Origin: Ignavibacteria bacterium
GTDB lineage: Bacteria; Bacteroidota; Ignavibacteria; Ignavibacteriales; Ignavibacteriaceae
Direction of reading: 5' to 3'
Length of the DNA: 52,217 nucleotides
Assembly (NCBI GenBank): GCA_030684555.1
Contig: JAUXVN010000117.1
Span: 1-52,217, forward strand
Below, piece by piece: positions 1 to 52,217 of the stretch. The notes beneath the pieces were generated by a model that did not search any database, was not told the origin of the DNA, and saw only the letters and a list, made by a program, of their open reading frames with translations. The first letter of the stretch is position 1, and each line of letters opens with the position of its first letter. The translations under genes and the position numbers were made by a program.

Positions 1-74
1 TATTCATAGAAAACCAATTAAATTGAAAATTAGTAAGATACACGATGTTCACAAGTACATTACACTCTCATTAA

Positions 75-285
75 CCACGTCATTCATGACGTGGGCAATC
101 CTAATAGAGCAGAGCATGGCTTTAGCCGAATTGATTTTATGGTAAACAAAAGAATCTCTTATTTGGGCTAAAGCCCGGTTAAACATCCTATTCTTATCTC
201 CGTCCTAAAGGATGGAGATAATGTAACAAGACAATAACCTAAGAGGGGTTAATTCCCCCGGCTGTCGAGAACTACTTCTCGACAG
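75..285. repeat. Array of six short hairpins in intergenic DNA
   Basis: Six consecutive palindromes are visible: CCACGTCAT/ATGACGTGG (75-94), GGCTTTAGCC (118-127), GGGCT/AGCCC (165-176), an 11-bp stem with loop TAAA (195-220), GGGG/CCCC around ttaatt (245-258), and CTGTCGAGAA/TTCTCGACAG (262-285). No reading frame is convincing. The layout suggests a hairpin-rich dispersed repeat of the kind common between genes in Bacteroidota relatives, or a decayed mobile element. A structured RNA is possible but I recognise no known class. Confidence 0.6.
259..285. repeat. TCGAGAA hairpin repeat, copy 1
   Basis: The stem CTGTCGAGAA (262-271) pairs with TTCTCGACAG (276-285) around loop CTAC. A near-identical copy lies at 698-724, so this is a dispersed repeat unit rather than a chance palindrome. 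Confidence 0.65.
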
Positions 286-793
286 TTTTGGGATAGAGAT
301 ATTGTTTTACCATTATTTATAGTCTCTTTACTTTTCTTTGCCCCGAAAGGGTTCGGGATAAACTCCAGAAAAGTAACCCCAAAAATAAAGGGGCAGGCAA
401 AAGAAACATGCACTTTAAAAAATTGCTTTACTTGATATTTGATAACTCTACACCGCAAATATTTCCTACGAGAAAATTCCCGACTTGTCGGGACAAACAG
501 ATTTTCTCGCTTAACGGAAATCTTTGCTTGATATTCTTATTTTGTATTTGATTATTTTCTTTTTTGTATGAGCAATTTTTTAAGGTGCAGAACATTTAGG
601 GGGAAAGCAGTTGAGCAATTATCTAATGTGCAAAACTGTTGAAAAAGAATTAGAGATGAAGAGTAGCGAGTAGTTTGTAGTGAATAAAAAGTAATACCGG
701 TTGTTGAGAACCACTTCTCGACAGCCGTGGGAAGGAATAATCTAAATCATTATGAATTACAAAATTAATTATTCTCAGATATAGGATAATCAG
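286..793. other. Intergenic stretch with a nested hairpin; no gene seen
   Basis: I see no credible gene here. The stretch holds a nested inverted repeat: outer arms CGAGAAAA (469-476) and TTTTCTCG (502-509) enclose TCCCGAC/GTCGGGA (478-493). The minus-strand frame over 249-458 has repeat-like composition and overlaps hairpins, so I do not call it a gene. Confidence 0.5.
698..724. repeat. TCGAGAA hairpin repeat, copy 2
   Basis: TGTTGAGAA (702-710) pairs with TTCTCGACAG (715-724) around CCAC. It differs from the copy at 259-285 at only a few positions. It lies about 70 bp beyond the end of the large histidine kinase gene and could act as a 3' hairpin for that transcript. Confidence 0.6.
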
Positions 794-3700
794 TCAGTTA
801 AGAACTCTTTCCAATAAGGCTATGAGATCCCTTTTTGCAAAAGGTTTGGAAATATAACCCGACAAACCTCTTTTAAGGAACTCCTCTTTATCACTTTGCA
901 TCGCATAAGCGGTGGCGGCAACAATCGGTTTATCCTTGTATTCCGGAATCGAACTCCTTATATACTCTGTTAATTGGACGCCATCCATACCTCTGCTTAA
1001 ATTAATGTCCATTAAAATCAGATCATACTCTTTTTGCTTAAGCATTTCGATTGCCTTAGCTGCCGTTGCAACAGCATCAACATTGTATTTCTCTTTTAAA
1101 ATTAATGTGACATATTGAACTGAAATTTTATCATCTTCAACGTATAAAATGTTTTTATTGGTTTTTGGTGTTGATTTAATTTGCTCGATTTCATTATTCC
1201 CCAAAGTTTTAATACTTTTTTCAGTGGTAACATTTGTTGTTTCTGTCAGAGGAAATTTGACAATGAAAGCCGAACCTTTTCCTACTTCACTCTCTAATGA
1301 AATTGTTCCTTTCATCAGCTCGGTATTGTTTTTTACAAGTGTAAGCCCGAGACCGGTTCCTTCAAAACTTCGGGATAAACCTTCGCTAACCTGACGGAAT
1401 TCCTCCCAGATGACAGTTTGTTTGTCTAACGGAATTCCAATGCCAGTATCAATAATTTTAATGACTGCCATTTGATTTATTGATTCAACGGATAATGTTA
1501 CTGCCCCCAATTCGGTAAACTTGACTGCATTATTTATCAAATTACTTATAATTTCGCGGAATAACCTTTCATCAATTTGACAGTTAATCTCTTCATTAGA
1601 GCTTTTAAAATTATATTCAAGTTTTGCATTGGCTGCCAATGGTATAAAGAGGTTAAAAGATTCTTTCAATAAAGGAATGATGTTTATTTTGTCAACGGAC
1701 AATTCCTTTTTGCCTGATTCACTTTGAGAAAAATTTAAAATTAAATTAACGGTTTCCAAAAGACGATTTCCTCCTTTCATTATATTATCAATCATTGGAG
1801 TTAATTCGCTATTACTTGTGAGTTCTTCTTTTAGAAATTCGGAGTAGCCAAGTATTGCAACAAGAGGAGTTCGTAATTCGTGACTCATGTTAGCAAGGAA
1901 GTTGGATTTAACACGGCTCATTTCTTCGGCTTTATCTTTTGCAATCATTAATTCACTTTCATACTCTTTTTGAGCCGAGATATCTCTCAAGATACTTAAG
2001 AGTAATTTTTTTTCTTTTCCGGTTTGAATAAATGAATTGGAGAGAGAAATCCATTTTTCTTCACCGTTCCATAAAACAACTTTTGTTTCTAATTTGGTTT
2101 CGATATGTCCCGAATTGAATCTCTCCTTATATCTTTCGGGGGCATTTTCATCTTGTTTTAGATAAACAGAAAGAAGATTTTTTCCTAATAATTCAGATCT
2201 ATCTTTTTTCACTAATTTACAATAAGCTTCATTCACTTCAACTATAATTCCATTTGAATCAGTTAATCTCATACCGTCGAAAGAATTTTCCCATGTTGAT
2301 CTGAATTGCTCTTCTGATTTTAATATCCTTTCGAGGGTCAGTTTTTTTTCTGTAATATCTTCTTTAACCGCTATAAAGTTTGTTATTTTTCCTCTCTGAT
2401 TTAATAAAGGAGAGATAACGGCATTTTCCCAAAACAACTCCCCGTTTTTCTTTTTATTATGAAACTCACCCTGCCATTCAACTCCAGAAAGAATTGCACT
2501 CCAAAGTTTTGAATAATCTTCAGCGGTTTTTTCTCCGGATTGAAGTATACGTGGATTTTTTCCTTTAACTTCTTCTAATGAATAACCTGTTATCATTGTA
2601 AACTTCGAGTTTACATATTCAATATTTCCTTTTGGATCTGTTATTATAACCGAGACCGGGCTTTGTTCAATTGCTTTAGAAAGTTTAACTACATTTTCTT
2701 CGGCTCTTTGTCTCTCAATATAAATGCTTAATTCATGAGCAATCAACTCAAGAATTTCGATGCTTGATTTATCGTAAGCATCCGGGTTATCATAACTTTG
2801 TACAACAATTGCCCCAAGAACTTTCCCTTCAATCATTAATGGAACGCCTAACCAAGCCTCAGAAGTTGTTCCGATTAAATCAATAATTCCGTTTTCGTGC
2901 AATCGAAGAATGTCATCTTTTCGTAATATTATCGGTTCATTTTTTCTAATCACATAACCGGTCAGTGATTTATCGGCACTCCACTCACTAATCTCATCTT
3001 TCTCATCAACATTAACAAATGATCTTAACATTCCGGTCTCTTCATTATAAAAAGCTATGAAGAAGTTTTTGGCATAGATTAGATGATTCAGTTCAAACTT
3101 AATCGAATTAAAAAGTTCATCGAGGTCTTTAGAATTTATAACGGCATTTGCAATATTGTACTGCATCGTCTGTATCAATTCAACACGCTTGTGTTGAGTT
3201 ATATCTCTTATCAAAACATGCCGTGCGGGATGATTATTATAAATAACGGCATGTGAAATAATTTCTACATGAATCAGTTCCCCGTTCTTTTTTTTGTGCC
3301 GCCATTCACCTGCGGAATTCAGCTTTTTGTCTGTTTGAGCAATATCTAATTCTAACAAGGGGATATCTTCTAAAGGACGAATATCTCTCAATGTCATTGA
3401 AAGAAATTCATCTCTTGTATAACCATATTGATTTATCGCCGAAGTATTCACCTCCAGAAATTTTAGAGTCTCGATATCATAAATCCACATTGGTTGAGGG
3501 TTATTCTCAAACATGTAGCGGTATTTTTTTTCACTTATCCTTAAAGATTCTTCTGCTTTTTTCTTTTCACTTATATCTCTTGCAACGCCAAATATACTAT
3601 TTTCTTCGGGGTAAGGGAATGAATTCCAATCCAACCATTTTATTGATCCATCTTTGCATATAAATCTGTTTTCGAATTGAAAAACTTCATTTCCCTCAAT

Positions 3701-5461
3701 CGAAACAGTCTTTGCATTATTCGTTGGTTCTTTATCATCAGGATGAACAAAATCAACCCATGGTTTTGAAAGAAGTTCCTCTTTACTCCAGCCAAGCACT
3801 TTTTCCCATGCTGGGTTTAATACTTTAAAGTATCCGTCAAAACCGGCTATACATAACATATCGATGGAATGATTAAATATTTTATCGCTCGTTTTGAGTT
3901 TTTCTTCTGCAAGTTTTTGTTCGGTAATATCTATTGTGTATCCGGCAAGATACCGTGGTTCGTCATCAATGATTATTGGGAATTTAATTGTGGTATAAAA
4001 TCTTCCGTTCAATTCTTCATCAACTGAAATCAATTCTCGATTGTTTAGAATTCTCTTGTCATCTTCAACCATACTTTTAGCAATATCTGAAGGGAAAAGT
4101 TCATCCATATTTTTACCGATGATTTCTTTTAACGGTCTTCCAAGCATTTGCTCATAATTTTTACTGAGCCTTAAAGCTCTTATCTCTTTGTCTTTAAAGA
4201 AAACATATATGGGACTGTTTTCCATGAAACGACTAAAAATTTCTTCGCTTTCCCTTAAACCTTCTTCTGCGGTGATTCGATTAGTAATGTCGTTAATAAT
4301 TGCAAGAAATACTTTTTTATCATTTTGTTCAAATAATTGAATTCTTATTTCAACCGGATATGTAGAACCATCTTTTCTTTTATGAATTGATTCGAGATGG
4401 AGTTGTTTTACTTCGTTTCTAAATAACGGTTTGATGGTTTGTTTAAACTTTTCCAATGTAAATTCCGGTTCAATATCTACCGGAGTCAGGACTTTAATTT
4501 CATCAAGCGTGTATCCCAGATTTAGTAATGCACCATGATTCAAATATTCAAATTTTAATGTGGTCGAATCATATATGTAAATTTCATTCAGGCTGTTGTC
4601 TATGATATCCAGCAAATGTAATTGTTTCTGTTGTAATAACTTTTGCCCGGTAATAACTTCGGTAAATAAAATTATTCCTCCAATTGTTCCCACTGATTCA
4701 TACCATGGACGACATTCCCAGCGGACATAATCCACGGTTCCATCTGCCCGCAAAAACTTATCATCATCGGAATTTAAGATTTCTCCGGCTAATGATTTTC
4801 TATGAATTTCCTTCCAACGTTCAGGTAATTCCGGAAAAATATCATAATGTCGTTTACCGATAATATCTGTTTCATTTATTTTATAATCTTTTATAAATCT
4901 TTTACTCACATAAAGGTAACGGAGATCTTTATCAAGAACTGAAATAGCGCTCGGGTCATTCTCAATTATGTAACTCATTAAGTAGTTGTTATAAAGGAGT
5001 TTGTTTTCAGCCTCTGCCCGTTTCTCAATTTCTTTATTTAAATTTGCTATCAAATTTAGAGTGGCAGTTTTGGCTTTTGTAAGTTCACTTATGGTTTCTT
5101 GTAGTTCAATAAAACCAGCTTCGGCAAGTTGTTCACCTGGATTTTTCTCTTTATTGAGTTGAGATTCTAAGTCCAGTCTTTCTAAAATTACCGCTAACAT
5201 TTGCACGCAATTTTTTAAGAGAATTTCGTTTTCTTGACTAATCGATTTGGTTTTCTTGATACAGATATAACCGAATGAAGATTTTTTTGTTTTAATCTCG
5301 AAGTGTAGACTGTTTGGAGTTGCATTTTTTGGGACATAAAAGAAAACTATTGGTTTGAATGCTTCGCAAATGCCCTCTATAAACAATTCTATAATCTTCA
5401 CTTTATCGTGAAGCTGCGAGAGCTTAAACATCAATAGAAACAATTCGTGAGCAATATTCAT
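794..5461 (-). CDS. Multi-PAS/GAF hybrid sensor histidine kinase with C-terminal receiver
   Basis: A 1555-residue soluble hybrid kinase. Reading along it: an N-terminal GAF-like region without a clear membrane segment, a coiled coil near 115-160, about five PAS domains (roughly 160-770), a GAF domain (about 775-935), two more PAS domains (about 940-1190), a HisKA domain with phospho-acceptor His1194 in SHELRTP, a HATPase domain with the DTGIGIP and GTGLGL boxes, and a receiver with Asp1485 in LILMDINLS. It should sense several intracellular cues and autophosphorylate; phosphate may pass to its own receiver. No response regulator with an output domain is adjacent, so the downstream partner is unknown. 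The ATG is preceded by AAAAAGG at suitable spacing. The overall class is clear; the ligands are not. Confidence 0.93.
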   Translation of the reverse strand: MNIAHELFLLMFKLSQLHDKVKIIELFIEGICEAFKPIVFFYVPKNATPNSLHFEIKTKKSSFGYICIKKTKSISQENEILLKNCVQMLAVILERLDLESQLNKEKNPGEQLAEAGFIELQETISELTKAKTATLNLIANLNKEIEKRAEAENKLLYNNYLMSYIIENDPSAISVLDKDLRYLYVSKRFIKDYKINETDIIGKRHYDIFPELPERWKEIHRKSLAGEILNSDDDKFLRADGTVDYVRWECRPWYESVGTIGGIILFTEVITGQKLLQQKQLHLLDIIDNSLNEIYIYDSTTLKFEYLNHGALLNLGYTLDEIKVLTPVDIEPEFTLEKFKQTIKPLFRNEVKQLHLESIHKRKDGSTYPVEIRIQLFEQNDKKVFLAIINDITNRITAEEGLRESEEIFSRFMENSPIYVFFKDKEIRALRLSKNYEQMLGRPLKEIIGKNMDELFPSDIAKSMVEDDKRILNNRELISVDEELNGRFYTTIKFPIIIDDEPRYLAGYTIDITEQKLAEEKLKTSDKIFNHSIDMLCIAGFDGYFKVLNPAWEKVLGWSKEELLSKPWVDFVHPDDKEPTNNAKTVSIEGNEVFQFENRFICKDGSIKWLDWNSFPYPEENSIFGVARDISEKKKAEESLRISEKKYRYMFENNPQPMWIYDIETLKFLEVNTSAINQYGYTRDEFLSMTLRDIRPLEDIPLLELDIAQTDKKLNSAGEWRHKKKNGELIHVEIISHAVIYNNHPARHVLIRDITQHKRVELIQTMQYNIANAVINSKDLDELFNSIKFELNHLIYAKNFFIAFYNEETGMLRSFVNVDEKDEISEWSADKSLTGYVIRKNEPIILRKDDILRLHENGIIDLIGTTSEAWLGVPLMIEGKVLGAIVVQSYDNPDAYDKSSIEILELIAHELSIYIERQRAEENVVKLSKAIEQSPVSVIITDPKGNIEYVNSKFTMITGYSLEEVKGKNPRILQSGEKTAEDYSKLWSAILSGVEWQGEFHNKKKNGELFWENAVISPLLNQRGKITNFIAVKEDITEKKLTLERILKSEEQFRSTWENSFDGMRLTDSNGIIVEVNEAYCKLVKKDRSELLGKNLLSVYLKQDENAPERYKERFNSGHIETKLETKVVLWNGEEKWISLSNSFIQTGKEKKLLLSILRDISAQKEYESELMIAKDKAEEMSRVKSNFLANMSHELRTPLVAILGYSEFLKEELTSNSELTPMIDNIMKGGNRLLETVNLILNFSQSESGKKELSVDKINIIPLLKESFNLFIPLAANAKLEYNFKSSNEEINCQIDERLFREIISNLINNAVKFTELGAVTLSVESINQMAVIKIIDTGIGIPLDKQTVIWEEFRQVSEGLSRSFEGTGLGLTLVKNNTELMKGTISLESEVGKGSAFIVKFPLTETTNVTTEKSIKTLGNNEIEQIKSTPKTNKNILYVEDDKISVQYVTLILKEKYNVDAVATAAKAIEMLKQKEYDLILMDINLSRGMDGVQLTEYIRSSIPEYKDKPIVAATAYAMQSDKEEFLKRGLSGYISKPFAKRDLIALLERVLN

Positions 5462-6057
5462 TAGATTACCTTTTTAATTGCAAATTCATTAAAGTTTTGT
5501 TGTAACCAAATTTCAGTCTCTAGCAGAAAGTATCAGCCGGAGAATAAAGCTCTTCCGCACTATTTATCGAAAACAGTACGGAATTAACCTTAAATATCGG
5601 AACAATTGTTTTTTTTTATAGTTATTCCTACTTTTAATACGATTGAAGTTGATGATGATAAAATTTATCATTGTTACCCATAACTTAACAACTTTTGTAT
5701 GTACATTCAATAATACTTTTAATGAGACGTTGCTTATCCTGTAAAAGAATATGCTAATGTTTTTGGTCTTGAATGGAAGATAGTGTTTAGTGCAAACCAT
5801 ATTAGCGAAGTAGATAATTAAAAGCAGCAAATTTTTCCATTATTTCGGCAGTGTATCACTTAAAAATTAATCGGGGTTAAATCAGATACAGTAGATTTGA
5901 AAAGGCTTCGTTTCCGTAATTCATTTTAACGGCAACTATAACAATTAGTTGATTGAATAATTCTATAAATTTACATGATAGATACACCTTTACATTTTAG
6001 TGTTGATAATTTATGAAACTGCAAAATAAAAACCTTAAGCAAAAAGAGAATGGAAAA
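5462..6057. other. Divergent intergenic region; no gene seen
   Basis: About 600 bp between the divergent kinase and TrpF-like genes. A minus-strand frame at 5564-5830 has low-complexity composition and no recognisable domain, so I reject it. The stretch must hold promoters for both flanking genes, but I cannot point to a convincing core promoter. Confidence 0.4.
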
Positions 6058-6744
6058 ATGAATAAAATAATTCAAGTAGCCGGAATAATCGATGCTGAAG
6101 AAGCAAAAATGTTGATGGAATTGGGTGTTGAATATTTAGGTTTTCCTTTAAGACTTCCCGTAAATAAAGAAGATCTCACCGAAGATGAAGCCGTTGAAGT
6201 GATTAAGGGAATTCATCATCCGCATAAAGCAGCTCTTATAACATACTTAAATGATGCTGAAGAGATAATTAATTTCTGTGATAAATTGAATGTGAAAGTT
6301 GTTCAACTTCATGGAGATATAAACTCTCAACAATTAAAATTACTTAAAAATCGTCGACCGGATATTGAAGTTATAAAAAGCCTTGTTGTACGTAAAAACA
6401 ATTTGACCGAACTTGAGAACATAGTTAAAATTTCTTCACAATGGATTGATTTGTATATAACCGATACATTCGATCCTGAAACAGGTGCATCCGGGGCAAC
6501 CGGAAAGACACATGATTGGAAGGTTAGCAAAAGACTTATAGAAATATCTCCAAAGCCAGTAATTCTCGCAGGGGGATTAAACCCATTTAATGTTAGAGAA
6601 GCAATTCTATCAACCAATCCAGTCGGTGTAGATGTTCATACCGGAATTGAATCTGTAAATGGAAGAAAAGATCAACAAATGACAAAACAATTCATTAAAG
6701 AAAGTATTTCTGCGTTTAAAGAGTTAGAAATTGCATTGGGTTAA
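6058..6744 (+). CDS. TrpF-like (phosphoribosylanthranilate isomerase family) barrel lacking the catalytic Cys
   Basis: The fold is that of phosphoribosylanthranilate isomerase, a single-domain TIM barrel of tryptophan synthesis. It shows VVQLHGD in the middle, an Asp-containing strand (LYITDTFDP), GATGKTHDW at the phosphate-binding turn, VILAGGLNP, and a GVDVHTGIE ending. Authentic TrpF begins with a K-I-C-G type motif whose Cys is the general base. Here the equivalent stretch reads IIQVAGI, so Ala8 replaces Cys. There is no other trp gene nearby. It may be a paralogue with a different reaction or a binding role. I chose ATG 6058 because the family starts directly at this strand; an in-frame ATG at 6013 would add 15 Lys/Asn-rich residues. 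Family is certain, activity is not. Confidence 0.8.
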   Translation: MNKIIQVAGIIDAEEAKMLMELGVEYLGFPLRLPVNKEDLTEDEAVEVIKGIHHPHKAALITYLNDAEEIINFCDKLNVKVVQLHGDINSQQLKLLKNRRPDIEVIKSLVVRKNNLTELENIVKISSQWIDLYITDTFDPETGASGATGKTHDWKVSKRLIEISPKPVILAGGLNPFNVREAILSTNPVGVDVHTGIESVNGRKDQQMTKQFIKESISAFKELEIALG

Positions 6745-6759
6745 ATAGTTTTATTAATC

Positions 6760-6962
6760 CACGTTACGCAAAATGATATTCAAATTTTGTTGAGGCTGTC
6801 CTAAAAGTTGAAAAGTCATTGTCCGTTAGCTAATCCCGCATGCGGGATCACAATGACTTTTCTCTTGTGTCATTGCGAACGAGTCTTCGAGTGAAGCAAT
6901 CTTTTGTTTTTAATTCATAATTGAGATAATTTCATCCGGCAGCCGCCAATCTGCGTAACGTG
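6760..6962. mobile_element. MITE-like element with 11-bp terminal inverted repeats
   Basis: CACGTTACGCA (6760-6770) and TGCGTAACGTG (6952-6962) are perfect inverted repeats bounding about 200 bp without a gene. Inside, AAAAGTCATTGT (6811-6822) pairs with ACAATGACTTTT (6850-6861) and encloses the perfect palindrome ATCCCGCA/TGCGGGAT (6833-6848). A second unit resembling the dispersed CATTGCGAACGA...GAAGCAATCT repeat follows at 6870-6901. An element of the same design lies at 36560-36694. I infer a non-autonomous mobile or hairpin element, and no transposase is present. Confidence 0.6.
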
Positions 6963-6984
6963 AGTTATTAAATATTGATTTTTA

Positions 6985-7230
6985 CACATGTCGCTCCTAC
7001 GGAGCTCAATTTCATTGGTTTTTTAATTTCTACAAACAGTTCGCCCCGATGGGGCTTGGCTTTGGTAATTATCATTTTTTCTACAAACATTTCATTCTTT
7101 AGAAAATGAATAATGTTTTTTACAACGTTTGTATTCTCATATTTTATTAGCTCCGTAGGAGTTTTCTGTTTGTAGAAAGAATAAGAAAGAAAATATTCAA
7201 GCTCTGTAGGAGCGGTCTGTTCATTCAATC
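6985..7230. repeat. Cluster of GCTCC-GGAGC hairpins and TTTCTACAAACA boxes
   Basis: Short hairpins recur: GCTCC/GGAGC (6993-7005), GCCCC/GGGGC (7043-7055), GCTCCGTAGGAG (7150-7161) and GCTCTGTAGGAGC (7201-7213). They are interspersed with TTTCTACAAACA (7027-7038 and 7078-7089) and its reverse complement (7167-7178). The minus-strand open frame across 6968-7267 is made from these repeats and is not called as a gene. Confidence 0.6.
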
Positions 7231-7332
7231 CATTCAAACAATTATTTTTCACTATAATCGATTTCATATTTTGTTAGGATTTCTATAGTCTTGATATGTA
7301 TCCGCTAGCTAACGGATTCATAATGACGACGG

Positions 7333-7344
7333 TTTTGCGTAAGG
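7333..7344. repeat. Solo terminus resembling the TTACGCA inverted repeats
   Basis: TTTTGCGTAAGG is the reverse complement of CCTTACGCAAAA and matches the ends of the elements at 6760 and 36560. Nearby TAGCTAACGG (7306-7315) is the inverse of CCGTTAGCTA at 6823-6832. This looks like half of a third, decayed copy. Confidence 0.4.
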
Positions 7345-7477
7345 GGAATAACTGATTCTCCTTTTTTCTTCATCTTCGAACTAATTTAATGAAATTTTGC
7401 CATACAAAATTTTTGCTTCTATTTTTTCTTATCTTTGCAAAAGTGATCATGATTTATTGAACAAAACAAAGTATGAG

Positions 7478-9196
7478 ATGTCGATTCTTAAACCAAAATT
7501 ATTTACAACTCTAAAAGGTTATACAAAAAAACAGTTTATTGCAGATGCAACAGCCGGAGTGATAGTTGGTATTGTTGCATTGCCGCTGGCAATTGCATTC
7601 GGGATTGCGAGTGGTGTAACTCCCGAAAAGGGAATTATTACAGCAATTATTGCCGGATTCATTATCTCTGCCTTCGGTGGAAGCCGTGTGCAAATTGGGG
7701 GACCAACCGGAGCTTTCATCATTATCGTTTATGGAATTGTGCAGGAGTATGGAACTACCGGTCTCGCTATTGCAACAATAATGGCCGGAATAATTTTAGT
7801 AATAATGGGATTGGTCAAGTTTGGTTCTTTAATTAAGTTTATTCCGTATCCTGTTGTTGTTGGTTTTACAAGCGGTATAGCACTTCTCATCTTTTCTACA
7901 CAGATCAAAGATTTTTTTGGACTTCATATACAAAAAGTTCCTTCTGAGTTTCACGAAAAATGGATTTCTTACTTTGAAAATTTTTACTCGATAAATTATT
8001 ATGTCTTTGGTATAGCAATGCTTGCTATGATGATTATGATTCTATGGCCTAAAGTTACACACCGAATTCCCGGCTCATTAATCGCAATAATTGTAACAAC
8101 AGTTTTAGTTATGGTTTTCAAGTTACCGGTGGATACAATAGGAAGTAGATTTGGAGAAATATCATCTGCCATTCCTTCGCCAAGTTCTTTTGAAATAAAT
8201 ATTGGAGTGATAAAAAACTTAATAGGACCGGCGACTGTAATAGCAATATTAGCAGCAATTGAATCTCTTCTCTCTGCTGTTGTTGCCGATGGTATGATAG
8301 GCGGCAAACACAGAAGTAATATGGAACTAATTGCTCAAGGTTTAGCCAATATAGTTACACCAATATTTGGTGGAATCCCCGCAACCGGAGCAATTGCTCG
8401 AACAGCAACAAACATTAAAAATGGTGGGAGAACTCCTATCGCCGGAATTATTCATGCTCTCACTTTACTCCTTATTATGCTCTTCTTCGGAGAATACGCC
8501 AATTTAATACCTATGGCTACATTAGCCGCAATATTGATTATTGTTGCTTACCATATGAGCGAATGGAAGACATTTAAATCTTTAATGAAAAGTCCGAAAA
8601 GTGACATAGCTGTTCTGTTAACCACATTCTTTTTAACCGTAATTTTTGATTTAACTATTGCTATTGAGATAGGAATGATACTTGCGGTACTTTTATTTAT
8701 GAAGCGCATGGCTGAAGTTTCTAACGTAAGTGTAATTACACGGGAATTGGAAGATTCAGACGAAGTATCAGATCCTAATGCTATTAATAAGAAAAAGATT
8801 CCGGAAGGTGTTGAAGTTTTCGAGATTAATGGACCATTTTTCTTTGGTGCCGCAAAGAAATTTAAAGATCAGATTATGGCAATTGAAGAACCGCCGAAAG
8901 TAAGAATTATCCGTATGCGAAATGTTCCTGCTGTTGATGCGACAGGTTTGCAGACACTAAAAGATTTTTATCATGACGGGAAAAAACTTAATACACATCT
9001 TATTCTTTCGGGAGTTCACACTCAACCTCTATTTGCAATGACTCAAGCCGGGTTATTAGACCTTTACGGTGAAGATAACATTTTTGGGAATATTGATGAT
9101 GCTCTCGATCGAGCAAGAGAAATTCTTGGTTTACCAAAATTAGGAAGACCAGCAGAATTCGTTCCGACTGTTAAAAGAGATTTGGATAAACTATAA
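7478..9196 (+). CDS. SulP/SLC26-family anion transporter with C-terminal STAS domain
   Basis: An inner-membrane transporter of the SulP (SLC26) family, which moves sulfate, bicarbonate or other anions. The first about 410 residues are a multi-pass domain opening with the family signature ([22 protein letters not shown]) and carrying [14 protein letters not shown]. The STAS domain follows from about 440 and includes [12 protein letters not shown] 7478 gives MSILKPKLF directly before the conserved domain; an upstream in-frame TTG at 7397 would add 27 unconserved residues. Substrate cannot be read from sequence. The tail [17 protein letters not shown] matters because a diverged copy of it is stranded at 18812-18862. 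Confidence 0.92.
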
Positions 9197-9647
9197 ATTT
9201 TATAGCCTAATGATGAAATGCCGGGAAGTGTTCGTAACGCATCTAAAGCTCTGGAATTATAGAGCTAAAGTTCAATATCTCTATTTTTTTCAACGTGATT
9301 CCCGTTGCCTCATTTCATTATACAATTTGTGATCTTACTTTAGAAAAAGAATAATCTACCCCATCATATTTAATAGATATTCCGGTAAAGCTTCAATAAA
9401 AAATCAAAACTAAATTATGAGATATTCAACAATTCTCGCAGACTCATTTGCAAACTTAAATTGTGATAGGAACAAAAACTTGTCCAAAAGATGTAGTTCT
9501 TTTATCATCCCTTTGAGTGATTGAATTAATATCACACCCTCCATAATATTACAAAGCATTAAAATAATAAGTGCAAAGCAAATTTGATTAATCAGGCTGG
9601 AACAGCCTCGAACTGATTTATCATTTTATCTATAATACTGTGAGAAT
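9197..9647. other. Intergenic region with an imperfect long palindrome and motif copy A
   Basis: No gene is visible. About 9209-9321 is an imperfect inverted repeat (TGATGAAATG with GGGAA on one side, TTCCCG with CATTTCATT on the other) with an inner AGCTCT/AGAGCT pair (9247-9252, 9261-9266). The 34-bp shared element lies at 9490-9523 and a small hairpin AGGCTG/CAGCCT at 9594-9608. Confidence 0.45.
9490..9523 (+). promoter_or_regulatory. Shared 34-bp upstream element, copy A
   Basis: The element begins GATGTAGT (9490-9497), contains TCATCCCTTTG (9505-9515) and ends ATTG. It matches copy C (18356-18389) at 30 of 34 positions and copy B (15930-15963) at 27 of 34, without gaps. Only a gene remnant follows here, so this copy may be orphaned. 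I infer a promoter or activator site. Confidence 0.6.
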
Positions 9648-9896
9648 ATTTCACTTAACATAAGTTGGGAAGTCCCGCTTAAAACGATTATGCCTTTAAT
9701 AGAAAAAGGACCTTACAAATATTTTAAGCATCCTAATTAAGCTATTGTAATAGCAGAAATAGCAATTATTCCTCTTGCATTTAATTTGTATTACACTGCA
9801 ATTGCTTTTACTATGCTCAATATGCTCATGTTATTTATAAGAATTAGAGAAGAAAACAAAGTATTAAATTTTCGAAACCAGATAGAATTATCATAA
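9648..9896 (+). pseudogene. Remnant of isoprenylcysteine-methyltransferase-like membrane protein
   Basis: The plus frame reads LNISWEVPLKTIMPLIEKG then PYKYFKHPN, followed by an in-frame TAA at 9738-9740. After it the same frame continues AIVIAEIAIIPLAFNLYYT and ends IRIREENKVLNFRNQIELS at 9896. The GPYKYFKHPN-(Y) box and the RIREE motif are the signature of the ICMT/PEMT-like C-terminal domain, where HPN is normally followed by Tyr. A single change from a Tyr codon to TAA would explain the stop. The N-terminal membrane segments are missing. It ends 10 bp before the flavin reductase, so it was probably co-transcribed with it. Confidence 0.7.
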
Positions 9897-9906
9897 ATCT
9901 AATAAT

Positions 9907-10578
9907 ATGAAACAGCAAATTGTAAAAATAAAGACTATTGATCATATCACACATGACGTGCTAAGAATTGTAACTGAGAAACCTCTGCATTACACGTTTA
10001 CCTCCGGACAAGCAACTGAAGTTTCAATCAATAAAAAAGATTGGCAGAATGAAAAAAGACCATTCACATTTACTTCTCTTCCAGACAACGAATACCTCGA
10101 ATTTATGATTAAAACTTATCCTTCTCATAAGAGCGTGACTAACGAACTTTTAAAGTCGAAAAAAGAAGACGAGTTGATTCTTCATGATGTGTTTGGTGCA
10201 ATTAATTATAAGGGTGAAGGTGTATTTATTGCCGGAGGGGCAGGAGTTACTCCATTCATTTCAATCTTAAGGTATCTTCAATCAATAAATGAAATAGGTG
10301 ATAACAAACTCATCTTTGCCAATAAAAAACAAGAGGATATAATACTTAAACAAGAGTTAAAAAAAATATTGGGTGACAAATTCATCAATATTTTATCCGA
10401 AGAAAAAGCGAATGGATATGCAAATGGTTTCATCACTATGGATTTTCTTCTGGATAATTTTGGCGGAATAAATCAATACTTTTATTTATGCGGTCCCCCG
10501 CCTATGATGGAGTTCGTAGAAAAACAGTTGCAAGATTTAAATGTTGGTGAGAAACATATAATTAAAGAAGAATTTTAG
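9907..10578 (+). CDS. FAD/NAD(P)-binding oxidoreductase (ferredoxin reductase-like)
   Basis: A compact 223-residue flavin reductase of the ferredoxin-NADP reductase superfamily. Residues 1-100 form the FAD-binding barrel with RPFTFTS (51-57). Residues 105-223 form the nucleotide-binding domain with GGAGVTP (110-116) and CGPPPMM (195-201). No 2Fe-2S or globin domain is attached, so it should pass electrons from NAD(P)H to a separate, unidentified partner. The gene opens the run of plus-strand genes of the stress-type island and is followed 20 bp later by a small acidic protein gene. Superfamily is certain; the redox partner is unknown. Confidence 0.88.
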   Translation: MKQQIVKIKTIDHITHDVLRIVTEKPLHYTFTSGQATEVSINKKDWQNEKRPFTFTSLPDNEYLEFMIKTYPSHKSVTNELLKSKKEDELILHDVFGAINYKGEGVFIAGGAGVTPFISILRYLQSINEIGDNKLIFANKKQEDIILKQELKKILGDKFINILSEEKANGYANGFITMDFLLDNFGGINQYFYLCGPPPMMEFVEKQLQDLNVGEKHIIKEEF

Positions 10579-10598
10579 TAAATAATGAGGTAGTGGTT

Positions 10599-10820
10599 AT
10601 GCAATCAGAAAAAGAACTTAATTCCAAAATACTGGAAATTACAATGACTATTCGGGAAAAGTATCCTGAACTTTATGAACATCTAGGAGAAATGCCTGTT
10701 ACAATTCCCAACATTGAAAATCCTGAAATAAACAATAAAAATTTAAGAGATTATTATGATTCGCTCAAATCTATATTGAAAAATTATGTGCATGAGCATT
10801 TACCGGAAGGTACAAAGTAA
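10599..10820 (+). CDS. Small acidic helical protein of unknown function
   Basis: A 73-residue soluble protein, rich in Glu and Asn, with predicted helices at both ends and a central MPVTIPNIENPEI segment. I do not recognise the family. ATG 10599 is chosen because TGAGG (10586-10590) lies at good spacing; the in-frame GTG at 10593 adds only two residues. It sits between the flavin reductase and the baeRF3 gene, which suggests a role in the same stress-related unit, but nothing in it shows a function. Confidence 0.7.
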   Translation: MQSEKELNSKILEITMTIREKYPELYEHLGEMPVTIPNIENPEINNKNLRDYYDSLKSILKNYVHEHLPEGTK

Positions 10821-10832
10821 TATAAAGTATTG

Positions 10833-10853
10833 AATTGAATAAATCATTCAATT
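10833..10853. repeat. Small perfect inverted repeat between genes
   Basis: AATTGAAT (10833-10840) and ATTCAATT (10846-10853) are separated by five bases. There is no T tract, so it could be an operator or an mRNA hairpin in the gap before the baeRF3 gene. Confidence 0.35.
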
Positions 10854-10889
10854 AGAATTAAACAAAAATAAAATTGAAAGAGTAATACT

Positions 10890-12068
10890 ATGCGTGAGGA
10901 AGAAAACAATATTATGGAATTGCTTACCACAGAATTAATTAAAGAACTCCTATCTATAGGCAGCACTCCATGTCTTTCACTTTATATGCCTACTTATAGA
11001 AGTCATCCTGAAAACCTTCAGGATCCGATAAGGTTTCAAAATCTCGTCAAACAATTTGAGGAATCCTTATTAGAACAATATTCTGCAATCGAAGTGAAGA
11101 AATTTCTTGAACCTTATTTAACTTTAAACAACAACAGCGAATTTTGGGGGCATACATTAGATGGACTTGCGGTTCTTGGTTCGACTGAATTTTTCAAAGT
11201 TATAAGGCTACCGATAGCAGTCCAAGAATTTGCAGTCGTAGCTGATAGTTTCAATACAAAGCCACTTCGACAATATTTACAGTCCGCAGATCGTTACCAT
11301 GTTTTGGGTTTGAGCCTTCATGAGATAAAACTCTTTGAAGGTAACCGTCATTCACTCGTTGAGGTAGATCTCCCGCCTGATTTTCCCCGAACCATAACAG
11401 AAGCACTTGGAGATGAATTAACCGGCAAACATACAACTGTTGCATCTTATGGCGGAACGGGTGGAGAAAGTTCAGACATGCACCATGGTCATGGCGGCAA
11501 GAAAGATGAAGTTGACAAAGATGCTGAAAGATTTTTTAATATAATTGCCAAAACTATTCACGAAAACTATTCAAAGCCTACAGGTTTGCCGCTTATACTT
11601 GCTGCTCTGCCCGAACACCATAGTCTTTTTCAAAAGTTAAGCAAAAATCCACTGCTGTTGCATGAAGGTATCAATATAAATCCTGCCTCTATTTCAACAG
11701 ATAAGATGATAAAATTAGCATGGGAAGTTGTGGAACCAGTCTATTTACAAAAGCTAAAAGATTTGGTTAAAAAGTTCGAACAGGCAAAAGCAAATAATTT
11801 AGGGAGTGATAACATTAAGGAAGTAATCAAAGCTGCTGAAGCAGGAAGAGTAGATACGATTCTTATTGAGAAAAACCGGGTAATTGCTGAAAGACTAAGA
11901 AATAAAAATACCGGGACTTTCAAACAAGCAGATTTAACAAAACCAATATTAGATGACCTTCTTGATGATATAGGAGAATTGGTAACAAAGATGGGTGGCG
12001 AAGTTCTGTTTATCCCGTCGGAGAAAATGCCTTCTAAAACCGGCATTGCCGCATTATATCGTTATTAA
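10890..12068 (+). CDS. baeRF family 3 (eRF1-like domain) protein
   Basis: A 392-residue protein that resembles the bacterial archaeo-eukaryotic release factor-like family 3. It has the early CLSLYMPTYRSHPEN segment, DGLAVLGS, a VLGLSLHEIKLFEGNRHSL strand-turn, and a C-terminal half with AGRVDTILIEKN that mirrors the eRF1 domain 3 arrangement. Families of this kind have been proposed to act on ribosomes under stress, but no activity is established for this branch. A His/Gly-rich loop (SSDMHHGHGGKK, about 190-203) lies in the middle and might bind metal. ATG 10890 is preceded by GAAAGAG. Its position beside small stress membrane proteins fits a stress role. Confidence 0.8.
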   Translation: MREEENNIMELLTTELIKELLSIGSTPCLSLYMPTYRSHPENLQDPIRFQNLVKQFEESLLEQYSAIEVKKFLEPYLTLNNNSEFWGHTLDGLAVLGSTEFFKVIRLPIAVQEFAVVADSFNTKPLRQYLQSADRYHVLGLSLHEIKLFEGNRHSLVEVDLPPDFPRTITEALGDELTGKHTTVASYGGTGGESSDMHHGHGGKKDEVDKDAERFFNIIAKTIHENYSKPTGLPLILAALPEHHSLFQKLSKNPLLLHEGININPASISTDKMIKLAWEVVEPVYLQKLKDLVKKFEQAKANNLGSDNIKEVIKAAEAGRVDTILIEKNRVIAERLRNKNTGTFKQADLTKPILDDLLDDIGELVTKMGGEVLFIPSEKMPSKTGIAALYRY

Positions 12069-12261
12069 AGAGTGTTTCCTCCCTATGCCAACTATAATTA
12101 TAAATTTTATATACAATAGAGGGACGTTTGAGAAATCATTAGTAACGGTTAAGAATTATCGGGGCTTTGAAATTACGGATTGATAAGTATTCGGAAATAT
12201 TATTGCTGAATAAGGCAAATGTATTTTAAACAATAATTTTATAAAAACGTGGGAAAGAAAA

Positions 12262-13113
12262 ATGAATAAAATGATTGATGAATCAGTGTCTGTAATTGCC
12301 AGGGCAGAATATATAGAAGTAGAACCCAATGTAAGTCTTCATATTACAGATGCAGGCGAAGGCAGACCTATTGTGTTAATGCATGGTTGGCCGTTAAGTG
12401 ATGAAATGTTTGAATACCAATACAACGATCTGGTAAATAAAAACTTTCGAGTAATTGGTATTACTCTAAGAGGTTTTGGTAAATCTGATAAACTATACAG
12501 AGCTTATGATTACAATATACATTCATCAGATGTTAAAAAAGTTTTAGAAAAGTTGAAAATAGAGGATGCAGTTTTAGTTGGCTTTTCCATGGGCGGTGCT
12601 ATCGTAATTCGTTTTGTGGCAAATTACGATGGAGCTCATGTTTCTAAGCTGGTTTTGGCTGCTGCTGCAGCACCGATTTGGACACAGCGCAAAGATTTTC
12701 CTTACAATCTTCCCCAAAGCGCGGTTGATGATTTAATTGAATTGAACTATAAAGATCGACCGAAACTCTTAGCAGATTTTGCAAAGATATTTTCTGCTGC
12801 CGAAACCTCATTAAATGAAGGCATCGGAAATTGGTTGAATGGAATTTGTTTGAGTGCTTCTTCTTATGCAACAGCTCAATGTTTAATCGCTTTGCGTGAT
12901 ACAGATCTGAGAAATGATCTGAAGAAAATAAAAATTCCTACAGTGATTATGCACGGCAGAAAAGACAAAATATGTTCTTTTGATCTAGCGGAACAGATGA
13001 AAGCCGGAATCTCAAATTCACACATTGTTGCTTTTGAGAATAGCGGACATAGCATGTTTCTGGAGGAAACTAAAAAGTTTAATGCAGAGCTAATCAAATT
13101 TGCAGGAGAATGA
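12262..13113 (+). CDS. Alpha/beta-fold hydrolase (haloperoxidase/esterase-like)
   Basis: A 283-residue alpha/beta hydrolase close in pattern to the cofactor-free haloperoxidase and esterase group. The oxyanion-hole motif HGWPLS is at 41-46, the nucleophile elbow GFSMGG gives Ser109, and the rest of the triad is Asp235 (HGRKD) and His263 (SGHS). There is no signal peptide, so it is cytoplasmic. An ordinary esterase or lactonase activity is at least as likely as peroxidation. The start is preceded by GGGAAAG. It lies between the baeRF3 and DUF202 genes on the same strand. Confidence 0.9.
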   Translation: MNKMIDESVSVIARAEYIEVEPNVSLHITDAGEGRPIVLMHGWPLSDEMFEYQYNDLVNKNFRVIGITLRGFGKSDKLYRAYDYNIHSSDVKKVLEKLKIEDAVLVGFSMGGAIVIRFVANYDGAHVSKLVLAAAAAPIWTQRKDFPYNLPQSAVDDLIELNYKDRPKLLADFAKIFSAAETSLNEGIGNWLNGICLSASSYATAQCLIALRDTDLRNDLKKIKIPTVIMHGRKDKICSFDLAEQMKAGISNSHIVAFENSGHSMFLEETKKFNAELIKFAGE

Positions 13114-13115
13114 AC

Positions 13116-13136
13116 TGAATGACTTATAATCATTCA
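13116..13136. repeat. Small perfect inverted repeat after hydrolase gene
   Basis: TGAATGA (13116-13122) and TCATTCA (13130-13136) are separated by seven bases just past the hydrolase stop codon. There is no T tract, so it is a weak hairpin or protein-binding site. Confidence 0.3.
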
Positions 13137-13203
13137 AACAGTCTCGAAATAATATTGAACAATAAAAGAAAATGAAAAATGTAATTATGCTGAAAGGTGA
13201 TCC

Positions 13204-13614
13204 ATGGATGAGATAATAAATGAGAAGAGCACTTCCAAAATTCTTAATCGCCGTGTTCACATGGCGAATGAAAGAACATTTCTTGCATGGATAAGAACAA
13301 GCATAGGAATAATGGCATTCGGTTTTGTTGTTGAAAAGTTTGCGTTGTTCATAAAGCAAATGTCATTGATTTTGGGAAAAGCTAATATTGGAAATGCTTT
13401 GCCTCCTTCTCGTGGAGATTCGGCAATCGTTGGAATATTCCTAGTTGGTCTTGGCACTTTGATGGGGCTGCTTGCATTTATAAGATATAAGAAGATAGAA
13501 AGACAAATAGAGGAGGATACATACAAGCCATCGTTCGTACTTGATATACTGCTCACCATATCAGTCCTTGCAGTCGGAATCTTTCTTGTAATTTATTTGA
13601 TTCATAGTACTTAA
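13204..13614 (+). CDS. DUF202 (YidH-type) inner-membrane protein
   Basis: A 136-residue membrane protein of the DUF202 family. It has the family signature HMANERTFLAWIRTSIGIM at residues 19-37 leading into the first membrane helix, then further helices near 75-95 and 113-134. The biochemical role of DUF202 proteins is unknown; they often travel with stress and transport genes. AAAGGTG precedes the ATG at good spacing. It follows the hydrolase gene by 90 bp and precedes the metallophosphatase on the same strand. Confidence 0.9.
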   Translation: MDEIINEKSTSKILNRRVHMANERTFLAWIRTSIGIMAFGFVVEKFALFIKQMSLILGKANIGNALPPSRGDSAIVGIFLVGLGTLMGLLAFIRYKKIERQIEEDTYKPSFVLDILLTISVLAVGIFLVIYLIHST

Positions 13615-13727
13615 TTCGAATGAAGACGGCAATGAAAAATGGGCAAACAATCAATAACTCTAAAAACTAAACGATTATGAATGCACTAAAAAGATTTGAT
13701 TTATTTTAAAAAAAAAGAAAAGGTAAA

Positions 13728-15155
13728 ATGCAATTATCAATAGCTTATATTAATGATGTACATGGTTACCTTGAACCACATCCTGAATTATTCTACAAAG
13801 GTGGTAAAGAAATCATAGAGACTGCTGGTGGTTTTTCTCGTATTGTTTCTATAATAAAGGTTATTAGAAAAAGTAACACGAACACCTTATTGTTTGATGG
13901 TGGAGATACCTTTCATGGTACATTACCACTAATCCATTCGAAAGGGGAAGCTATCGTCCCTATACTAAATAAAATGGGCTTTAATGCAATGGTTGGTCAT
14001 TGGGATTTCGCATATGGTCCGCAACAACTAAAAAATATTGCGAGTCAGTTAAACTATCCCATATTAGGCATTAATGTGTATGGCGAAGATAACAGCCTAT
14101 TTCTTCCACCTTACATTATAGAAGAAGTTGAAGATCTGAAAATAGCTGTAATTGGTATTTGTTCTAATATCATCGATAAAACAATGCCGAAGCAATTTAG
14201 CGAAGGATTAAAAATCACAGATGGTTCAAAGGAGTTGCCTGGGTATATTCAAAAAGTAAAGGATGAAGGTGCAAATCTTATAATACTTCTTTCACACAAT
14301 GGATTTCCGCAAGATATTGATTTGCTTTCGGAAATAAATGGTGTGGATATTTGTTTGAGCGCTCATACTCATAACCGATTATATGAAACTATAAAAATTA
14401 ATAATACAATTGTTATTCAATGCGGTTGTCACGGTTCTTTTTTAGGACATATTGAATTGAATATTCTGGAAAAGAAAATTATTGATTTCACGTATAAACT
14501 TATCACCATTGATTCATCTGTTAAACCGGATAATGATATTGAAAATATGGTTGTTGATATTATAAAACCATTTCAAAATTTAAAGCAAGAAGTAGTTGGA
14601 CAAACACCCGTCATATTACATAGATATAACACGCTGGAATCCACAATGGATAATCTTTTATTATCAGCCATAAAGTCGTTAAGTAAATCTGATATTGCAT
14701 TCTCAAACGGTTGGCGTTACGGAGTACCCATTCCTATTGGCCCAATAACCAAATGGGATTTATTCAACATTATTCCCATGAATCCAGTGGTTTCTACGGT
14801 ACAACTTACTGGCAATGAAATAATAAATATGCTTGAAGAAAATTTGGAACGGACATTTTCTTCTGACCCTATGAAACAAATGGGTGGATATGTTAAAAGA
14901 TGTTTGGGCTTACATGTAAAAATGAGGATTGAAAATCCAAAAGGGTATCGAATCCAGCAAATATTTATTGGTGATGAGCCGCTGATAAGAGAAAAAACAT
15001 ACGAAGCAGCTTTTGTTACAATGCAGGGTGTGCCGGAAAAATTAGGTAAGAATAGGCTAAACTTATCCATAAAGGCAGTTGATGCAATGGCAGAGTATTT
15101 AGTTCAAAACCCTAATTTTACAAATTTTTATCACAACACTTTTTGTTTGGTATAA
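13728..15155 (+). CDS. SoxB/5'-nucleotidase-family metallophosphatase without signal peptide
   Basis: A 475-residue two-domain enzyme: a calcineurin-like metallophosphatase domain (about 1-250) and a 5'-nucleotidase C-terminal domain (about 290-450). Metal-ligand motifs are NDVHG (9-13), GGDTFHG (58-64), LSHNG and SAHTHNR. The third motif reads GHWDF (90-94) instead of the usual G-N-H-D/E, a variant I associate with SoxB-type proteins. Relatives normally carry a Sec or Tat signal and act in the periplasm. This one starts right at the first catalytic strand, so it should be cytoplasmic. No other sox gene is nearby, which argues for nucleotide or phosphoester hydrolysis rather than thiosulfate oxidation. 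Confidence 0.85.
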   Translation: MQLSIAYINDVHGYLEPHPELFYKGGKEIIETAGGFSRIVSIIKVIRKSNTNTLLFDGGDTFHGTLPLIHSKGEAIVPILNKMGFNAMVGHWDFAYGPQQLKNIASQLNYPILGINVYGEDNSLFLPPYIIEEVEDLKIAVIGICSNIIDKTMPKQFSEGLKITDGSKELPGYIQKVKDEGANLIILLSHNGFPQDIDLLSEINGVDICLSAHTHNRLYETIKINNTIVIQCGCHGSFLGHIELNILEKKIIDFTYKLITIDSSVKPDNDIENMVVDIIKPFQNLKQEVVGQTPVILHRYNTLESTMDNLLLSAIKSLSKSDIAFSNGWRYGVPIPIGPITKWDLFNIIPMNPVVSTVQLTGNEIINMLEENLERTFSSDPMKQMGGYVKRCLGLHVKMRIENPKGYRIQQIFIGDEPLIREKTYEAAFVTMQGVPEKLGKNRLNLSIKAVDAMAEYLVQNPNFTNFYHNTFCLV

Positions 15156-15265
15156 TTGATGAACCATTCATGGATAAGCTATCAAACCCAGGAAGAGTGA
15201 GGTTATAAAATAGTAAGTGTAAAGTCGAAAGTGATTAGTTAAAAAAATATGAAAGGATAAAAATT

Positions 15266-15457
15266 ATGTCATTAATAACAATAGTAATTGTTTTAGTTGT
15301 TGTTGGAGTTATTCTCTGGCTGATTAATAACTACATTCCGATGCAGGCTACTATTAAGAAAATCTTAAATGCCGTTGTGGTTATCGCAGTCATTCTTTGG
15401 CTGCTCAATGCATTCGGAGTTATAGGAAGCCTCGATACGATTCGTATTGGTAATTAA
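15266..15457 (+). CDS. Thivi_2564-type small membrane protein
   Basis: A 63-residue protein with two membrane helices (about 3-22 and 33-53) joined by NNYIPMQATIKK. This matches the small family annotated as Thivi_2564, whose function is unknown. AAAGGATAAAA precedes the ATG. It belongs to the set of tiny hydrophobic proteins in this island, with GlsB/YeaQ and lmo0937 types, that commonly appear in envelope-stress settings. Confidence 0.85.
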   Translation: MSLITIVIVLVVVGVILWLINNYIPMQATIKKILNAVVVIAVILWLLNAFGVIGSLDTIRIGN

Positions 15458-15594
15458 TACTACTTCACTTCCTTCATCCTTGAATGAAGCAATTTAGTTA
15501 AGGATGGAGAATTAAATAGAAAAGAAAAAGAAATCAATTCTTATAAAGATGATTTCAACTGAAAAATTTATTAACAAAAATTTAAGAGATAGTT

Positions 15595-15846
15595 ATGGAA
15601 ATTATAGGAACTCTAGTTGTCGGTTTAATTGCAGGAGTCATTGCAAAATTATTATTGCCGGGTAAAGATCCGGGCGGCTGCATAATAACAATTCTACTTG
15701 GAATTGGAGGCGCATTTGTTGCGACTTATCTAGGCAAATTTTTAGGAATTTATGAACCTGGTGAAACAGCAGGTTTTATTGGTGCAGTAATTGGAGCTGT
15801 GATTATTTTATTATTTTATAGAATGTTCCTTAAGAGAAAAAACTAA
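15595..15846 (+). CDS. GlsB/YeaQ/YmgE-family stress membrane protein
   Basis: An 83-residue, three-helix membrane protein of the transglycosylase-associated (GlsB/YeaQ/YmgE) family. Typical features are GLIAGVIAKLLLPGKDPGGC near 10-29, a glycine-rich second helix and a hydrophobic C-terminal helix ending in RMFLKRKN. Members are induced by stress in several bacteria, but their molecular role is not established. It is followed by motif copy B. Confidence 0.92.
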   Translation: MEIIGTLVVGLIAGVIAKLLLPGKDPGGCIITILLGIGGAFVATYLGKFLGIYEPGETAGFIGAVIGAVIILLFYRMFLKRKN

Positions 15847-15929
15847 GGGATTATTGATATCCTTATTAAGAGCTTATTAGAATTCAATTTTCAAGTTTGA
15901 TAATTGCAATGAAATTTTTTCGTACATAT

Positions 15930-15963
15930 GATGTAGTCTCATTTTCATCCCTTTGATCGATTG
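15930..15963 (+). promoter_or_regulatory. Shared 34-bp upstream element, copy B
   Basis: It begins GATGTAGT, contains TCATCCCTTTG (15945-15955) and ends GATTG. It is ungapped with copies A and C. It lies 77 bp upstream of a 28-codon reading frame with a good ribosome binding site and follows the GlsB-type gene. Inferred promoter or activator site. Confidence 0.65.
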
Positions 15964-16040
15964 ATAGACTTAAAATCAGCAAGAAAGTTGAAATAAAAAC
16001 TAAATCTAATTTTATTAATTGTTAATGGAGATAAACAAAA

Positions 16041-16127
16041 ATGAAAACATCAAATAGAAAAAAAAATAACAATTCTAAGATTACTGATCTTGCAAAAAAT
16101 AAAAAAAAGGGACATGCCAATTTTTAA
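16041..16127 (+). CDS. Possible 28-residue Lys/Asn-rich peptide
   Basis: ATG 16041 opens a 28-codon frame, MKTSNRKKNNNSKITDLAK then NKKKGHANF, preceded by TGGAG at proper spacing. It is strongly basic with no membrane segment. It lies downstream of motif copy B in the same relative position as the lmo0937-type gene behind copy C, which supports real expression. I do not recognise the sequence, and coding status rests on context. Confidence 0.4.
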   Translation: MKTSNRKKNNNSKITDLAKNKKKGHANF

Positions 16128-16179
16128 CAAAATTCCGATGTAACGGCAGATCGGTTTCGGTGTGGGCGCTTAAAGGAGA

Positions 16180-16311
16180 ATGTATTTTATAGTAAAACAT
16201 AGATTTATTAATAGAAGAAATTCAGTACTTAATATTATTACTGTTAGTGGTAACAGTAAGATTAACCTGCAAAACTCAAAAGCAGTTTTTATTGACATAA
16301 AAGTAAAATAA
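16180..16311 (+). CDS. Doubtful 43-residue open frame
   Basis: ATG 16180 follows AAAGGAG with only one base between, which is closer than usual for translation. The frame encodes 43 residues without recognisable features. It may be chance in AT-rich DNA. It is recorded because the 16128-16377 gap otherwise holds nothing I can name. Confidence 0.2.
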   Translation: MYFIVKHRFINRRNSVLNIITVSGNSKINLQNSKAVFIDIKVK

Positions 16312-16377
16312 CAATAATTTAATACCCGACAATCTACTTAAAAATATTTTGCCGAATAATTAATTTATAAAAATATT

Positions 16378-17661
16378 ATGGCTCATTTAACTACACGCTC
16401 CGCATACAAGAATTTGGTAGATAGGATTAATCAATTACCACAAGGAGCCCCACCCTCAGAATTACTTTATAAAATTTTAGAAATGTTATTCACCGAAAAA
16501 GAGGCCGGGTTTGTAGCATCACTACCAATAAAACCATTTACTGCAGAGGAAGCAGCATACTTAACTAAAAAATCTTTGAGTGAAACTCGAAAAATACTGG
16601 ACGAACTTTCAGCAAAGGGAATTTTATTGGATGTTGAACAAAATGGACAACCGATTTACTCTCTTCCTCCGCCAATGGCAGGCTTCTTTGAATTTTCGAT
16701 GATGAGAATCCGTGCCGATATTGATCAAAAAGTTTTGGCAGAACTCTTCTATCAATATCTTAATGTGGAAGAAGATTTTATTAAACAGCTTTTTACTGGA
16801 GGAATCACTCAACCGGGAAGAACTTTTGTGAATGAAAATGCCTTGAGCGAAGCGCACAAATTGGAAGTCCTAGATTATGAAAAAGCAAGCGAAGTAATTA
16901 GAACAGCAAGCCATAGAGCTGTTGGAATGTGCTATTGCCGGCATAAGATGGAACATCTCGGTAAAGCGTGCGATGCACCTATGGAGATTTGCTTAACATT
17001 CAATAATGTTGCCGCCTCTTTAATAAAACATAACATTGCCAAAGAAATTGATTTACAAGAAGGAATGGATTTACTTCAAACTGCCTATGATAACAATCTT
17101 GTTCAGTTCGGCGAAAACGCAAGAGAGGAAGTTAGTTTTATATGCAATTGTTGTGGCTGTTGTTGCGAAGCGATGCTCGCCGCAAAAAGATTCGCAATGC
17201 TGCATCCGGTACACACTACAAATTATCTCCCTGTCGTAACAACAGAAGATTGTAATGGATGCGGAAAGTGTGTGAATGTCTGTCCTGTTGAAGCTATGAG
17301 TCTTGTTTCTGCTAATGATCCGCTGAAGAAAAAAAGAAAGAAAGCAGTTTTAAATGAAGATATTTGTCTTGGATGCGGATTGTGTGTTCGAGCTTGTACT
17401 GCTGGGAATATTCATCTGATAGAACGAAAGCAAAGAGTGATTACTCCTCTCAACAGTGCTCACAGAGTTGTATTGATGGCAATTGAGCGCGGGAAATTTC
17501 AAAATCTAATCTTCGATCAACAAGCTTTGTGGAATCACCGGGCAATGGCGGCAATACTTGGTGTGATTGTAAAACTTCCTCCGGTTAAACAAGTGCTTGC
17601 AAGTAATCAATTGAAATCACGTTACTTGGAATATCTTTTGTCAAATTATAATAAAAATTAA
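16378..17661 (+). CDS. Winged-helix/multi-cysteine 4Fe-4S protein
   Basis: A 427-residue soluble iron-sulfur protein. Residues about 30-100 look like a winged-helix domain. A central region carries CYCRHKMEHLGKAC (185-198) and Cys205, then a dense CNCCGCCCE stretch (256-264). Two ferredoxin-type 4Fe-4S motifs follow: Cys292/295/298/302 and Cys330/333/336/340. The C-terminal 80 residues are cysteine-free. It therefore probably binds two classical clusters plus at least one unusual one. The mix suggests a redox-sensing or electron-transfer role, but no partner enzyme is encoded beside it. The next frame, an AI-2E permease fragment, begins 4 bp downstream. Confidence 0.82.
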   Translation: MAHLTTRSAYKNLVDRINQLPQGAPPSELLYKILEMLFTEKEAGFVASLPIKPFTAEEAAYLTKKSLSETRKILDELSAKGILLDVEQNGQPIYSLPPPMAGFFEFSMMRIRADIDQKVLAELFYQYLNVEEDFIKQLFTGGITQPGRTFVNENALSEAHKLEVLDYEKASEVIRTASHRAVGMCYCRHKMEHLGKACDAPMEICLTFNNVAASLIKHNIAKEIDLQEGMDLLQTAYDNNLVQFGENAREEVSFICNCCGCCCEAMLAAKRFAMLHPVHTTNYLPVVTTEDCNGCGKCVNVCPVEAMSLVSANDPLKKKRKKAVLNEDICLGCGLCVRACTAGNIHLIERKQRVITPLNSAHRVVLMAIERGKFQNLIFDQQALWNHRAMAAILGVIVKLPPVKQVLASNQLKSRYLEYLLSNYNKN

Positions 17662-17665
17662 AAAC

Positions 17666-18217
17666 TTGTATGCAGATTGTATAAAACTTGAATCTCTATT
17701 ACTTGTTCAGAACTATTTAGTAGAATTGCTAACAGCGACCGGTATAGTTGCAGTTTTGAATACTGTAGGTTTAATCATTTTGGGAGTCGAGTATGCTGTA
17801 TTGATTGGAGGAATCAGTGCTTTACTCAATATTATTCCTTATATCGGCGGTATTGTTGCAATGGCTTTAACAATTGTTATAGTTCTAGCAACTAAATCGC
17901 CAATATATGCTCTTTGGGTGCTGATATTATACGGTACGGTTCAGTTTATAGATAACAATATTCTGATGCCCAAAATTGTTTCATCAAAAATAAAAATTAA
18001 TGAGTTTATATCAATCATAGCAGTATTAGTTGGTGGTGCATTATGGGGAATCCCGGGGATGTTTCTTTCTTTACCAATTATAGCCATACTGAAAGTAATA
18101 TTTGATCGTATTGATCCTTTAAAACCATTTGGATTTGTACTTGGTAACACTATGTCATCCAATGAAGGAAAGTTTTTAAAATTTTCTGAAAAGAAAGCTA
18201 AAGCAAGCAACTCTTAA
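17666..18217 (+). pseudogene. AI-2E family transporter, C-terminal half only
   Basis: The frame encodes about 183 residues matching the last half of AI-2E family permeases: ALLNIIPYIGGI, FIDNNILMPKIV and a GALWGIPGMFLSLP helix-turn. Full-length members have about 350 residues and more membrane helices. Here the N-terminal half is absent and the frame begins at a TTG right after the Fe-S gene. I read it as a gene cut by a deletion that joined it to the Fe-S gene. A functional short version cannot be excluded, since the frame is intact to its end. Confidence 0.65.
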
Positions 18218-18355
18218 TAAAAATAACTTATAATGAAAGACTTAAGAAATGATGTTAGGTATTTTAGAAAAACATCATTTTTTTACCATCTTGATTTTTC
18301 TCTATGTTAATCCCCATAAAAATTTAATCACCTTTTGAAAGTTACTCACCCGAAA

Positions 18356-18389
18356 GATGTAGTTCTTTTTTCATCCCTTTGCCTAATTG
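18356..18389 (+). promoter_or_regulatory. Shared 34-bp upstream element, copy C
   Basis: It begins GATGTAGT, contains TCATCCCTTTG (18371-18381) and ends AATTG. It matches copy A at 30 of 34 positions. It ends 59 bp before the ATG of the lmo0937-type gene, the clearest gene association of the three copies. Confidence 0.7.
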
Positions 18390-18448
18390 TATCACTTAAT
18401 CTCTTTCCATAATTTTAATTAAGAATTTTAATAGAAAGGATCATTTAT

Positions 18449-18598
18449 ATGTTATACACTATTGCAGTTATTTTAATAGTTCTCTGGCTTGTTGGGTTAC
18501 TTACCACGTACACAATGGGTGGAGTTGTTCACGTACTTCTAGTCATCGCAATTATCATGATCATTTTAAACGTAGTCCGTGGAAGAAAAGCGTTATAA
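18449..18598 (+). CDS. lmo0937-type small membrane protein
   Basis: A 49-residue protein, MLYTIAVILIVLWLVGLL then TTYTMGGVVHVLLVIAIIM and a short basic tail GRKAL. Two membrane helices flank TTYTMGG, the pattern of the small family annotated as lmo0937, which is often found in stress gene sets and has no known activity. GAAAGGA sits before the ATG. It is directly preceded by motif copy C, so it is the best candidate target of that element. Confidence 0.85.
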   Translation: MLYTIAVILIVLWLVGLLTTYTMGGVVHVLLVIAIIMIILNVVRGRKAL

Positions 18599-18606
18599 AT
18601 AGATAA

Positions 18607-18819
18607 TTGTGGTCCCCTTTGAGAGGGAATCAGGTTGTTTGTAAAAACAATTTCAAAGGAGAATTTCCTTCGAAAGGTTATGTGCAAACTATCAAAAGTA
18701 TACCAGACAAGAACGAAGATTTTCGGAAGGTGCTTTATTCATTTGAAAACTTTCAGGTCGTTATAGTAGCACTGAAGGCACAGGAGAAGATCGGGGTAGA
18801 AGCACATAAAAAGACCTGA
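18607..18819 (+). pseudogene. N-terminal fragment of a cupin protein
   Basis: The frame carries KGYVQTIKSIPDKNEDFRKV then LYSFENFQVVIVALKAQEKIG and VEAH. This resembles the first half of small cupins, where a metal-binding H-x-H/D segment and the second barrel half should follow. Instead it hits a stop just after VEAHKKT. The DNA continues directly into a SulP-tail sequence in another frame, so the cupin was cut by recombination. Only the family resemblance and the truncation are supported. Confidence 0.55.
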
Positions 18820-18862
18820 AGAATTTGCGCCGACAGTTCAACGAGATTTAGGAACATTATGA
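18812..18862 (+). pseudogene. Stranded SulP transporter C-terminal tail
   Basis: The plus frame from 18812 reads RPEEFAPTVQRDLGTL and then stops. The functional SulP protein at 7478-9196 ends [16 protein letters not shown], so 11 of 16 residues are identical and both end in a stop. It lies in a different frame from the overlapping cupin fragment. This is most simply the last few codons of a second SulP gene whose body has been lost. Confidence 0.65.
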
Positions 18863-18904
18863 ATTTTGTTTTAACAAGAAGATAAATTTTACAACTTAAT
18901 ACAC

Positions 18905-18929
18905 TCACCCCCTCAATTAAAGGGGGTGA
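18905..18929. terminator. GC-rich hairpin between converging frames
   Basis: TCACCCCCT (18905-18913) pairs with AGGGGGTGA (18921-18929) around CAATTAA. The stem is perfect over nine bases but has no T tract on either side. It lies between the plus-strand remnants and a minus-strand small gene, so termination or a stabilising 3' hairpin is plausible. Confidence 0.4.
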
Positions 18930-18948
18930 AGTATATCAGTATATCCTA

Positions 18949-19074
18949 TTAACCAGCCATTAATGACCATAGGAAATATAAAACCACTCCGACAAGACTT
19001 AATCCAAGCATTCCGATAAATGCATAAAATGGGAGATCATTCAATAAACTATTTTTATTCTCATTCGTTTCCAT
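18949..19074 (-). CDS. Small single-helix membrane protein (41 residues)
   Basis: The minus strand encodes METNENKNSLLNDLPF then YAFIGMLGLSLVGVVLYFLW and SLMAG. It has a polar N-terminus and one membrane helix. GAAAGGA lies 6 bases before the ATG on the minus strand, a good start signal. I do not recognise the family. Its size and single helix fit the other tiny membrane proteins of the neighbouring island. Confidence 0.6.
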   Translation of the reverse strand: METNENKNSLLNDLPFYAFIGMLGLSLVGVVLYFLWSLMAG

Positions 19075-19183
19075 ACAACTATTCCTTTCAATATTTTAAA
19101 TAAAATAGATACAAACCAACACCCTAAGTCATTTAGGAAATGTTGGATTAACACAATTAATAAATTTTAAAATGAAGGAAGAG

Positions 19184-19543
19184 CTAAGTACTTGTGGAAA
19201 AATGAATTGCTAAAAAGGTTTTGAATCTATTACAGGCAGAAAATCCTCCTCTGTAAATCTTCTTTGCATCGGTGATTTCTTCTGCGGGACTTATATCATA
19301 CTTGTCATAAAAACTATTTGATTGAGGTGAATTTGATTCACTAAGTTTTCTTGATGATGTTGGGATTTGTTGATTACTTTGAATATTAATATCACCGATA
19401 ATATTCTCAATAATCCGTTGAGATGAATCATGCCCGATTCTGCTGACGGAACTTTCAAACGGTATTACTCTTATGAATATTACCGACAAAGCAATCAAAC
19501 CGCTGATTAAAACAGCATATTTATTCTGTTGCGCAGATGACAT
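19184..19543 (-). CDS. Hypothetical protein with one N-terminal membrane helix
   Basis: A 119-residue frame with a hydrophobic segment at about 9-27 (YAVLISGLIALSVIFIRV) and a polar Ser/Asn-rich remainder. No family is recognised and no clear ribosome binding site precedes the ATG. The region is rich in gene fragments, so this could be a remnant. It shares orientation with the 41-residue membrane protein downstream. Confidence 0.4.
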   Translation of the reverse strand: MSSAQQNKYAVLISGLIALSVIFIRVIPFESSVSRIGHDSSQRIIENIIGDINIQSNQQIPTSSRKLSESNSPQSNSFYDKYDISPAEEITDAKKIYRGGFSACNRFKTFLAIHFSTST

Positions 19544-19958
19544 TTATCTATTCAAAATTTCTATAGGTTTATTAAATAATAAAATTATCACTGATAATAT
19601 AGGGATTCTATTCTTATTCTAAATAGACAATTGATCCATTGGTTAAATTGAGGATTTTTGGCGAATTACTTGCTAATTCATTAGACTCCAATCACCCAAC
19701 TAACCACATCCTCAATATGGGTGAAAAGGTTGGACTCAACTTCTTCATTCTGTCATTGTGAATTACCTTGAGGCAGTTTTCGATTTGTAAGTCGAACCGT
19801 TCACCTCCCGTTTTATTCGACCAAAACGAGTTGTTAAATACTCAAAAACTATTTTTTAATATTTTTATATTCTTTCATTTAGCACTCTATCTAATCCGTT
19901 AATCCGGCGACTATTTAGTTCGTCAAGAAGAGCGGCTTGCAATACTGCTGACAAATAT
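19544..19958. other. Gene-free stretch between hypothetical gene and vapC
   Basis: About 415 bp with frequent stops in all frames. I see no tRNA, no strong hairpin and no fragment that I can match to a family. It is probably decayed sequence. Confidence 0.4.
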
Positions 19959-20333
19959 TTACTTTTTTACAAAATATTTAACAGATTCTAATTCTTTAAA
20001 ATCAGAATCTTGTGTCCAAACTATTGCATCATTAATTTGTGCTGTTGCATAAATTATGCTGTCAGCCATAGGAATATTTTTTTCATAACTTAATTTTGCT
20101 GCTTGCATCGATATTGATGAATTTACATCAACTACTTTCGCTTGTTTCATTAACCCAACAACCTGTAATGCGGTATTTTCATCTTTTTCTTTTAAGATTT
20201 TCTTAAATATTTCATAAATATTTATGGAAGAAACCAAAAGCTCTTCCGTGTTTTCTATTGCTTCTGCAAAATTCTTAGCATTTTTACTATCTGATAAATA
20301 TTCCAACCACCCTGATGAATCAACCAGGTTCAT
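19959..20333 (-). CDS. vapC: VapC-type PIN-domain toxin
   Basis: A 124-residue PIN-domain ribonuclease. The acidic metal-binding residues are in place: Asp5 (VDSSGW), Glu41 (INIYEIFK), Asp91 (MADSIIYA) and Asp109/Asp111 (TQDSDF). Family members cleave tRNA, rRNA or mRNA when released from their antitoxin. The start codon overlaps the stop of the upstream AbrB-type gene by 4 bp (ATGA), the usual VapBC coupling. Length and residues are complete, so it should be active. Confidence 0.93.
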   Translation of the reverse strand: MNLVDSSGWLEYLSDSKNAKNFAEAIENTEELLVSSINIYEIFKKILKEKDENTALQVVGLMKQAKVVDVNSSISMQAAKLSYEKNIPMADSIIYATAQINDAIVWTQDSDFKELESVKYFVKK

Positions 20334-20536
20334 ATTCTATCTCCTTCTCTTTGAATACCCGTATCAATACCTTTTAAAAATCCACGAGCTTCTTTAATAT
20401 CCTTTAGAAGAAGAAATTCTATTCTATTTCCGAATTCCATAATTTGTAATTTCTGCCCGGGACGCAAATCCAATTTTTCTCTAATTTCTTTTGGAATTAC
20501 GACTTGAAATTTGGGTGATATTTTTACTGTAGTCAT
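20330..20536 (-). CDS. vapB: VapB-type AbrB/MazE-fold antitoxin
   Basis: A 68-residue swapped-hairpin DNA-binding antitoxin: VKISPKFQVVIPKEIREKLD is the AbrB/SpoVT core (4-23), followed by LRPGQKLQIMEF and a tail that should bind the toxin. AGGAGA precedes the ATG. It precedes vapC with a 4-bp overlap. A sigma70-like promoter lies just upstream, and autoregulation by the complex is expected for the family. Confidence 0.93.
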   Translation of the reverse strand: MTTVKISPKFQVVIPKEIREKLDLRPGQKLQIMEFGNRIEFLLLKDIKEARGFLKGIDTGIQREGDRI

Positions 20537-20562
20537 AAAATCTCCTATTATGTTTTACATTA

Positions 20563-20591
20563 AATATATCGATAATAATTTTGCATGTCAA
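20563..20591 (-). promoter_or_regulatory. Sigma70-like promoter of vapBC
   Basis: On the minus strand TTGACA (20586-20591) and TATATT (20563-20568) are separated by exactly 17 bases. The -10 box ends 26 bases before the vapB start codon. The AT-rich palindromic sequence ATATATCGAT overlaps the -10 region and could be the antitoxin operator. Confidence 0.6.
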
Positions 20592-20791
20592 CAAATAATC
20601 GTTCGACTATTGATATGTTTCAAGCAGTATAACTATTAATCAACCCGTCAAAATTGCGTTATAGCATTCCGGCTGATGGATAATTCAGCTTGCAAATGCA
20701 GCTTTAAAAATGTTGTGACTAAAAGTGACCGGGACATTTCTAACTTCGCCTTCCACATAGACCAAACATATTTTATCTAAATTTCATATTT

Positions 20792-21154
20792 TCATTTATA
20801 GTCTGCGATTAAAGATGAAGCCGGTATCTTTAATTTACTATGAAGAGTACGAATCATTGAGATGCTTAGCTTCCTTTTTCTATTTAGAATTTCCGATGCC
20901 CTGCTTTTCGAACCCAAAATAGATGCCAGAGCAGACGGTTCAAGATTGAGCTGTTCCAATCTGAATTTGATTGCTTCTACCGGATCAGGCATTTCGATTG
21001 GGAAACTTTTGCTTTCATAGTTCTCTACAAAGATTGAGAGAACATCAAGCTCATTGTAATCTTCAGAATTTATTTTAATATTTTTTTGCATTAATTCATA
21101 AATCCTACCGATTGCGGCTTTATACTCTTTTTTAGTTCTAATCGGTTTTAACAT
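20792..21154 (-). CDS. higA: HigA-type helix-turn-helix antitoxin
   Basis: A 120-residue antitoxin. The C-terminal part is an HTH (AIKFRLEQLNLEPSALAS then ILGSKSRASEILNRKRKLS) like that of HigA proteins with an acidic N-terminal toxin-binding extension. It follows higB on the minus strand with a 17-bp overlap, the toxin-first order typical of HigBA. It should neutralise HigB and repress the operon. Confidence 0.9.
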   Translation of the reverse strand: MLKPIRTKKEYKAAIGRIYELMQKNIKINSEDYNELDVLSIFVENYESKSFPIEMPDPVEAIKFRLEQLNLEPSALASILGSKSRASEILNRKRKLSISMIRTLHSKLKIPASSLIADYK

Positions 21155-21449
21155 ATTCGATTTCCCTTACATTAATTTTATCATACATCTTATGTGTTCC
21201 AATCCAAACAATAAAGACAATTCCAATTCTATATTCAATATCAGTTACCAACCTATAATTATTTCCCTTTATATTAAAAACGACCCTTTTATTTGTAATA
21301 ACTGATGCGTTCTTGAATTGTTTTTTTAGCTCATTAGGTGACTTCCAAACAGCATTCGATACCTCATCATACCATGATTTAAGTGGCTGCTCTAATTCCG
21401 GGCAATTTTTCCAGTAATTAATTAAAGTATTTCGTGCGATTATTCTCAT
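21138..21449 (-). CDS. higB: HigB-type mRNA interferase toxin
   Basis: A 103-residue RelE-fold ribonuclease toxin. The start MRIIARNTLINYWKN is the normal N-terminus of this HigB branch, so I use ATG 21449 rather than the frame's first codon at 21482. Conserved features include YDEVSNAVWKSPNELKKQF, VVFNIKGNNYRLV and a final VFIVWIGTHKMYDKI with the catalytic-site His and Tyr. Family members cut mRNA on the ribosome. It is first in the pair, with higA overlapping its 3' end. Confidence 0.92.
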   Translation of the reverse strand: MRIIARNTLINYWKNCPELEQPLKSWYDEVSNAVWKSPNELKKQFKNASVITNKRVVFNIKGNNYRLVTDIEYRIGIVFIVWIGTHKMYDKINVREIEYVKTD

Positions 21450-21607
21450 AAGCTTATTTTCAAATATAACAATTGTTCCCATAATGGGAAAGTAATATTA
21501 TTATTCATGATATTCCTTTAAGTGCTTCAAGAATTTATGAAGATAAAACTGTTAGTATATAAGGATTATGATCTAAATACGGGTCTTTAACAATTCTCTT
21601 TAAAAAC

Positions 21608-21637
21608 AAAAAAGCTCAAAACAATCTGTTTTAAGCC
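21608..21637 (-). terminator. Rho-independent terminator of the tRNA-Ser gene
   Basis: On the minus strand GCTTAAAACA pairs with TGTTTTGAGC around GAT and is followed by TTTTTT (plus-strand 21608-21613). It lies 6 bases past the tRNA 3' end. Confidence 0.8.
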
Positions 21638-21642
21638 TTTCG

Positions 21643-21729
21643 CGGAGAGTCAGGGATTCGAACCCCGGAAGGACTTGCATCCTTAACGGTTTTCAAGACC
21701 GCCGCATTCAACCGCTCTGCCAACTCTCC
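21643..21729 (-). tRNA. tRNA-Ser (anticodon UGA)
   Basis: The minus strand folds as an 87-base class II tRNA. Acceptor stem GGAGAGT pairs with ACTCTCC with discriminator G. The anticodon arm reads CGGTCTTGAAAACCG with anticodon TGA. A long variable arm follows, and the T loop is GGTTCGAATCC. CCA is not encoded. A terminator follows directly. Confidence 0.96.
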
Positions 21730-21945
21730 GTTTTTCAGACTTCAAATATACTCCTTTCTTCTTTTTTGACAAAACTCTTTTTCTATTAAAGTAGTTTTTT
21801 TACCGATTTGTTCGTCTTTTGGACTGCTTCCTCTATTTAATTAATTTTGCATCTGTTTTTAATCTAAAATATGGTTTTTGAAACTTTCTCGATTGAGAAG
21901 TGTTATTAGTTTATAAACTCAATCCAATAATTTATGAGGTAAGCG

Positions 21946-22770
21946 TTGAAATTTTTCATTTTATTTTTATTAAGTACTACATTGTTGTTTGGTCAATCAG
22001 ATTCAATCAAATGGGTGTATAGCGGAGTTACGGGTTTAAATATTAATCAAATTGCGCTTAGTAATTGGACTCAAGGCGGCGATAATGCTCTAGCTTGGAC
22101 ATTGACAGGAAGTTTTGGTGCAGATTATCAATCAACAACATGGTCTTTTTATAATAATCTTAAACTCGCGTATGGAAGAACTAAACTTGGTTCAGCAGAT
22201 TTTAGAACAAATGATAATGAGCTCTATCTTGAAAACGTTGTAACATATAATATCGGATGGAAAGTTGACCCTTATTTCTCCAATACCGTTAGAACTTCAG
22301 TTTCAGATGGATTTGATTATAAAGTCGATCCGGCAGTTAAAATTGCAAATTTTTTTGATCCAGGTTATGTAACCCAAAGTATAGGATTAACTTATCACGT
22401 TCATAACTTTAATACAAGATTGGGAGTTGCTCTTCAAGAAACTTTTACAAATAAATTTCGCAGTTATTCTGATGATCCTGAAACCACAAACAAAGTTGAA
22501 GCATTTAAATTAGAAACCGGTCTCGAAGCCGTCACCGCTGCTGATTATCAACTTGATGAAAATCTTTTTCTCACTTCCAGATTAAGACTTTTTACAAGGT
22601 TTACGGATATGGATGTTTGGGATGTGCGGTTCGATAACACACTAACAGCAAAAATTAATAAGTTTCTTAATGTAAATCTGAATATTTTAACTGTGTACGA
22701 AAAAAGTCAATCACCTAAAACACAGTTAAAGGAATCTTTGCAGTTAGGTATAAATTATAATTTATTTTAA
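21946..22770 (+). CDS. DUF3078 outer-membrane protein
   Basis: A 274-residue exported protein with signal peptide [16 protein letters not shown]. The mature part has the DUF3078 signature ([20 protein letters not shown]) and alternating hydrophobic strands ending in an aromatic residue (INYNLF), typical of an outer-membrane barrel. Function of the family is unknown. The start codon is TTG, chosen because ATGAGGT lies at good spacing and the signal peptide begins exactly there. It is followed 17 bp later by mscL. Confidence 0.88.
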
Positions 22771-22787
22771 AATTTTTTGAGGTTATA

Positions 22788-23204
22788 ATGTCCATTGTTC
22801 AAGAGTTTAAAAAATTTGCTATGCGTGGCAATGTAATTGACCTTGCGGTAGGTGTTATTATTGGCGGGGCGTTCGGTAAAATCATTTCCTCCGTTGTTGC
22901 TGATATAATTATGCCTCCCATAGGTTTATTAGTTGGCGGTATCAACTTTACAGATATTAAAATTAAAATGAAAGATGCTGTTCTTGATTCATCAGGAAAG
23001 GTTCTTTCGGAAGCAGTTACACTAAATGTTGGAAATTTCTTTCAGGTTGTTTTTGATTTTACTATTGTTGCAGTTGCAATTTTTGTATTTATAAAAGCAT
23101 TAAATAAATTTAGCACAAAACCGGAACAAGCACCTGCTGCTCCACCGGCTCCAAGTAAAGAAGTTGTGCTGTTAACTGAGATAAGAGATTTATTAAAAAA
23201 GTAA
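22788..23204 (+). CDS. mscL: Large-conductance mechanosensitive channel MscL
   Basis: A 138-residue MscL: N-terminal helix [25 protein letters not shown] (given in parts in this family as the gate-forming first helix), a periplasmic loop, a second helix near 85-103 ([16 protein letters not shown]) and a C-terminal helix [15 protein letters not shown]. It relieves turgor during hypo-osmotic shock by opening in response to membrane tension. Length and motifs are standard. TTGAGG precedes the ATG. Confidence 0.97.
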
Positions 23205-23220
23205 TCCATTTATAGGGAAT

Positions 23221-23403
23221 ATGAGAAGCAAAGCAGATAAACATAAAAAATGGTCTATTCATCACGGTGATTATGAACCGGATAATTCACTTCGCGATAT
23301 GGAATTGCAGATAAAGAAAAAGCAAAAAAGAGTAAAAATTATAAAAGCTGTCTTCTTTGTCGTAGCTGCATCAATTCTCCTTGCTGTGATACTAAGCTTG
23401 TAA
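23221..23403 (+). CDS. Small protein with C-terminal membrane helix
   Basis: A 60-residue protein, strongly basic in its middle (IKKKQKRVKIIKAV) with one C-terminal membrane helix (AVFFVVAASILLAVILSL). No family recognised. It follows mscL by 16 bp and is probably co-transcribed with it. No strong ribosome binding site is visible, only TATAGGG. Confidence 0.6.
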   Translation: MRSKADKHKKWSIHHGDYEPDNSLRDMELQIKKKQKRVKIIKAVFFVVAASILLAVILSL

Positions 23404-23423
23404 AAGATTTAATATTTTTAATT

Positions 23424-23444
23424 CCGGTTGTCCGGTTTTTTTTT
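23424..23444 (+). terminator. Possible weak terminator after mscL unit
   Basis: A short CCGG/CCGG stem with loop TTGT is followed by nine T residues. The stem is only four base pairs, so termination would be weak. Confidence 0.35.
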
Positions 23445-23530
23445 GAACAGAAACATCAACTCACTATTAGTTATTCCCAAAACATAATTAGTTCTAATTC
23501 AAAATAGCCATATTAACGAATAAGGTTATA

Positions 23531-25771
23531 ATGTTATATTCAAATTTTTCCCTTAAATTTATTTTATTATTTAAGATAAAATCGGAGTCTAAAGTGAAAA
23601 CCAATTTGAGAAATCGACCTCTCTACTTTTTTTATTCAATACTTCTTCTAACGATGGTATTTGTATTCTCCGGATCAACACCTCCCGAAGAGGGGATGTA
23701 TCCGTTGAGTGAGATTTCAAAACTTGATCTAAAAAAAGCAGGACTTAAGATCGATATAAATGAAATCTATAATCCGAAAGGGAGTGGTTTGATAGACGCT
23801 CTTGTTAATATCGGCGGCTGTACGGGCTCGTTTGTTTCGGAAGAAGGATTGATAATTACAAATCATCATTGTGTTTTTGATTATGTAAGCCGTGCCAGCA
23901 GTGTTGAAAATAATTATTTAGAAAATGGTTTTCTTGCTGAAAATAAATCTCAAGAAATTCCTGCTCAAGGTTCGACTTGTAAGATTACAGAGTCATACGA
24001 TGATGTTTCAGATATTATTCTTCAAGCGGCAAATAAGGCTGCTGATGTTGCCGAAAGGACAAAAGCTATTCAAAAGAAAAGTAAAGAACTTATTGAAGAA
24101 GCCGAGAAAAATGATCCGGCTATAAAAGCAGAAGTTTCAGAAATGTTTATTGGTAAGACTTATATTTTATTTAAATACAGAATAATCAAAGATGTCCGCT
24201 TAGTTTATGCTCCTCCAAAATCAATCGGCGAGTTTGGCGGTGAAGGAGATAATTGGGTTTGGCCCCGTCATACGGGCGATTTTTCGTTTGTCCGTGCTTA
24301 TGTAGCTCCTGATGGAAGCAGCGCAAATTATTCAAAGGAGAATGTTCCTTTCAAACCAAAAAAATTTTTAAAAGTTAATCCCAATGGTGTTGAGGAGAAT
24401 GATTTCGTATTCATTCTTGGTTATCCGGGAAGAACTTTCCGTCATCAACCGTCACAGTTTATACAATATCAGGAAAAGTTTTTACTTCCATATACGGCGG
24501 AACTTTATACATGGATAATGAATGAGTTTAAGAAGCTGGGAGAAAATGATCCGAAAATGGAATTGAAACTTTCATCAAGAATTAAAAGTCTCGCAAATAC
24601 CCAAAAAAATTATCTCGGGAAAATTAAAGGGCTGCGTCGACTTTCTTTAGTTGAAAGTAAACAGAATGAAGAATCGGAATTAAAACAATTAGTTCTTTCT
24701 AATAAAAATTTAACAGAAAAATATTCTTCGGTGTTTGAGGAAATTTCGTCTGTTTATAATGAAATTTTTGAACTTGGGCGATTTCAAATTTTGTATCCGC
24801 AATTGTTAAATAACAATATGATTATGAGGATTGGTAATTCTTTAATCGATTATGTTGAAGAGATGGCAAAACCGGAGAATGATAGAAAAACTCAGTTCAC
24901 TGAAAAAAACTTGCCCGCATTTGAAAATAGAGTTAATCAAACTTTCTCTGATTTATTTCCTGAAGTTGAACAATTAACTTTAACCAAAATATTAAGCGAT
25001 GCAGTAAAATATCCGGAAATGGAAATTTTCCCTCCGTTTGCTAAATTGCCATCAGAGAAGGGGGAGATTGAAAAGTTTGTAAATAATATCATTTCTAAAA
25101 CAGAATTAAAATCAATTAATGATTTCAACCGCTTAAAAACTAAATCAATTGATGAGCTTGAGAAAATGAATGATCCGCTTCTCTCGTTCCTTTTTGAGTT
25201 ACGAAATGAATTCAAACCCTTCACAAAAAAGAATGATGAACGTAGTGGAAAGTTGAATATCCTTCTGGCAAAATATCTCGAAGTGAAAAAAGAATGGCAG
25301 GAAAAAACTTTTGTGCCCGATGCAAATAGTACTCTTCGATTAACTTATGGAAATGTAAAAGGTTATTCCCCTGTTGATGCAACGTACTACAAACCAATTA
25401 CAACACTTGCGGGCGTTATTGAGAAAAGTTATATGGGAGGAGAATATGTCATCCCATCAAAACTAAAGGAGTTATATGATAAAAAAGATTTCGGAAGATT
25501 TAAGAATAAAAAACTGAATGATGTTCCGGTTGCAATTCTTTACAATACTGATACATCGGGAGGAAACTCGGGCAGTCCGATAATGAATGCAAAAGGAGAA
25601 ATCATCGGTGTAAATTTCGATCGTGCTTTTGATGCTACAATTAATGATTTTGCATGGAGTGAAGCTTACAGCCGGTCAATCGGCGTTGATATAAGATATG
25701 TTTTATGGGTAACTCAAAAGATTGGCGGCGCTGATTATCTTCTTAAAGAAATGGGTGTTGCGTTAAAGTAG
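23531..25771 (+). CDS. S46-family dipeptidyl-peptidase (DPP11-like, acidic P1)
   Basis: A 746-residue exported serine dipeptidyl-peptidase of family S46 (DPP7/DPP11). The trypsin-like fold is split by a helical domain. Visible motifs are GGCTGSFVSEEG then TNHHC (His112/His113), GEGDNWVWPRHTGDF with the catalytic Asp, and SGGNSGSP with Ser680. Eighteen residues after that Ser lies Arg698 (GVNFDR). In characterised enzymes an Arg at this position selects Asp/Glu at P1, while Gly gives the hydrophobic DPP7 specificity, so an acidic preference is predicted. ATG 23531 has AAGG upstream; GTG 23594 has GGAG at good spacing and gives a cleaner signal peptide, so the true start may be there. It would act in the periplasm on peptides. 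Confidence 0.92.
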   Translation: MLYSNFSLKFILLFKIKSESKVKTNLRNRPLYFFYSILLLTMVFVFSGSTPPEEGMYPLSEISKLDLKKAGLKIDINEIYNPKGSGLIDALVNIGGCTGSFVSEEGLIITNHHCVFDYVSRASSVENNYLENGFLAENKSQEIPAQGSTCKITESYDDVSDIILQAANKAADVAERTKAIQKKSKELIEEAEKNDPAIKAEVSEMFIGKTYILFKYRIIKDVRLVYAPPKSIGEFGGEGDNWVWPRHTGDFSFVRAYVAPDGSSANYSKENVPFKPKKFLKVNPNGVEENDFVFILGYPGRTFRHQPSQFIQYQEKFLLPYTAELYTWIMNEFKKLGENDPKMELKLSSRIKSLANTQKNYLGKIKGLRRLSLVESKQNEESELKQLVLSNKNLTEKYSSVFEEISSVYNEIFELGRFQILYPQLLNNNMIMRIGNSLIDYVEEMAKPENDRKTQFTEKNLPAFENRVNQTFSDLFPEVEQLTLTKILSDAVKYPEMEIFPPFAKLPSEKGEIEKFVNNIISKTELKSINDFNRLKTKSIDELEKMNDPLLSFLFELRNEFKPFTKKNDERSGKLNILLAKYLEVKKEWQEKTFVPDANSTLRLTYGNVKGYSPVDATYYKPITTLAGVIEKSYMGGEYVIPSKLKELYDKKDFGRFKNKKLNDVPVAILYNTDTSGGNSGSPIMNAKGEIIGVNFDRAFDATINDFAWSEAYSRSIGVDIRYVLWVTQKIGGADYLLKEMGVALK

Positions 25772-25789
25772 GAAATTTCTAATAGGAGT

Positions 25790-25819
25790 AAAAAGGCGGT
25801 CTTTATGATCGCCTTTTTT
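25790..25819. terminator. Bidirectional terminator between converging genes
   Basis: GGCGGTC (25795-25801) pairs with GATCGCC (25807-25813), flanked by five A on the left and six T on the right. It separates the plus-strand S46 gene from the minus-strand barrel gene and can serve both. Confidence 0.8.
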
Positions 25820-26384
25820 ATATCCGAAAAGCTATACCGGCTTGTATTGAGACAAATGCTCTTGCAATATATTTTGTTCTAATTCTGTTATAACGGGCAT
25901 TTACATCAACATCAAAAAAAGGAGTCATGTTCATCCTGAAACCTACAACCGGTGAGAAACCAAATTTGTTTTCGGTTTCTTTGGCTGAAAGAGTTCCCAA
26001 TAATCCATAGTCTATTTCTAAATAATATTTAGAATGATAAAGCCCAGCATCAAAACCAACATACGGGATAAAATCAACATCGGTAAAATTAAATCGTGCG
26101 CCGATTAAAAGTGGGATTGTCTCAAACTTGAAATTGTAATCAGGAAGGTCTTCCTTAAATCCGCACTTATAATAACCTATTGAACCGGTTAACTCAAAGT
26201 TTGAATATAAAACGGTTGTACTGAAATTTACATTTGTTCCAAATCCAACATCAACAGCATCTTCAAAAAAACCGGCTGGAATTGCAACTGATCCTTGCGA
26301 TCCAATTCTCATTTGCGGAAAGTGATTTATTGTTGATAGGATGAGAATAAATAATAGACTTCTAAAACTTCTTTTTATCTTCAT
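25818..26384 (-). CDS. Outer-membrane beta-barrel protein
   Basis: A 188-residue protein with signal peptide MKIKRSFRSLLFILILSTINH and an 8-strand-like barrel: repeated aromatic/hydrophobic alternation (VDFIPYVGFDAGLYHSKYY, FGFSPVVGFRMNMT) and a terminal IQAGIAFRI. The pattern fits small OmpA/OmpX-like barrels of unknown ligand. I prefer ATG 26384 over the first in-frame ATG at 26399 because the signal peptide begins there. It converges with the S46 gene at a shared terminator. Confidence 0.8.
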   Translation of the reverse strand: MKIKRSFRSLLFILILSTINHFPQMRIGSQGSVAIPAGFFEDAVDVGFGTNVNFSTTVLYSNFELTGSIGYYKCGFKEDLPDYNFKFETIPLLIGARFNFTDVDFIPYVGFDAGLYHSKYYLEIDYGLLGTLSAKETENKFGFSPVVGFRMNMTPFFDVDVNARYNRIRTKYIARAFVSIQAGIAFRI

Positions 26385-26584
26385 TAATTCAGTTCTCAAA
26401 AATATTTTATCAAATAATTGGTTGGAAAATAGTGATAATATTTTTTAAAACCATTATCGGGGATGAATTAGAATGATTGTCTATATTTTTTTTGACGTGA
26501 GAGAAAAAATCTTTATTCCAAACAAATTAATGTTTATTTTCACGCAGAATTATTTTACAGATTGAAAACATCAGGCAAATTGTA

Positions 26585-28936
26585 TTGAGAAAATTATTTC
26601 GAATTTATTTTACCAGCTTATTACCGCTGTTTCTTACCATTTGTTGTACATCATTAATCTATAGTCAACATTCATCAGTAACTATTAACGGCGTTGTTAC
26701 CGAGGCAGTTAGCGGAGAAGTATTAATCGGCGCAAATATTTTAGTTTATAATGACAGCTCGAAATCTTCTAGCCCAATTCGGGGCGGAGCAACAAATAAA
26801 TATGGATTTTATTCCCTTCCGGGAATACCAATCGGGACTTATTATCTCTTCGTTTCAAGCATCGGTTATGAAACTATTCAGAAGAAATTGGTAATTACTT
26901 CTGTTGCTGCTTCATTAAGGTTCGATTTTAAATTGATTAAACAAGCTGTTCAATTAGATGAAGTTCTGGTACAGGATAAAAAAACAGGATTTACAGAAAC
27001 AACAAGCACAATTGAAGTTGAACCTTATGTGGTCAAACAACTCCCGTCAATAGGTGGCGAGACGGATGTTTTCCGTGCATTACAATTGCTTCCGGGTGTT
27101 ACCGCAGCAACTGAAATATCGACCGGTATTTATGTTCGCGGCGGCTCACCTGATCAAAATCTTACTTTAGTTGATGGTGTTGTTGTTTATAATCCATCTC
27201 ACCTTGGAGGATTCGCATCAACTTTTAATTCAGATGCACTTCAGAATATTAAGTTAATGAAAGGGGCATTCCCTGCTGAATATGGCGGACGTCTTTCGAG
27301 TGTGCTTGATGTTACTATGCGCGAAGGAACTAAGGAAAAGTTTGTCGGAACTGCCGGTATTAATATGATCTCATCACGTATAACAATTGAAGGTCCTTTG
27401 GAAGATAAGGCAACTTATGTTATGTCCGGCAGAAGTATGTATCTCGATAAAATACTTCCTTTGATTCCTAATGCAGATCCAATTCCTAGGTATAATTTTT
27501 ATGATCTGAATGGTAAAGTTAATTACCGGATTTCAGAGACAAATAAAATATCTGTAAGTGGATTTTTCAGTCGAGATAATTTAACTGATCCCCCCGCAAA
27601 TAAGGATGTCGGGTTTGATATTTCCTGGGGAAACTCAACCGTAAACCTTACCTGGACAAGTATTAATTCAGCTTCAATTTTCTCAAATACTTCATTGATG
27701 TATACTAATTATTCTTTCTCAACTCTTTTGAAAGATAAACTTGCACAAAAGGATCCTTTAGATTTTTACACTTCATCAGTGATTAACGATTTTCTTTTAA
27801 GAAGAGATATGCAAATTTTTGCCGGCGAAAATCATACTATCAAAACCGGAGCTGAAGTTGTTTATCATAACTTTTCAACAACTACAAGCGATTATTTTAT
27901 TCAAGAACTAAAATACAAAGAAAGTTACGGAACATCCGTAAAGGCTGTGGAAGCATCACTATTCTTACAAGATGAATGGAAAGTGTTTTCAAATTTTTCA
28001 ACCAATTTCGGAACTCGTCTTTTCTATTTTCAAAATCAAAAATTCTTACGGTTAGAACCGAGGTTTTCGTTCACGTATAATATCTTTGAAAGATTCGTTT
28101 TACGAGGTTCAGTTGCTGTTGCTCATCAAGCCCTGCATATGTTAACAAGAAACGATATTTATCTTCCAACAGATGTTTGGTACCCTTCAACAAAGGATAT
28201 AACTCCTTCAAGAGCAATTCAAGGGGCGTTAGGATTTGAAGCTGTCTCGTTTGATCAAACTTTCCTTTTCTCAGTTGAAGCATATTATAAAGACATGAAA
28301 GATCTTTATGAATATCGTGAAGGTGCAACATTTGCTTACGGATCAGAGTTTGAAAAGCAATTAGCTAAAGGTAGAGGTGAAGCCTATGGATTAGAATTCT
28401 TTTTAAATAAACGTATCGGAAATGTTAATGGATGGATAGGTTATACAACCGCATGGACAAGAAGATATTTCGATTTGTTAAATGCAGGGAATTCTTACTA
28501 TCCGCGATATGATAGGAGGCATGATATTTCTATTGTGCTAACTTATGAACCAATGCAAAATCTAAACTTTGGAGCAACCTGGACTTACGGAACAGGACAG
28601 GCTTTCGCATTACCTATTGGACAATATTCGTATGTAGGACTTGGAACAGCATCAACTGATAACAAAGAAGCACTCTACTATAATTATTCAGAAAGAGATG
28701 CCTTTAGATTACCGCCATTCCATAAATTAGATGTGAGTTGTAAATATACTGTTGTGTGGAATGAGACTTCTCTTGAGTTAGCATTGAGCATTTATAATGT
28801 TTATAACAGAAGTAATCCATTTTCTAAATATATCGGATACAAAATTGATGAGGATTCAGGTGAAAAAATTCCTGTACTTAAACAATTTACATTATTCCCA
28901 TTTTTACCGACTTTCGGCGTGAACTTTAAGTTTTAA
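26585..28936 (+). CDS. TonB-dependent receptor with carboxypeptidase-regulatory-like domain
   Basis: A 783-residue outer-membrane receptor. After the signal peptide (to about 27, IYSQ) comes a carboxypeptidase-D regulatory-like domain (30-115: VTINGVVTEAVSGEVLIGAN), the plug (about 130-260: GIYVRGGSPDQNLTLVDG, PAEYGGRLSSVLDV), then the 22-strand-type barrel ending FLPTFGVNFKF. It should import a TonB/ExbB-energised ligand that cannot be named from sequence. The start is TTG 26585, just before the signal peptide. The DUF4249 lipoprotein gene follows after 6 bp, the standard pair in this lineage. Confidence 0.93.
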   Translation: MRKLFRIYFTSLLPLFLTICCTSLIYSQHSSVTINGVVTEAVSGEVLIGANILVYNDSSKSSSPIRGGATNKYGFYSLPGIPIGTYYLFVSSIGYETIQKKLVITSVAASLRFDFKLIKQAVQLDEVLVQDKKTGFTETTSTIEVEPYVVKQLPSIGGETDVFRALQLLPGVTAATEISTGIYVRGGSPDQNLTLVDGVVVYNPSHLGGFASTFNSDALQNIKLMKGAFPAEYGGRLSSVLDVTMREGTKEKFVGTAGINMISSRITIEGPLEDKATYVMSGRSMYLDKILPLIPNADPIPRYNFYDLNGKVNYRISETNKISVSGFFSRDNLTDPPANKDVGFDISWGNSTVNLTWTSINSASIFSNTSLMYTNYSFSTLLKDKLAQKDPLDFYTSSVINDFLLRRDMQIFAGENHTIKTGAEVVYHNFSTTTSDYFIQELKYKESYGTSVKAVEASLFLQDEWKVFSNFSTNFGTRLFYFQNQKFLRLEPRFSFTYNIFERFVLRGSVAVAHQALHMLTRNDIYLPTDVWYPSTKDITPSRAIQGALGFEAVSFDQTFLFSVEAYYKDMKDLYEYREGATFAYGSEFEKQLAKGRGEAYGLEFFLNKRIGNVNGWIGYTTAWTRRYFDLLNAGNSYYPRYDRRHDISIVLTYEPMQNLNFGATWTYGTGQAFALPIGQYSYVGLGTASTDNKEALYYNYSERDAFRLPPFHKLDVSCKYTVVWNETSLELALSIYNVYNRSNPFSKYIGYKIDEDSGEKIPVLKQFTLFPFLPTFGVNFKF

Positions 28937-28942
28937 GAGATT

Positions 28943-29749
28943 ATGAAAAAAATATTAATATTATTATCTGTGGTTACTTCGATCATTTTTTTTGGTTGTG
29001 AACAAACTTCACCAACAGAGGATATTCCTTATAAAACAGTATTGGTTATAAGAGGTCTTGTTGAAGAAGGAAGAATTATCAAGGATATTTATGTCGGTAA
29101 AACTTTTCCGGTCGGTATTAAATACAATGCTGATTTTGCAAATGTAAAGGATGCAACAGTACTTATTCAAGTTAATGATGATGTAATTTTTACGCTAAGA
29201 CATTCCGGTAATGGACTTTATACTACAAATAATATGATTGCAAGACGCGGTAATAAATATACTCTAATTGTTCAATGGGGAGGGAAAACCGCCTATGGTC
29301 AGACATCAGTACCTCAAAGAGGTTCATTTCAATCAACTTCAGTTAATACAAAAGAGGAAAATGGTCAGCAAATATTTTTTCTTGAGGGAAGGATAACACC
29401 GTTTTCAAATGAAGCCTACGGTGCGGCGTGGGTTGTTCTTGGCTCTGGAAGCAGTATAATGGAAGAGAGTAAGGAATTTGGAAACATTTTGAGAGCAAAC
29501 AAATCAGGAGATTTGTTATTAGTTCCCACAGCAAACATACCGCGTAATTATATATCCGGCACCAGCAGTATAGGGATTCATTTTTATGTTTATGATAGTT
29601 CTTTTTATGATTACTATTTAACACAAAACTCGAATCAAATTTCAGATGCAATTTTTGGTCAACCGACTGCAGCGGTAAAATGGAATGTTACCGGCGATGC
29701 CATAGGAATGTTTGTTGCACGTACTGATACAGTTATTAAAATGAAGTAA
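28943..29749 (+). CDS. DUF4249-type lipoprotein partnered with TonB receptor
   Basis: A 268-residue lipoprotein. The lipobox FFGC gives Cys19 after MKKILILLSVVTSIIF. The body resembles DUF4249: VIRGLVEEGRIIKDIYVGKT, VKDATVLIQVND, YTLIVQWGGKTAYGQTSVP. Such proteins are encoded beside TonB receptors and probably act as surface or periplasmic accessory factors, but their role is not established. It starts 6 bp after the receptor stop and is clearly in its operon. Confidence 0.85.
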   Translation: MKKILILLSVVTSIIFFGCEQTSPTEDIPYKTVLVIRGLVEEGRIIKDIYVGKTFPVGIKYNADFANVKDATVLIQVNDDVIFTLRHSGNGLYTTNNMIARRGNKYTLIVQWGGKTAYGQTSVPQRGSFQSTSVNTKEENGQQIFFLEGRITPFSNEAYGAAWVVLGSGSSIMEESKEFGNILRANKSGDLLLVPTANIPRNYISGTSSIGIHFYVYDSSFYDYYLTQNSNQISDAIFGQPTAAVKWNVTGDAIGMFVARTDTVIKMK

Positions 29750-29762
29750 AGTTATCCGTTCA

Positions 29763-30974
29763 CTATTTCCCGCCAATATACTTCGCAAGTCCGCTTGATC
29801 CGCCGGCCCATTTATTTCCTTCATTATCAATTGTAATTGCTGTAACCGAATTGTTTGGTAAACCGGAGTTTTGAACAGAATAAGTAATCCAATTGTTATT
29901 CACAAAATGATATAACCCTGTTGAAGTCCCAACCCATAAAGTTCCATCGACTGCGGAAGTAATTTTATTGATAATCAAAAAACTTGAATTAAAGTAATGC
30001 CGAAAATTTGTTCCATCATACTTTGAGAGAGTTCCCGGAGATACTGTTGTCCCTGAAGCAATCCATATCATTCCTTGTTGATCTAAATAAAGATGATTTA
30101 TGTAGTTATTCATCAATGAAGAATTTATTTGATGAAAAACTTCCCAATTAACGTCATCAAATTTCACCAAACCTTCACCATAAGTTCCAATCCATTTATT
30201 ATTTGAAGCATCAACTACAATTGAAGTTATATAATCAGAAGGGATACCGGAATTTCTCTTTGTGAAAACTTTGAAGCGAACACCATCAAACGAAACCAAG
30301 CCACCGCTTGCTGTTCCAAACCATAAAACATTATTTTTATCTTGTGTTATTGATGTAATAAAGTTATCGATAATGTTTGTATTAGCAGTAGTGAATTTAG
30401 TCCATGAAGCACCATCATATTTTGCAATTCCAAGTGACGTTGCCACCCAGGTATTTCCTACATGATCAAAAAAGACTTGCCTTATAAAATTTGAAGGCAA
30501 ACCAGAATTTGACGAATTAAAAATTTGGAATGTATTGTTAGTCAGTTTTGCAACTCCCCCTCCATTTGTCGAAATCCATAACGAACCACTATTATCAAAG
30601 GTAAGGTCAACAATAGAACCTGTAGGTAAACCGTTTGCAGTTTTCCATATTTTCCACCAGTAAGCCGGATCTTCTCGAAGTTCTGTAATTAGAGTATCAG
30701 TTCTGCCGCGTTGAAAGATCAGATAAAATGTAGTATCAAGATAGGTATCTTTCTTAACGTCAATCTTGTAAAAACCGGGCTCAATTTTATCAATGTAAAC
30801 CGGGGTAATTCCTTCGGCTGATTTCCCGTTAATTATAACTGTTGCTCCTTCAGGAGATGTTTTAACTACCACCTGACTTTTTGTTAAGCCGGGAAGAATT
30901 GGGGGTCCGTCATCACAGCTAACAATCAGCCCGAAAAAAAGAATTAGCAAGTATTTTAGAATATTTTTTGTCAT
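29763..30974 (-). CDS. Lipoprotein with PEGA domain and regulator-type beta-propeller
   Basis: A 403-residue lipoprotein (lipobox LIVSC, Cys20). A PEGA domain (about 33-95, VVVKTSPEGATVIING) is followed by about seven repeats of the two-component-regulator propeller type (GSLWISTNGGGVAKLTNN, NTWVATSLGIAKYDG, NKWIGTYGEGLVKFDD). In hybrid kinases such propellers are periplasmic sensor domains; here there is no membrane or kinase part, so it is a free-standing surface or periplasmic binding protein. It converges with the DUF4249 gene. Confidence 0.85.
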   Translation of the reverse strand: MTKNILKYLLILFFGLIVSCDDGPPILPGLTKSQVVVKTSPEGATVIINGKSAEGITPVYIDKIEPGFYKIDVKKDTYLDTTFYLIFQRGRTDTLITELREDPAYWWKIWKTANGLPTGSIVDLTFDNSGSLWISTNGGGVAKLTNNTFQIFNSSNSGLPSNFIRQVFFDHVGNTWVATSLGIAKYDGASWTKFTTANTNIIDNFITSITQDKNNVLWFGTASGGLVSFDGVRFKVFTKRNSGIPSDYITSIVVDASNNKWIGTYGEGLVKFDDVNWEVFHQINSSLMNNYINHLYLDQQGMIWIASGTTVSPGTLSKYDGTNFRHYFNSSFLIINKITSAVDGTLWVGTSTGLYHFVNNNWITYSVQNSGLPNNSVTAITIDNEGNKWAGGSSGLAKYIGGK

Positions 30975-31110
30975 TTCATTTATATCAATTAATCATTTAA
31001 AATTAGAAAAATTTTGGGTAAGAACCAGAGATCGCAAAAATATATTACAAAATATTTTTGAGACATGTTTTAATATTTGGTTTTTGTTCCCTTATCAATT
31101 GCCTAGAAAA

Positions 31111-32238
31111 CTAAAGATTAAATATTTTAGTTAAAGCTTTTGTGGCAACTTGCTCAAGATAATATTCGGCATCTTCGATTGCGTCATTCTTACTAACACC
31201 AAGTTCTGTTATTGAGTAGATGTAATCAAAAACATCATCATAAAGATTTTTGGAGTTAACATCATAATCTCCCGCCAGCATCAAGGTTTTGATGTTTTGC
31301 TTTTTAGCAGCTTGTGCAATTCCATACGGAGCTTTTGAAAATTTGGTTTGATTGTCGAGGTAACCTTCCCCGGTTATAATTAAATCAGAATCTTTGATTA
31401 AGCTTTTAAAATCAATTTTATCCAAAACGAACTCGATACCGTTAACTAATTCAGCATTAACAAATGCAAATAAACCAGCAGCTAAGCCGCCTGCGGCGCC
31501 TGAATGTTGAATGTTAATTGAAGGAATAAAAAAGTGTCTCTCCGTTAAGTTTGCAAAATATTTGAGATTATCATCTAGAAGTAAAACATCATCAGTCTTT
31601 GCTCCTTTTTGAGGTGCAAAAGTTTTTGAAGCTCCATTCTCGCCATAAAGTGGATTGGTTACATCACAGATAATTTTAATTTTTGCACTTAAAATTCTTT
31701 TATCAATTGATGATGTATCAATCATTTTAATCTTACTTAAATTACCGCCACAGCCTTCAACAACAACACCATCGGAATCTCTGAATGAAATTCCCATTGC
31801 AGATAACGCACCTGTTCCGCAATCGCAAGTAGCACTTCCGCCTGCACCAATCAGAATATTCTTGCAGCCTCTATTAATAGCATTGATGATTAATTCACCT
31901 GTTCCATAAGTTGTGGTTATTAGAGGGTTTCTCTCATCTTCGCTTAAAAGAGTTAATCCTGAAGCAGAAGCCATTTCTATAACAGCCGTATTATCGGGAA
32001 GAATTCCGTAATATGTATCAATCGCTCGCATGAGTGGATCGTGTACAGTTGTGTTAATTCTTTCTCCACCAAAAAAAGCAAGGAAATTATTTACCAATCC
32101 TTCTCCCCCATCTGAAACGGGAACTTCAACTACATCTGCATTCGGTATTACTTTTAATACTGCTTTTGAAATAATTGAGGCTGCTTTAATAGCAGACAAA
32201 CTTCCTTTAAATGAAGCTGGGGTTACAATGATTTTCAT
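31111..32238 (-). CDS. Glycerate kinase (GarK/GlxK type)
   Basis: A 375-residue glycerate kinase of the GarK/GlxK family, which phosphorylates glycerate with ATP. Family marks: IIVTPASFKGSLSA at 3-16, PVSDGGEGLV (about 40-49), AVIEMASASGL, IGAGGSATCDCGTGAL, GAAGGLAAGLFAF and DLIITGEGYLD. The start codon directly abuts the stop of the PBP gene upstream, so the two are translationally coupled despite unrelated roles. The length is typical. Confidence 0.95.
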   Translation of the reverse strand: MKIIVTPASFKGSLSAIKAASIISKAVLKVIPNADVVEVPVSDGGEGLVNNFLAFFGGERINTTVHDPLMRAIDTYYGILPDNTAVIEMASASGLTLLSEDERNPLITTTYGTGELIINAINRGCKNILIGAGGSATCDCGTGALSAMGISFRDSDGVVVEGCGGNLSKIKMIDTSSIDKRILSAKIKIICDVTNPLYGENGASKTFAPQKGAKTDDVLLLDDNLKYFANLTERHFFIPSINIQHSGAAGGLAAGLFAFVNAELVNGIEFVLDKIDFKSLIKDSDLIITGEGYLDNQTKFSKAPYGIAQAAKKQNIKTLMLAGDYDVNSKNLYDDVFDYIYSITELGVSKNDAIEDAEYYLEQVATKALTKIFNL

Positions 32239-34233
32239 TTAATCCTGTTTCTCAAATCTTGACTGAGAGACAACTTCTAACGGGAATGATGAATGAAGAG
32301 GACAAAGATTCGGCATCTTTTCAATATTAACAGGATAAAGTTTCCTCCTTCTACAGTTTTCAGTTGCTAATAATCCCGAATCTTCACACAATTCAATTTC
32401 CTCAATTGTACTTGGTTTGTCAATCGGATTAAGAAATGAACCGGGAGTTCTTTTAGAAAGATCATTCATCATATATGCCCAAACAGGGACACAAATTGTT
32501 CCGCCAAATGAAAATCCACCACCAACTTTATTTACCGGATTATCATAACCCGCCCAGATTGCAGTCGCAAGTGAATTATTGTAACCTACAAACCAGACAT
32601 CGGTTGCATTTTGAGTAGTACCGGTTTTTCCGGCAGCAAATCCTTTATAAAATTTTCTTATAGAAGAAGCTGTTCCACTATCAATGACAGTTGAGAAAGC
32701 TGTGGTTATAAGATAAGCTGTTGCAGAATCAATAACAGTTGCTGTATCTAATTGAGCATTATAAATGACTCTCCCGTTTTTATCTTCGATCTTTAAAATT
32801 GAAAATGGTCTTGCATAAATTCCTCCTGCAGCGAATACTCCACTTGCTGCCGCCATTTCTAACGGACTTACTTCTGAAGTTCCCAATGCTAAAGATGGAT
32901 AAGGATATAAATTTGAATTAACCCCTAATTTTTTGGCAAACGAGATTACAGAATCGGGATTAGTCAATTGAGTAATTGAGTAAACAGCCGCAAGATTAAT
33001 TGAATTTTGTACAGCTGAAATAATAGGCATATTCGACCAGGTTGATGTATTTGATGAGTTCGAAGGTCGCCATTCAAATTGGGTTCCGGAATCAACTACA
33101 ATTGGAATATCTTCTAAAGGTGTTGCAAGAGTAAAACCATCTTCAATCATTTTACCGTATAAAAATAATTTAAATGATGAACCAGGCTGCCGCACAATTT
33201 GAACAGCTCGATTTATTCCGCGTGGTTCGGAATCTTTATTGCCACCGATTAAGGCTCTTATTTTTCCTGTCCCGGGTTCGATTGATACGAGTGCAACTTG
33301 AGCAGATTGCATCTCTTTTTTCATACTGTTCCACTGCTTTGTTACTGCTTCCTCTGCGGAAAGTTGAGTTTGATAATCTAATGTTGATGTTATTTTCAGT
33401 TGATCTTTTGAGAGTGTTAATCCGCTTTGCCTAATAACTGTTAAAGCATCTCTTCTTATTTGCTCGACAAAATGTTTACCGATAGAAAAATGTCTTTTTA
33501 AGTTTAACGGTTGTCGTTTGATTTTATTGAATTCAGTTTTTGAAAGTTTCCCGACTTCAACAAGATTATGTAATACTTCATTTCTTCTATTCAAAAGTTT
33601 CTGTGGATTTTTTTCGGGGTTATAACCATTCGGTGATTGCAGCAAACCAACGAGTGTTGCACTCTCTGTTATGGTTAGTTTATCAGGCGTTGTATTAAAA
33701 TACTCCTGTGATGCCGCCCAAATTCCATGCGCTCCAAGCCCGAAATAAACGGTGTTAAGATACAATAAGAGCAACTGATCTTTAGAAAATTTCTCTTCCA
33801 ATTTAAGAGCTAAATCAATTTCATTAACCTTCCTCGAAACTGTTCTATCGTGAGTTAAGAAAAGATTTCTTGCGAGCTGCATAGTTATAGTGCTTCCACC
33901 TTGAATAGACCCGGTAATCGTCTTTAGCAGCGCTCTGCCAAGCCCGGAATATGATACACCGTTATGTTCATAAAAATTGCGATCTTCGGTTGCAATCAAC
34001 GACCAGAGAACATGTTTACTAATGTATCCCGTACTTTTAACTTCCACACGATTTTTTTCACCGATATAACCAAGGAGTTTTCCGTCTTCTGTAAACACGG
34101 TTGATGCATAATCAAGTAAAATCGGGGGGAGATCTTGTGCTGAAATATTAATTGTAAAAAATGTAATCAAGTAAAGAAAAACAAGTGAGAATCGGATTCG
34201 ACTAAGTTTAATAATTAAATAAGATTTCATCAT
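32239..34233 (-). CDS. Class A penicillin-binding protein (transglycosylase/transpeptidase)
   Basis: A 664-residue bifunctional peptidoglycan synthase anchored by an N-terminal hydrophobic segment. The glycosyltransferase domain (about 50-230) has the catalytic Glu in ATEDRNFYEH and GGSTITMQLARNLF. The transpeptidase domain has Ser352 in GSSFK, the SIN motif (NSINLAA) and KTGTT. A short C-terminal tail has paired cysteines. The frame's first codon (34242) is a non-ATG codon; I choose ATG 34233, with ATG 34230 next to it. It is shorter than typical PBP1a and lacks extra domains. The glycerate kinase gene follows without a gap. Confidence 0.94.
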   Translation of the reverse strand: MMKSYLIIKLSRIRFSLVFLYLITFFTINISAQDLPPILLDYASTVFTEDGKLLGYIGEKNRVEVKSTGYISKHVLWSLIATEDRNFYEHNGVSYSGLGRALLKTITGSIQGGSTITMQLARNLFLTHDRTVSRKVNEIDLALKLEEKFSKDQLLLLYLNTVYFGLGAHGIWAASQEYFNTTPDKLTITESATLVGLLQSPNGYNPEKNPQKLLNRRNEVLHNLVEVGKLSKTEFNKIKRQPLNLKRHFSIGKHFVEQIRRDALTVIRQSGLTLSKDQLKITSTLDYQTQLSAEEAVTKQWNSMKKEMQSAQVALVSIEPGTGKIRALIGGNKDSEPRGINRAVQIVRQPGSSFKLFLYGKMIEDGFTLATPLEDIPIVVDSGTQFEWRPSNSSNTSTWSNMPIISAVQNSINLAAVYSITQLTNPDSVISFAKKLGVNSNLYPYPSLALGTSEVSPLEMAAASGVFAAGGIYARPFSILKIEDKNGRVIYNAQLDTATVIDSATAYLITTAFSTVIDSGTASSIRKFYKGFAAGKTGTTQNATDVWFVGYNNSLATAIWAGYDNPVNKVGGGFSFGGTICVPVWAYMMNDLSKRTPGSFLNPIDKPSTIEEIELCEDSGLLATENCRRRKLYPVNIEKMPNLCPLHSSFPLEVVSQSRFEKQD

Positions 34234-34272
34234 ACAAAGCAAAAAATTTTTATTCCAAAGAAATGTCGATAC

Positions 34273-34737
34273 TTAATAAAAAACAACCTCATAATCTTTC
34301 AACTTTCCGGAGTTGTAATTGAATTTTGCACTAAAGAACTTTTTATCGAGAATCCATTGCATGAAAATTTTATCACCATCCCAAAGATTCAAATCGAAGA
34401 GCTTTTCATCTTGAACCCACTCTAGTTTCCCTTCTGCTGAGTCAATTAATTCTCCGGAAAATTCAGTTACGGAGAAAATAAAGACATACCAATCCTCAAA
34501 TCCGTCAAATGCGGGAAAGGTTATAAAACCGTTCAATTTAGGATTTTTAATATCTAATCCCGATTCTTCTTTTATTTCGCGAATAACACACTCCTCAGGT
34601 GACTCACCCATTTCAAATTTACCGCCTAAACCATTCCATTTCCCTTCGTGCATATCATTCTCCTTTTTAATCCGGTGGAGCATTAAGGTAGCACCATTAT
34701 TTGCATCTTTTACGTAACAGAGTGTTGCAAGTTTCAT
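34273..34737 (-). CDS. Nudix hydrolase, MutT/MTH1-like
   Basis: A 154-residue Nudix hydrolase. The box G-x5-E-x7-REUxEExGU is perfect at 39-61 (GKFEMGESPEEC then VIREIKEESGL). The flanking WNGLGGKFE and WYVFIFSV resemble the MTH1/8-oxo-dGTP group, so sanitation of oxidised nucleotides is likely; other nucleoside diphosphate derivatives are possible. It lies just upstream of the PBP gene on the same strand, with about 40 bp between. Confidence 0.92.
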   Translation of the reverse strand: MKLATLCYVKDANNGATLMLHRIKKENDMHEGKWNGLGGKFEMGESPEECVIREIKEESGLDIKNPKLNGFITFPAFDGFEDWYVFIFSVTEFSGELIDSAEGKLEWVQDEKLFDLNLWDGDKIFMQWILDKKFFSAKFNYNSGKLKDYEVVFY

Positions 34738-34867
34738 TAATCCTTTTCCTCAATTTTAAGTGGTCACAAATATACTTTTATGAATAGAGGATAAAAAATA
34801 TTTTTTTTATTAAGTTGATACAGTTGTTAAAAACAAATTTGCAAAATTGAATCCAAAGGGATTAAAA

Positions 34868-36547
34868 ATGAAGACACAATATTTTAATTTACCTCCACAC
34901 ATCTTAGAGTTAACCAACCATCGACTACATACATGGCAATCAAAAAAATACAATTCAAGAATCTGGCAAAAAGATGCTACTATCTGGAAGGAAGATCCAA
35001 AGGAGCATGCTGAACTTGCAAACAGACTTGGCTGGTTAGAGCTTCCTGTATCAATGAAAAATTATTCGGTAAGTTTTAAATCTTTTGCTGATGAAGTTAA
35101 AAATGATTTTTCTCATGTTCTGCTTCTTGGAATGGGGGGAAGTAGTTTATGCCCCGAAGTCCTTGCAAAAACATTTGGTCCAATTGAAGGATATCCGAAG
35201 TTAGCTATTGTTGATACTACTCATCCGGCGGTAATAAAGAAAATTGAAAAAGAATATGATTTCAAAAAAACTTTATTTTTACTTGCAAGCAAATCCGGCG
35301 GCACTGCTGAAACTATGTCTTTTTTCTATCGATTTTATGATCTCCTCTCAAAGCAGATTGAAAATCCGGGAGAGAATTTTGTTGCATTAACTGATCCCAA
35401 TACGAGTCTGGAAAAACTTGCGAAAGAAAAAAACTTCAGAAAAATCTTTTATACACCTTCCGAAGTCGGTGGTCGCTATTCAGCGTTAACTCCCTTTGGA
35501 TTAGTACCTGCAGCGTTAATCGGGATTGATATTGAAAAATTTCTATTTAATGCGGAAGAGTTTTCACTCAATTGTGCGGAGAATATTCAAGTAAAAGAAA
35601 ATCCGGGAATGTATCTCGGTGCTTTAATTGGAGAAATGTCACTAACCGGAATTGATAAACTTCCATTTTTCGTTTCACCTCAAATTTCATCTTTCCCGCA
35701 ATGGGTTGAGCAGTTAGTTGCCGAAAGCAGTGGTAAAGAAGGGAAAGGGATTCTTCCGGTTGCAGACGAACCCATCACCGATATTTTAAATTATGGAAAA
35801 GATAGATTCTTCATTTTTGTCCGATTAGAAAATGATGACAATACTCAACTTGACAAGCATTTTGAAATGTTAAAGAATGCGGGCTTTCAAATATTATTAA
35901 TCGACTTAAAAGATAAATATGAATTATCTGCAGAGTTTTTTAGATGGGAACTGGCAACAGCATTTTCCGGGGTTGTTCTTGGAATAAATCCATTTGATCA
36001 ACCCGATGTGCAGGTTGCTAAAACGCTTGCAAATGAAGGGCTTGCGGAATATCATAAAAACGGAAAACTTCCTGAATCAACTCCATCAAACAAATTCGGC
36101 AACATTGAAATTTATTCAAACCAAAAATTCGATTCACTTGAAGAAACAATAAAAAATTTCATGAGTGATTTGAGTGAAAATGAATTTATTGGAATTCTCT
36201 CATTCATCCCTTATGGAAATGAAATTGATAAGGCACTTCTCGGCATTCGCAAAAAATTAATGGAGAAATATAAAATCACAGTAACCACAGGTTATGGTCC
36301 TCGTTTTCTTCATTCGACTGGACAATTGCATAAAGGAGGTTCGGCAAAGTGCAGATTTATTCAAATTACAGATAGTATAACAGAAGATGTTGAAGTTCCG
36401 GGTAAAGGGTATAGTTTCGGAGTATTAATTACGGCTCAGGCTTTGGGCGATTTGAAAGCATTGCAAAATAAAAACAGAAAGAATCTCCGTCTTAATATAA
36501 CGGCGAGCTTAGCAGAATCTTTACAAAAAATTGAAGAGGTTATTTAG
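34868..36547 (+). CDS. Glucose-6-phosphate isomerase, Tal-Pgi C-terminal type
   Basis: A 559-residue phosphoglucose isomerase. It has two SIS subdomains with LLGMGGSSLCPEV, LFLLASKSGGTAET and SEVGGRYSALTPFGLVP, and the late motif GYGPRFLHSTGQLHKGG. That last motif is characteristic of the isomerase part of bifunctional transaldolase/isomerase proteins, but no transaldolase domain is present. It interconverts glucose-6-P and fructose-6-P in glycolysis. ATG 34868 is preceded by AAAGGG at good spacing; the upstream in-frame TTG at 34847 adds seven unconserved residues. Confidence 0.92.
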   Translation: MKTQYFNLPPHILELTNHRLHTWQSKKYNSRIWQKDATIWKEDPKEHAELANRLGWLELPVSMKNYSVSFKSFADEVKNDFSHVLLLGMGGSSLCPEVLAKTFGPIEGYPKLAIVDTTHPAVIKKIEKEYDFKKTLFLLASKSGGTAETMSFFYRFYDLLSKQIENPGENFVALTDPNTSLEKLAKEKNFRKIFYTPSEVGGRYSALTPFGLVPAALIGIDIEKFLFNAEEFSLNCAENIQVKENPGMYLGALIGEMSLTGIDKLPFFVSPQISSFPQWVEQLVAESSGKEGKGILPVADEPITDILNYGKDRFFIFVRLENDDNTQLDKHFEMLKNAGFQILLIDLKDKYELSAEFFRWELATAFSGVVLGINPFDQPDVQVAKTLANEGLAEYHKNGKLPESTPSNKFGNIEIYSNQKFDSLEETIKNFMSDLSENEFIGILSFIPYGNEIDKALLGIRKKLMEKYKITVTTGYGPRFLHSTGQLHKGGSAKCRFIQITDSITEDVEVPGKGYSFGVLITAQALGDLKALQNKNRKNLRLNITASLAESLQKIEEVI

Positions 36548-36559
36548 TCAGCTTAACTG

Positions 36560-36694
36560 ACCTTACGCAGAAGATATGAAAAAAAGACTACTTGTCATTC
36601 TGTTCGCCAGGGCGAATTGTTTCAGAATCTGTTTTCCCATAATATTTAGATGCTGACCCGCCTGAGGCGGGCAAGCATGACATCTGCGTAAGGT
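36560..36694. mobile_element. MITE-like element with TTACGCA inverted repeats, second copy
   Basis: ACCTTACGCAGA (36560-36571) and TCTGCGTAAGGT (36683-36694) are perfect 12-bp inverted repeats around a 135-bp gene-free element. Inside are a GTCAT...ATGAC pair and the hairpin CCCGCC/GGCGGG (36657-36671). The design matches 6760-6962. It lies just past the isomerase stop codon. Confidence 0.6.
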
Positions 36695-36792
36695 GACAAC
36701 TTAAATAGTTTTTCGTATTAATAAACAGTAACGAAAAAATTTTAGATGCAATTTGGCAATAACAAAACGCATCAGTTTTAGGAGATGATGGA

Positions 36793-38271
36793 ATGGGGAC
36801 AAATACAAAACTTTATGAAATCAACATCCGCACTTTTTTGAGGCGATATGACTCGCCCGAAAAGCGAGCAACATTTAATGACATTCCATTAACATTCTGG
36901 AAAAGTCTTGCCGATAAAGGTTTTAATTATATCTGGCTGATGGGTATTTGGGAAACTTGTCCTTCTGTTATTCCCGAGCACTGTTTTCAAGAAGGACTTG
37001 TGAATTCATATAACCGCGCATTAAAAAACTGGACAAAAGAAGATGTCATTGGTTCACCATACGCAATTAATCGTTATGAGATTAACTCATCTCTCGGAGA
37101 CAAAGACGAACTTAGGTTTTTACGAAAAATAATTCATTCATTAGGAATGAAACTTATACTCGATTTTATTCCAAATCATTTTAGTGTTGATACGATTTAC
37201 AAAGAATCAAATCCCAATCTCTTTTTACAAGCCTCGGAAGATGATCTTAAAGATGACCCCCATACTTTTTTTAGATCGAAAACCAATCCGGAAATCATTT
37301 TTGCTCATGGAAGAGATCCATTTTTCCCTGCATGGACAGATACAATTCAGTTAAATTATTTCAATCAAGATACTCGAACATTTATGATAAATACTCTTCT
37401 TGGTATTACGGAAATTTGTGACGGTGTAAGGTGCGATATGAGTATGCTGGTGATGAATAATATTTTCCTAAATACGTGGCGTGGCGTTATTAATAATAGT
37501 CATATTCAAGTACCGGAAGTTGAATTCTGGAAAGAAGCCATTAATAAAGTTAAAAGTGAAAATCAAAACTTTCTATTAATTGCTGAAACTTATTGGGATC
37601 TGGAATGGGATTTACAGCAATTAGGTTTTGACTATACATATGATAAAAAATTACTCGACAGATTAAAAGATGGAACTCCGCGAAGTATTCATGAACATCT
37701 GAAAGCTGATTTATCTTACCAATTAAAATCGGTTCGATTTATTGAAAATCATGATGAGGATCGTGTCACCCAATCACTCGGAACTGAACGTTCACTTGCA
37801 GCAGCGATTATCATTTCTACAATTCATGGAATGCATCTTTTCTTTGAAGGTCAGTTTGGCGGTTATAGAATAAAACTTCCTGTTCAACTTGGCAAAGAAC
37901 CACACGAACACGAAGTAAAATCAATTGAAAAATTTTATGATAAACTTTTTGAGATTACTAATCATGAAGTTTTTCATAAAGGGATTTGGAAACTTTTAGA
38001 TATTAATTCTTCATGGGAGAGGAATAATAGTTTCAACAATATTCTTGCATGGAATTGGAGTTATGCAGGTCATCAGCGGTTGATTGTTGTTAATTACTCC
38101 AACACAGTTTCACAATGTAGAATTAAATTGGATGTTGAAGGTTACGAAGAAAATTTTAAATTAATTGATCTTCTGCACAATACAACATATTGGCGTAATT
38201 CAGAAGAAGTTCACCACACCGGTTTATTTATTGAACTTCAGGCGTTCAAGAGTCACATATTTTCTTATTAA
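36793..38271 (+). CDS. GH13 alpha-amylase-family enzyme
   Basis: A 492-residue cytoplasmic (no signal peptide) glycoside hydrolase family 13 enzyme. Region I is LDFIPNH (123-129), region II GVRCDMSM with nucleophile Asp215, region III IAETYWD with acid/base Glu265, and region IV ENHDED with Asp321. A C-terminal domain follows from about 400. The short barrel insertions and ETCPS (54-58) near the start suggest an intracellular maltodextrin or glycogen enzyme rather than a secreted amylase; exact specificity is unknown. AGGAG precedes the ATG. Proximity to the G6P isomerase gene suits carbohydrate metabolism. Confidence 0.93.
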   Translation: MGTNTKLYEINIRTFLRRYDSPEKRATFNDIPLTFWKSLADKGFNYIWLMGIWETCPSVIPEHCFQEGLVNSYNRALKNWTKEDVIGSPYAINRYEINSSLGDKDELRFLRKIIHSLGMKLILDFIPNHFSVDTIYKESNPNLFLQASEDDLKDDPHTFFRSKTNPEIIFAHGRDPFFPAWTDTIQLNYFNQDTRTFMINTLLGITEICDGVRCDMSMLVMNNIFLNTWRGVINNSHIQVPEVEFWKEAINKVKSENQNFLLIAETYWDLEWDLQQLGFDYTYDKKLLDRLKDGTPRSIHEHLKADLSYQLKSVRFIENHDEDRVTQSLGTERSLAAAIIISTIHGMHLFFEGQFGGYRIKLPVQLGKEPHEHEVKSIEKFYDKLFEITNHEVFHKGIWKLLDINSSWERNNSFNNILAWNWSYAGHQRLIVVNYSNTVSQCRIKLDVEGYEENFKLIDLLHNTTYWRNSEEVHHTGLFIELQAFKSHIFSY

Positions 38272-38351
38272 GGAAAAGCGGAAAGGAGGTCGATTCTTCT
38301 TTTTCAAATTGTTAGGTAATGTGTTGATGATCAAATTGCTCGTGTGTGAAG

Positions 38352-38987
38352 TTATAAATTAAATCCTATTCCCATTTTTAGAAAAGGATTCGACGGTACT
38401 CCAATATTAATTAAATTATTGATTCCACTTTCAATCTGTAGGAATACTTTATCCTTTAACTCAAACTTTACACCAATTAAAATATCATTCAGTACACTTC
38501 CTCCTAACAAAAAGGTGTAGCCTAAACCTAATTTTGCATTCAAATAAAAATTACTATTCAAATGGTATATTAAGCCAACTTTATAGTATATCTGTAATGT
38601 ATTAATTCCAAGCTCATTTAGTAAGCCATAAGATGCAGTATCTACTTGGGGTGAGAAAGAGGTAAAAAACTGATAGTTAAGATTTAGAAAGTGTTTATAT
38701 TTTTTATTTGGGAAATAATACAATCCCCATTCTTCGGAACCATTATAACCAACGTATATATTAATTTTCGTTGACAAATAATAGTTTACGTTACTTTTTG
38801 AGATAATGGTATTAAAATACTGAATATCATTAGTCTCATTTTTTTTACTTACTATATATTTATTGATTTTTTCAAGTTCGGAATAACCATTTTGGTCAGA
38901 TGAACTATTACTTTGACATAATGCGAGTTTACTGTTTACTGGTACTATTAAAAAGAGGATTGAAAGTACAAAAATTACTCGCTTCAT
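38352..38987 (-). CDS. Exported beta-barrel-like protein, unknown function
   Basis: A 211-residue protein with signal peptide MKRVIFVLSILFLIVPVNS. A polar linker (about 25-55) is followed by amphipathic strands such as LNLNYQFFTSFSP, YYKVGLIYHLNSNFYLNAKL and a terminal FLKMGIGFNL, which fits an outer-membrane barrel. No family is recognised. It converges with the GH13 gene and stands alone. Confidence 0.7.
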   Translation of the reverse strand: MKRVIFVLSILFLIVPVNSKLALCQSNSSSDQNGYSELEKINKYIVSKKNETNDIQYFNTIISKSNVNYYLSTKINIYVGYNGSEEWGLYYFPNKKYKHFLNLNYQFFTSFSPQVDTASYGLLNELGINTLQIYYKVGLIYHLNSNFYLNAKLGLGYTFLLGGSVLNDILIGVKFELKDKVFLQIESGINNLINIGVPSNPFLKMGIGFNL

Positions 38988-39052
38988 GGAATCTTTATAA
39001 TTTGATTATTGGTTTCAATTCCAACGGTTAAATATTTTTGTGAATGACTTTA

Positions 39053-39151
39053 GGGCTCCTCTAAAAACTAATCCGTTGACTAACGGATAACATGTATGTG
39101 CTGCCAAACCGGATTTTCGAAGAGAGCTAAATAAAGTTTTTAGAGTTGCCC
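39053..39151. mobile_element. 99-bp MITE with IS5-like ends and TTA target duplication
   Basis: GGGCTCCTCTAAAAACT (39053-39069) and its near-inverse AGTTTTTAGAGTTGCCC (39135-39151) match at 15 of 17 positions. TTA occurs immediately outside both ends (39050-39052 and 39152-39154), a likely target-site duplication. Inside is the hairpin ATCCGTT/AACGGAT (39071-39088). The terminus also matches the insertion sequence end at 52021, so that IS or a relative could mobilise this element. Confidence 0.8.
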
Positions 39152-39308
39152 TTAATAAAACCGGATAGAACGGGATTTAATATTATTAACTTCTTATCAA
39201 CATAAAACAAATAAGCCGATAAGAAAAATTAATGAAATCAATAGAAATTTTAAGAAAAAATTTTAATTCTTAAATAACAACTTGCTTCTGGTGAGTAGAT
39301 TCGTTTAT

Positions 39309-39587
39309 CTACTTCTTTTCTCTAAAGTTTTCCAATATTCGAATTGTGAAGATCAAAAAGAAACCGAGACTTGATAAATAAATGTCGGTTAAATCGACCA
39401 GAAAGAGTGCATTTTTGTCGATTAATGTCCCCATATATTTAACAAGCAATACTGTAGTAAAAAATGCCGAGAAACCGAATAATCCGGCTCTAAGCGGAAA
39501 GAAGATAAAATTCAGGAAAAAGGAGACCACTTTATTGTACTCTTTTTTCCTTTGGTTTTCCAACCCTAAAACTGATGACTGTTCCAT
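39309..39587 (-). CDS. Small two-helix membrane protein, unknown function
   Basis: A 92-residue protein with membrane segments at about 21-47 and 63-83 and charged ends (ENQRKKEYNK, ILENFREKK). I do not recognise the family. It lies upstream of the MITE on the minus strand, and downstream of the signalling operon by 118 bp, so it could be co-transcribed with it. Confidence 0.6.
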   Translation of the reverse strand: MEQSSVLGLENQRKKEYNKVVSFFLNFIFFPLRAGLFGFSAFFTTVLLVKYMGTLIDKNALFLVDLTDIYLSSLGFFLIFTIRILENFREKK

Positions 39588-39704
39588 AATTCCATGCCTC
39601 TTGAAATTTGTGGTTCAAAAATACTACAATCAAATAGGTTTGTCTGTGATGGGGAGCACTTTGGTGAATATTTTTTTAGAAGGCAGAAAATCTGCTTTTT
39701 TAAG

Positions 39705-41273
39705 TTACGATGTCGCTCTAATTGTAATTAGACTTATATCATCTTCGTAACGGTTGTTCGTAAATGTGGAAAACTGTGTTTGAATATAATCGAGAGGATC
39801 ATTCGCTTTAGGCATAATGTTTATCATTTTAGCAAGATTGTCAGAACCCAGAGGAACACCACTTTCGTTTCGTGATTCAATAATTCCATCGGTCATTAAA
39901 ACGAGAAAATCATCATCTTTCATTTCAATTACTGAATCTTCAAAAAATCCATCCGCTGCAAAACCAAGTAGCATGCCGTCTGATTTAATAACTTTAACTT
40001 CATTACTTTGAAAATCTTTAAGCATTATTGGAAGATCACCGGCACCGGAGTATTTAACGACTTTAGATCTTTTATCAAGAATTAAAATTGATAAAGTTGC
40101 AAAAACCTCCGAGATTTTCGCATCCTGATAAACTGATTGATTTACATTCTGAAGAATAGTTTTTGGTGAATATTCTTTTGAATTTTGAAGTGCACTGCGG
40201 ATCGCACTTCTTACATAACCGGCGTAAGCAATTGCAAAATACCATGCGCCCCATTTTTTTCCCATCACATCCCCAAGAACTACTGCCATCAAATCATTAT
40301 TGAGTTCAAAATAATCAATAAAATCGCCGCCGGGAATTCCTTTGAATGGAAGATGCCAATGTTTGATCTGGAAACCCGGGAAAGATGGATAATTATCCGG
40401 AACTACTTTTACACGAAGAACATCTGCTGCTTTATGAAGTTCTGACACAACTTTTTGGCGTTCTTTACCAAGACTTTTAATAATTGCTGAAACTTTTGCA
40501 ACAACTACTCTTGGTCCGGCGGTTTTAAGAACGTAATCTGTAATTCCAAGATCGTAACCTTCGAGTATATCTTCTTCGCCCCCTTTAGATGTTAAGAAAA
40601 TAAACGGAATAGATTTTAAATCGCTGTCATTCAATAATCTTCTTCTAAATTCAAAACCATCAACCTTTGGCATCATTATATCGGATATAATAATATCGGG
40701 TGGATTTTTCTTAGCTTCAACTAAACCTTCTTCGGCAGAGTTTAATGAAGTACAATCAAAGCCTGCTTTTGTAAGGTTGTAATGAAAAAGTTTTGAGAGT
40801 GAAAGATCATCATCAACTAAAAGAATTTTGGGAATGTCTTCTTGAATCGCATGTTCTATAGATTTTTTTGCACCGTAAGTTTTATAAATCTCTGTTCTTC
40901 GCAATAATGCTTGAACTTTTAGAAGGAGTTCTTGAACATCAAACGGCTTTGAAATTAAATCGTCACCGCCGGAATCAAGAGCTTTTTCTTTATCTTCATA
41001 ACTGCTTTTTGCGGTAACAAAAATAAATGGTAAAACGCGGTGTTTTTCATTTTCACGAACTTTTTTACAAAATGTGAATCCATCCATACCTTCCATTCCG
41101 ACATCACAAAGAACAAGATCGATTTTTTGGTTTTCGAGAATTTCGAAACCTTCATTCGCATCGGATGCTTCTAATGTATGATAATCTTTTTTTCTTAAAT
41201 GAAAACCGATTAGTTTTCGGATTGTCAAATCATCATCAATTATTAAGATATTTTTAGGTTCGGATTGACTCAT
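39705..41273 (-). CDS. Dual-receiver response regulator with PP2C (RsbU-like) phosphatase
   Basis: A 522-residue protein. Two receivers in tandem carry Asp57 (LVLCDVGM) and Asp198 (IIISDIMMP). A SpoIIE/RsbU-type PP2C phosphatase domain follows from about 290, with PGGDFIDYF, LGDVMGKKWGA, YSGAGDLPI and LMTDGIIES metal-binding motifs. Such phosphatases dephosphorylate a STAS-domain antagonist; the STAS protein is encoded immediately upstream (41282-41629), the expected substrate. Phosphorylation of one or both receivers should control the phosphatase. It is the last gene of the four-gene operon. Confidence 0.93.
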   Translation of the reverse strand: MSQSEPKNILIIDDDLTIRKLIGFHLRKKDYHTLEASDANEGFEILENQKIDLVLCDVGMEGMDGFTFCKKVRENEKHRVLPFIFVTAKSSYEDKEKALDSGGDDLISKPFDVQELLLKVQALLRRTEIYKTYGAKKSIEHAIQEDIPKILLVDDDLSLSKLFHYNLTKAGFDCTSLNSAEEGLVEAKKNPPDIIISDIMMPKVDGFEFRRRLLNDSDLKSIPFIFLTSKGGEEDILEGYDLGITDYVLKTAGPRVVVAKVSAIIKSLGKERQKVVSELHKAADVLRVKVVPDNYPSFPGFQIKHWHLPFKGIPGGDFIDYFELNNDLMAVVLGDVMGKKWGAWYFAIAYAGYVRSAIRSALQNSKEYSPKTILQNVNQSVYQDAKISEVFATLSILILDKRSKVVKYSGAGDLPIMLKDFQSNEVKVIKSDGMLLGFAADGFFEDSVIEMKDDDFLVLMTDGIIESRNESGVPLGSDNLAKMINIMPKANDPLDYIQTQFSTFTNNRYEDDISLITIRATS

Positions 41274-41281
41274 AATTAAAC

Positions 41282-41629
41282 TTAAATTTTTGCTCCAAAG
41301 CTCTCTATTGCTTCAAGTTTATTTGGATATGCTTCAAATACCCGGTACATTCTGGTTAGCTCAAACATTGAGTGTACGGCTGGTTGAAAACCTACAAGTC
41401 TTAAATCTCCACCGAGGGCAGTTGCCTTTTTTAATGAAACAACAAGTGAACCAAGAAAAGTTGAATCGATAAATTCGCACTCGGATAAATCGACAATTAA
41501 TTTTCTTGCACCGGTTTCAATATCTTCCGAAAGTATTTTTTTGAATTCTTCGGCTTCTTTAAGAGTTGCGCGGCTGAGGTTAACTACCTCAACTACAACA
41601 TCCCCGAATTGTTCTCGCATGAAGTCCAT
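41282..41629 (-). CDS. STAS-domain anti-sigma-factor antagonist
   Basis: A 115-residue SpoIIAA/RsbV-like protein. The phospho-acceptor is Ser56 in CEFIDSTFLGSLV, followed by LRLVGFQPAVHSMFELT. When dephosphorylated it should bind an anti-sigma kinase and release its target; no such kinase is encoded in the operon. It sits 8 bp upstream of the PP2C phosphatase gene and 4 bp downstream of the sigma-54 activator gene. Confidence 0.94.
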   Translation of the reverse strand: MDFMREQFGDVVVEVVNLSRATLKEAEEFKKILSEDIETGARKLIVDLSECEFIDSTFLGSLVVSLKKATALGGDLRLVGFQPAVHSMFELTRMYRVFEAYPNKLEAIESFGAKI

Positions 41630-41633
41630 AAAT

Positions 41634-43061
41634 TTATTCCTTATTTATTTGTGTTGACCGTTCAAAATCTTTAGCCTCAATTTTGAACTTTTCCATTAAA
41701 CGATATATAGTTGCTCTGCCTAAATCAAGGCGTTGAGCAGCTTCCATAATATTTCCTTCGGTAATTTTCAAAGCATGTCTAATAGCTTCTTCTTTAATTT
41801 TTTCAAAAGGAATTATTATCGAATCATCAAAAAAAGAACCCGAGAAATCGACTTTTTTATTTTCGCTTCCGGCTCTAATATGCATTGGAAAATCTTCTAC
41901 ATCAATATAATCACCTTCTGAAATAATTACACAACGTTCAACAGTATTTTCCATCTCCCGCACATTGCCGGGCCAATCGTAATCATAGATTAATTTCAAT
42001 GATTTTCTCGAAAAACCTTTGAGTTCTTTATTCAATTTCTTTTTGAACAACTCAATAAAATATTCTGCAAGAACCAACACATCTCCTTTACGCTGACGTA
42101 ATGGAGGTATAATTATCGGAAACGAATTTAATCTGTAATAAAGATCTTCACGAAATTCTTTATTCTCAACTGCTTTTTTTAAGTCGCGGTTTGTAGCCGA
42201 AATAATTCTAACATCAGTTTTAATTAAGTCGTTACCGCCTACTCTTTCAAATTCTTTTTCCTGAATTACTCGAAGTAATTTTGCCTGAAGGGTCATTTCA
42301 AGTTCACCGACTTCATCAAGAAAAATTGTTCCGTCATTGGCTATTTCAAATTTACCGAGTTTTCTTTGATGCGCTCCGGTAAAAGCTCCTTTTTCATGTC
42401 CGAAAAGTTCACTCTCTAATAATTCGCGTGGAATTGAGGCACAATTAACAACCACAAAAGGTTTATCTTTTCTGTTTCCGTTGTAATGAATTGCACGTGC
42501 TATTAATTCTTTACCGGTTCCACTTTCACCATAAACTAAAACCGTTATATCATTGTTTAATACTTTTGTTACAAGTTTAAAAACATCCTGCATTTTTCCG
42601 TCAGCAGAAATAAGATTTGAGAAGTTATACTCCTGCTTTACATTTTCTTTAATATTCTGAAGTTCTCTTGTCAGATCATAATTTTTAATTGCATTTTTAA
42701 CCGCAGGTTCTAAACGTTGAATTTCTATTGGTTTTGGAAAATAATCGTAAGCGCCGAAACGAAGCGCTTCAAGTGCAACTTCAATTCTACCTTGAGCCGA
42801 TAACATAATTACGGGAAGATTTTCATCAAATTGTTTTACTCGCTTAAGAGTTTCAATGCCATCCAAGCCGGGAAGCATAATATCGAGCAGAATAAGATCG
42901 GGCTTGTTGCTCAACTTCTTAAGCATATCTTCACCGTTGTAAAAGACTTCAATTTTATAATTCCACTTATCTCTTACCCAGTAAGCCAACAATTTTGAAA
43001 TTGCGAGTTCATCATCAACAATAAATACTAATTTATCCAAAGGTTCCTCATGATTTTTCAC
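41634..43061 (-). CDS. Sigma-54-dependent response regulator (NtrC family)
   Basis: A 475-residue activator: receiver with Asp60 (LILLDIMLPGLDG), AAA+ domain with Walker A GESGTGKE (178-185), the sigma-54 loop GAFTGA (225-230), Walker B TIFLDEVGE, and a C-terminal Fis-type HTH (about 440-470). It should open sigma-54 promoters after phosphorylation. Its start overlaps the stop of the histidine kinase gene by 4 bp (43058-43061), so the two are very likely a cognate pair. Confidence 0.96.
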   Translation of the reverse strand: MKNHEEPLDKLVFIVDDELAISKLLAYWVRDKWNYKIEVFYNGEDMLKKLSNKPDLILLDIMLPGLDGIETLKRVKQFDENLPVIMLSAQGRIEVALEALRFGAYDYFPKPIEIQRLEPAVKNAIKNYDLTRELQNIKENVKQEYNFSNLISADGKMQDVFKLVTKVLNNDITVLVYGESGTGKELIARAIHYNGNRKDKPFVVVNCASIPRELLESELFGHEKGAFTGAHQRKLGKFEIANDGTIFLDEVGELEMTLQAKLLRVIQEKEFERVGGNDLIKTDVRIISATNRDLKKAVENKEFREDLYYRLNSFPIIIPPLRQRKGDVLVLAEYFIELFKKKLNKELKGFSRKSLKLIYDYDWPGNVREMENTVERCVIISEGDYIDVEDFPMHIRAGSENKKVDFSGSFFDDSIIIPFEKIKEEAIRHALKITEGNIMEAAQRLDLGRATIYRLMEKFKIEAKDFERSTQINKE

Positions 43062-44947
43062 ATAATTTTCGGAAGTTTGATTATGAAAGTAGTCCCCTTA
43101 TTTTCTTCACTTTGAGCAGTAATCAACCCCTTGTGTAAATCTATTATTTGTTTAACGAGAGCTAAGCCAAGCCCGGTTCCCGGAATTTCAGAGCCCGGAC
43201 GGCTAACTCTATAAAACTTTTGAAAAATAAACGGTAAATCTTTTTTAGGAATTCCAATTCCTGTATCGCTTATTATTACTTCAAACTCTTTATAAAAACT
43301 TTGTGCAAAAACAGCAACGCGTCCCCCTTCTGCGGTAAATTTGATTGCATTACTTAAAATGTTTTCGAATACCTGTTCAATTCTTTCTTTATCAAGATAA
43401 AGCATAACTTCTTCTGAAGGAATTTCAACAGAAAGAACGACATTTTTCTCTTCTGCTTTTTTTGTCATTCTTTCTATAACCTTTTGAAGTAGTAGAATTA
43501 CATCAAATTCCATTTTGTTAAGTGTGATTTTTCCGGCTTCAATTTTAGAAATGTCAAGTACATCATTTATAAGTTTAGAGAGACGTTTTGCTTCATTTAA
43601 AATTATCTGATTAAATTCAATTTTCATCGATTCGGGCATTTCATGGTCTGAGTCAATAGTTTCAGAAAAACCAATAATCGAAGCAAGAGGTGTTCGTAAT
43701 TCATGTGAAATATTTGATACAAATTCATTCTTCAGTCGATTAAGTTCTTCAAGAACAGATATTTTTTGTTTAGCTCTGTCTCTCTCAATTGCAATTAATC
43801 TATTTGCTTCAATAAACTTATTGTTAAGCTCTTTGGTTTTTTCTTGATCTAAAATTCTTTCGGTTATATCTCTACCAATACCGAGCATTCCTTCAACTTT
43901 TTCATTATCAAACGTAGAGCGTGCATTGATTTCGAAAATAATATTTTTTCCATACTTGCTATTAAAATTGACATTAAACGAAACGATTCGGTTTGATTTT
44001 AATATCTGTTGAAAAGATTTTACTACCGATGGTTTATCTTCATCAGAAACAAAATTTAGGAAGTGCTGCCCTTTTAGTTCATCCGGAAGATATTCGAGCG
44101 AAAGTGCTCCGTTGCTATTTACCGTGACGAAATTTCCTTTGAAATCAAGAACAAAAATAAGATCATCAGCAGTCTCAAATAATGTACGTAAACGCTCTTC
44201 CGACTTTTGAAGTAAAATCTGATTTTGCTTTTCACGCGTTACATCGTAAATAATGCCGTCTATTCTTGTGAGTTTACCTTCTTCAAAAACCGGAAAAGCG
44301 GAGTGTTTGAAATACAATTCATGTCCGGCAGGATTTACCATACTGTATTCAACAGTGGCTGCAATCCCTTTTCGAATAGTAAAGATAAACTCTTTCACTT
44401 TGGCGTAATCATCCGGATTAATCATTTTGATAATTTTAATCGGATGATTAATAATATCATCTTTAGAAACTCCCATTATTTTTTCAATTACATCGGTAAT
44501 GAAGTAGTAATTTTTGCCGTCCGGTGTAGATGAAAAAATAATCGCATCAAGAAAAGGGATTGTTCTTGACAAGTATCTTTCGTAAGTAATTCTTTCACAA
44601 TATATTGAATAGTTAGCTGCAGACTTTTCTAAAAGTGTTATTAAATTTTGATTTACCTGACTAACTTTCTCGTTATCTTCTAAAAGAAAAAATTCGTAAT
44701 GATTTTGAAATTCTTTTCGGAATGATACTTTTTTATTCGATTTTTGAAGTCCGTTTTGGAGATTGCTGTAGGAGAGTTCTTCTTTTTGGATATCTATTTC
44801 TATATCGGAATAGTAGAGATCAGAAATGTGAGGAACTGATATGATAACTTTATAGAGTTCACCATCTATTTTTTGAATTAGAAGACCGGAACTACAAGCC
44901 GAGTCGTCTACAATCAATTTAATTATATCAGTTACAATTTCTTTCAT
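43058..44947 (-). CDS. PAS-domain sensor histidine kinase
   Basis: A 629-residue soluble kinase. It has an N-terminal region without a named domain (1-120), two PAS domains (about 125-245 and 250-370), a coiled coil (370-405), HisKA with His415 in SHELRTP and a HATPase domain (DTGIGIP, GTGLGL). No membrane segment is seen, so it senses an intracellular cue. It overlaps the sigma-54 activator gene by 4 bp and heads the operon. Its promoter must lie in the 126-bp gap before the divergent transporter gene. Confidence 0.95.
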   Translation of the reverse strand: MKEIVTDIIKLIVDDSACSSGLLIQKIDGELYKVIISVPHISDLYYSDIEIDIQKEELSYSNLQNGLQKSNKKVSFRKEFQNHYEFFLLEDNEKVSQVNQNLITLLEKSAANYSIYCERITYERYLSRTIPFLDAIIFSSTPDGKNYYFITDVIEKIMGVSKDDIINHPIKIIKMINPDDYAKVKEFIFTIRKGIAATVEYSMVNPAGHELYFKHSAFPVFEEGKLTRIDGIIYDVTREKQNQILLQKSEERLRTLFETADDLIFVLDFKGNFVTVNSNGALSLEYLPDELKGQHFLNFVSDEDKPSVVKSFQQILKSNRIVSFNVNFNSKYGKNIIFEINARSTFDNEKVEGMLGIGRDITERILDQEKTKELNNKFIEANRLIAIERDRAKQKISVLEELNRLKNEFVSNISHELRTPLASIIGFSETIDSDHEMPESMKIEFNQIILNEAKRLSKLINDVLDISKIEAGKITLNKMEFDVILLLQKVIERMTKKAEEKNVVLSVEIPSEEVMLYLDKERIEQVFENILSNAIKFTAEGGRVAVFAQSFYKEFEVIISDTGIGIPKKDLPFIFQKFYRVSRPGSEIPGTGLGLALVKQIIDLHKGLITAQSEENKGTTFIIKLPKIM

Positions 44948-45073
44948 TAAGTTTCGGATAAGATAGAAAAATCAAAATTATAGTTGCTTAAAATACGAAT
45001 TTAAAGTTATGTTTTAAGAGTGTTGTTTAAACTTTGCGGTTAAAAATAAAGAAAAATCATCAATAAAATAAGC

Positions 45074-45925
45074 ATGTCACAAAAATTAGAAGAAGCCTCA
45101 TATTTCTCATTAGCTGCTAATATCTTTTTGTTTATTATAAAAATGATAATTGGAGTTATATCGAATTCGATTGCCGTAATTTCAGAGGCACTAAATTCGT
45201 TAACAGATATTGTATCGTCACTTGCAATTATGTACAGTGTTAAGGTTTCATTAAAAAAACCTGATGAAGATCATCAATTTGGACATGCCGCCGCTCAACC
45301 TCTTGCCGCTTTCATAATTGCACTTTTTGCAGCAATACTCTCAATTAATTTAATTGAAGAGGCTGTTAGACGAATAATTTCCCCAAGTGAAATCAAAATC
45401 AGTATTGCGGTTTATGTGGTTTTATTGATTACAATTGTTATAAAACTTTTGTTGACAAAATATCAATCCAAAATTGGTAAGGAGCATAAAAGTCCCGCAT
45501 TAAGAGCAAGTGCTGTTGATAGTTTGAATGATGTGCTTGCATCATCAATCGCAATAATTGGAATTATTGGAGTTCAATTTGGATTAGTAATTCTGGACAG
45601 TATCGCCGGTATATTTATCGCTTTCTTCATAGCAAAATCGGGTTATGAAATTGCAAGAGAAAATATCGATTATCTTATGGGAAGGGCTGCGGATGAGCAT
45701 CTTATCATAGATATTGCGAATAAAGCTTTGAAAGTTAAAGGAGTAGAAGGGTTAAATGAATTACGAACTTATTATGTTGGGGATAAATTTCATGTAGAAA
45801 TTCATATTGATGTTGATAAAAGCCTCAATACTAAAGAGTCACACGATATAGGGAAACAAGTTCAAGCAGAAATTTTAAAACTTGAAGATATTAGTAAAGT
45901 GTTTGTTCATATTGATCCGGTTTAA
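45074..45925 (+). CDS. Cation diffusion facilitator (CDF) transporter
   Basis: A 283-residue CDF-family metal exporter with six membrane helices and a C-terminal cytoplasmic domain (about 205-283, ending KVFVHIDPV). The helix-5 metal site is D149-x3-D153 (VDSLNDV). The helix-2 site reads N41-x3-D45 (LNSLTD), with Asn where His or Asp is usual, so substrate preference may differ from FieF or ZitB. Mn, Zn or Fe are candidates. It is divergent from the histidine kinase operon. Confidence 0.93.
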   Translation: MSQKLEEASYFSLAANIFLFIIKMIIGVISNSIAVISEALNSLTDIVSSLAIMYSVKVSLKKPDEDHQFGHAAAQPLAAFIIALFAAILSINLIEEAVRRIISPSEIKISIAVYVVLLITIVIKLLLTKYQSKIGKEHKSPALRASAVDSLNDVLASSIAIIGIIGVQFGLVILDSIAGIFIAFFIAKSGYEIARENIDYLMGRAADEHLIIDIANKALKVKGVEGLNELRTYYVGDKFHVEIHIDVDKSLNTKESHDIGKQVQAEILKLEDISKVFVHIDPV

Positions 45926-45962
45926 AAGACTTTAACCATAGATTACTTTTACGGTTTGAAAA

Positions 45963-46006
45963 AAAATCCCGGGACGGCTTTAACACCGTTCCGGGATTTT
46001 ATTTTT
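45963..46006. terminator. Strong bidirectional terminator
   Basis: AAAATCCCGGGACGG (45963-45977) pairs with CCGTTCCGGGATTTT (45986-46000) around an 8-base loop, with one G-T pair, and with A/T tracts on both sides. It separates the CDF gene from the converging propeller gene. Confidence 0.9.
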
Positions 46007-46017
46007 TGATGAGATGT

Positions 46018-49000
46018 TTATTTTATTTTCAATTCAGGTAGTGTTGAAGGGAGTACAGGCCCACCCAACTTATCAATCTCGTTTTGTAATTCTTTCAAGT
46101 CGACTTCAGCTAATTTCTTAATCTGATTATAAACCGGAGGGAATTCTTCAGCCAATATCTCATAGGCTCTGGTTTCATTCTTTGTAAGTTTTGACGTAGA
46201 ACGCCAATGAGTATAAGCTAAAGTTCCCAATCGTTCAGTAAATGTAACCGGCGAAGGCGAGTTTTCTTCTGCACTCGGACTGTCACTTCTTCTTGAGAAC
46301 ATCAATGAAATATTATCGAGTTCGAATGCCAATTTATCTGCTTTCATTAATAATTCATGCGATGCTGATGGAGTCGATATCACAGCCTGACGAAGATTAG
46401 TAACCTGTTTTATCACATCGTTCAAGTATTGATGAGTACCGCGGATAATTCTTCCAAGTTCATTCGATTTTTTCTGGAATGTCACTAATTCATTTCTATC
46501 AGGTGTTGGGAGCGTTGTATTTCGAAGTGTTTCGGCATTGAACGAAACTTCATCAGAAAGAATTTTTACACCATCACGGCTTACCATTTCCATATTGGCA
46601 GAATACTTGCCCGGCATAACAGGTGTAGTACTCTGCTGTTTTGAGGAAGGATCAAATTTTTCAGTACTAACCGAATTAAGATTTGGGAAACGCAAATCCC
46701 AATTTAATCTTTGAACCCCTTTACTTGCATTTTTTGTGATTTTTCTAATCACATTTCCACCTTCATCCTTAATATTAAAAACAAGATAGGGAGCTACTTC
46801 ACGTTGCTCTGCAAGAAGTTCTTCTTCTGTTGGTTGTGGAATTGCTTTGCCGTCTTTAAATAACAGTTTCTCTTTTTCGTTTCTGATTTCCTTTAATGTT
46901 TTCGGAACATCCTTAACATAATATGTGAGTGCCGCACCGAATTCAGGATTCGGAGCTCTATAATAATTTGCTCCTTGTGCGTATAATGCTGTAGACGGGA
47001 TATACATAAGCGCATCTTTTATTGGGAAAAGATAAGCTTCTTTATTCAACATATCTTTCGAGATATTTCTTAATGCTGAATAATCATCAATTACATAAAA
47101 TCCACGACCGAAAGTTCCGATTACCAAATCGCTTTCTCTTTTTTGAATTGAAATATCACGAACAGGAATATCGGGTAGACCGCTGTTTAGTTGAATCCAT
47201 TTATTTCCACCATCTACTGAAAAGAAAAATGAAAATTCTGTTCCGACAAATAGAAGATCAGCATTAACATAATCTTGTTCTATTGACCAAACCGAACCAT
47301 TTACATGTAAGTCGGCAGAAATTGATTTCCATGTTTTTCCTTTATCGTTACTTCTGTAAACATAAGGTTTGAAATCATCCCGTTTGTGATTATTAAAAGT
47401 TGCATAAACAATGTTCTCATCAAACTTTGATGCGAGAATATCACTTACATAAGTGTTCTCGGGAAGTCCGGGGAAATTAGAAACTTTGCGCCATGTTTTT
47501 GCATCTTCGCTTACTTGAATTAATCCGTCATCAGTTCCGGCATATAATAAATTTTCTTTTAATGGTGATTCAGTCATTGAAACAACCATTCCAAATAATG
47601 AAGTTGATTTATCTTTTGAAACTGCATCAACACTCCAATACTTTCCCATTACAGGCCAACTATTTCTATCTATTTGAGCAGATAGATCATCGCTAATAAC
47701 TTCCCATGTATCGCCTCTATCTTCACTTCTGAAAACTTTATTTGCGGCACAATAAATTCTTGTATTTTTATGAGGACTAATAAACAAAGGGGTATCCCAA
47801 TTCCATTTATAAGTATTTTCACCCTTACGCGGTTCGGGACGAATATCAACGGCTTCTCCGCTTTGTTTATCATATCGAACCATTCCGCCGTATTGAGATT
47901 CCGCATAAACTATATTTTGATTTTCCGGATCAACAGAAGACCAAAATCCATCGCCCCCATTTGTAATAAACCAATCTGAATTTACAATTCCATCTGCACT
48001 AATTGTGCGTGATGGACCGCCCATACTTGAATTGTCCTGAGTGCCGCCGTAGATAAAATAAAATGGGGTTGAGTTATCTGCAAAGACACGATAAAATTGT
48101 GTAACGGGGAGATTAGTTTTAAAATTCCAATTTTTTCCCATATCAAATGATTCATAAATTCCGCCGTCGCCTCCCATTAACAAATGGTCGGTGTTGTTTG
48201 GATTAATCCACAAAGCGTGATCATCAACATGACGATCATTAATTCCAACATTAACCCAGGTTTTACCCGCGTCAGTTGTAACTTTAGAAACAACTTCCAG
48301 AGAATAAACTTTATCGGTATTTTTCGGATCACAAACGATTTCGTTAAAATATTGTCCCGATGAAGTATAACTACTCATCTTTTCCCATGAAGCCCCGCGA
48401 TTAGTGCTTCTGAAAAACCCACCTGCTTTTTCGGCAGCTTCCATAATGATATAAATTATATCGGGATTAGCGGGAGAAATATCAATTCCCATTCCTCCAA
48501 TATCAACTTTAGGAAGACCATTCATAATCTTTTCCCATGTTTCGCCGGCATCTTCACTTTTATAAACTGCCGATTCGGGACCACCGCCGATTTTAGTAAA
48601 TACATGTCTGCGTCTTTGTTCAGAAGTTGCGTACATTACATCGGGATTTCGTGGATCGTAAATTAAATTATTAACTCCGGTATGCTCGCTTATATCGAGA
48701 ACCTTCTTCCATGTTTTTCCACCGTCAATTGATTTGTATAATCCACGTTCACCACCGGATCCCCATACTGAACCTTCGGCTGCAACAAATATGTTATTTG
48801 AGTTACGTGGATCGATAACAATTTTTCCGATTTGTCGGGATTCCTTTAACCCCATATTTTTCCAGGATTTTCCACCATCAATCGATTTATAAACACCATT
48901 ACCATAACCAAGTGCGCGTTGATGATTATTCTCTCCAGTTCCAATCCAAACAACAAAAGGATTATTCGGATCAATTGCGAGACAGCCGATTGAGTAAGCG

Positions 49001-49281
49001 CCCTGATTATCAAATATTGGTTCATAAGTAGTTCCGGCATTTGTAGTTTTCCAAACATGACCGCTTGCAACACCTACATAATACTCGCTAAAGTTGTTTG
49101 GGTTAAATGCAAAATCCGAAATTCTTCCGGATGTTAATGCAGGTCCTATTCCGCGCCATTTTAATCCCTTAAAGGTTGAAGAGTTCATTGGGTCTTTGTT
49201 TTCTTTACTTTCTTCCTGTGCGAAGAGGTTAAGACTCAACAATAAAATAAAAAGTAGAATTGATAGATATTTTAGTTTCAT
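46018..49281 (-). CDS. Large exported VPS10/sortilin-type beta-propeller protein
   Basis: A 1087-residue exported protein with signal peptide MKLKYLSILLFILLLSLNLFA. The body (about 35-740) holds many sortilin/BNR-type repeats with S-x-D-x-G-x-T/S-W motifs (YKSIDGGKSW, YKSIDGGKTW, YKSEDAGETW, YRSNDKGKTW), forming large propellers. The last 250 residues are helical and charged, and there is no type IX sorting domain. Homologues are often labelled glycosyl hydrolases, but no catalytic residues can be assigned. I chose ATG 49281, preceded by GGGTG; the upstream codon at 49290 is GTG. Confidence 0.88.
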   Translation of the reverse strand: MKLKYLSILLFILLLSLNLFAQEESKENKDPMNSSTFKGLKWRGIGPALTSGRISDFAFNPNNFSEYYVGVASGHVWKTTNAGTTYEPIFDNQGAYSIGCLAIDPNNPFVVWIGTGENNHQRALGYGNGVYKSIDGGKSWKNMGLKESRQIGKIVIDPRNSNNIFVAAEGSVWGSGGERGLYKSIDGGKTWKKVLDISEHTGVNNLIYDPRNPDVMYATSEQRRRHVFTKIGGGPESAVYKSEDAGETWEKIMNGLPKVDIGGMGIDISPANPDIIYIIMEAAEKAGGFFRSTNRGASWEKMSSYTSSGQYFNEIVCDPKNTDKVYSLEVVSKVTTDAGKTWVNVGINDRHVDDHALWINPNNTDHLLMGGDGGIYESFDMGKNWNFKTNLPVTQFYRVFADNSTPFYFIYGGTQDNSSMGGPSRTISADGIVNSDWFITNGGDGFWSSVDPENQNIVYAESQYGGMVRYDKQSGEAVDIRPEPRKGENTYKWNWDTPLFISPHKNTRIYCAANKVFRSEDRGDTWEVISDDLSAQIDRNSWPVMGKYWSVDAVSKDKSTSLFGMVVSMTESPLKENLLYAGTDDGLIQVSEDAKTWRKVSNFPGLPENTYVSDILASKFDENIVYATFNNHKRDDFKPYVYRSNDKGKTWKSISADLHVNGSVWSIEQDYVNADLLFVGTEFSFFFSVDGGNKWIQLNSGLPDIPVRDISIQKRESDLVIGTFGRGFYVIDDYSALRNISKDMLNKEAYLFPIKDALMYIPSTALYAQGANYYRAPNPEFGAALTYYVKDVPKTLKEIRNEKEKLLFKDGKAIPQPTEEELLAEQREVAPYLVFNIKDEGGNVIRKITKNASKGVQRLNWDLRFPNLNSVSTEKFDPSSKQQSTTPVMPGKYSANMEMVSRDGVKILSDEVSFNAETLRNTTLPTPDRNELVTFQKKSNELGRIIRGTHQYLNDVIKQVTNLRQAVISTPSASHELLMKADKLAFELDNISLMFSRRSDSPSAEENSPSPVTFTERLGTLAYTHWRSTSKLTKNETRAYEILAEEFPPVYNQIKKLAEVDLKELQNEIDKLGGPVLPSTLPELKIK

Positions 49282-49519
49282 ATAATTCACCCGGTTTGTG
49301 AAAGACGAAAATTTGTTTGGTCAAAAAATAATCAATGTGAAATCATTTTCTTAAAAAAAATATTTAAGCGGAGATATAAAGTCGCGAACAAAATTGTAAA
49401 ATAAAGTTAAAAACAAAATTGAAACTGCAACCAGGGATGATTAAATCGAATTTATTTTAATTTCGATTGAAATTATTACATTTATTGAATAAGTTGACAA
49501 TGAAAATAAAGGAGTTTTT

Positions 49520-51637
49520 ATGAAGTCTCTGATTTTATTTGTTGTTTTTAATTCCGTTCTATTTGGACAATTTTCGCAGGAATGGGATACACTCTCTTTT
49601 AATCATTACATTAATGATATGAAGTGTACTAATAACGGAAACCTTTTTATTTCTACTGAAGAAGGACTTTTCAAATCAACTGATTTAGGAAATACATTTG
49701 AATCTCTTTCCAACACCTCCACTATCTTAACCACTGTCGTTAATGAAAATCAAATTTTCTCATATTTAAATAATTCCATTGTCGTTTATACTTCTGATAA
49801 CGGAAGCAATTGGATATTAAAAACAAACCCACTTACAAACGAATACCCTTCCTTCTTTGAAGCCGATGAGAGAGGCTGGTTATACCTTGGTACTGAAGAC
49901 GGGAATTTATTTCGGTCAAAAGATAATGCAACAAATTGGACAAAGATTTATGATCATCCATCGAATAATCAACTCTCGAAAATATCATTTAAAGATTCGA
50001 ATATAATTTATCTTGCAATACATCAACAAGGACTTGATATATCAACAGATACAGGAGAAACATGGAATGAATTTATCTCAACCGGTTCTGGCGGCTGGGG
50101 AGGCAGAATTGATTTTGTCCAGGCTCCGAATGGTGATTTTTTTGTGTCGGATCTGGTAGGATTTTTTCAAACAGACAGCAATGGTATATTTAAGAAAAAA
50201 CGACTTGGTTTTTATCAGTTCAACCAATTAGAAATTGATAAAAATAATAACCTATTTATGGCCGGATATCAAAATGTTTTCAAATCAACCGATATGGGAA
50301 ATACCTGGTATCCATTAATTAACAAAAACTATTCAAGCGCTTCAACCTGGATGTATATCCTTACAGTCGATTCTGTTTTATTTGCCAGACAAAATAACAG
50401 CATAATGCGAAATATCATTAAACCGGGAGTAATTCCAAACACTATCGGTAAAAACTACTTCCCAACAAAAGTTGGAAATAGTTATATGTACAGGGATGTT
50501 GACTGGACAGGGATGTATCCGAGTTATGTTACTTATTCAAAATATTATATTACTGCGGATTCCATCATAAATGGTAAAGAATATTTCCATCATACTAATT
50601 TTGGATGGGTTAGATATTCAGAAGAAGAGAAAAGATTGGTTAAGTTTAATAATGGTTCCGAGGATTTAATTATGGATTTTAATTACCCGGAAGGAACGCT
50701 CATTTCTCGTCCTATTACATTTGAGCCATTTGATTCTCAATATATTCAGATAATCGGGAACTCCACTGTTCCAAACTATCAATTTCATTCAAAAGGTTTT
50801 ACTTTTTTTGTTAGTGAAGGAAGTTATTCATTTTTGTTTACTGAAAATATTGGATATAGCGGTTCGAACGGGATTAATTATACATTTGGTTCTGTAGATA
50901 ACAAACTCATCCAATGTATTTCAACAGATACTTTGGGAAATCCTTTTATAATCGATTATACTCACAATCCCCAAATTCTTTTTCAACCGGTAACTACTAC
51001 TAAAGACTCAATAATTTCATTTCAGTTTACGGTTAAACATAATTATTCTGCAGCTTGTTCCGTACTGCTCGGGACAAATAATTTTATTGAAACAGTAACA
51101 ATGGAAGGTTTCTACACAAACGGAGTGGATACAACTGACTTCACTCCCATTAACGGAATGAATTTACATTGTACGCTCGAATATGTTATTACAACACCGA
51201 TAAATCTTGATAAACTAAAATCCGGTTACAAGCTCTATTACAGATTAACCGCTAAAGATAAGGGGATGATGCCTCATTATGGATATTCCCCGAACGTTTC
51301 AACTTATCATACAATTAAATTTGATACAACAAATTCGATAAATATAACTGATGAGATTCCAAATGAGTTTGCGCTTTATCAGAATTATCCCAATCCATTT
51401 AATCCAACTACAAAAATTAAGTTTGCAATTCCGAAAAGTGAAAATGTAACTTTAAAGGTTTATGATATTTTAGGGAAGGAACTTTTTACATTAGTAAATG
51501 AGTGGTTGAGTGCGGGGACGTACGATGTTACTGTAACATCAAATCATTTTAATCATCAATTGTCGAGTGGTGTTTATATTTACAGAATTCAAGCAGGGGA
51601 ATATTCATCTTCCAAAAAATTAATATTAATGAAATAA
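49520..51637 (+). CDS. Type IX-secreted beta-propeller protein
   Basis: A 705-residue secreted protein: signal peptide MKSLILFVVFNSVLFGQ, a propeller of BNR-like repeats in the first about 300 residues (FKSTDLGNTF, STDTGETW, FKSTDMGNTW), a middle domain of unknown fold, and a C-terminal type IX sorting domain (about 620-705, YQNYPNPFNPTTKIKF then LKVYDILGKELF, LSSGVYIYRIQAG). It should cross the outer membrane by T9SS. The gene starts after a 229-bp divergent gap, and AAGGAG precedes the ATG. Its last base is shared with the next start codon (TAATG). Confidence 0.92.
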   Translation: MKSLILFVVFNSVLFGQFSQEWDTLSFNHYINDMKCTNNGNLFISTEEGLFKSTDLGNTFESLSNTSTILTTVVNENQIFSYLNNSIVVYTSDNGSNWILKTNPLTNEYPSFFEADERGWLYLGTEDGNLFRSKDNATNWTKIYDHPSNNQLSKISFKDSNIIYLAIHQQGLDISTDTGETWNEFISTGSGGWGGRIDFVQAPNGDFFVSDLVGFFQTDSNGIFKKKRLGFYQFNQLEIDKNNNLFMAGYQNVFKSTDMGNTWYPLINKNYSSASTWMYILTVDSVLFARQNNSIMRNIIKPGVIPNTIGKNYFPTKVGNSYMYRDVDWTGMYPSYVTYSKYYITADSIINGKEYFHHTNFGWVRYSEEEKRLVKFNNGSEDLIMDFNYPEGTLISRPITFEPFDSQYIQIIGNSTVPNYQFHSKGFTFFVSEGSYSFLFTENIGYSGSNGINYTFGSVDNKLIQCISTDTLGNPFIIDYTHNPQILFQPVTTTKDSIISFQFTVKHNYSAACSVLLGTNNFIETVTMEGFYTNGVDTTDFTPINGMNLHCTLEYVITTPINLDKLKSGYKLYYRLTAKDKGMMPHYGYSPNVSTYHTIKFDTTNSINITDEIPNEFALYQNYPNPFNPTTKIKFAIPKSENVTLKVYDILGKELFTLVNEWLSAGTYDVTVTSNHFNHQLSSGVYIYRIQAGEYSSSKKLILMK

Positions 51638-52032
51638 TGACAAACATATTTATTGCTTCACATAATCCGGGTAAAATCGATGCTGCCAAAAGTGCATTCG
51701 AAAATTATTTTTCAAATATTGTTGTTGAAGGAATTGATATTGATTCTGGTGTTCCTTCACAACCAATCGGAGACGAGACGTTTAATGGAGCTGAGTCACG
51801 TGCATCAAATCTGATGAATCTATTAAAAGAAAAAAATATTTCTGAAGGATTTGTCGTCGGTATTGAAGGAGGGGTAACACAAATAACAGAAAAATGGTTT
51901 TCGTTTGGGGCAGTATGTATTAAAGATTTTTCGGGAAGAACCGGATTTGGTGCTTCATCACTTTTCCCTTTACCGGATAAAGTAATCGAAGAAGTTTTGA
52001 ATAGAGTTGAACTTGGAAAAGGGCATCTCTAA
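51637..52032 (+). pseudogene. yjjX: Inosine/xanthosine triphosphatase (YjjX family), truncated by an IS
   Basis: The frame begins like YjjX/DUF84 NTPases: MTNIFIASHNPGKIDAAKSA, SGVPSQPIGDETFNGA and GIEGGV. It should continue to about 170-180 residues with the R-x-x-E-GAIG-x-LT-x-G-x-x-TR region. It stops at 131. Native sequence ends at about Lys128 (VELGK), and the last three residues GHL are encoded by the left terminus of the insertion sequence beginning at 52021. The enzyme would remove deaminated purine nucleotides. Loss of the C-terminal catalytic segment should inactivate it. Confidence 0.85.
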
Positions 52033-52217
52033 AAACTCACCCAAGAGTTAATAAAAAGTAAAAGAAAGAAAGGAATAGAAATCGTAAAGTTGTATTTTTA
52101 CGATAGTAATAAATAAAAGAAATTATATGAACCACGGAAAATACAAACACAAACAAGCAAAAGGATTATTTGACGAATCACTTCGCTTAGAACAACTAAC
52201 AGCAACCAAAGATCCAC
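52021..52217 (+). mobile_element. Left end of an IS5-like insertion sequence (runs off the window)
   Basis: GGGCATCTCTAAAAACT (52021-52037) matches the MITE termini at 39053-39069 and 39135-39151 (consensus GGGCnnCTCTAAAAACT). A hairpin ATCGTAAA/TTTACGAT follows (52081-52104), then a transposase reading frame. The right end is outside the window, so its length and target duplication cannot be seen. Confidence 0.8.
52127..52217 (+). CDS. Partial transposase N-terminus (IS5-type)
   Basis: ATG 52127 opens a frame that stays open to the window edge: MNHGKYKHKQAKGLFDESLR then LEQLTATKDP. The pattern LFDE-x-x-RLE-x-L-x-x-x-x-DP is typical of the start of IS5-family transposases. Only 30 residues are visible, so the group within the family and whether it is intact cannot be judged. 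Confidence 0.7.
   Translation, partial: MNHGKYKHKQAKGLFDESLRLEQLTATKDP

Follow-up and report, generated by a model that had tools for sequence, protein, structure and literature searches.

A conserved 44-bp promoter box associated with a NarL-type response regulator in Ignavibacteria

Results

Three copies of a box in the window

The element examined here is most probably a box to which a NarL-type response regulator binds, lying directly upstream of a sigma70-type -35 element and overlapping it, and marking about 20 promoters of what appears to be one stress regulon, found in many Ignavibacteria genomes; judged from sequence comparison, we give this reading a probability of about three in four. 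The box lies between genes at a fixed distance from -35- and -10-like hexamers, recurs across the class, and both co-occurs with and physically adjoins a regulator gene. Three copies, A, B and C, lie on the + strand of the window, the whole 52,217-nt stretch of DNA that was analysed (Table 1). An earlier note on this DNA had described them as 34-bp sites, and realignment confirmed their positions and the identities given for A-B (27/34) and A-C (30/34); B-C stands at 26/34. A gapped form of the 34-bp pattern matches these three copies alone in the window, and has no match in 100 dinucleotide shuffles. The note had also confined the likeness to the 34 bp, which is incorrect. It continues upstream, over about -9 to 0, and reappears at a fixed distance in a -10 hexamer. 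The conserved unit is a 44-bp box (columns -9 to 34), of which the 34-bp element is the core, with a -35-like hexamer at its end.

No copy lies inside a credible gene, as the note had said; copy A overlaps only a 49-aa minus-strand ORF (9410-9559) from the mechanical ORF list, which has no other support. The note had placed two copies 60-78 bp before very small genes, with a link to stress genes. This is borne out at copy C, where the gene beginning 60 bp past the box end matches the NCBIfam lmo0937 family, the type that the note had named. At copy B the 28-aa ORF is a putative gene and the stress link is tentative; a tblastn search of the gathered loci (E <= 0.01) recovered its own locus alone and no relatives. 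Copy A faces a relic, which we presume to resemble an isoprenylcysteine-type methyltransferase; a related open stretch, 68% identical, stands on another contig of the same genome (L022:10566-10763). The relic in front of which copy A stands and the lack of a -10 at copy B both count against the regulon reading.

Table 1. Coordinates of the box copies, their hexamers and the features behind them
Feature	Position	Strand	Remarks
Copy A, 44-bp box	9480-9523	+	Profile E 7.4e-15; first-noted 34 bp, 9490-9523
Copy A, -35-like hexamer TTGAAT	9521-9526	+	
Copy A, -10-like hexamer TAATAT	9544-9549	+	17-bp spacer; predicted transcription start ~9556
Relic gene 3' of copy A	~9690-9896	+	One in-frame stop
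Copy B, box	15920-15963	+	Profile E 2.1e-11
Copy B, -35-like hexamer TTGATA	15961-15966	+	
Copy B, -10 slot, AAAGTT	15984-15989	+	No -10-like hexamer
Lysine-rich putative ORF, 28 aa	16041-16127	+	Starts 78 bp after the end of copy B
Copy C, 44-bp box	18346-18389	+	Profile E 1.2e-15, best in the genome
Copy C, -35-like hexamer TTGTAT	18387-18392	+	
Copy C, -10-like hexamer TAATTT	18410-18415	+	17-bp spacer; predicted transcription start ~18422
lmo0937 / DUF5670 membrane protein, 49 aa	18449-18598	+	Target of copy C

Box structure and promoter geometry

The -35-like hexamer occupies columns 32-37, so the box, which runs to column 34, overlaps it. TTGAAT-like and TANNNT hexamers follow the box at fixed spacing, 17 bp apart. 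When sites were scored with a profile ending before the hexamer, 187 of 265 sites had TANNNT exactly at offset 54, the next best offset being 48. Beyond columns -9 to 34, A56 is found in 76 of 82 sites and T60 in 80 of 82, while positions 35-54 carry 5.1 bits, leaving the spacer/start region without conserved cover. The -35-like hexamers are weak across the box promoters. Because -35- and -10-like hexamers, presumably acting as such, stand at fixed offset, the most fitting description of the element is an activator box attached to a promoter of the sigma70 type. The earlier note had proposed an alternative sigma promoter or an activator box, and it is the latter half of that proposal which the sigma70-type hexamers at fixed spacing favour.

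Across the whole box neither a dyad (permuted boxes are equally good in 86%) nor a direct repeat (16.5%) is significant. Among diverged sites, the left half shows a palindrome centred at 5.5, with 63% of positions complementary against 41% at the next best centre. Covariation in the left half beyond column make-up is weak (equalled in 193 of 5000 shuffles, and in 631 of 5000 within families), with pair 4-7 alone clear (9 of 2000). We also considered an RNA element and rejected it: since transcription from its own promoter is predicted to begin downstream, the box would not be part of the transcript.

Recurrence across the genome and the class

A search of this genome and its relatives, as the note had proposed, found the pattern recurring across the class and placed before genes. 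With up to 3 mismatches allowed, the pattern matches this genome at 16 sites and its reversed form at 0, and the box profile gives 19 matches at E <= 4.6e-8 plus 2 at 0.003, that is, 19-21 copies. The profile matches 77 of 294 genomes of class Ignavibacteria, and the named genomes with an exact match belong for the most part to Ignavibacteria. Where ORFs were called at island loci, 92 of 111 sites have the next ORF on their own strand, and ORFs of at least 100 aa contain 2 of 112 sites but 75% of random positions. The gene-independent scatter that would speak for a mobile repeat was thus sought and is not what the sites show; intergenic and gene-oriented as they are, they support the note's idea of selection on a regulatory site. 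Single 2-mismatch pattern matches in three genomes (G003, G006 and G007) appear to be chance, since no profile match is found there at E <= 0.01. Among 2.9 million viral contigs there was one exact box match (L356), and that stretch had no island protein match at 1e-15.

Box-fronted genes include those for lmo0937/DUF5670, CsbD, YtxH, KaiC-like, bacterioferritin and ice-binding-like proteins and histidine kinases, some of the latter with PAS domains. Other regulators stand behind single boxes, for example a LacI-like one in two cases.

A candidate regulator

Two response regulators, RR-A (P0001) and RR-B (L065:7359-8048), each carry Response_reg and GerE domains above the Pfam cut-offs. Most aligned regulator copies hold the motifs IEDN, LLDLG and FILK-type, which we take to be the acid pair, the phospho-acceptor Asp and the Lys of the receiver. 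With a receiver followed by a GerE (LuxR-type) helix-turn-helix, the predicted proteins have the features of the NarL/FixJ type. RR-B has the receiver and GerE in common with NarL, its best NCBIfam match (NF007935), but its 132 bits fall short of the cut-off of 250, so it is not a NarL equivalog. Its recognition-helix region reads TVKSHVHNI(L/M)EKL with little variation among copies.

No protein family is found in more island sets than the regulator, which is present in 14 of 15. The Pfam run covered about 20 of the 31 recurrent island families, so that a further DNA-binding protein among the other 11 or so is conceivable. Of the 34 RR-A records, which include one gene twice, 22 show a box ahead of the gene. 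None of the 59 RR-B copies is preceded by a box, but 38 are followed by one no more than 60 bp past the stop codon; among the 27 copies that are clearest, the distance from stop to box is 18-29 bp in 21. This linkage at short constant spacing holds in several families, in a sample whose island copies were chosen for holding boxes and whose class-wide stretches come from genomes with both box and regulator.

With class-wide regulator calls made at E <= 1e-45, 69 of the 294 genomes have box and regulator, 12 the regulator only, 8 the box only and 205 neither; in all, 81 genomes carry the regulator and 77 the box (Fisher p 5e-45, in a test that ignores shared ancestry). For the nearer 59 genomes, with cut-offs chosen afterwards and profile matches at E 0.005-0.009 in G016, G019 and G050 excluded, the counts are 21 with both, 2 box only, 0 regulator only and 36 neither. 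Some NarL-type regulator at E <= 1e-20 is found in 56 of these 59. Inspection of ten of the 12 regulator-only genomes showed that, of their 17 regulator copies, 12 are followed by a diverged box scoring at least 9.5. Nine of the 12 diverged boxes (7 genomes) exceed 10.5, the single top score of the reversed-sequence control; the opposite-strand control reached at most -9.0. In one of the eight box-only class genomes (G048) a broken regulator copy adjoins a box, and in the near set G046, 88% complete, has boxes and a best regulator match of E 3e-21.

Discussion

We propose that a signal reaches the regulator, possibly through PAS histidine kinases such as those behind some boxes, and that phosphorylation may play a role. 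The regulator, RR-A or RR-B, would then occupy the box, with two dimers probably sitting on the same face of the helix, and bring RNA polymerase to promoters whose -35 hexamers are weak. RR-A, often behind a box itself, would amplify the response. RR-B, which lacks a box ahead of it, is usually followed by one right after the stop codon, and a target promoter would thus travel with the RR-B gene.

A much less probable reading, though the strongest of those against ours, is that another, unlinked transcription factor binds the box and the response regulators are mere regulon members travelling with islands. RR-A does look like a target, eight genomes have the box without the regulator, and other regulators also stand behind single boxes. 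However, RR-B has no box in front and is nonetheless box-linked at short constant spacing in several families, and the KaiC-like ATPase, a regulon member taken as control, follows the box far less closely than the regulator does (41 against 69 of 77 box genomes). All 43 genomes with the KaiC-like ATPase also carry the regulator. We consider it improbable that the regulator represses through the box: the conserved block overlaps the -35-like hexamer, but the box lies mostly upstream of it, the -35 hexamers are poor, and no conserved cover extends over the spacer and start.

The two conserved blocks about 16 bp apart, strongly gene-oriented, might instead be hexamers GATGTAGT and TCATCCCTTTG of an alternative sigma promoter. 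This is very unlikely, and we reject it because a second, conventional pair (TTGAAT-like, 17 bp, TANNNT) lies downstream at fixed spacing; moreover, conservation covers 44 columns rather than two hexamers alone, to our knowledge far more positions than any sigma factor is known to read. Many copies on few contigs in one orientation could also suggest a mobile or terminal repeat. Yet the copies are intergenic with unrelated DNA between them, and their gene orientation and fixed promoter geometry lead us to dismiss a repeat as scarcely credible.

A further idea, which we offer tentatively and hold to be less likely than not, is that the regulator gene and its output promoter form a portable unit. 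RR-B with the box behind its stop may have been placed before many unrelated genes, recruiting neighbours to the stress regulon. Behind such units, at similar spacing, lie KaiC-like, lmo0937, lysine-rich 41-45 aa, 43-aa lipoprotein-like, radical SAM and response-regulator genes. On a tree of 48 rows, with 18 of 45 inner forks weak and two neighbour labels set by hand, the gene behind changes 17 times where the least possible is 6. The labels are more clustered than chance (shuffled mean 27.4), which counts against a portable unit.

The nearest known systems are the DevR and OsdR regulons, with which the boxes described here share their presumed -35 overlap and their position, several lying near the regulator gene and ahead of stress genes. 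DevR/DosR of Mycobacterium tuberculosis is of the NarL subfamily and uses closely packed boxes, the start-proximal one overlapping the -35, at stress and dormancy genes (PMC3029386). The box sequence is different here and the sensor kinases may be; a target promoter just behind the regulator gene is not described in the part of that account available to us (PMC3029386). The NarL-type OsdR of Streptomyces coelicolor likewise has many sites around its gene and before stress genes, and its box was also found by comparing orthologue regions (PMC5069765). That box is a 16-nt palindrome, AGGGCCGATCGGCCCT, whereas ours spans 44 bp, with a left half roughly palindromic in diverged members (GGATTAATCC, GGACTAGTCC) (PMC5069765). 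Our literature searches returned nothing on the box, and no described regulon of such kind for Ignavibacteria.

For this little-studied class, the box, its promoter geometry, the target list and the candidate regulator provide a regulatory map. Small stress-type proteins with no assigned role (lmo0937/DUF5670, CsbD, YtxH and lysine-rich peptides) would come under one testable switch, which would also span KaiC-like ATPases, bacterioferritin and ice-binding-like proteins. If the unit is portable, a regulator with a promoter behind it would be a simple route for a regulon to recruit new genes.

The box and its predicted promoter

The three 34-bp copies claimed by the earlier note are genuine, share one orientation and exceed chance level. 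Numbering from the G of GATG as position 1, 82 sites from 30 stretches define a conserved block from -9 to 34. Conservation is poor over the next 20 or so positions, and a TANNNT hexamer then stands at 55-60. A profile ending before this hexamer gathered 265 unique sites in 125 loci, and 187 of these sites have TANNNT at exactly that offset, as against 48 for the runner-up offset and fewer than 20 for most. A -35-like hexamer occupies positions 32-37, 17 bp before the downstream hexamer. Read from sequence, the layout is that of a sigma70-type promoter with a putative activator box on its upstream side. Because the gene immediately behind copy A is now a relic, interrupted by an in-frame stop, and copy B has no good -10, copy C alone among the window's three combines a complete promoter with a gene that can be recognised. 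A related open stretch to the relic lies on another contig, and copy A looks like a promoter that outlived its gene.

Coordinates of box copies, regulators and associated features
Feature	Location	-35-like	-10-like	Remark
Copy A	9490-9523	TTGAAT	TAATAT	
Copy B	15930-15963	TTGATA	AAAGTT	
Copy C	18356-18389	TTGTAT	TAATTT	
Relic behind copy A	9690-9896			window
Open stretch related to relic	L022:10566-10763			
RR-A, window's genome	G000:C117:730-1419			box 252 bp in front
RR-B, window's genome	G000:C134:941-1633			box 22 bp behind, KaiC-like gene next
Box, stretch L319	6754			minus strand
Box, stretch L336	~1978 to 2629			plus strand
Exact match in IMG/VR	L356:1615-1640			IMGVR_UViG_3300037132_000276

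The window's genome (4.34 Mb, 152 contigs) contains 16 matches to GATGTAGT-N7-TCATCCCTTTG with up to three mismatches, and the reversed pattern gave none there at the same tolerance. With a box profile made from 60 sites, 19 places score E<=4.6e-8 and another two ~0.003, the next E being 0.14. One 24.6-kb contig (G000:C5; stretches L017 and L018) carries five boxes that point the same way at intervals of about 4 kb, two of them preceding long PAS histidine kinases, which are a possible input of the regulon. In another genome a dense stress island on a 72.6-kb contig (G038:C18) has 13 matches at up to two mismatches, all in the same orientation.

Genes behind the box

In island loci, where ORFs were called mechanically, 2 of 112 sites lie within ORFs of at least 100 aa versus 75% of random positions, and the next ORF is on the strand of the site in 92 of 111 (median distance 90 bp). 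The gene-independent scatter by which the earlier note proposed to recognise a mobile repeat is thus not seen. An ORF of at least 38 aa begins 66-420 bp downstream of 257 of the 265 sites; three lack one despite sufficient DNA. By size, the downstream ORF clusters comprise 28 proteins resembling ice-binding or Ig-like surface proteins (PF11999 is matched by one member of the family, in genome G046), 26 response regulators and PAS kinases, 17 KaiC-like proteins (PF06745), 12 radical SAM proteins (DUF4070), 11 lysine-rich proteins of 41-45 aa, 10 CsbD (PF05532) and 9 lmo0937/DUF5670 (PF18919), with MlaE, YtxH (PF12732), bacterioferritin (TIGR00754) and others further down; each name comes from one tested member per family, not from each ORF.

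Association with two response regulators

The islands hold two paralogous NarL-type response regulators, RR-A and RR-B, each with Response_reg and GerE domains. Where receivers usually have a conserved Thr or Ser, Asp is found in most copies (VMDL in 66 and IMDL in 10 of those aligned) and Gly in others; switching may be unusual.

We surveyed 294 genomes of the class with one query each (regulator E<=1e-45, box E<=1e-4). The regulator is present in 81 and the box in 77: 69 genomes have both, 12 the regulator only, 8 the box only and 205 neither (Fisher p 5e-45, uncorrected for shared ancestry). The KaiC-like ATPase, a control regulon member (E<=1e-200), occurs in 43 class genomes, every one of which also has the regulator; of the 77 box genomes, 41 carry the ATPase. 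NarL-type regulators in general have no discriminating power, being found in 56 of the 59 near genomes at E<=1e-20.

Regulator and box are also physically linked. Of the 34 RR-A records, in which one gene appears twice, 22 have a box ahead. None of 59 RR-B copies has one in front, four of these lying within ~450 bp of a stretch end with incomplete upstream DNA; behind the stop codon, a box lies within 60 bp in 38 and within 300 bp in 47. For the 27 clearest type-B copies it is within 60 bp in 23 and at 18-29 bp in 21, mostly 24-25. Because the stretches behind these counts are biased towards box-bearing genomes, ten of the twelve genomes with the regulator alone, G069 not among them, were inspected. 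A diverged box (score >=9.5) follows 12 of their 17 regulator copies. Nine of these 12, in seven genomes, exceed the single top score of the reversed control (10.5), and the opposite-strand control scores at most -9.0. Genome G010 has diverged sites too, one of them behind RR-B and before RR-A.

Internal structure of the box

The conserved block carries ~55 bits of information, which is much for a single factor and therefore suggests that more than one dimer may bind. Ten of 100 far sites are perfect palindromes, the diverged forms GGATTAATCC, GGACTAGTCC and GAATTAATTC; their centre is the near-invariant TA at 5-6, and such palindromes may be what the box is made of. Far sites are 63% complementary about this centre and near sites 55%; the runner-up centre, 27.5 (41% and 39%), lies 22 bp, or two helical turns, away and overlaps the -35. 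Covariation across the palindrome is weak, and the whole box passed no symmetry test. A NarL-type regulator would sit on the box as two dimers side by side, the second contacting the -35. We infer regulator-box binding, the sign of control, phosphorylation and the signal.

This arrangement, as read here from the box, would resemble DevR promoters, for which side-by-side dimers, the second touching the -35, are described (PMC3029386). For OsdR, numerous sites are likewise reported near the regulator's own gene and ahead of stress genes (PMC5069765), a layout similar to that of the boxes here.

Taxonomic range and a possible portable unit

The exact box form occurs in 101 stretches of GTDB r220 (one genome per species; copies of the window's genome may be left out), labelled Ignavibacteriota (79), Bacteroidota (20), Chlorobiota (1) and without rank (1). 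At least some odd labels are wrong, because a Chlorobiaceae-labelled contig of 82,110 bases and a Bacteroidetes-labelled one of 126,178 equal in size G021:C8 and G057:C8, both from the window's own order. The sole exact match in IMG/VR is on a 92.6-kb putative viral contig.

The data permit a view of RR-B and the box behind it as a portable unit that would recruit neighbours. In the corresponding tree two row labels (L065_7359, lmo0937 type; L073_-147, KaiC type) were set by hand because the ORF picker took another frame or a stretch edge cut the gene. L319 and L336 belong to a different family within the class; there, the ORF that follows regulator and box resembles, by eye, an ECF sigma gene, and if it is one, two levels of control would be chained.
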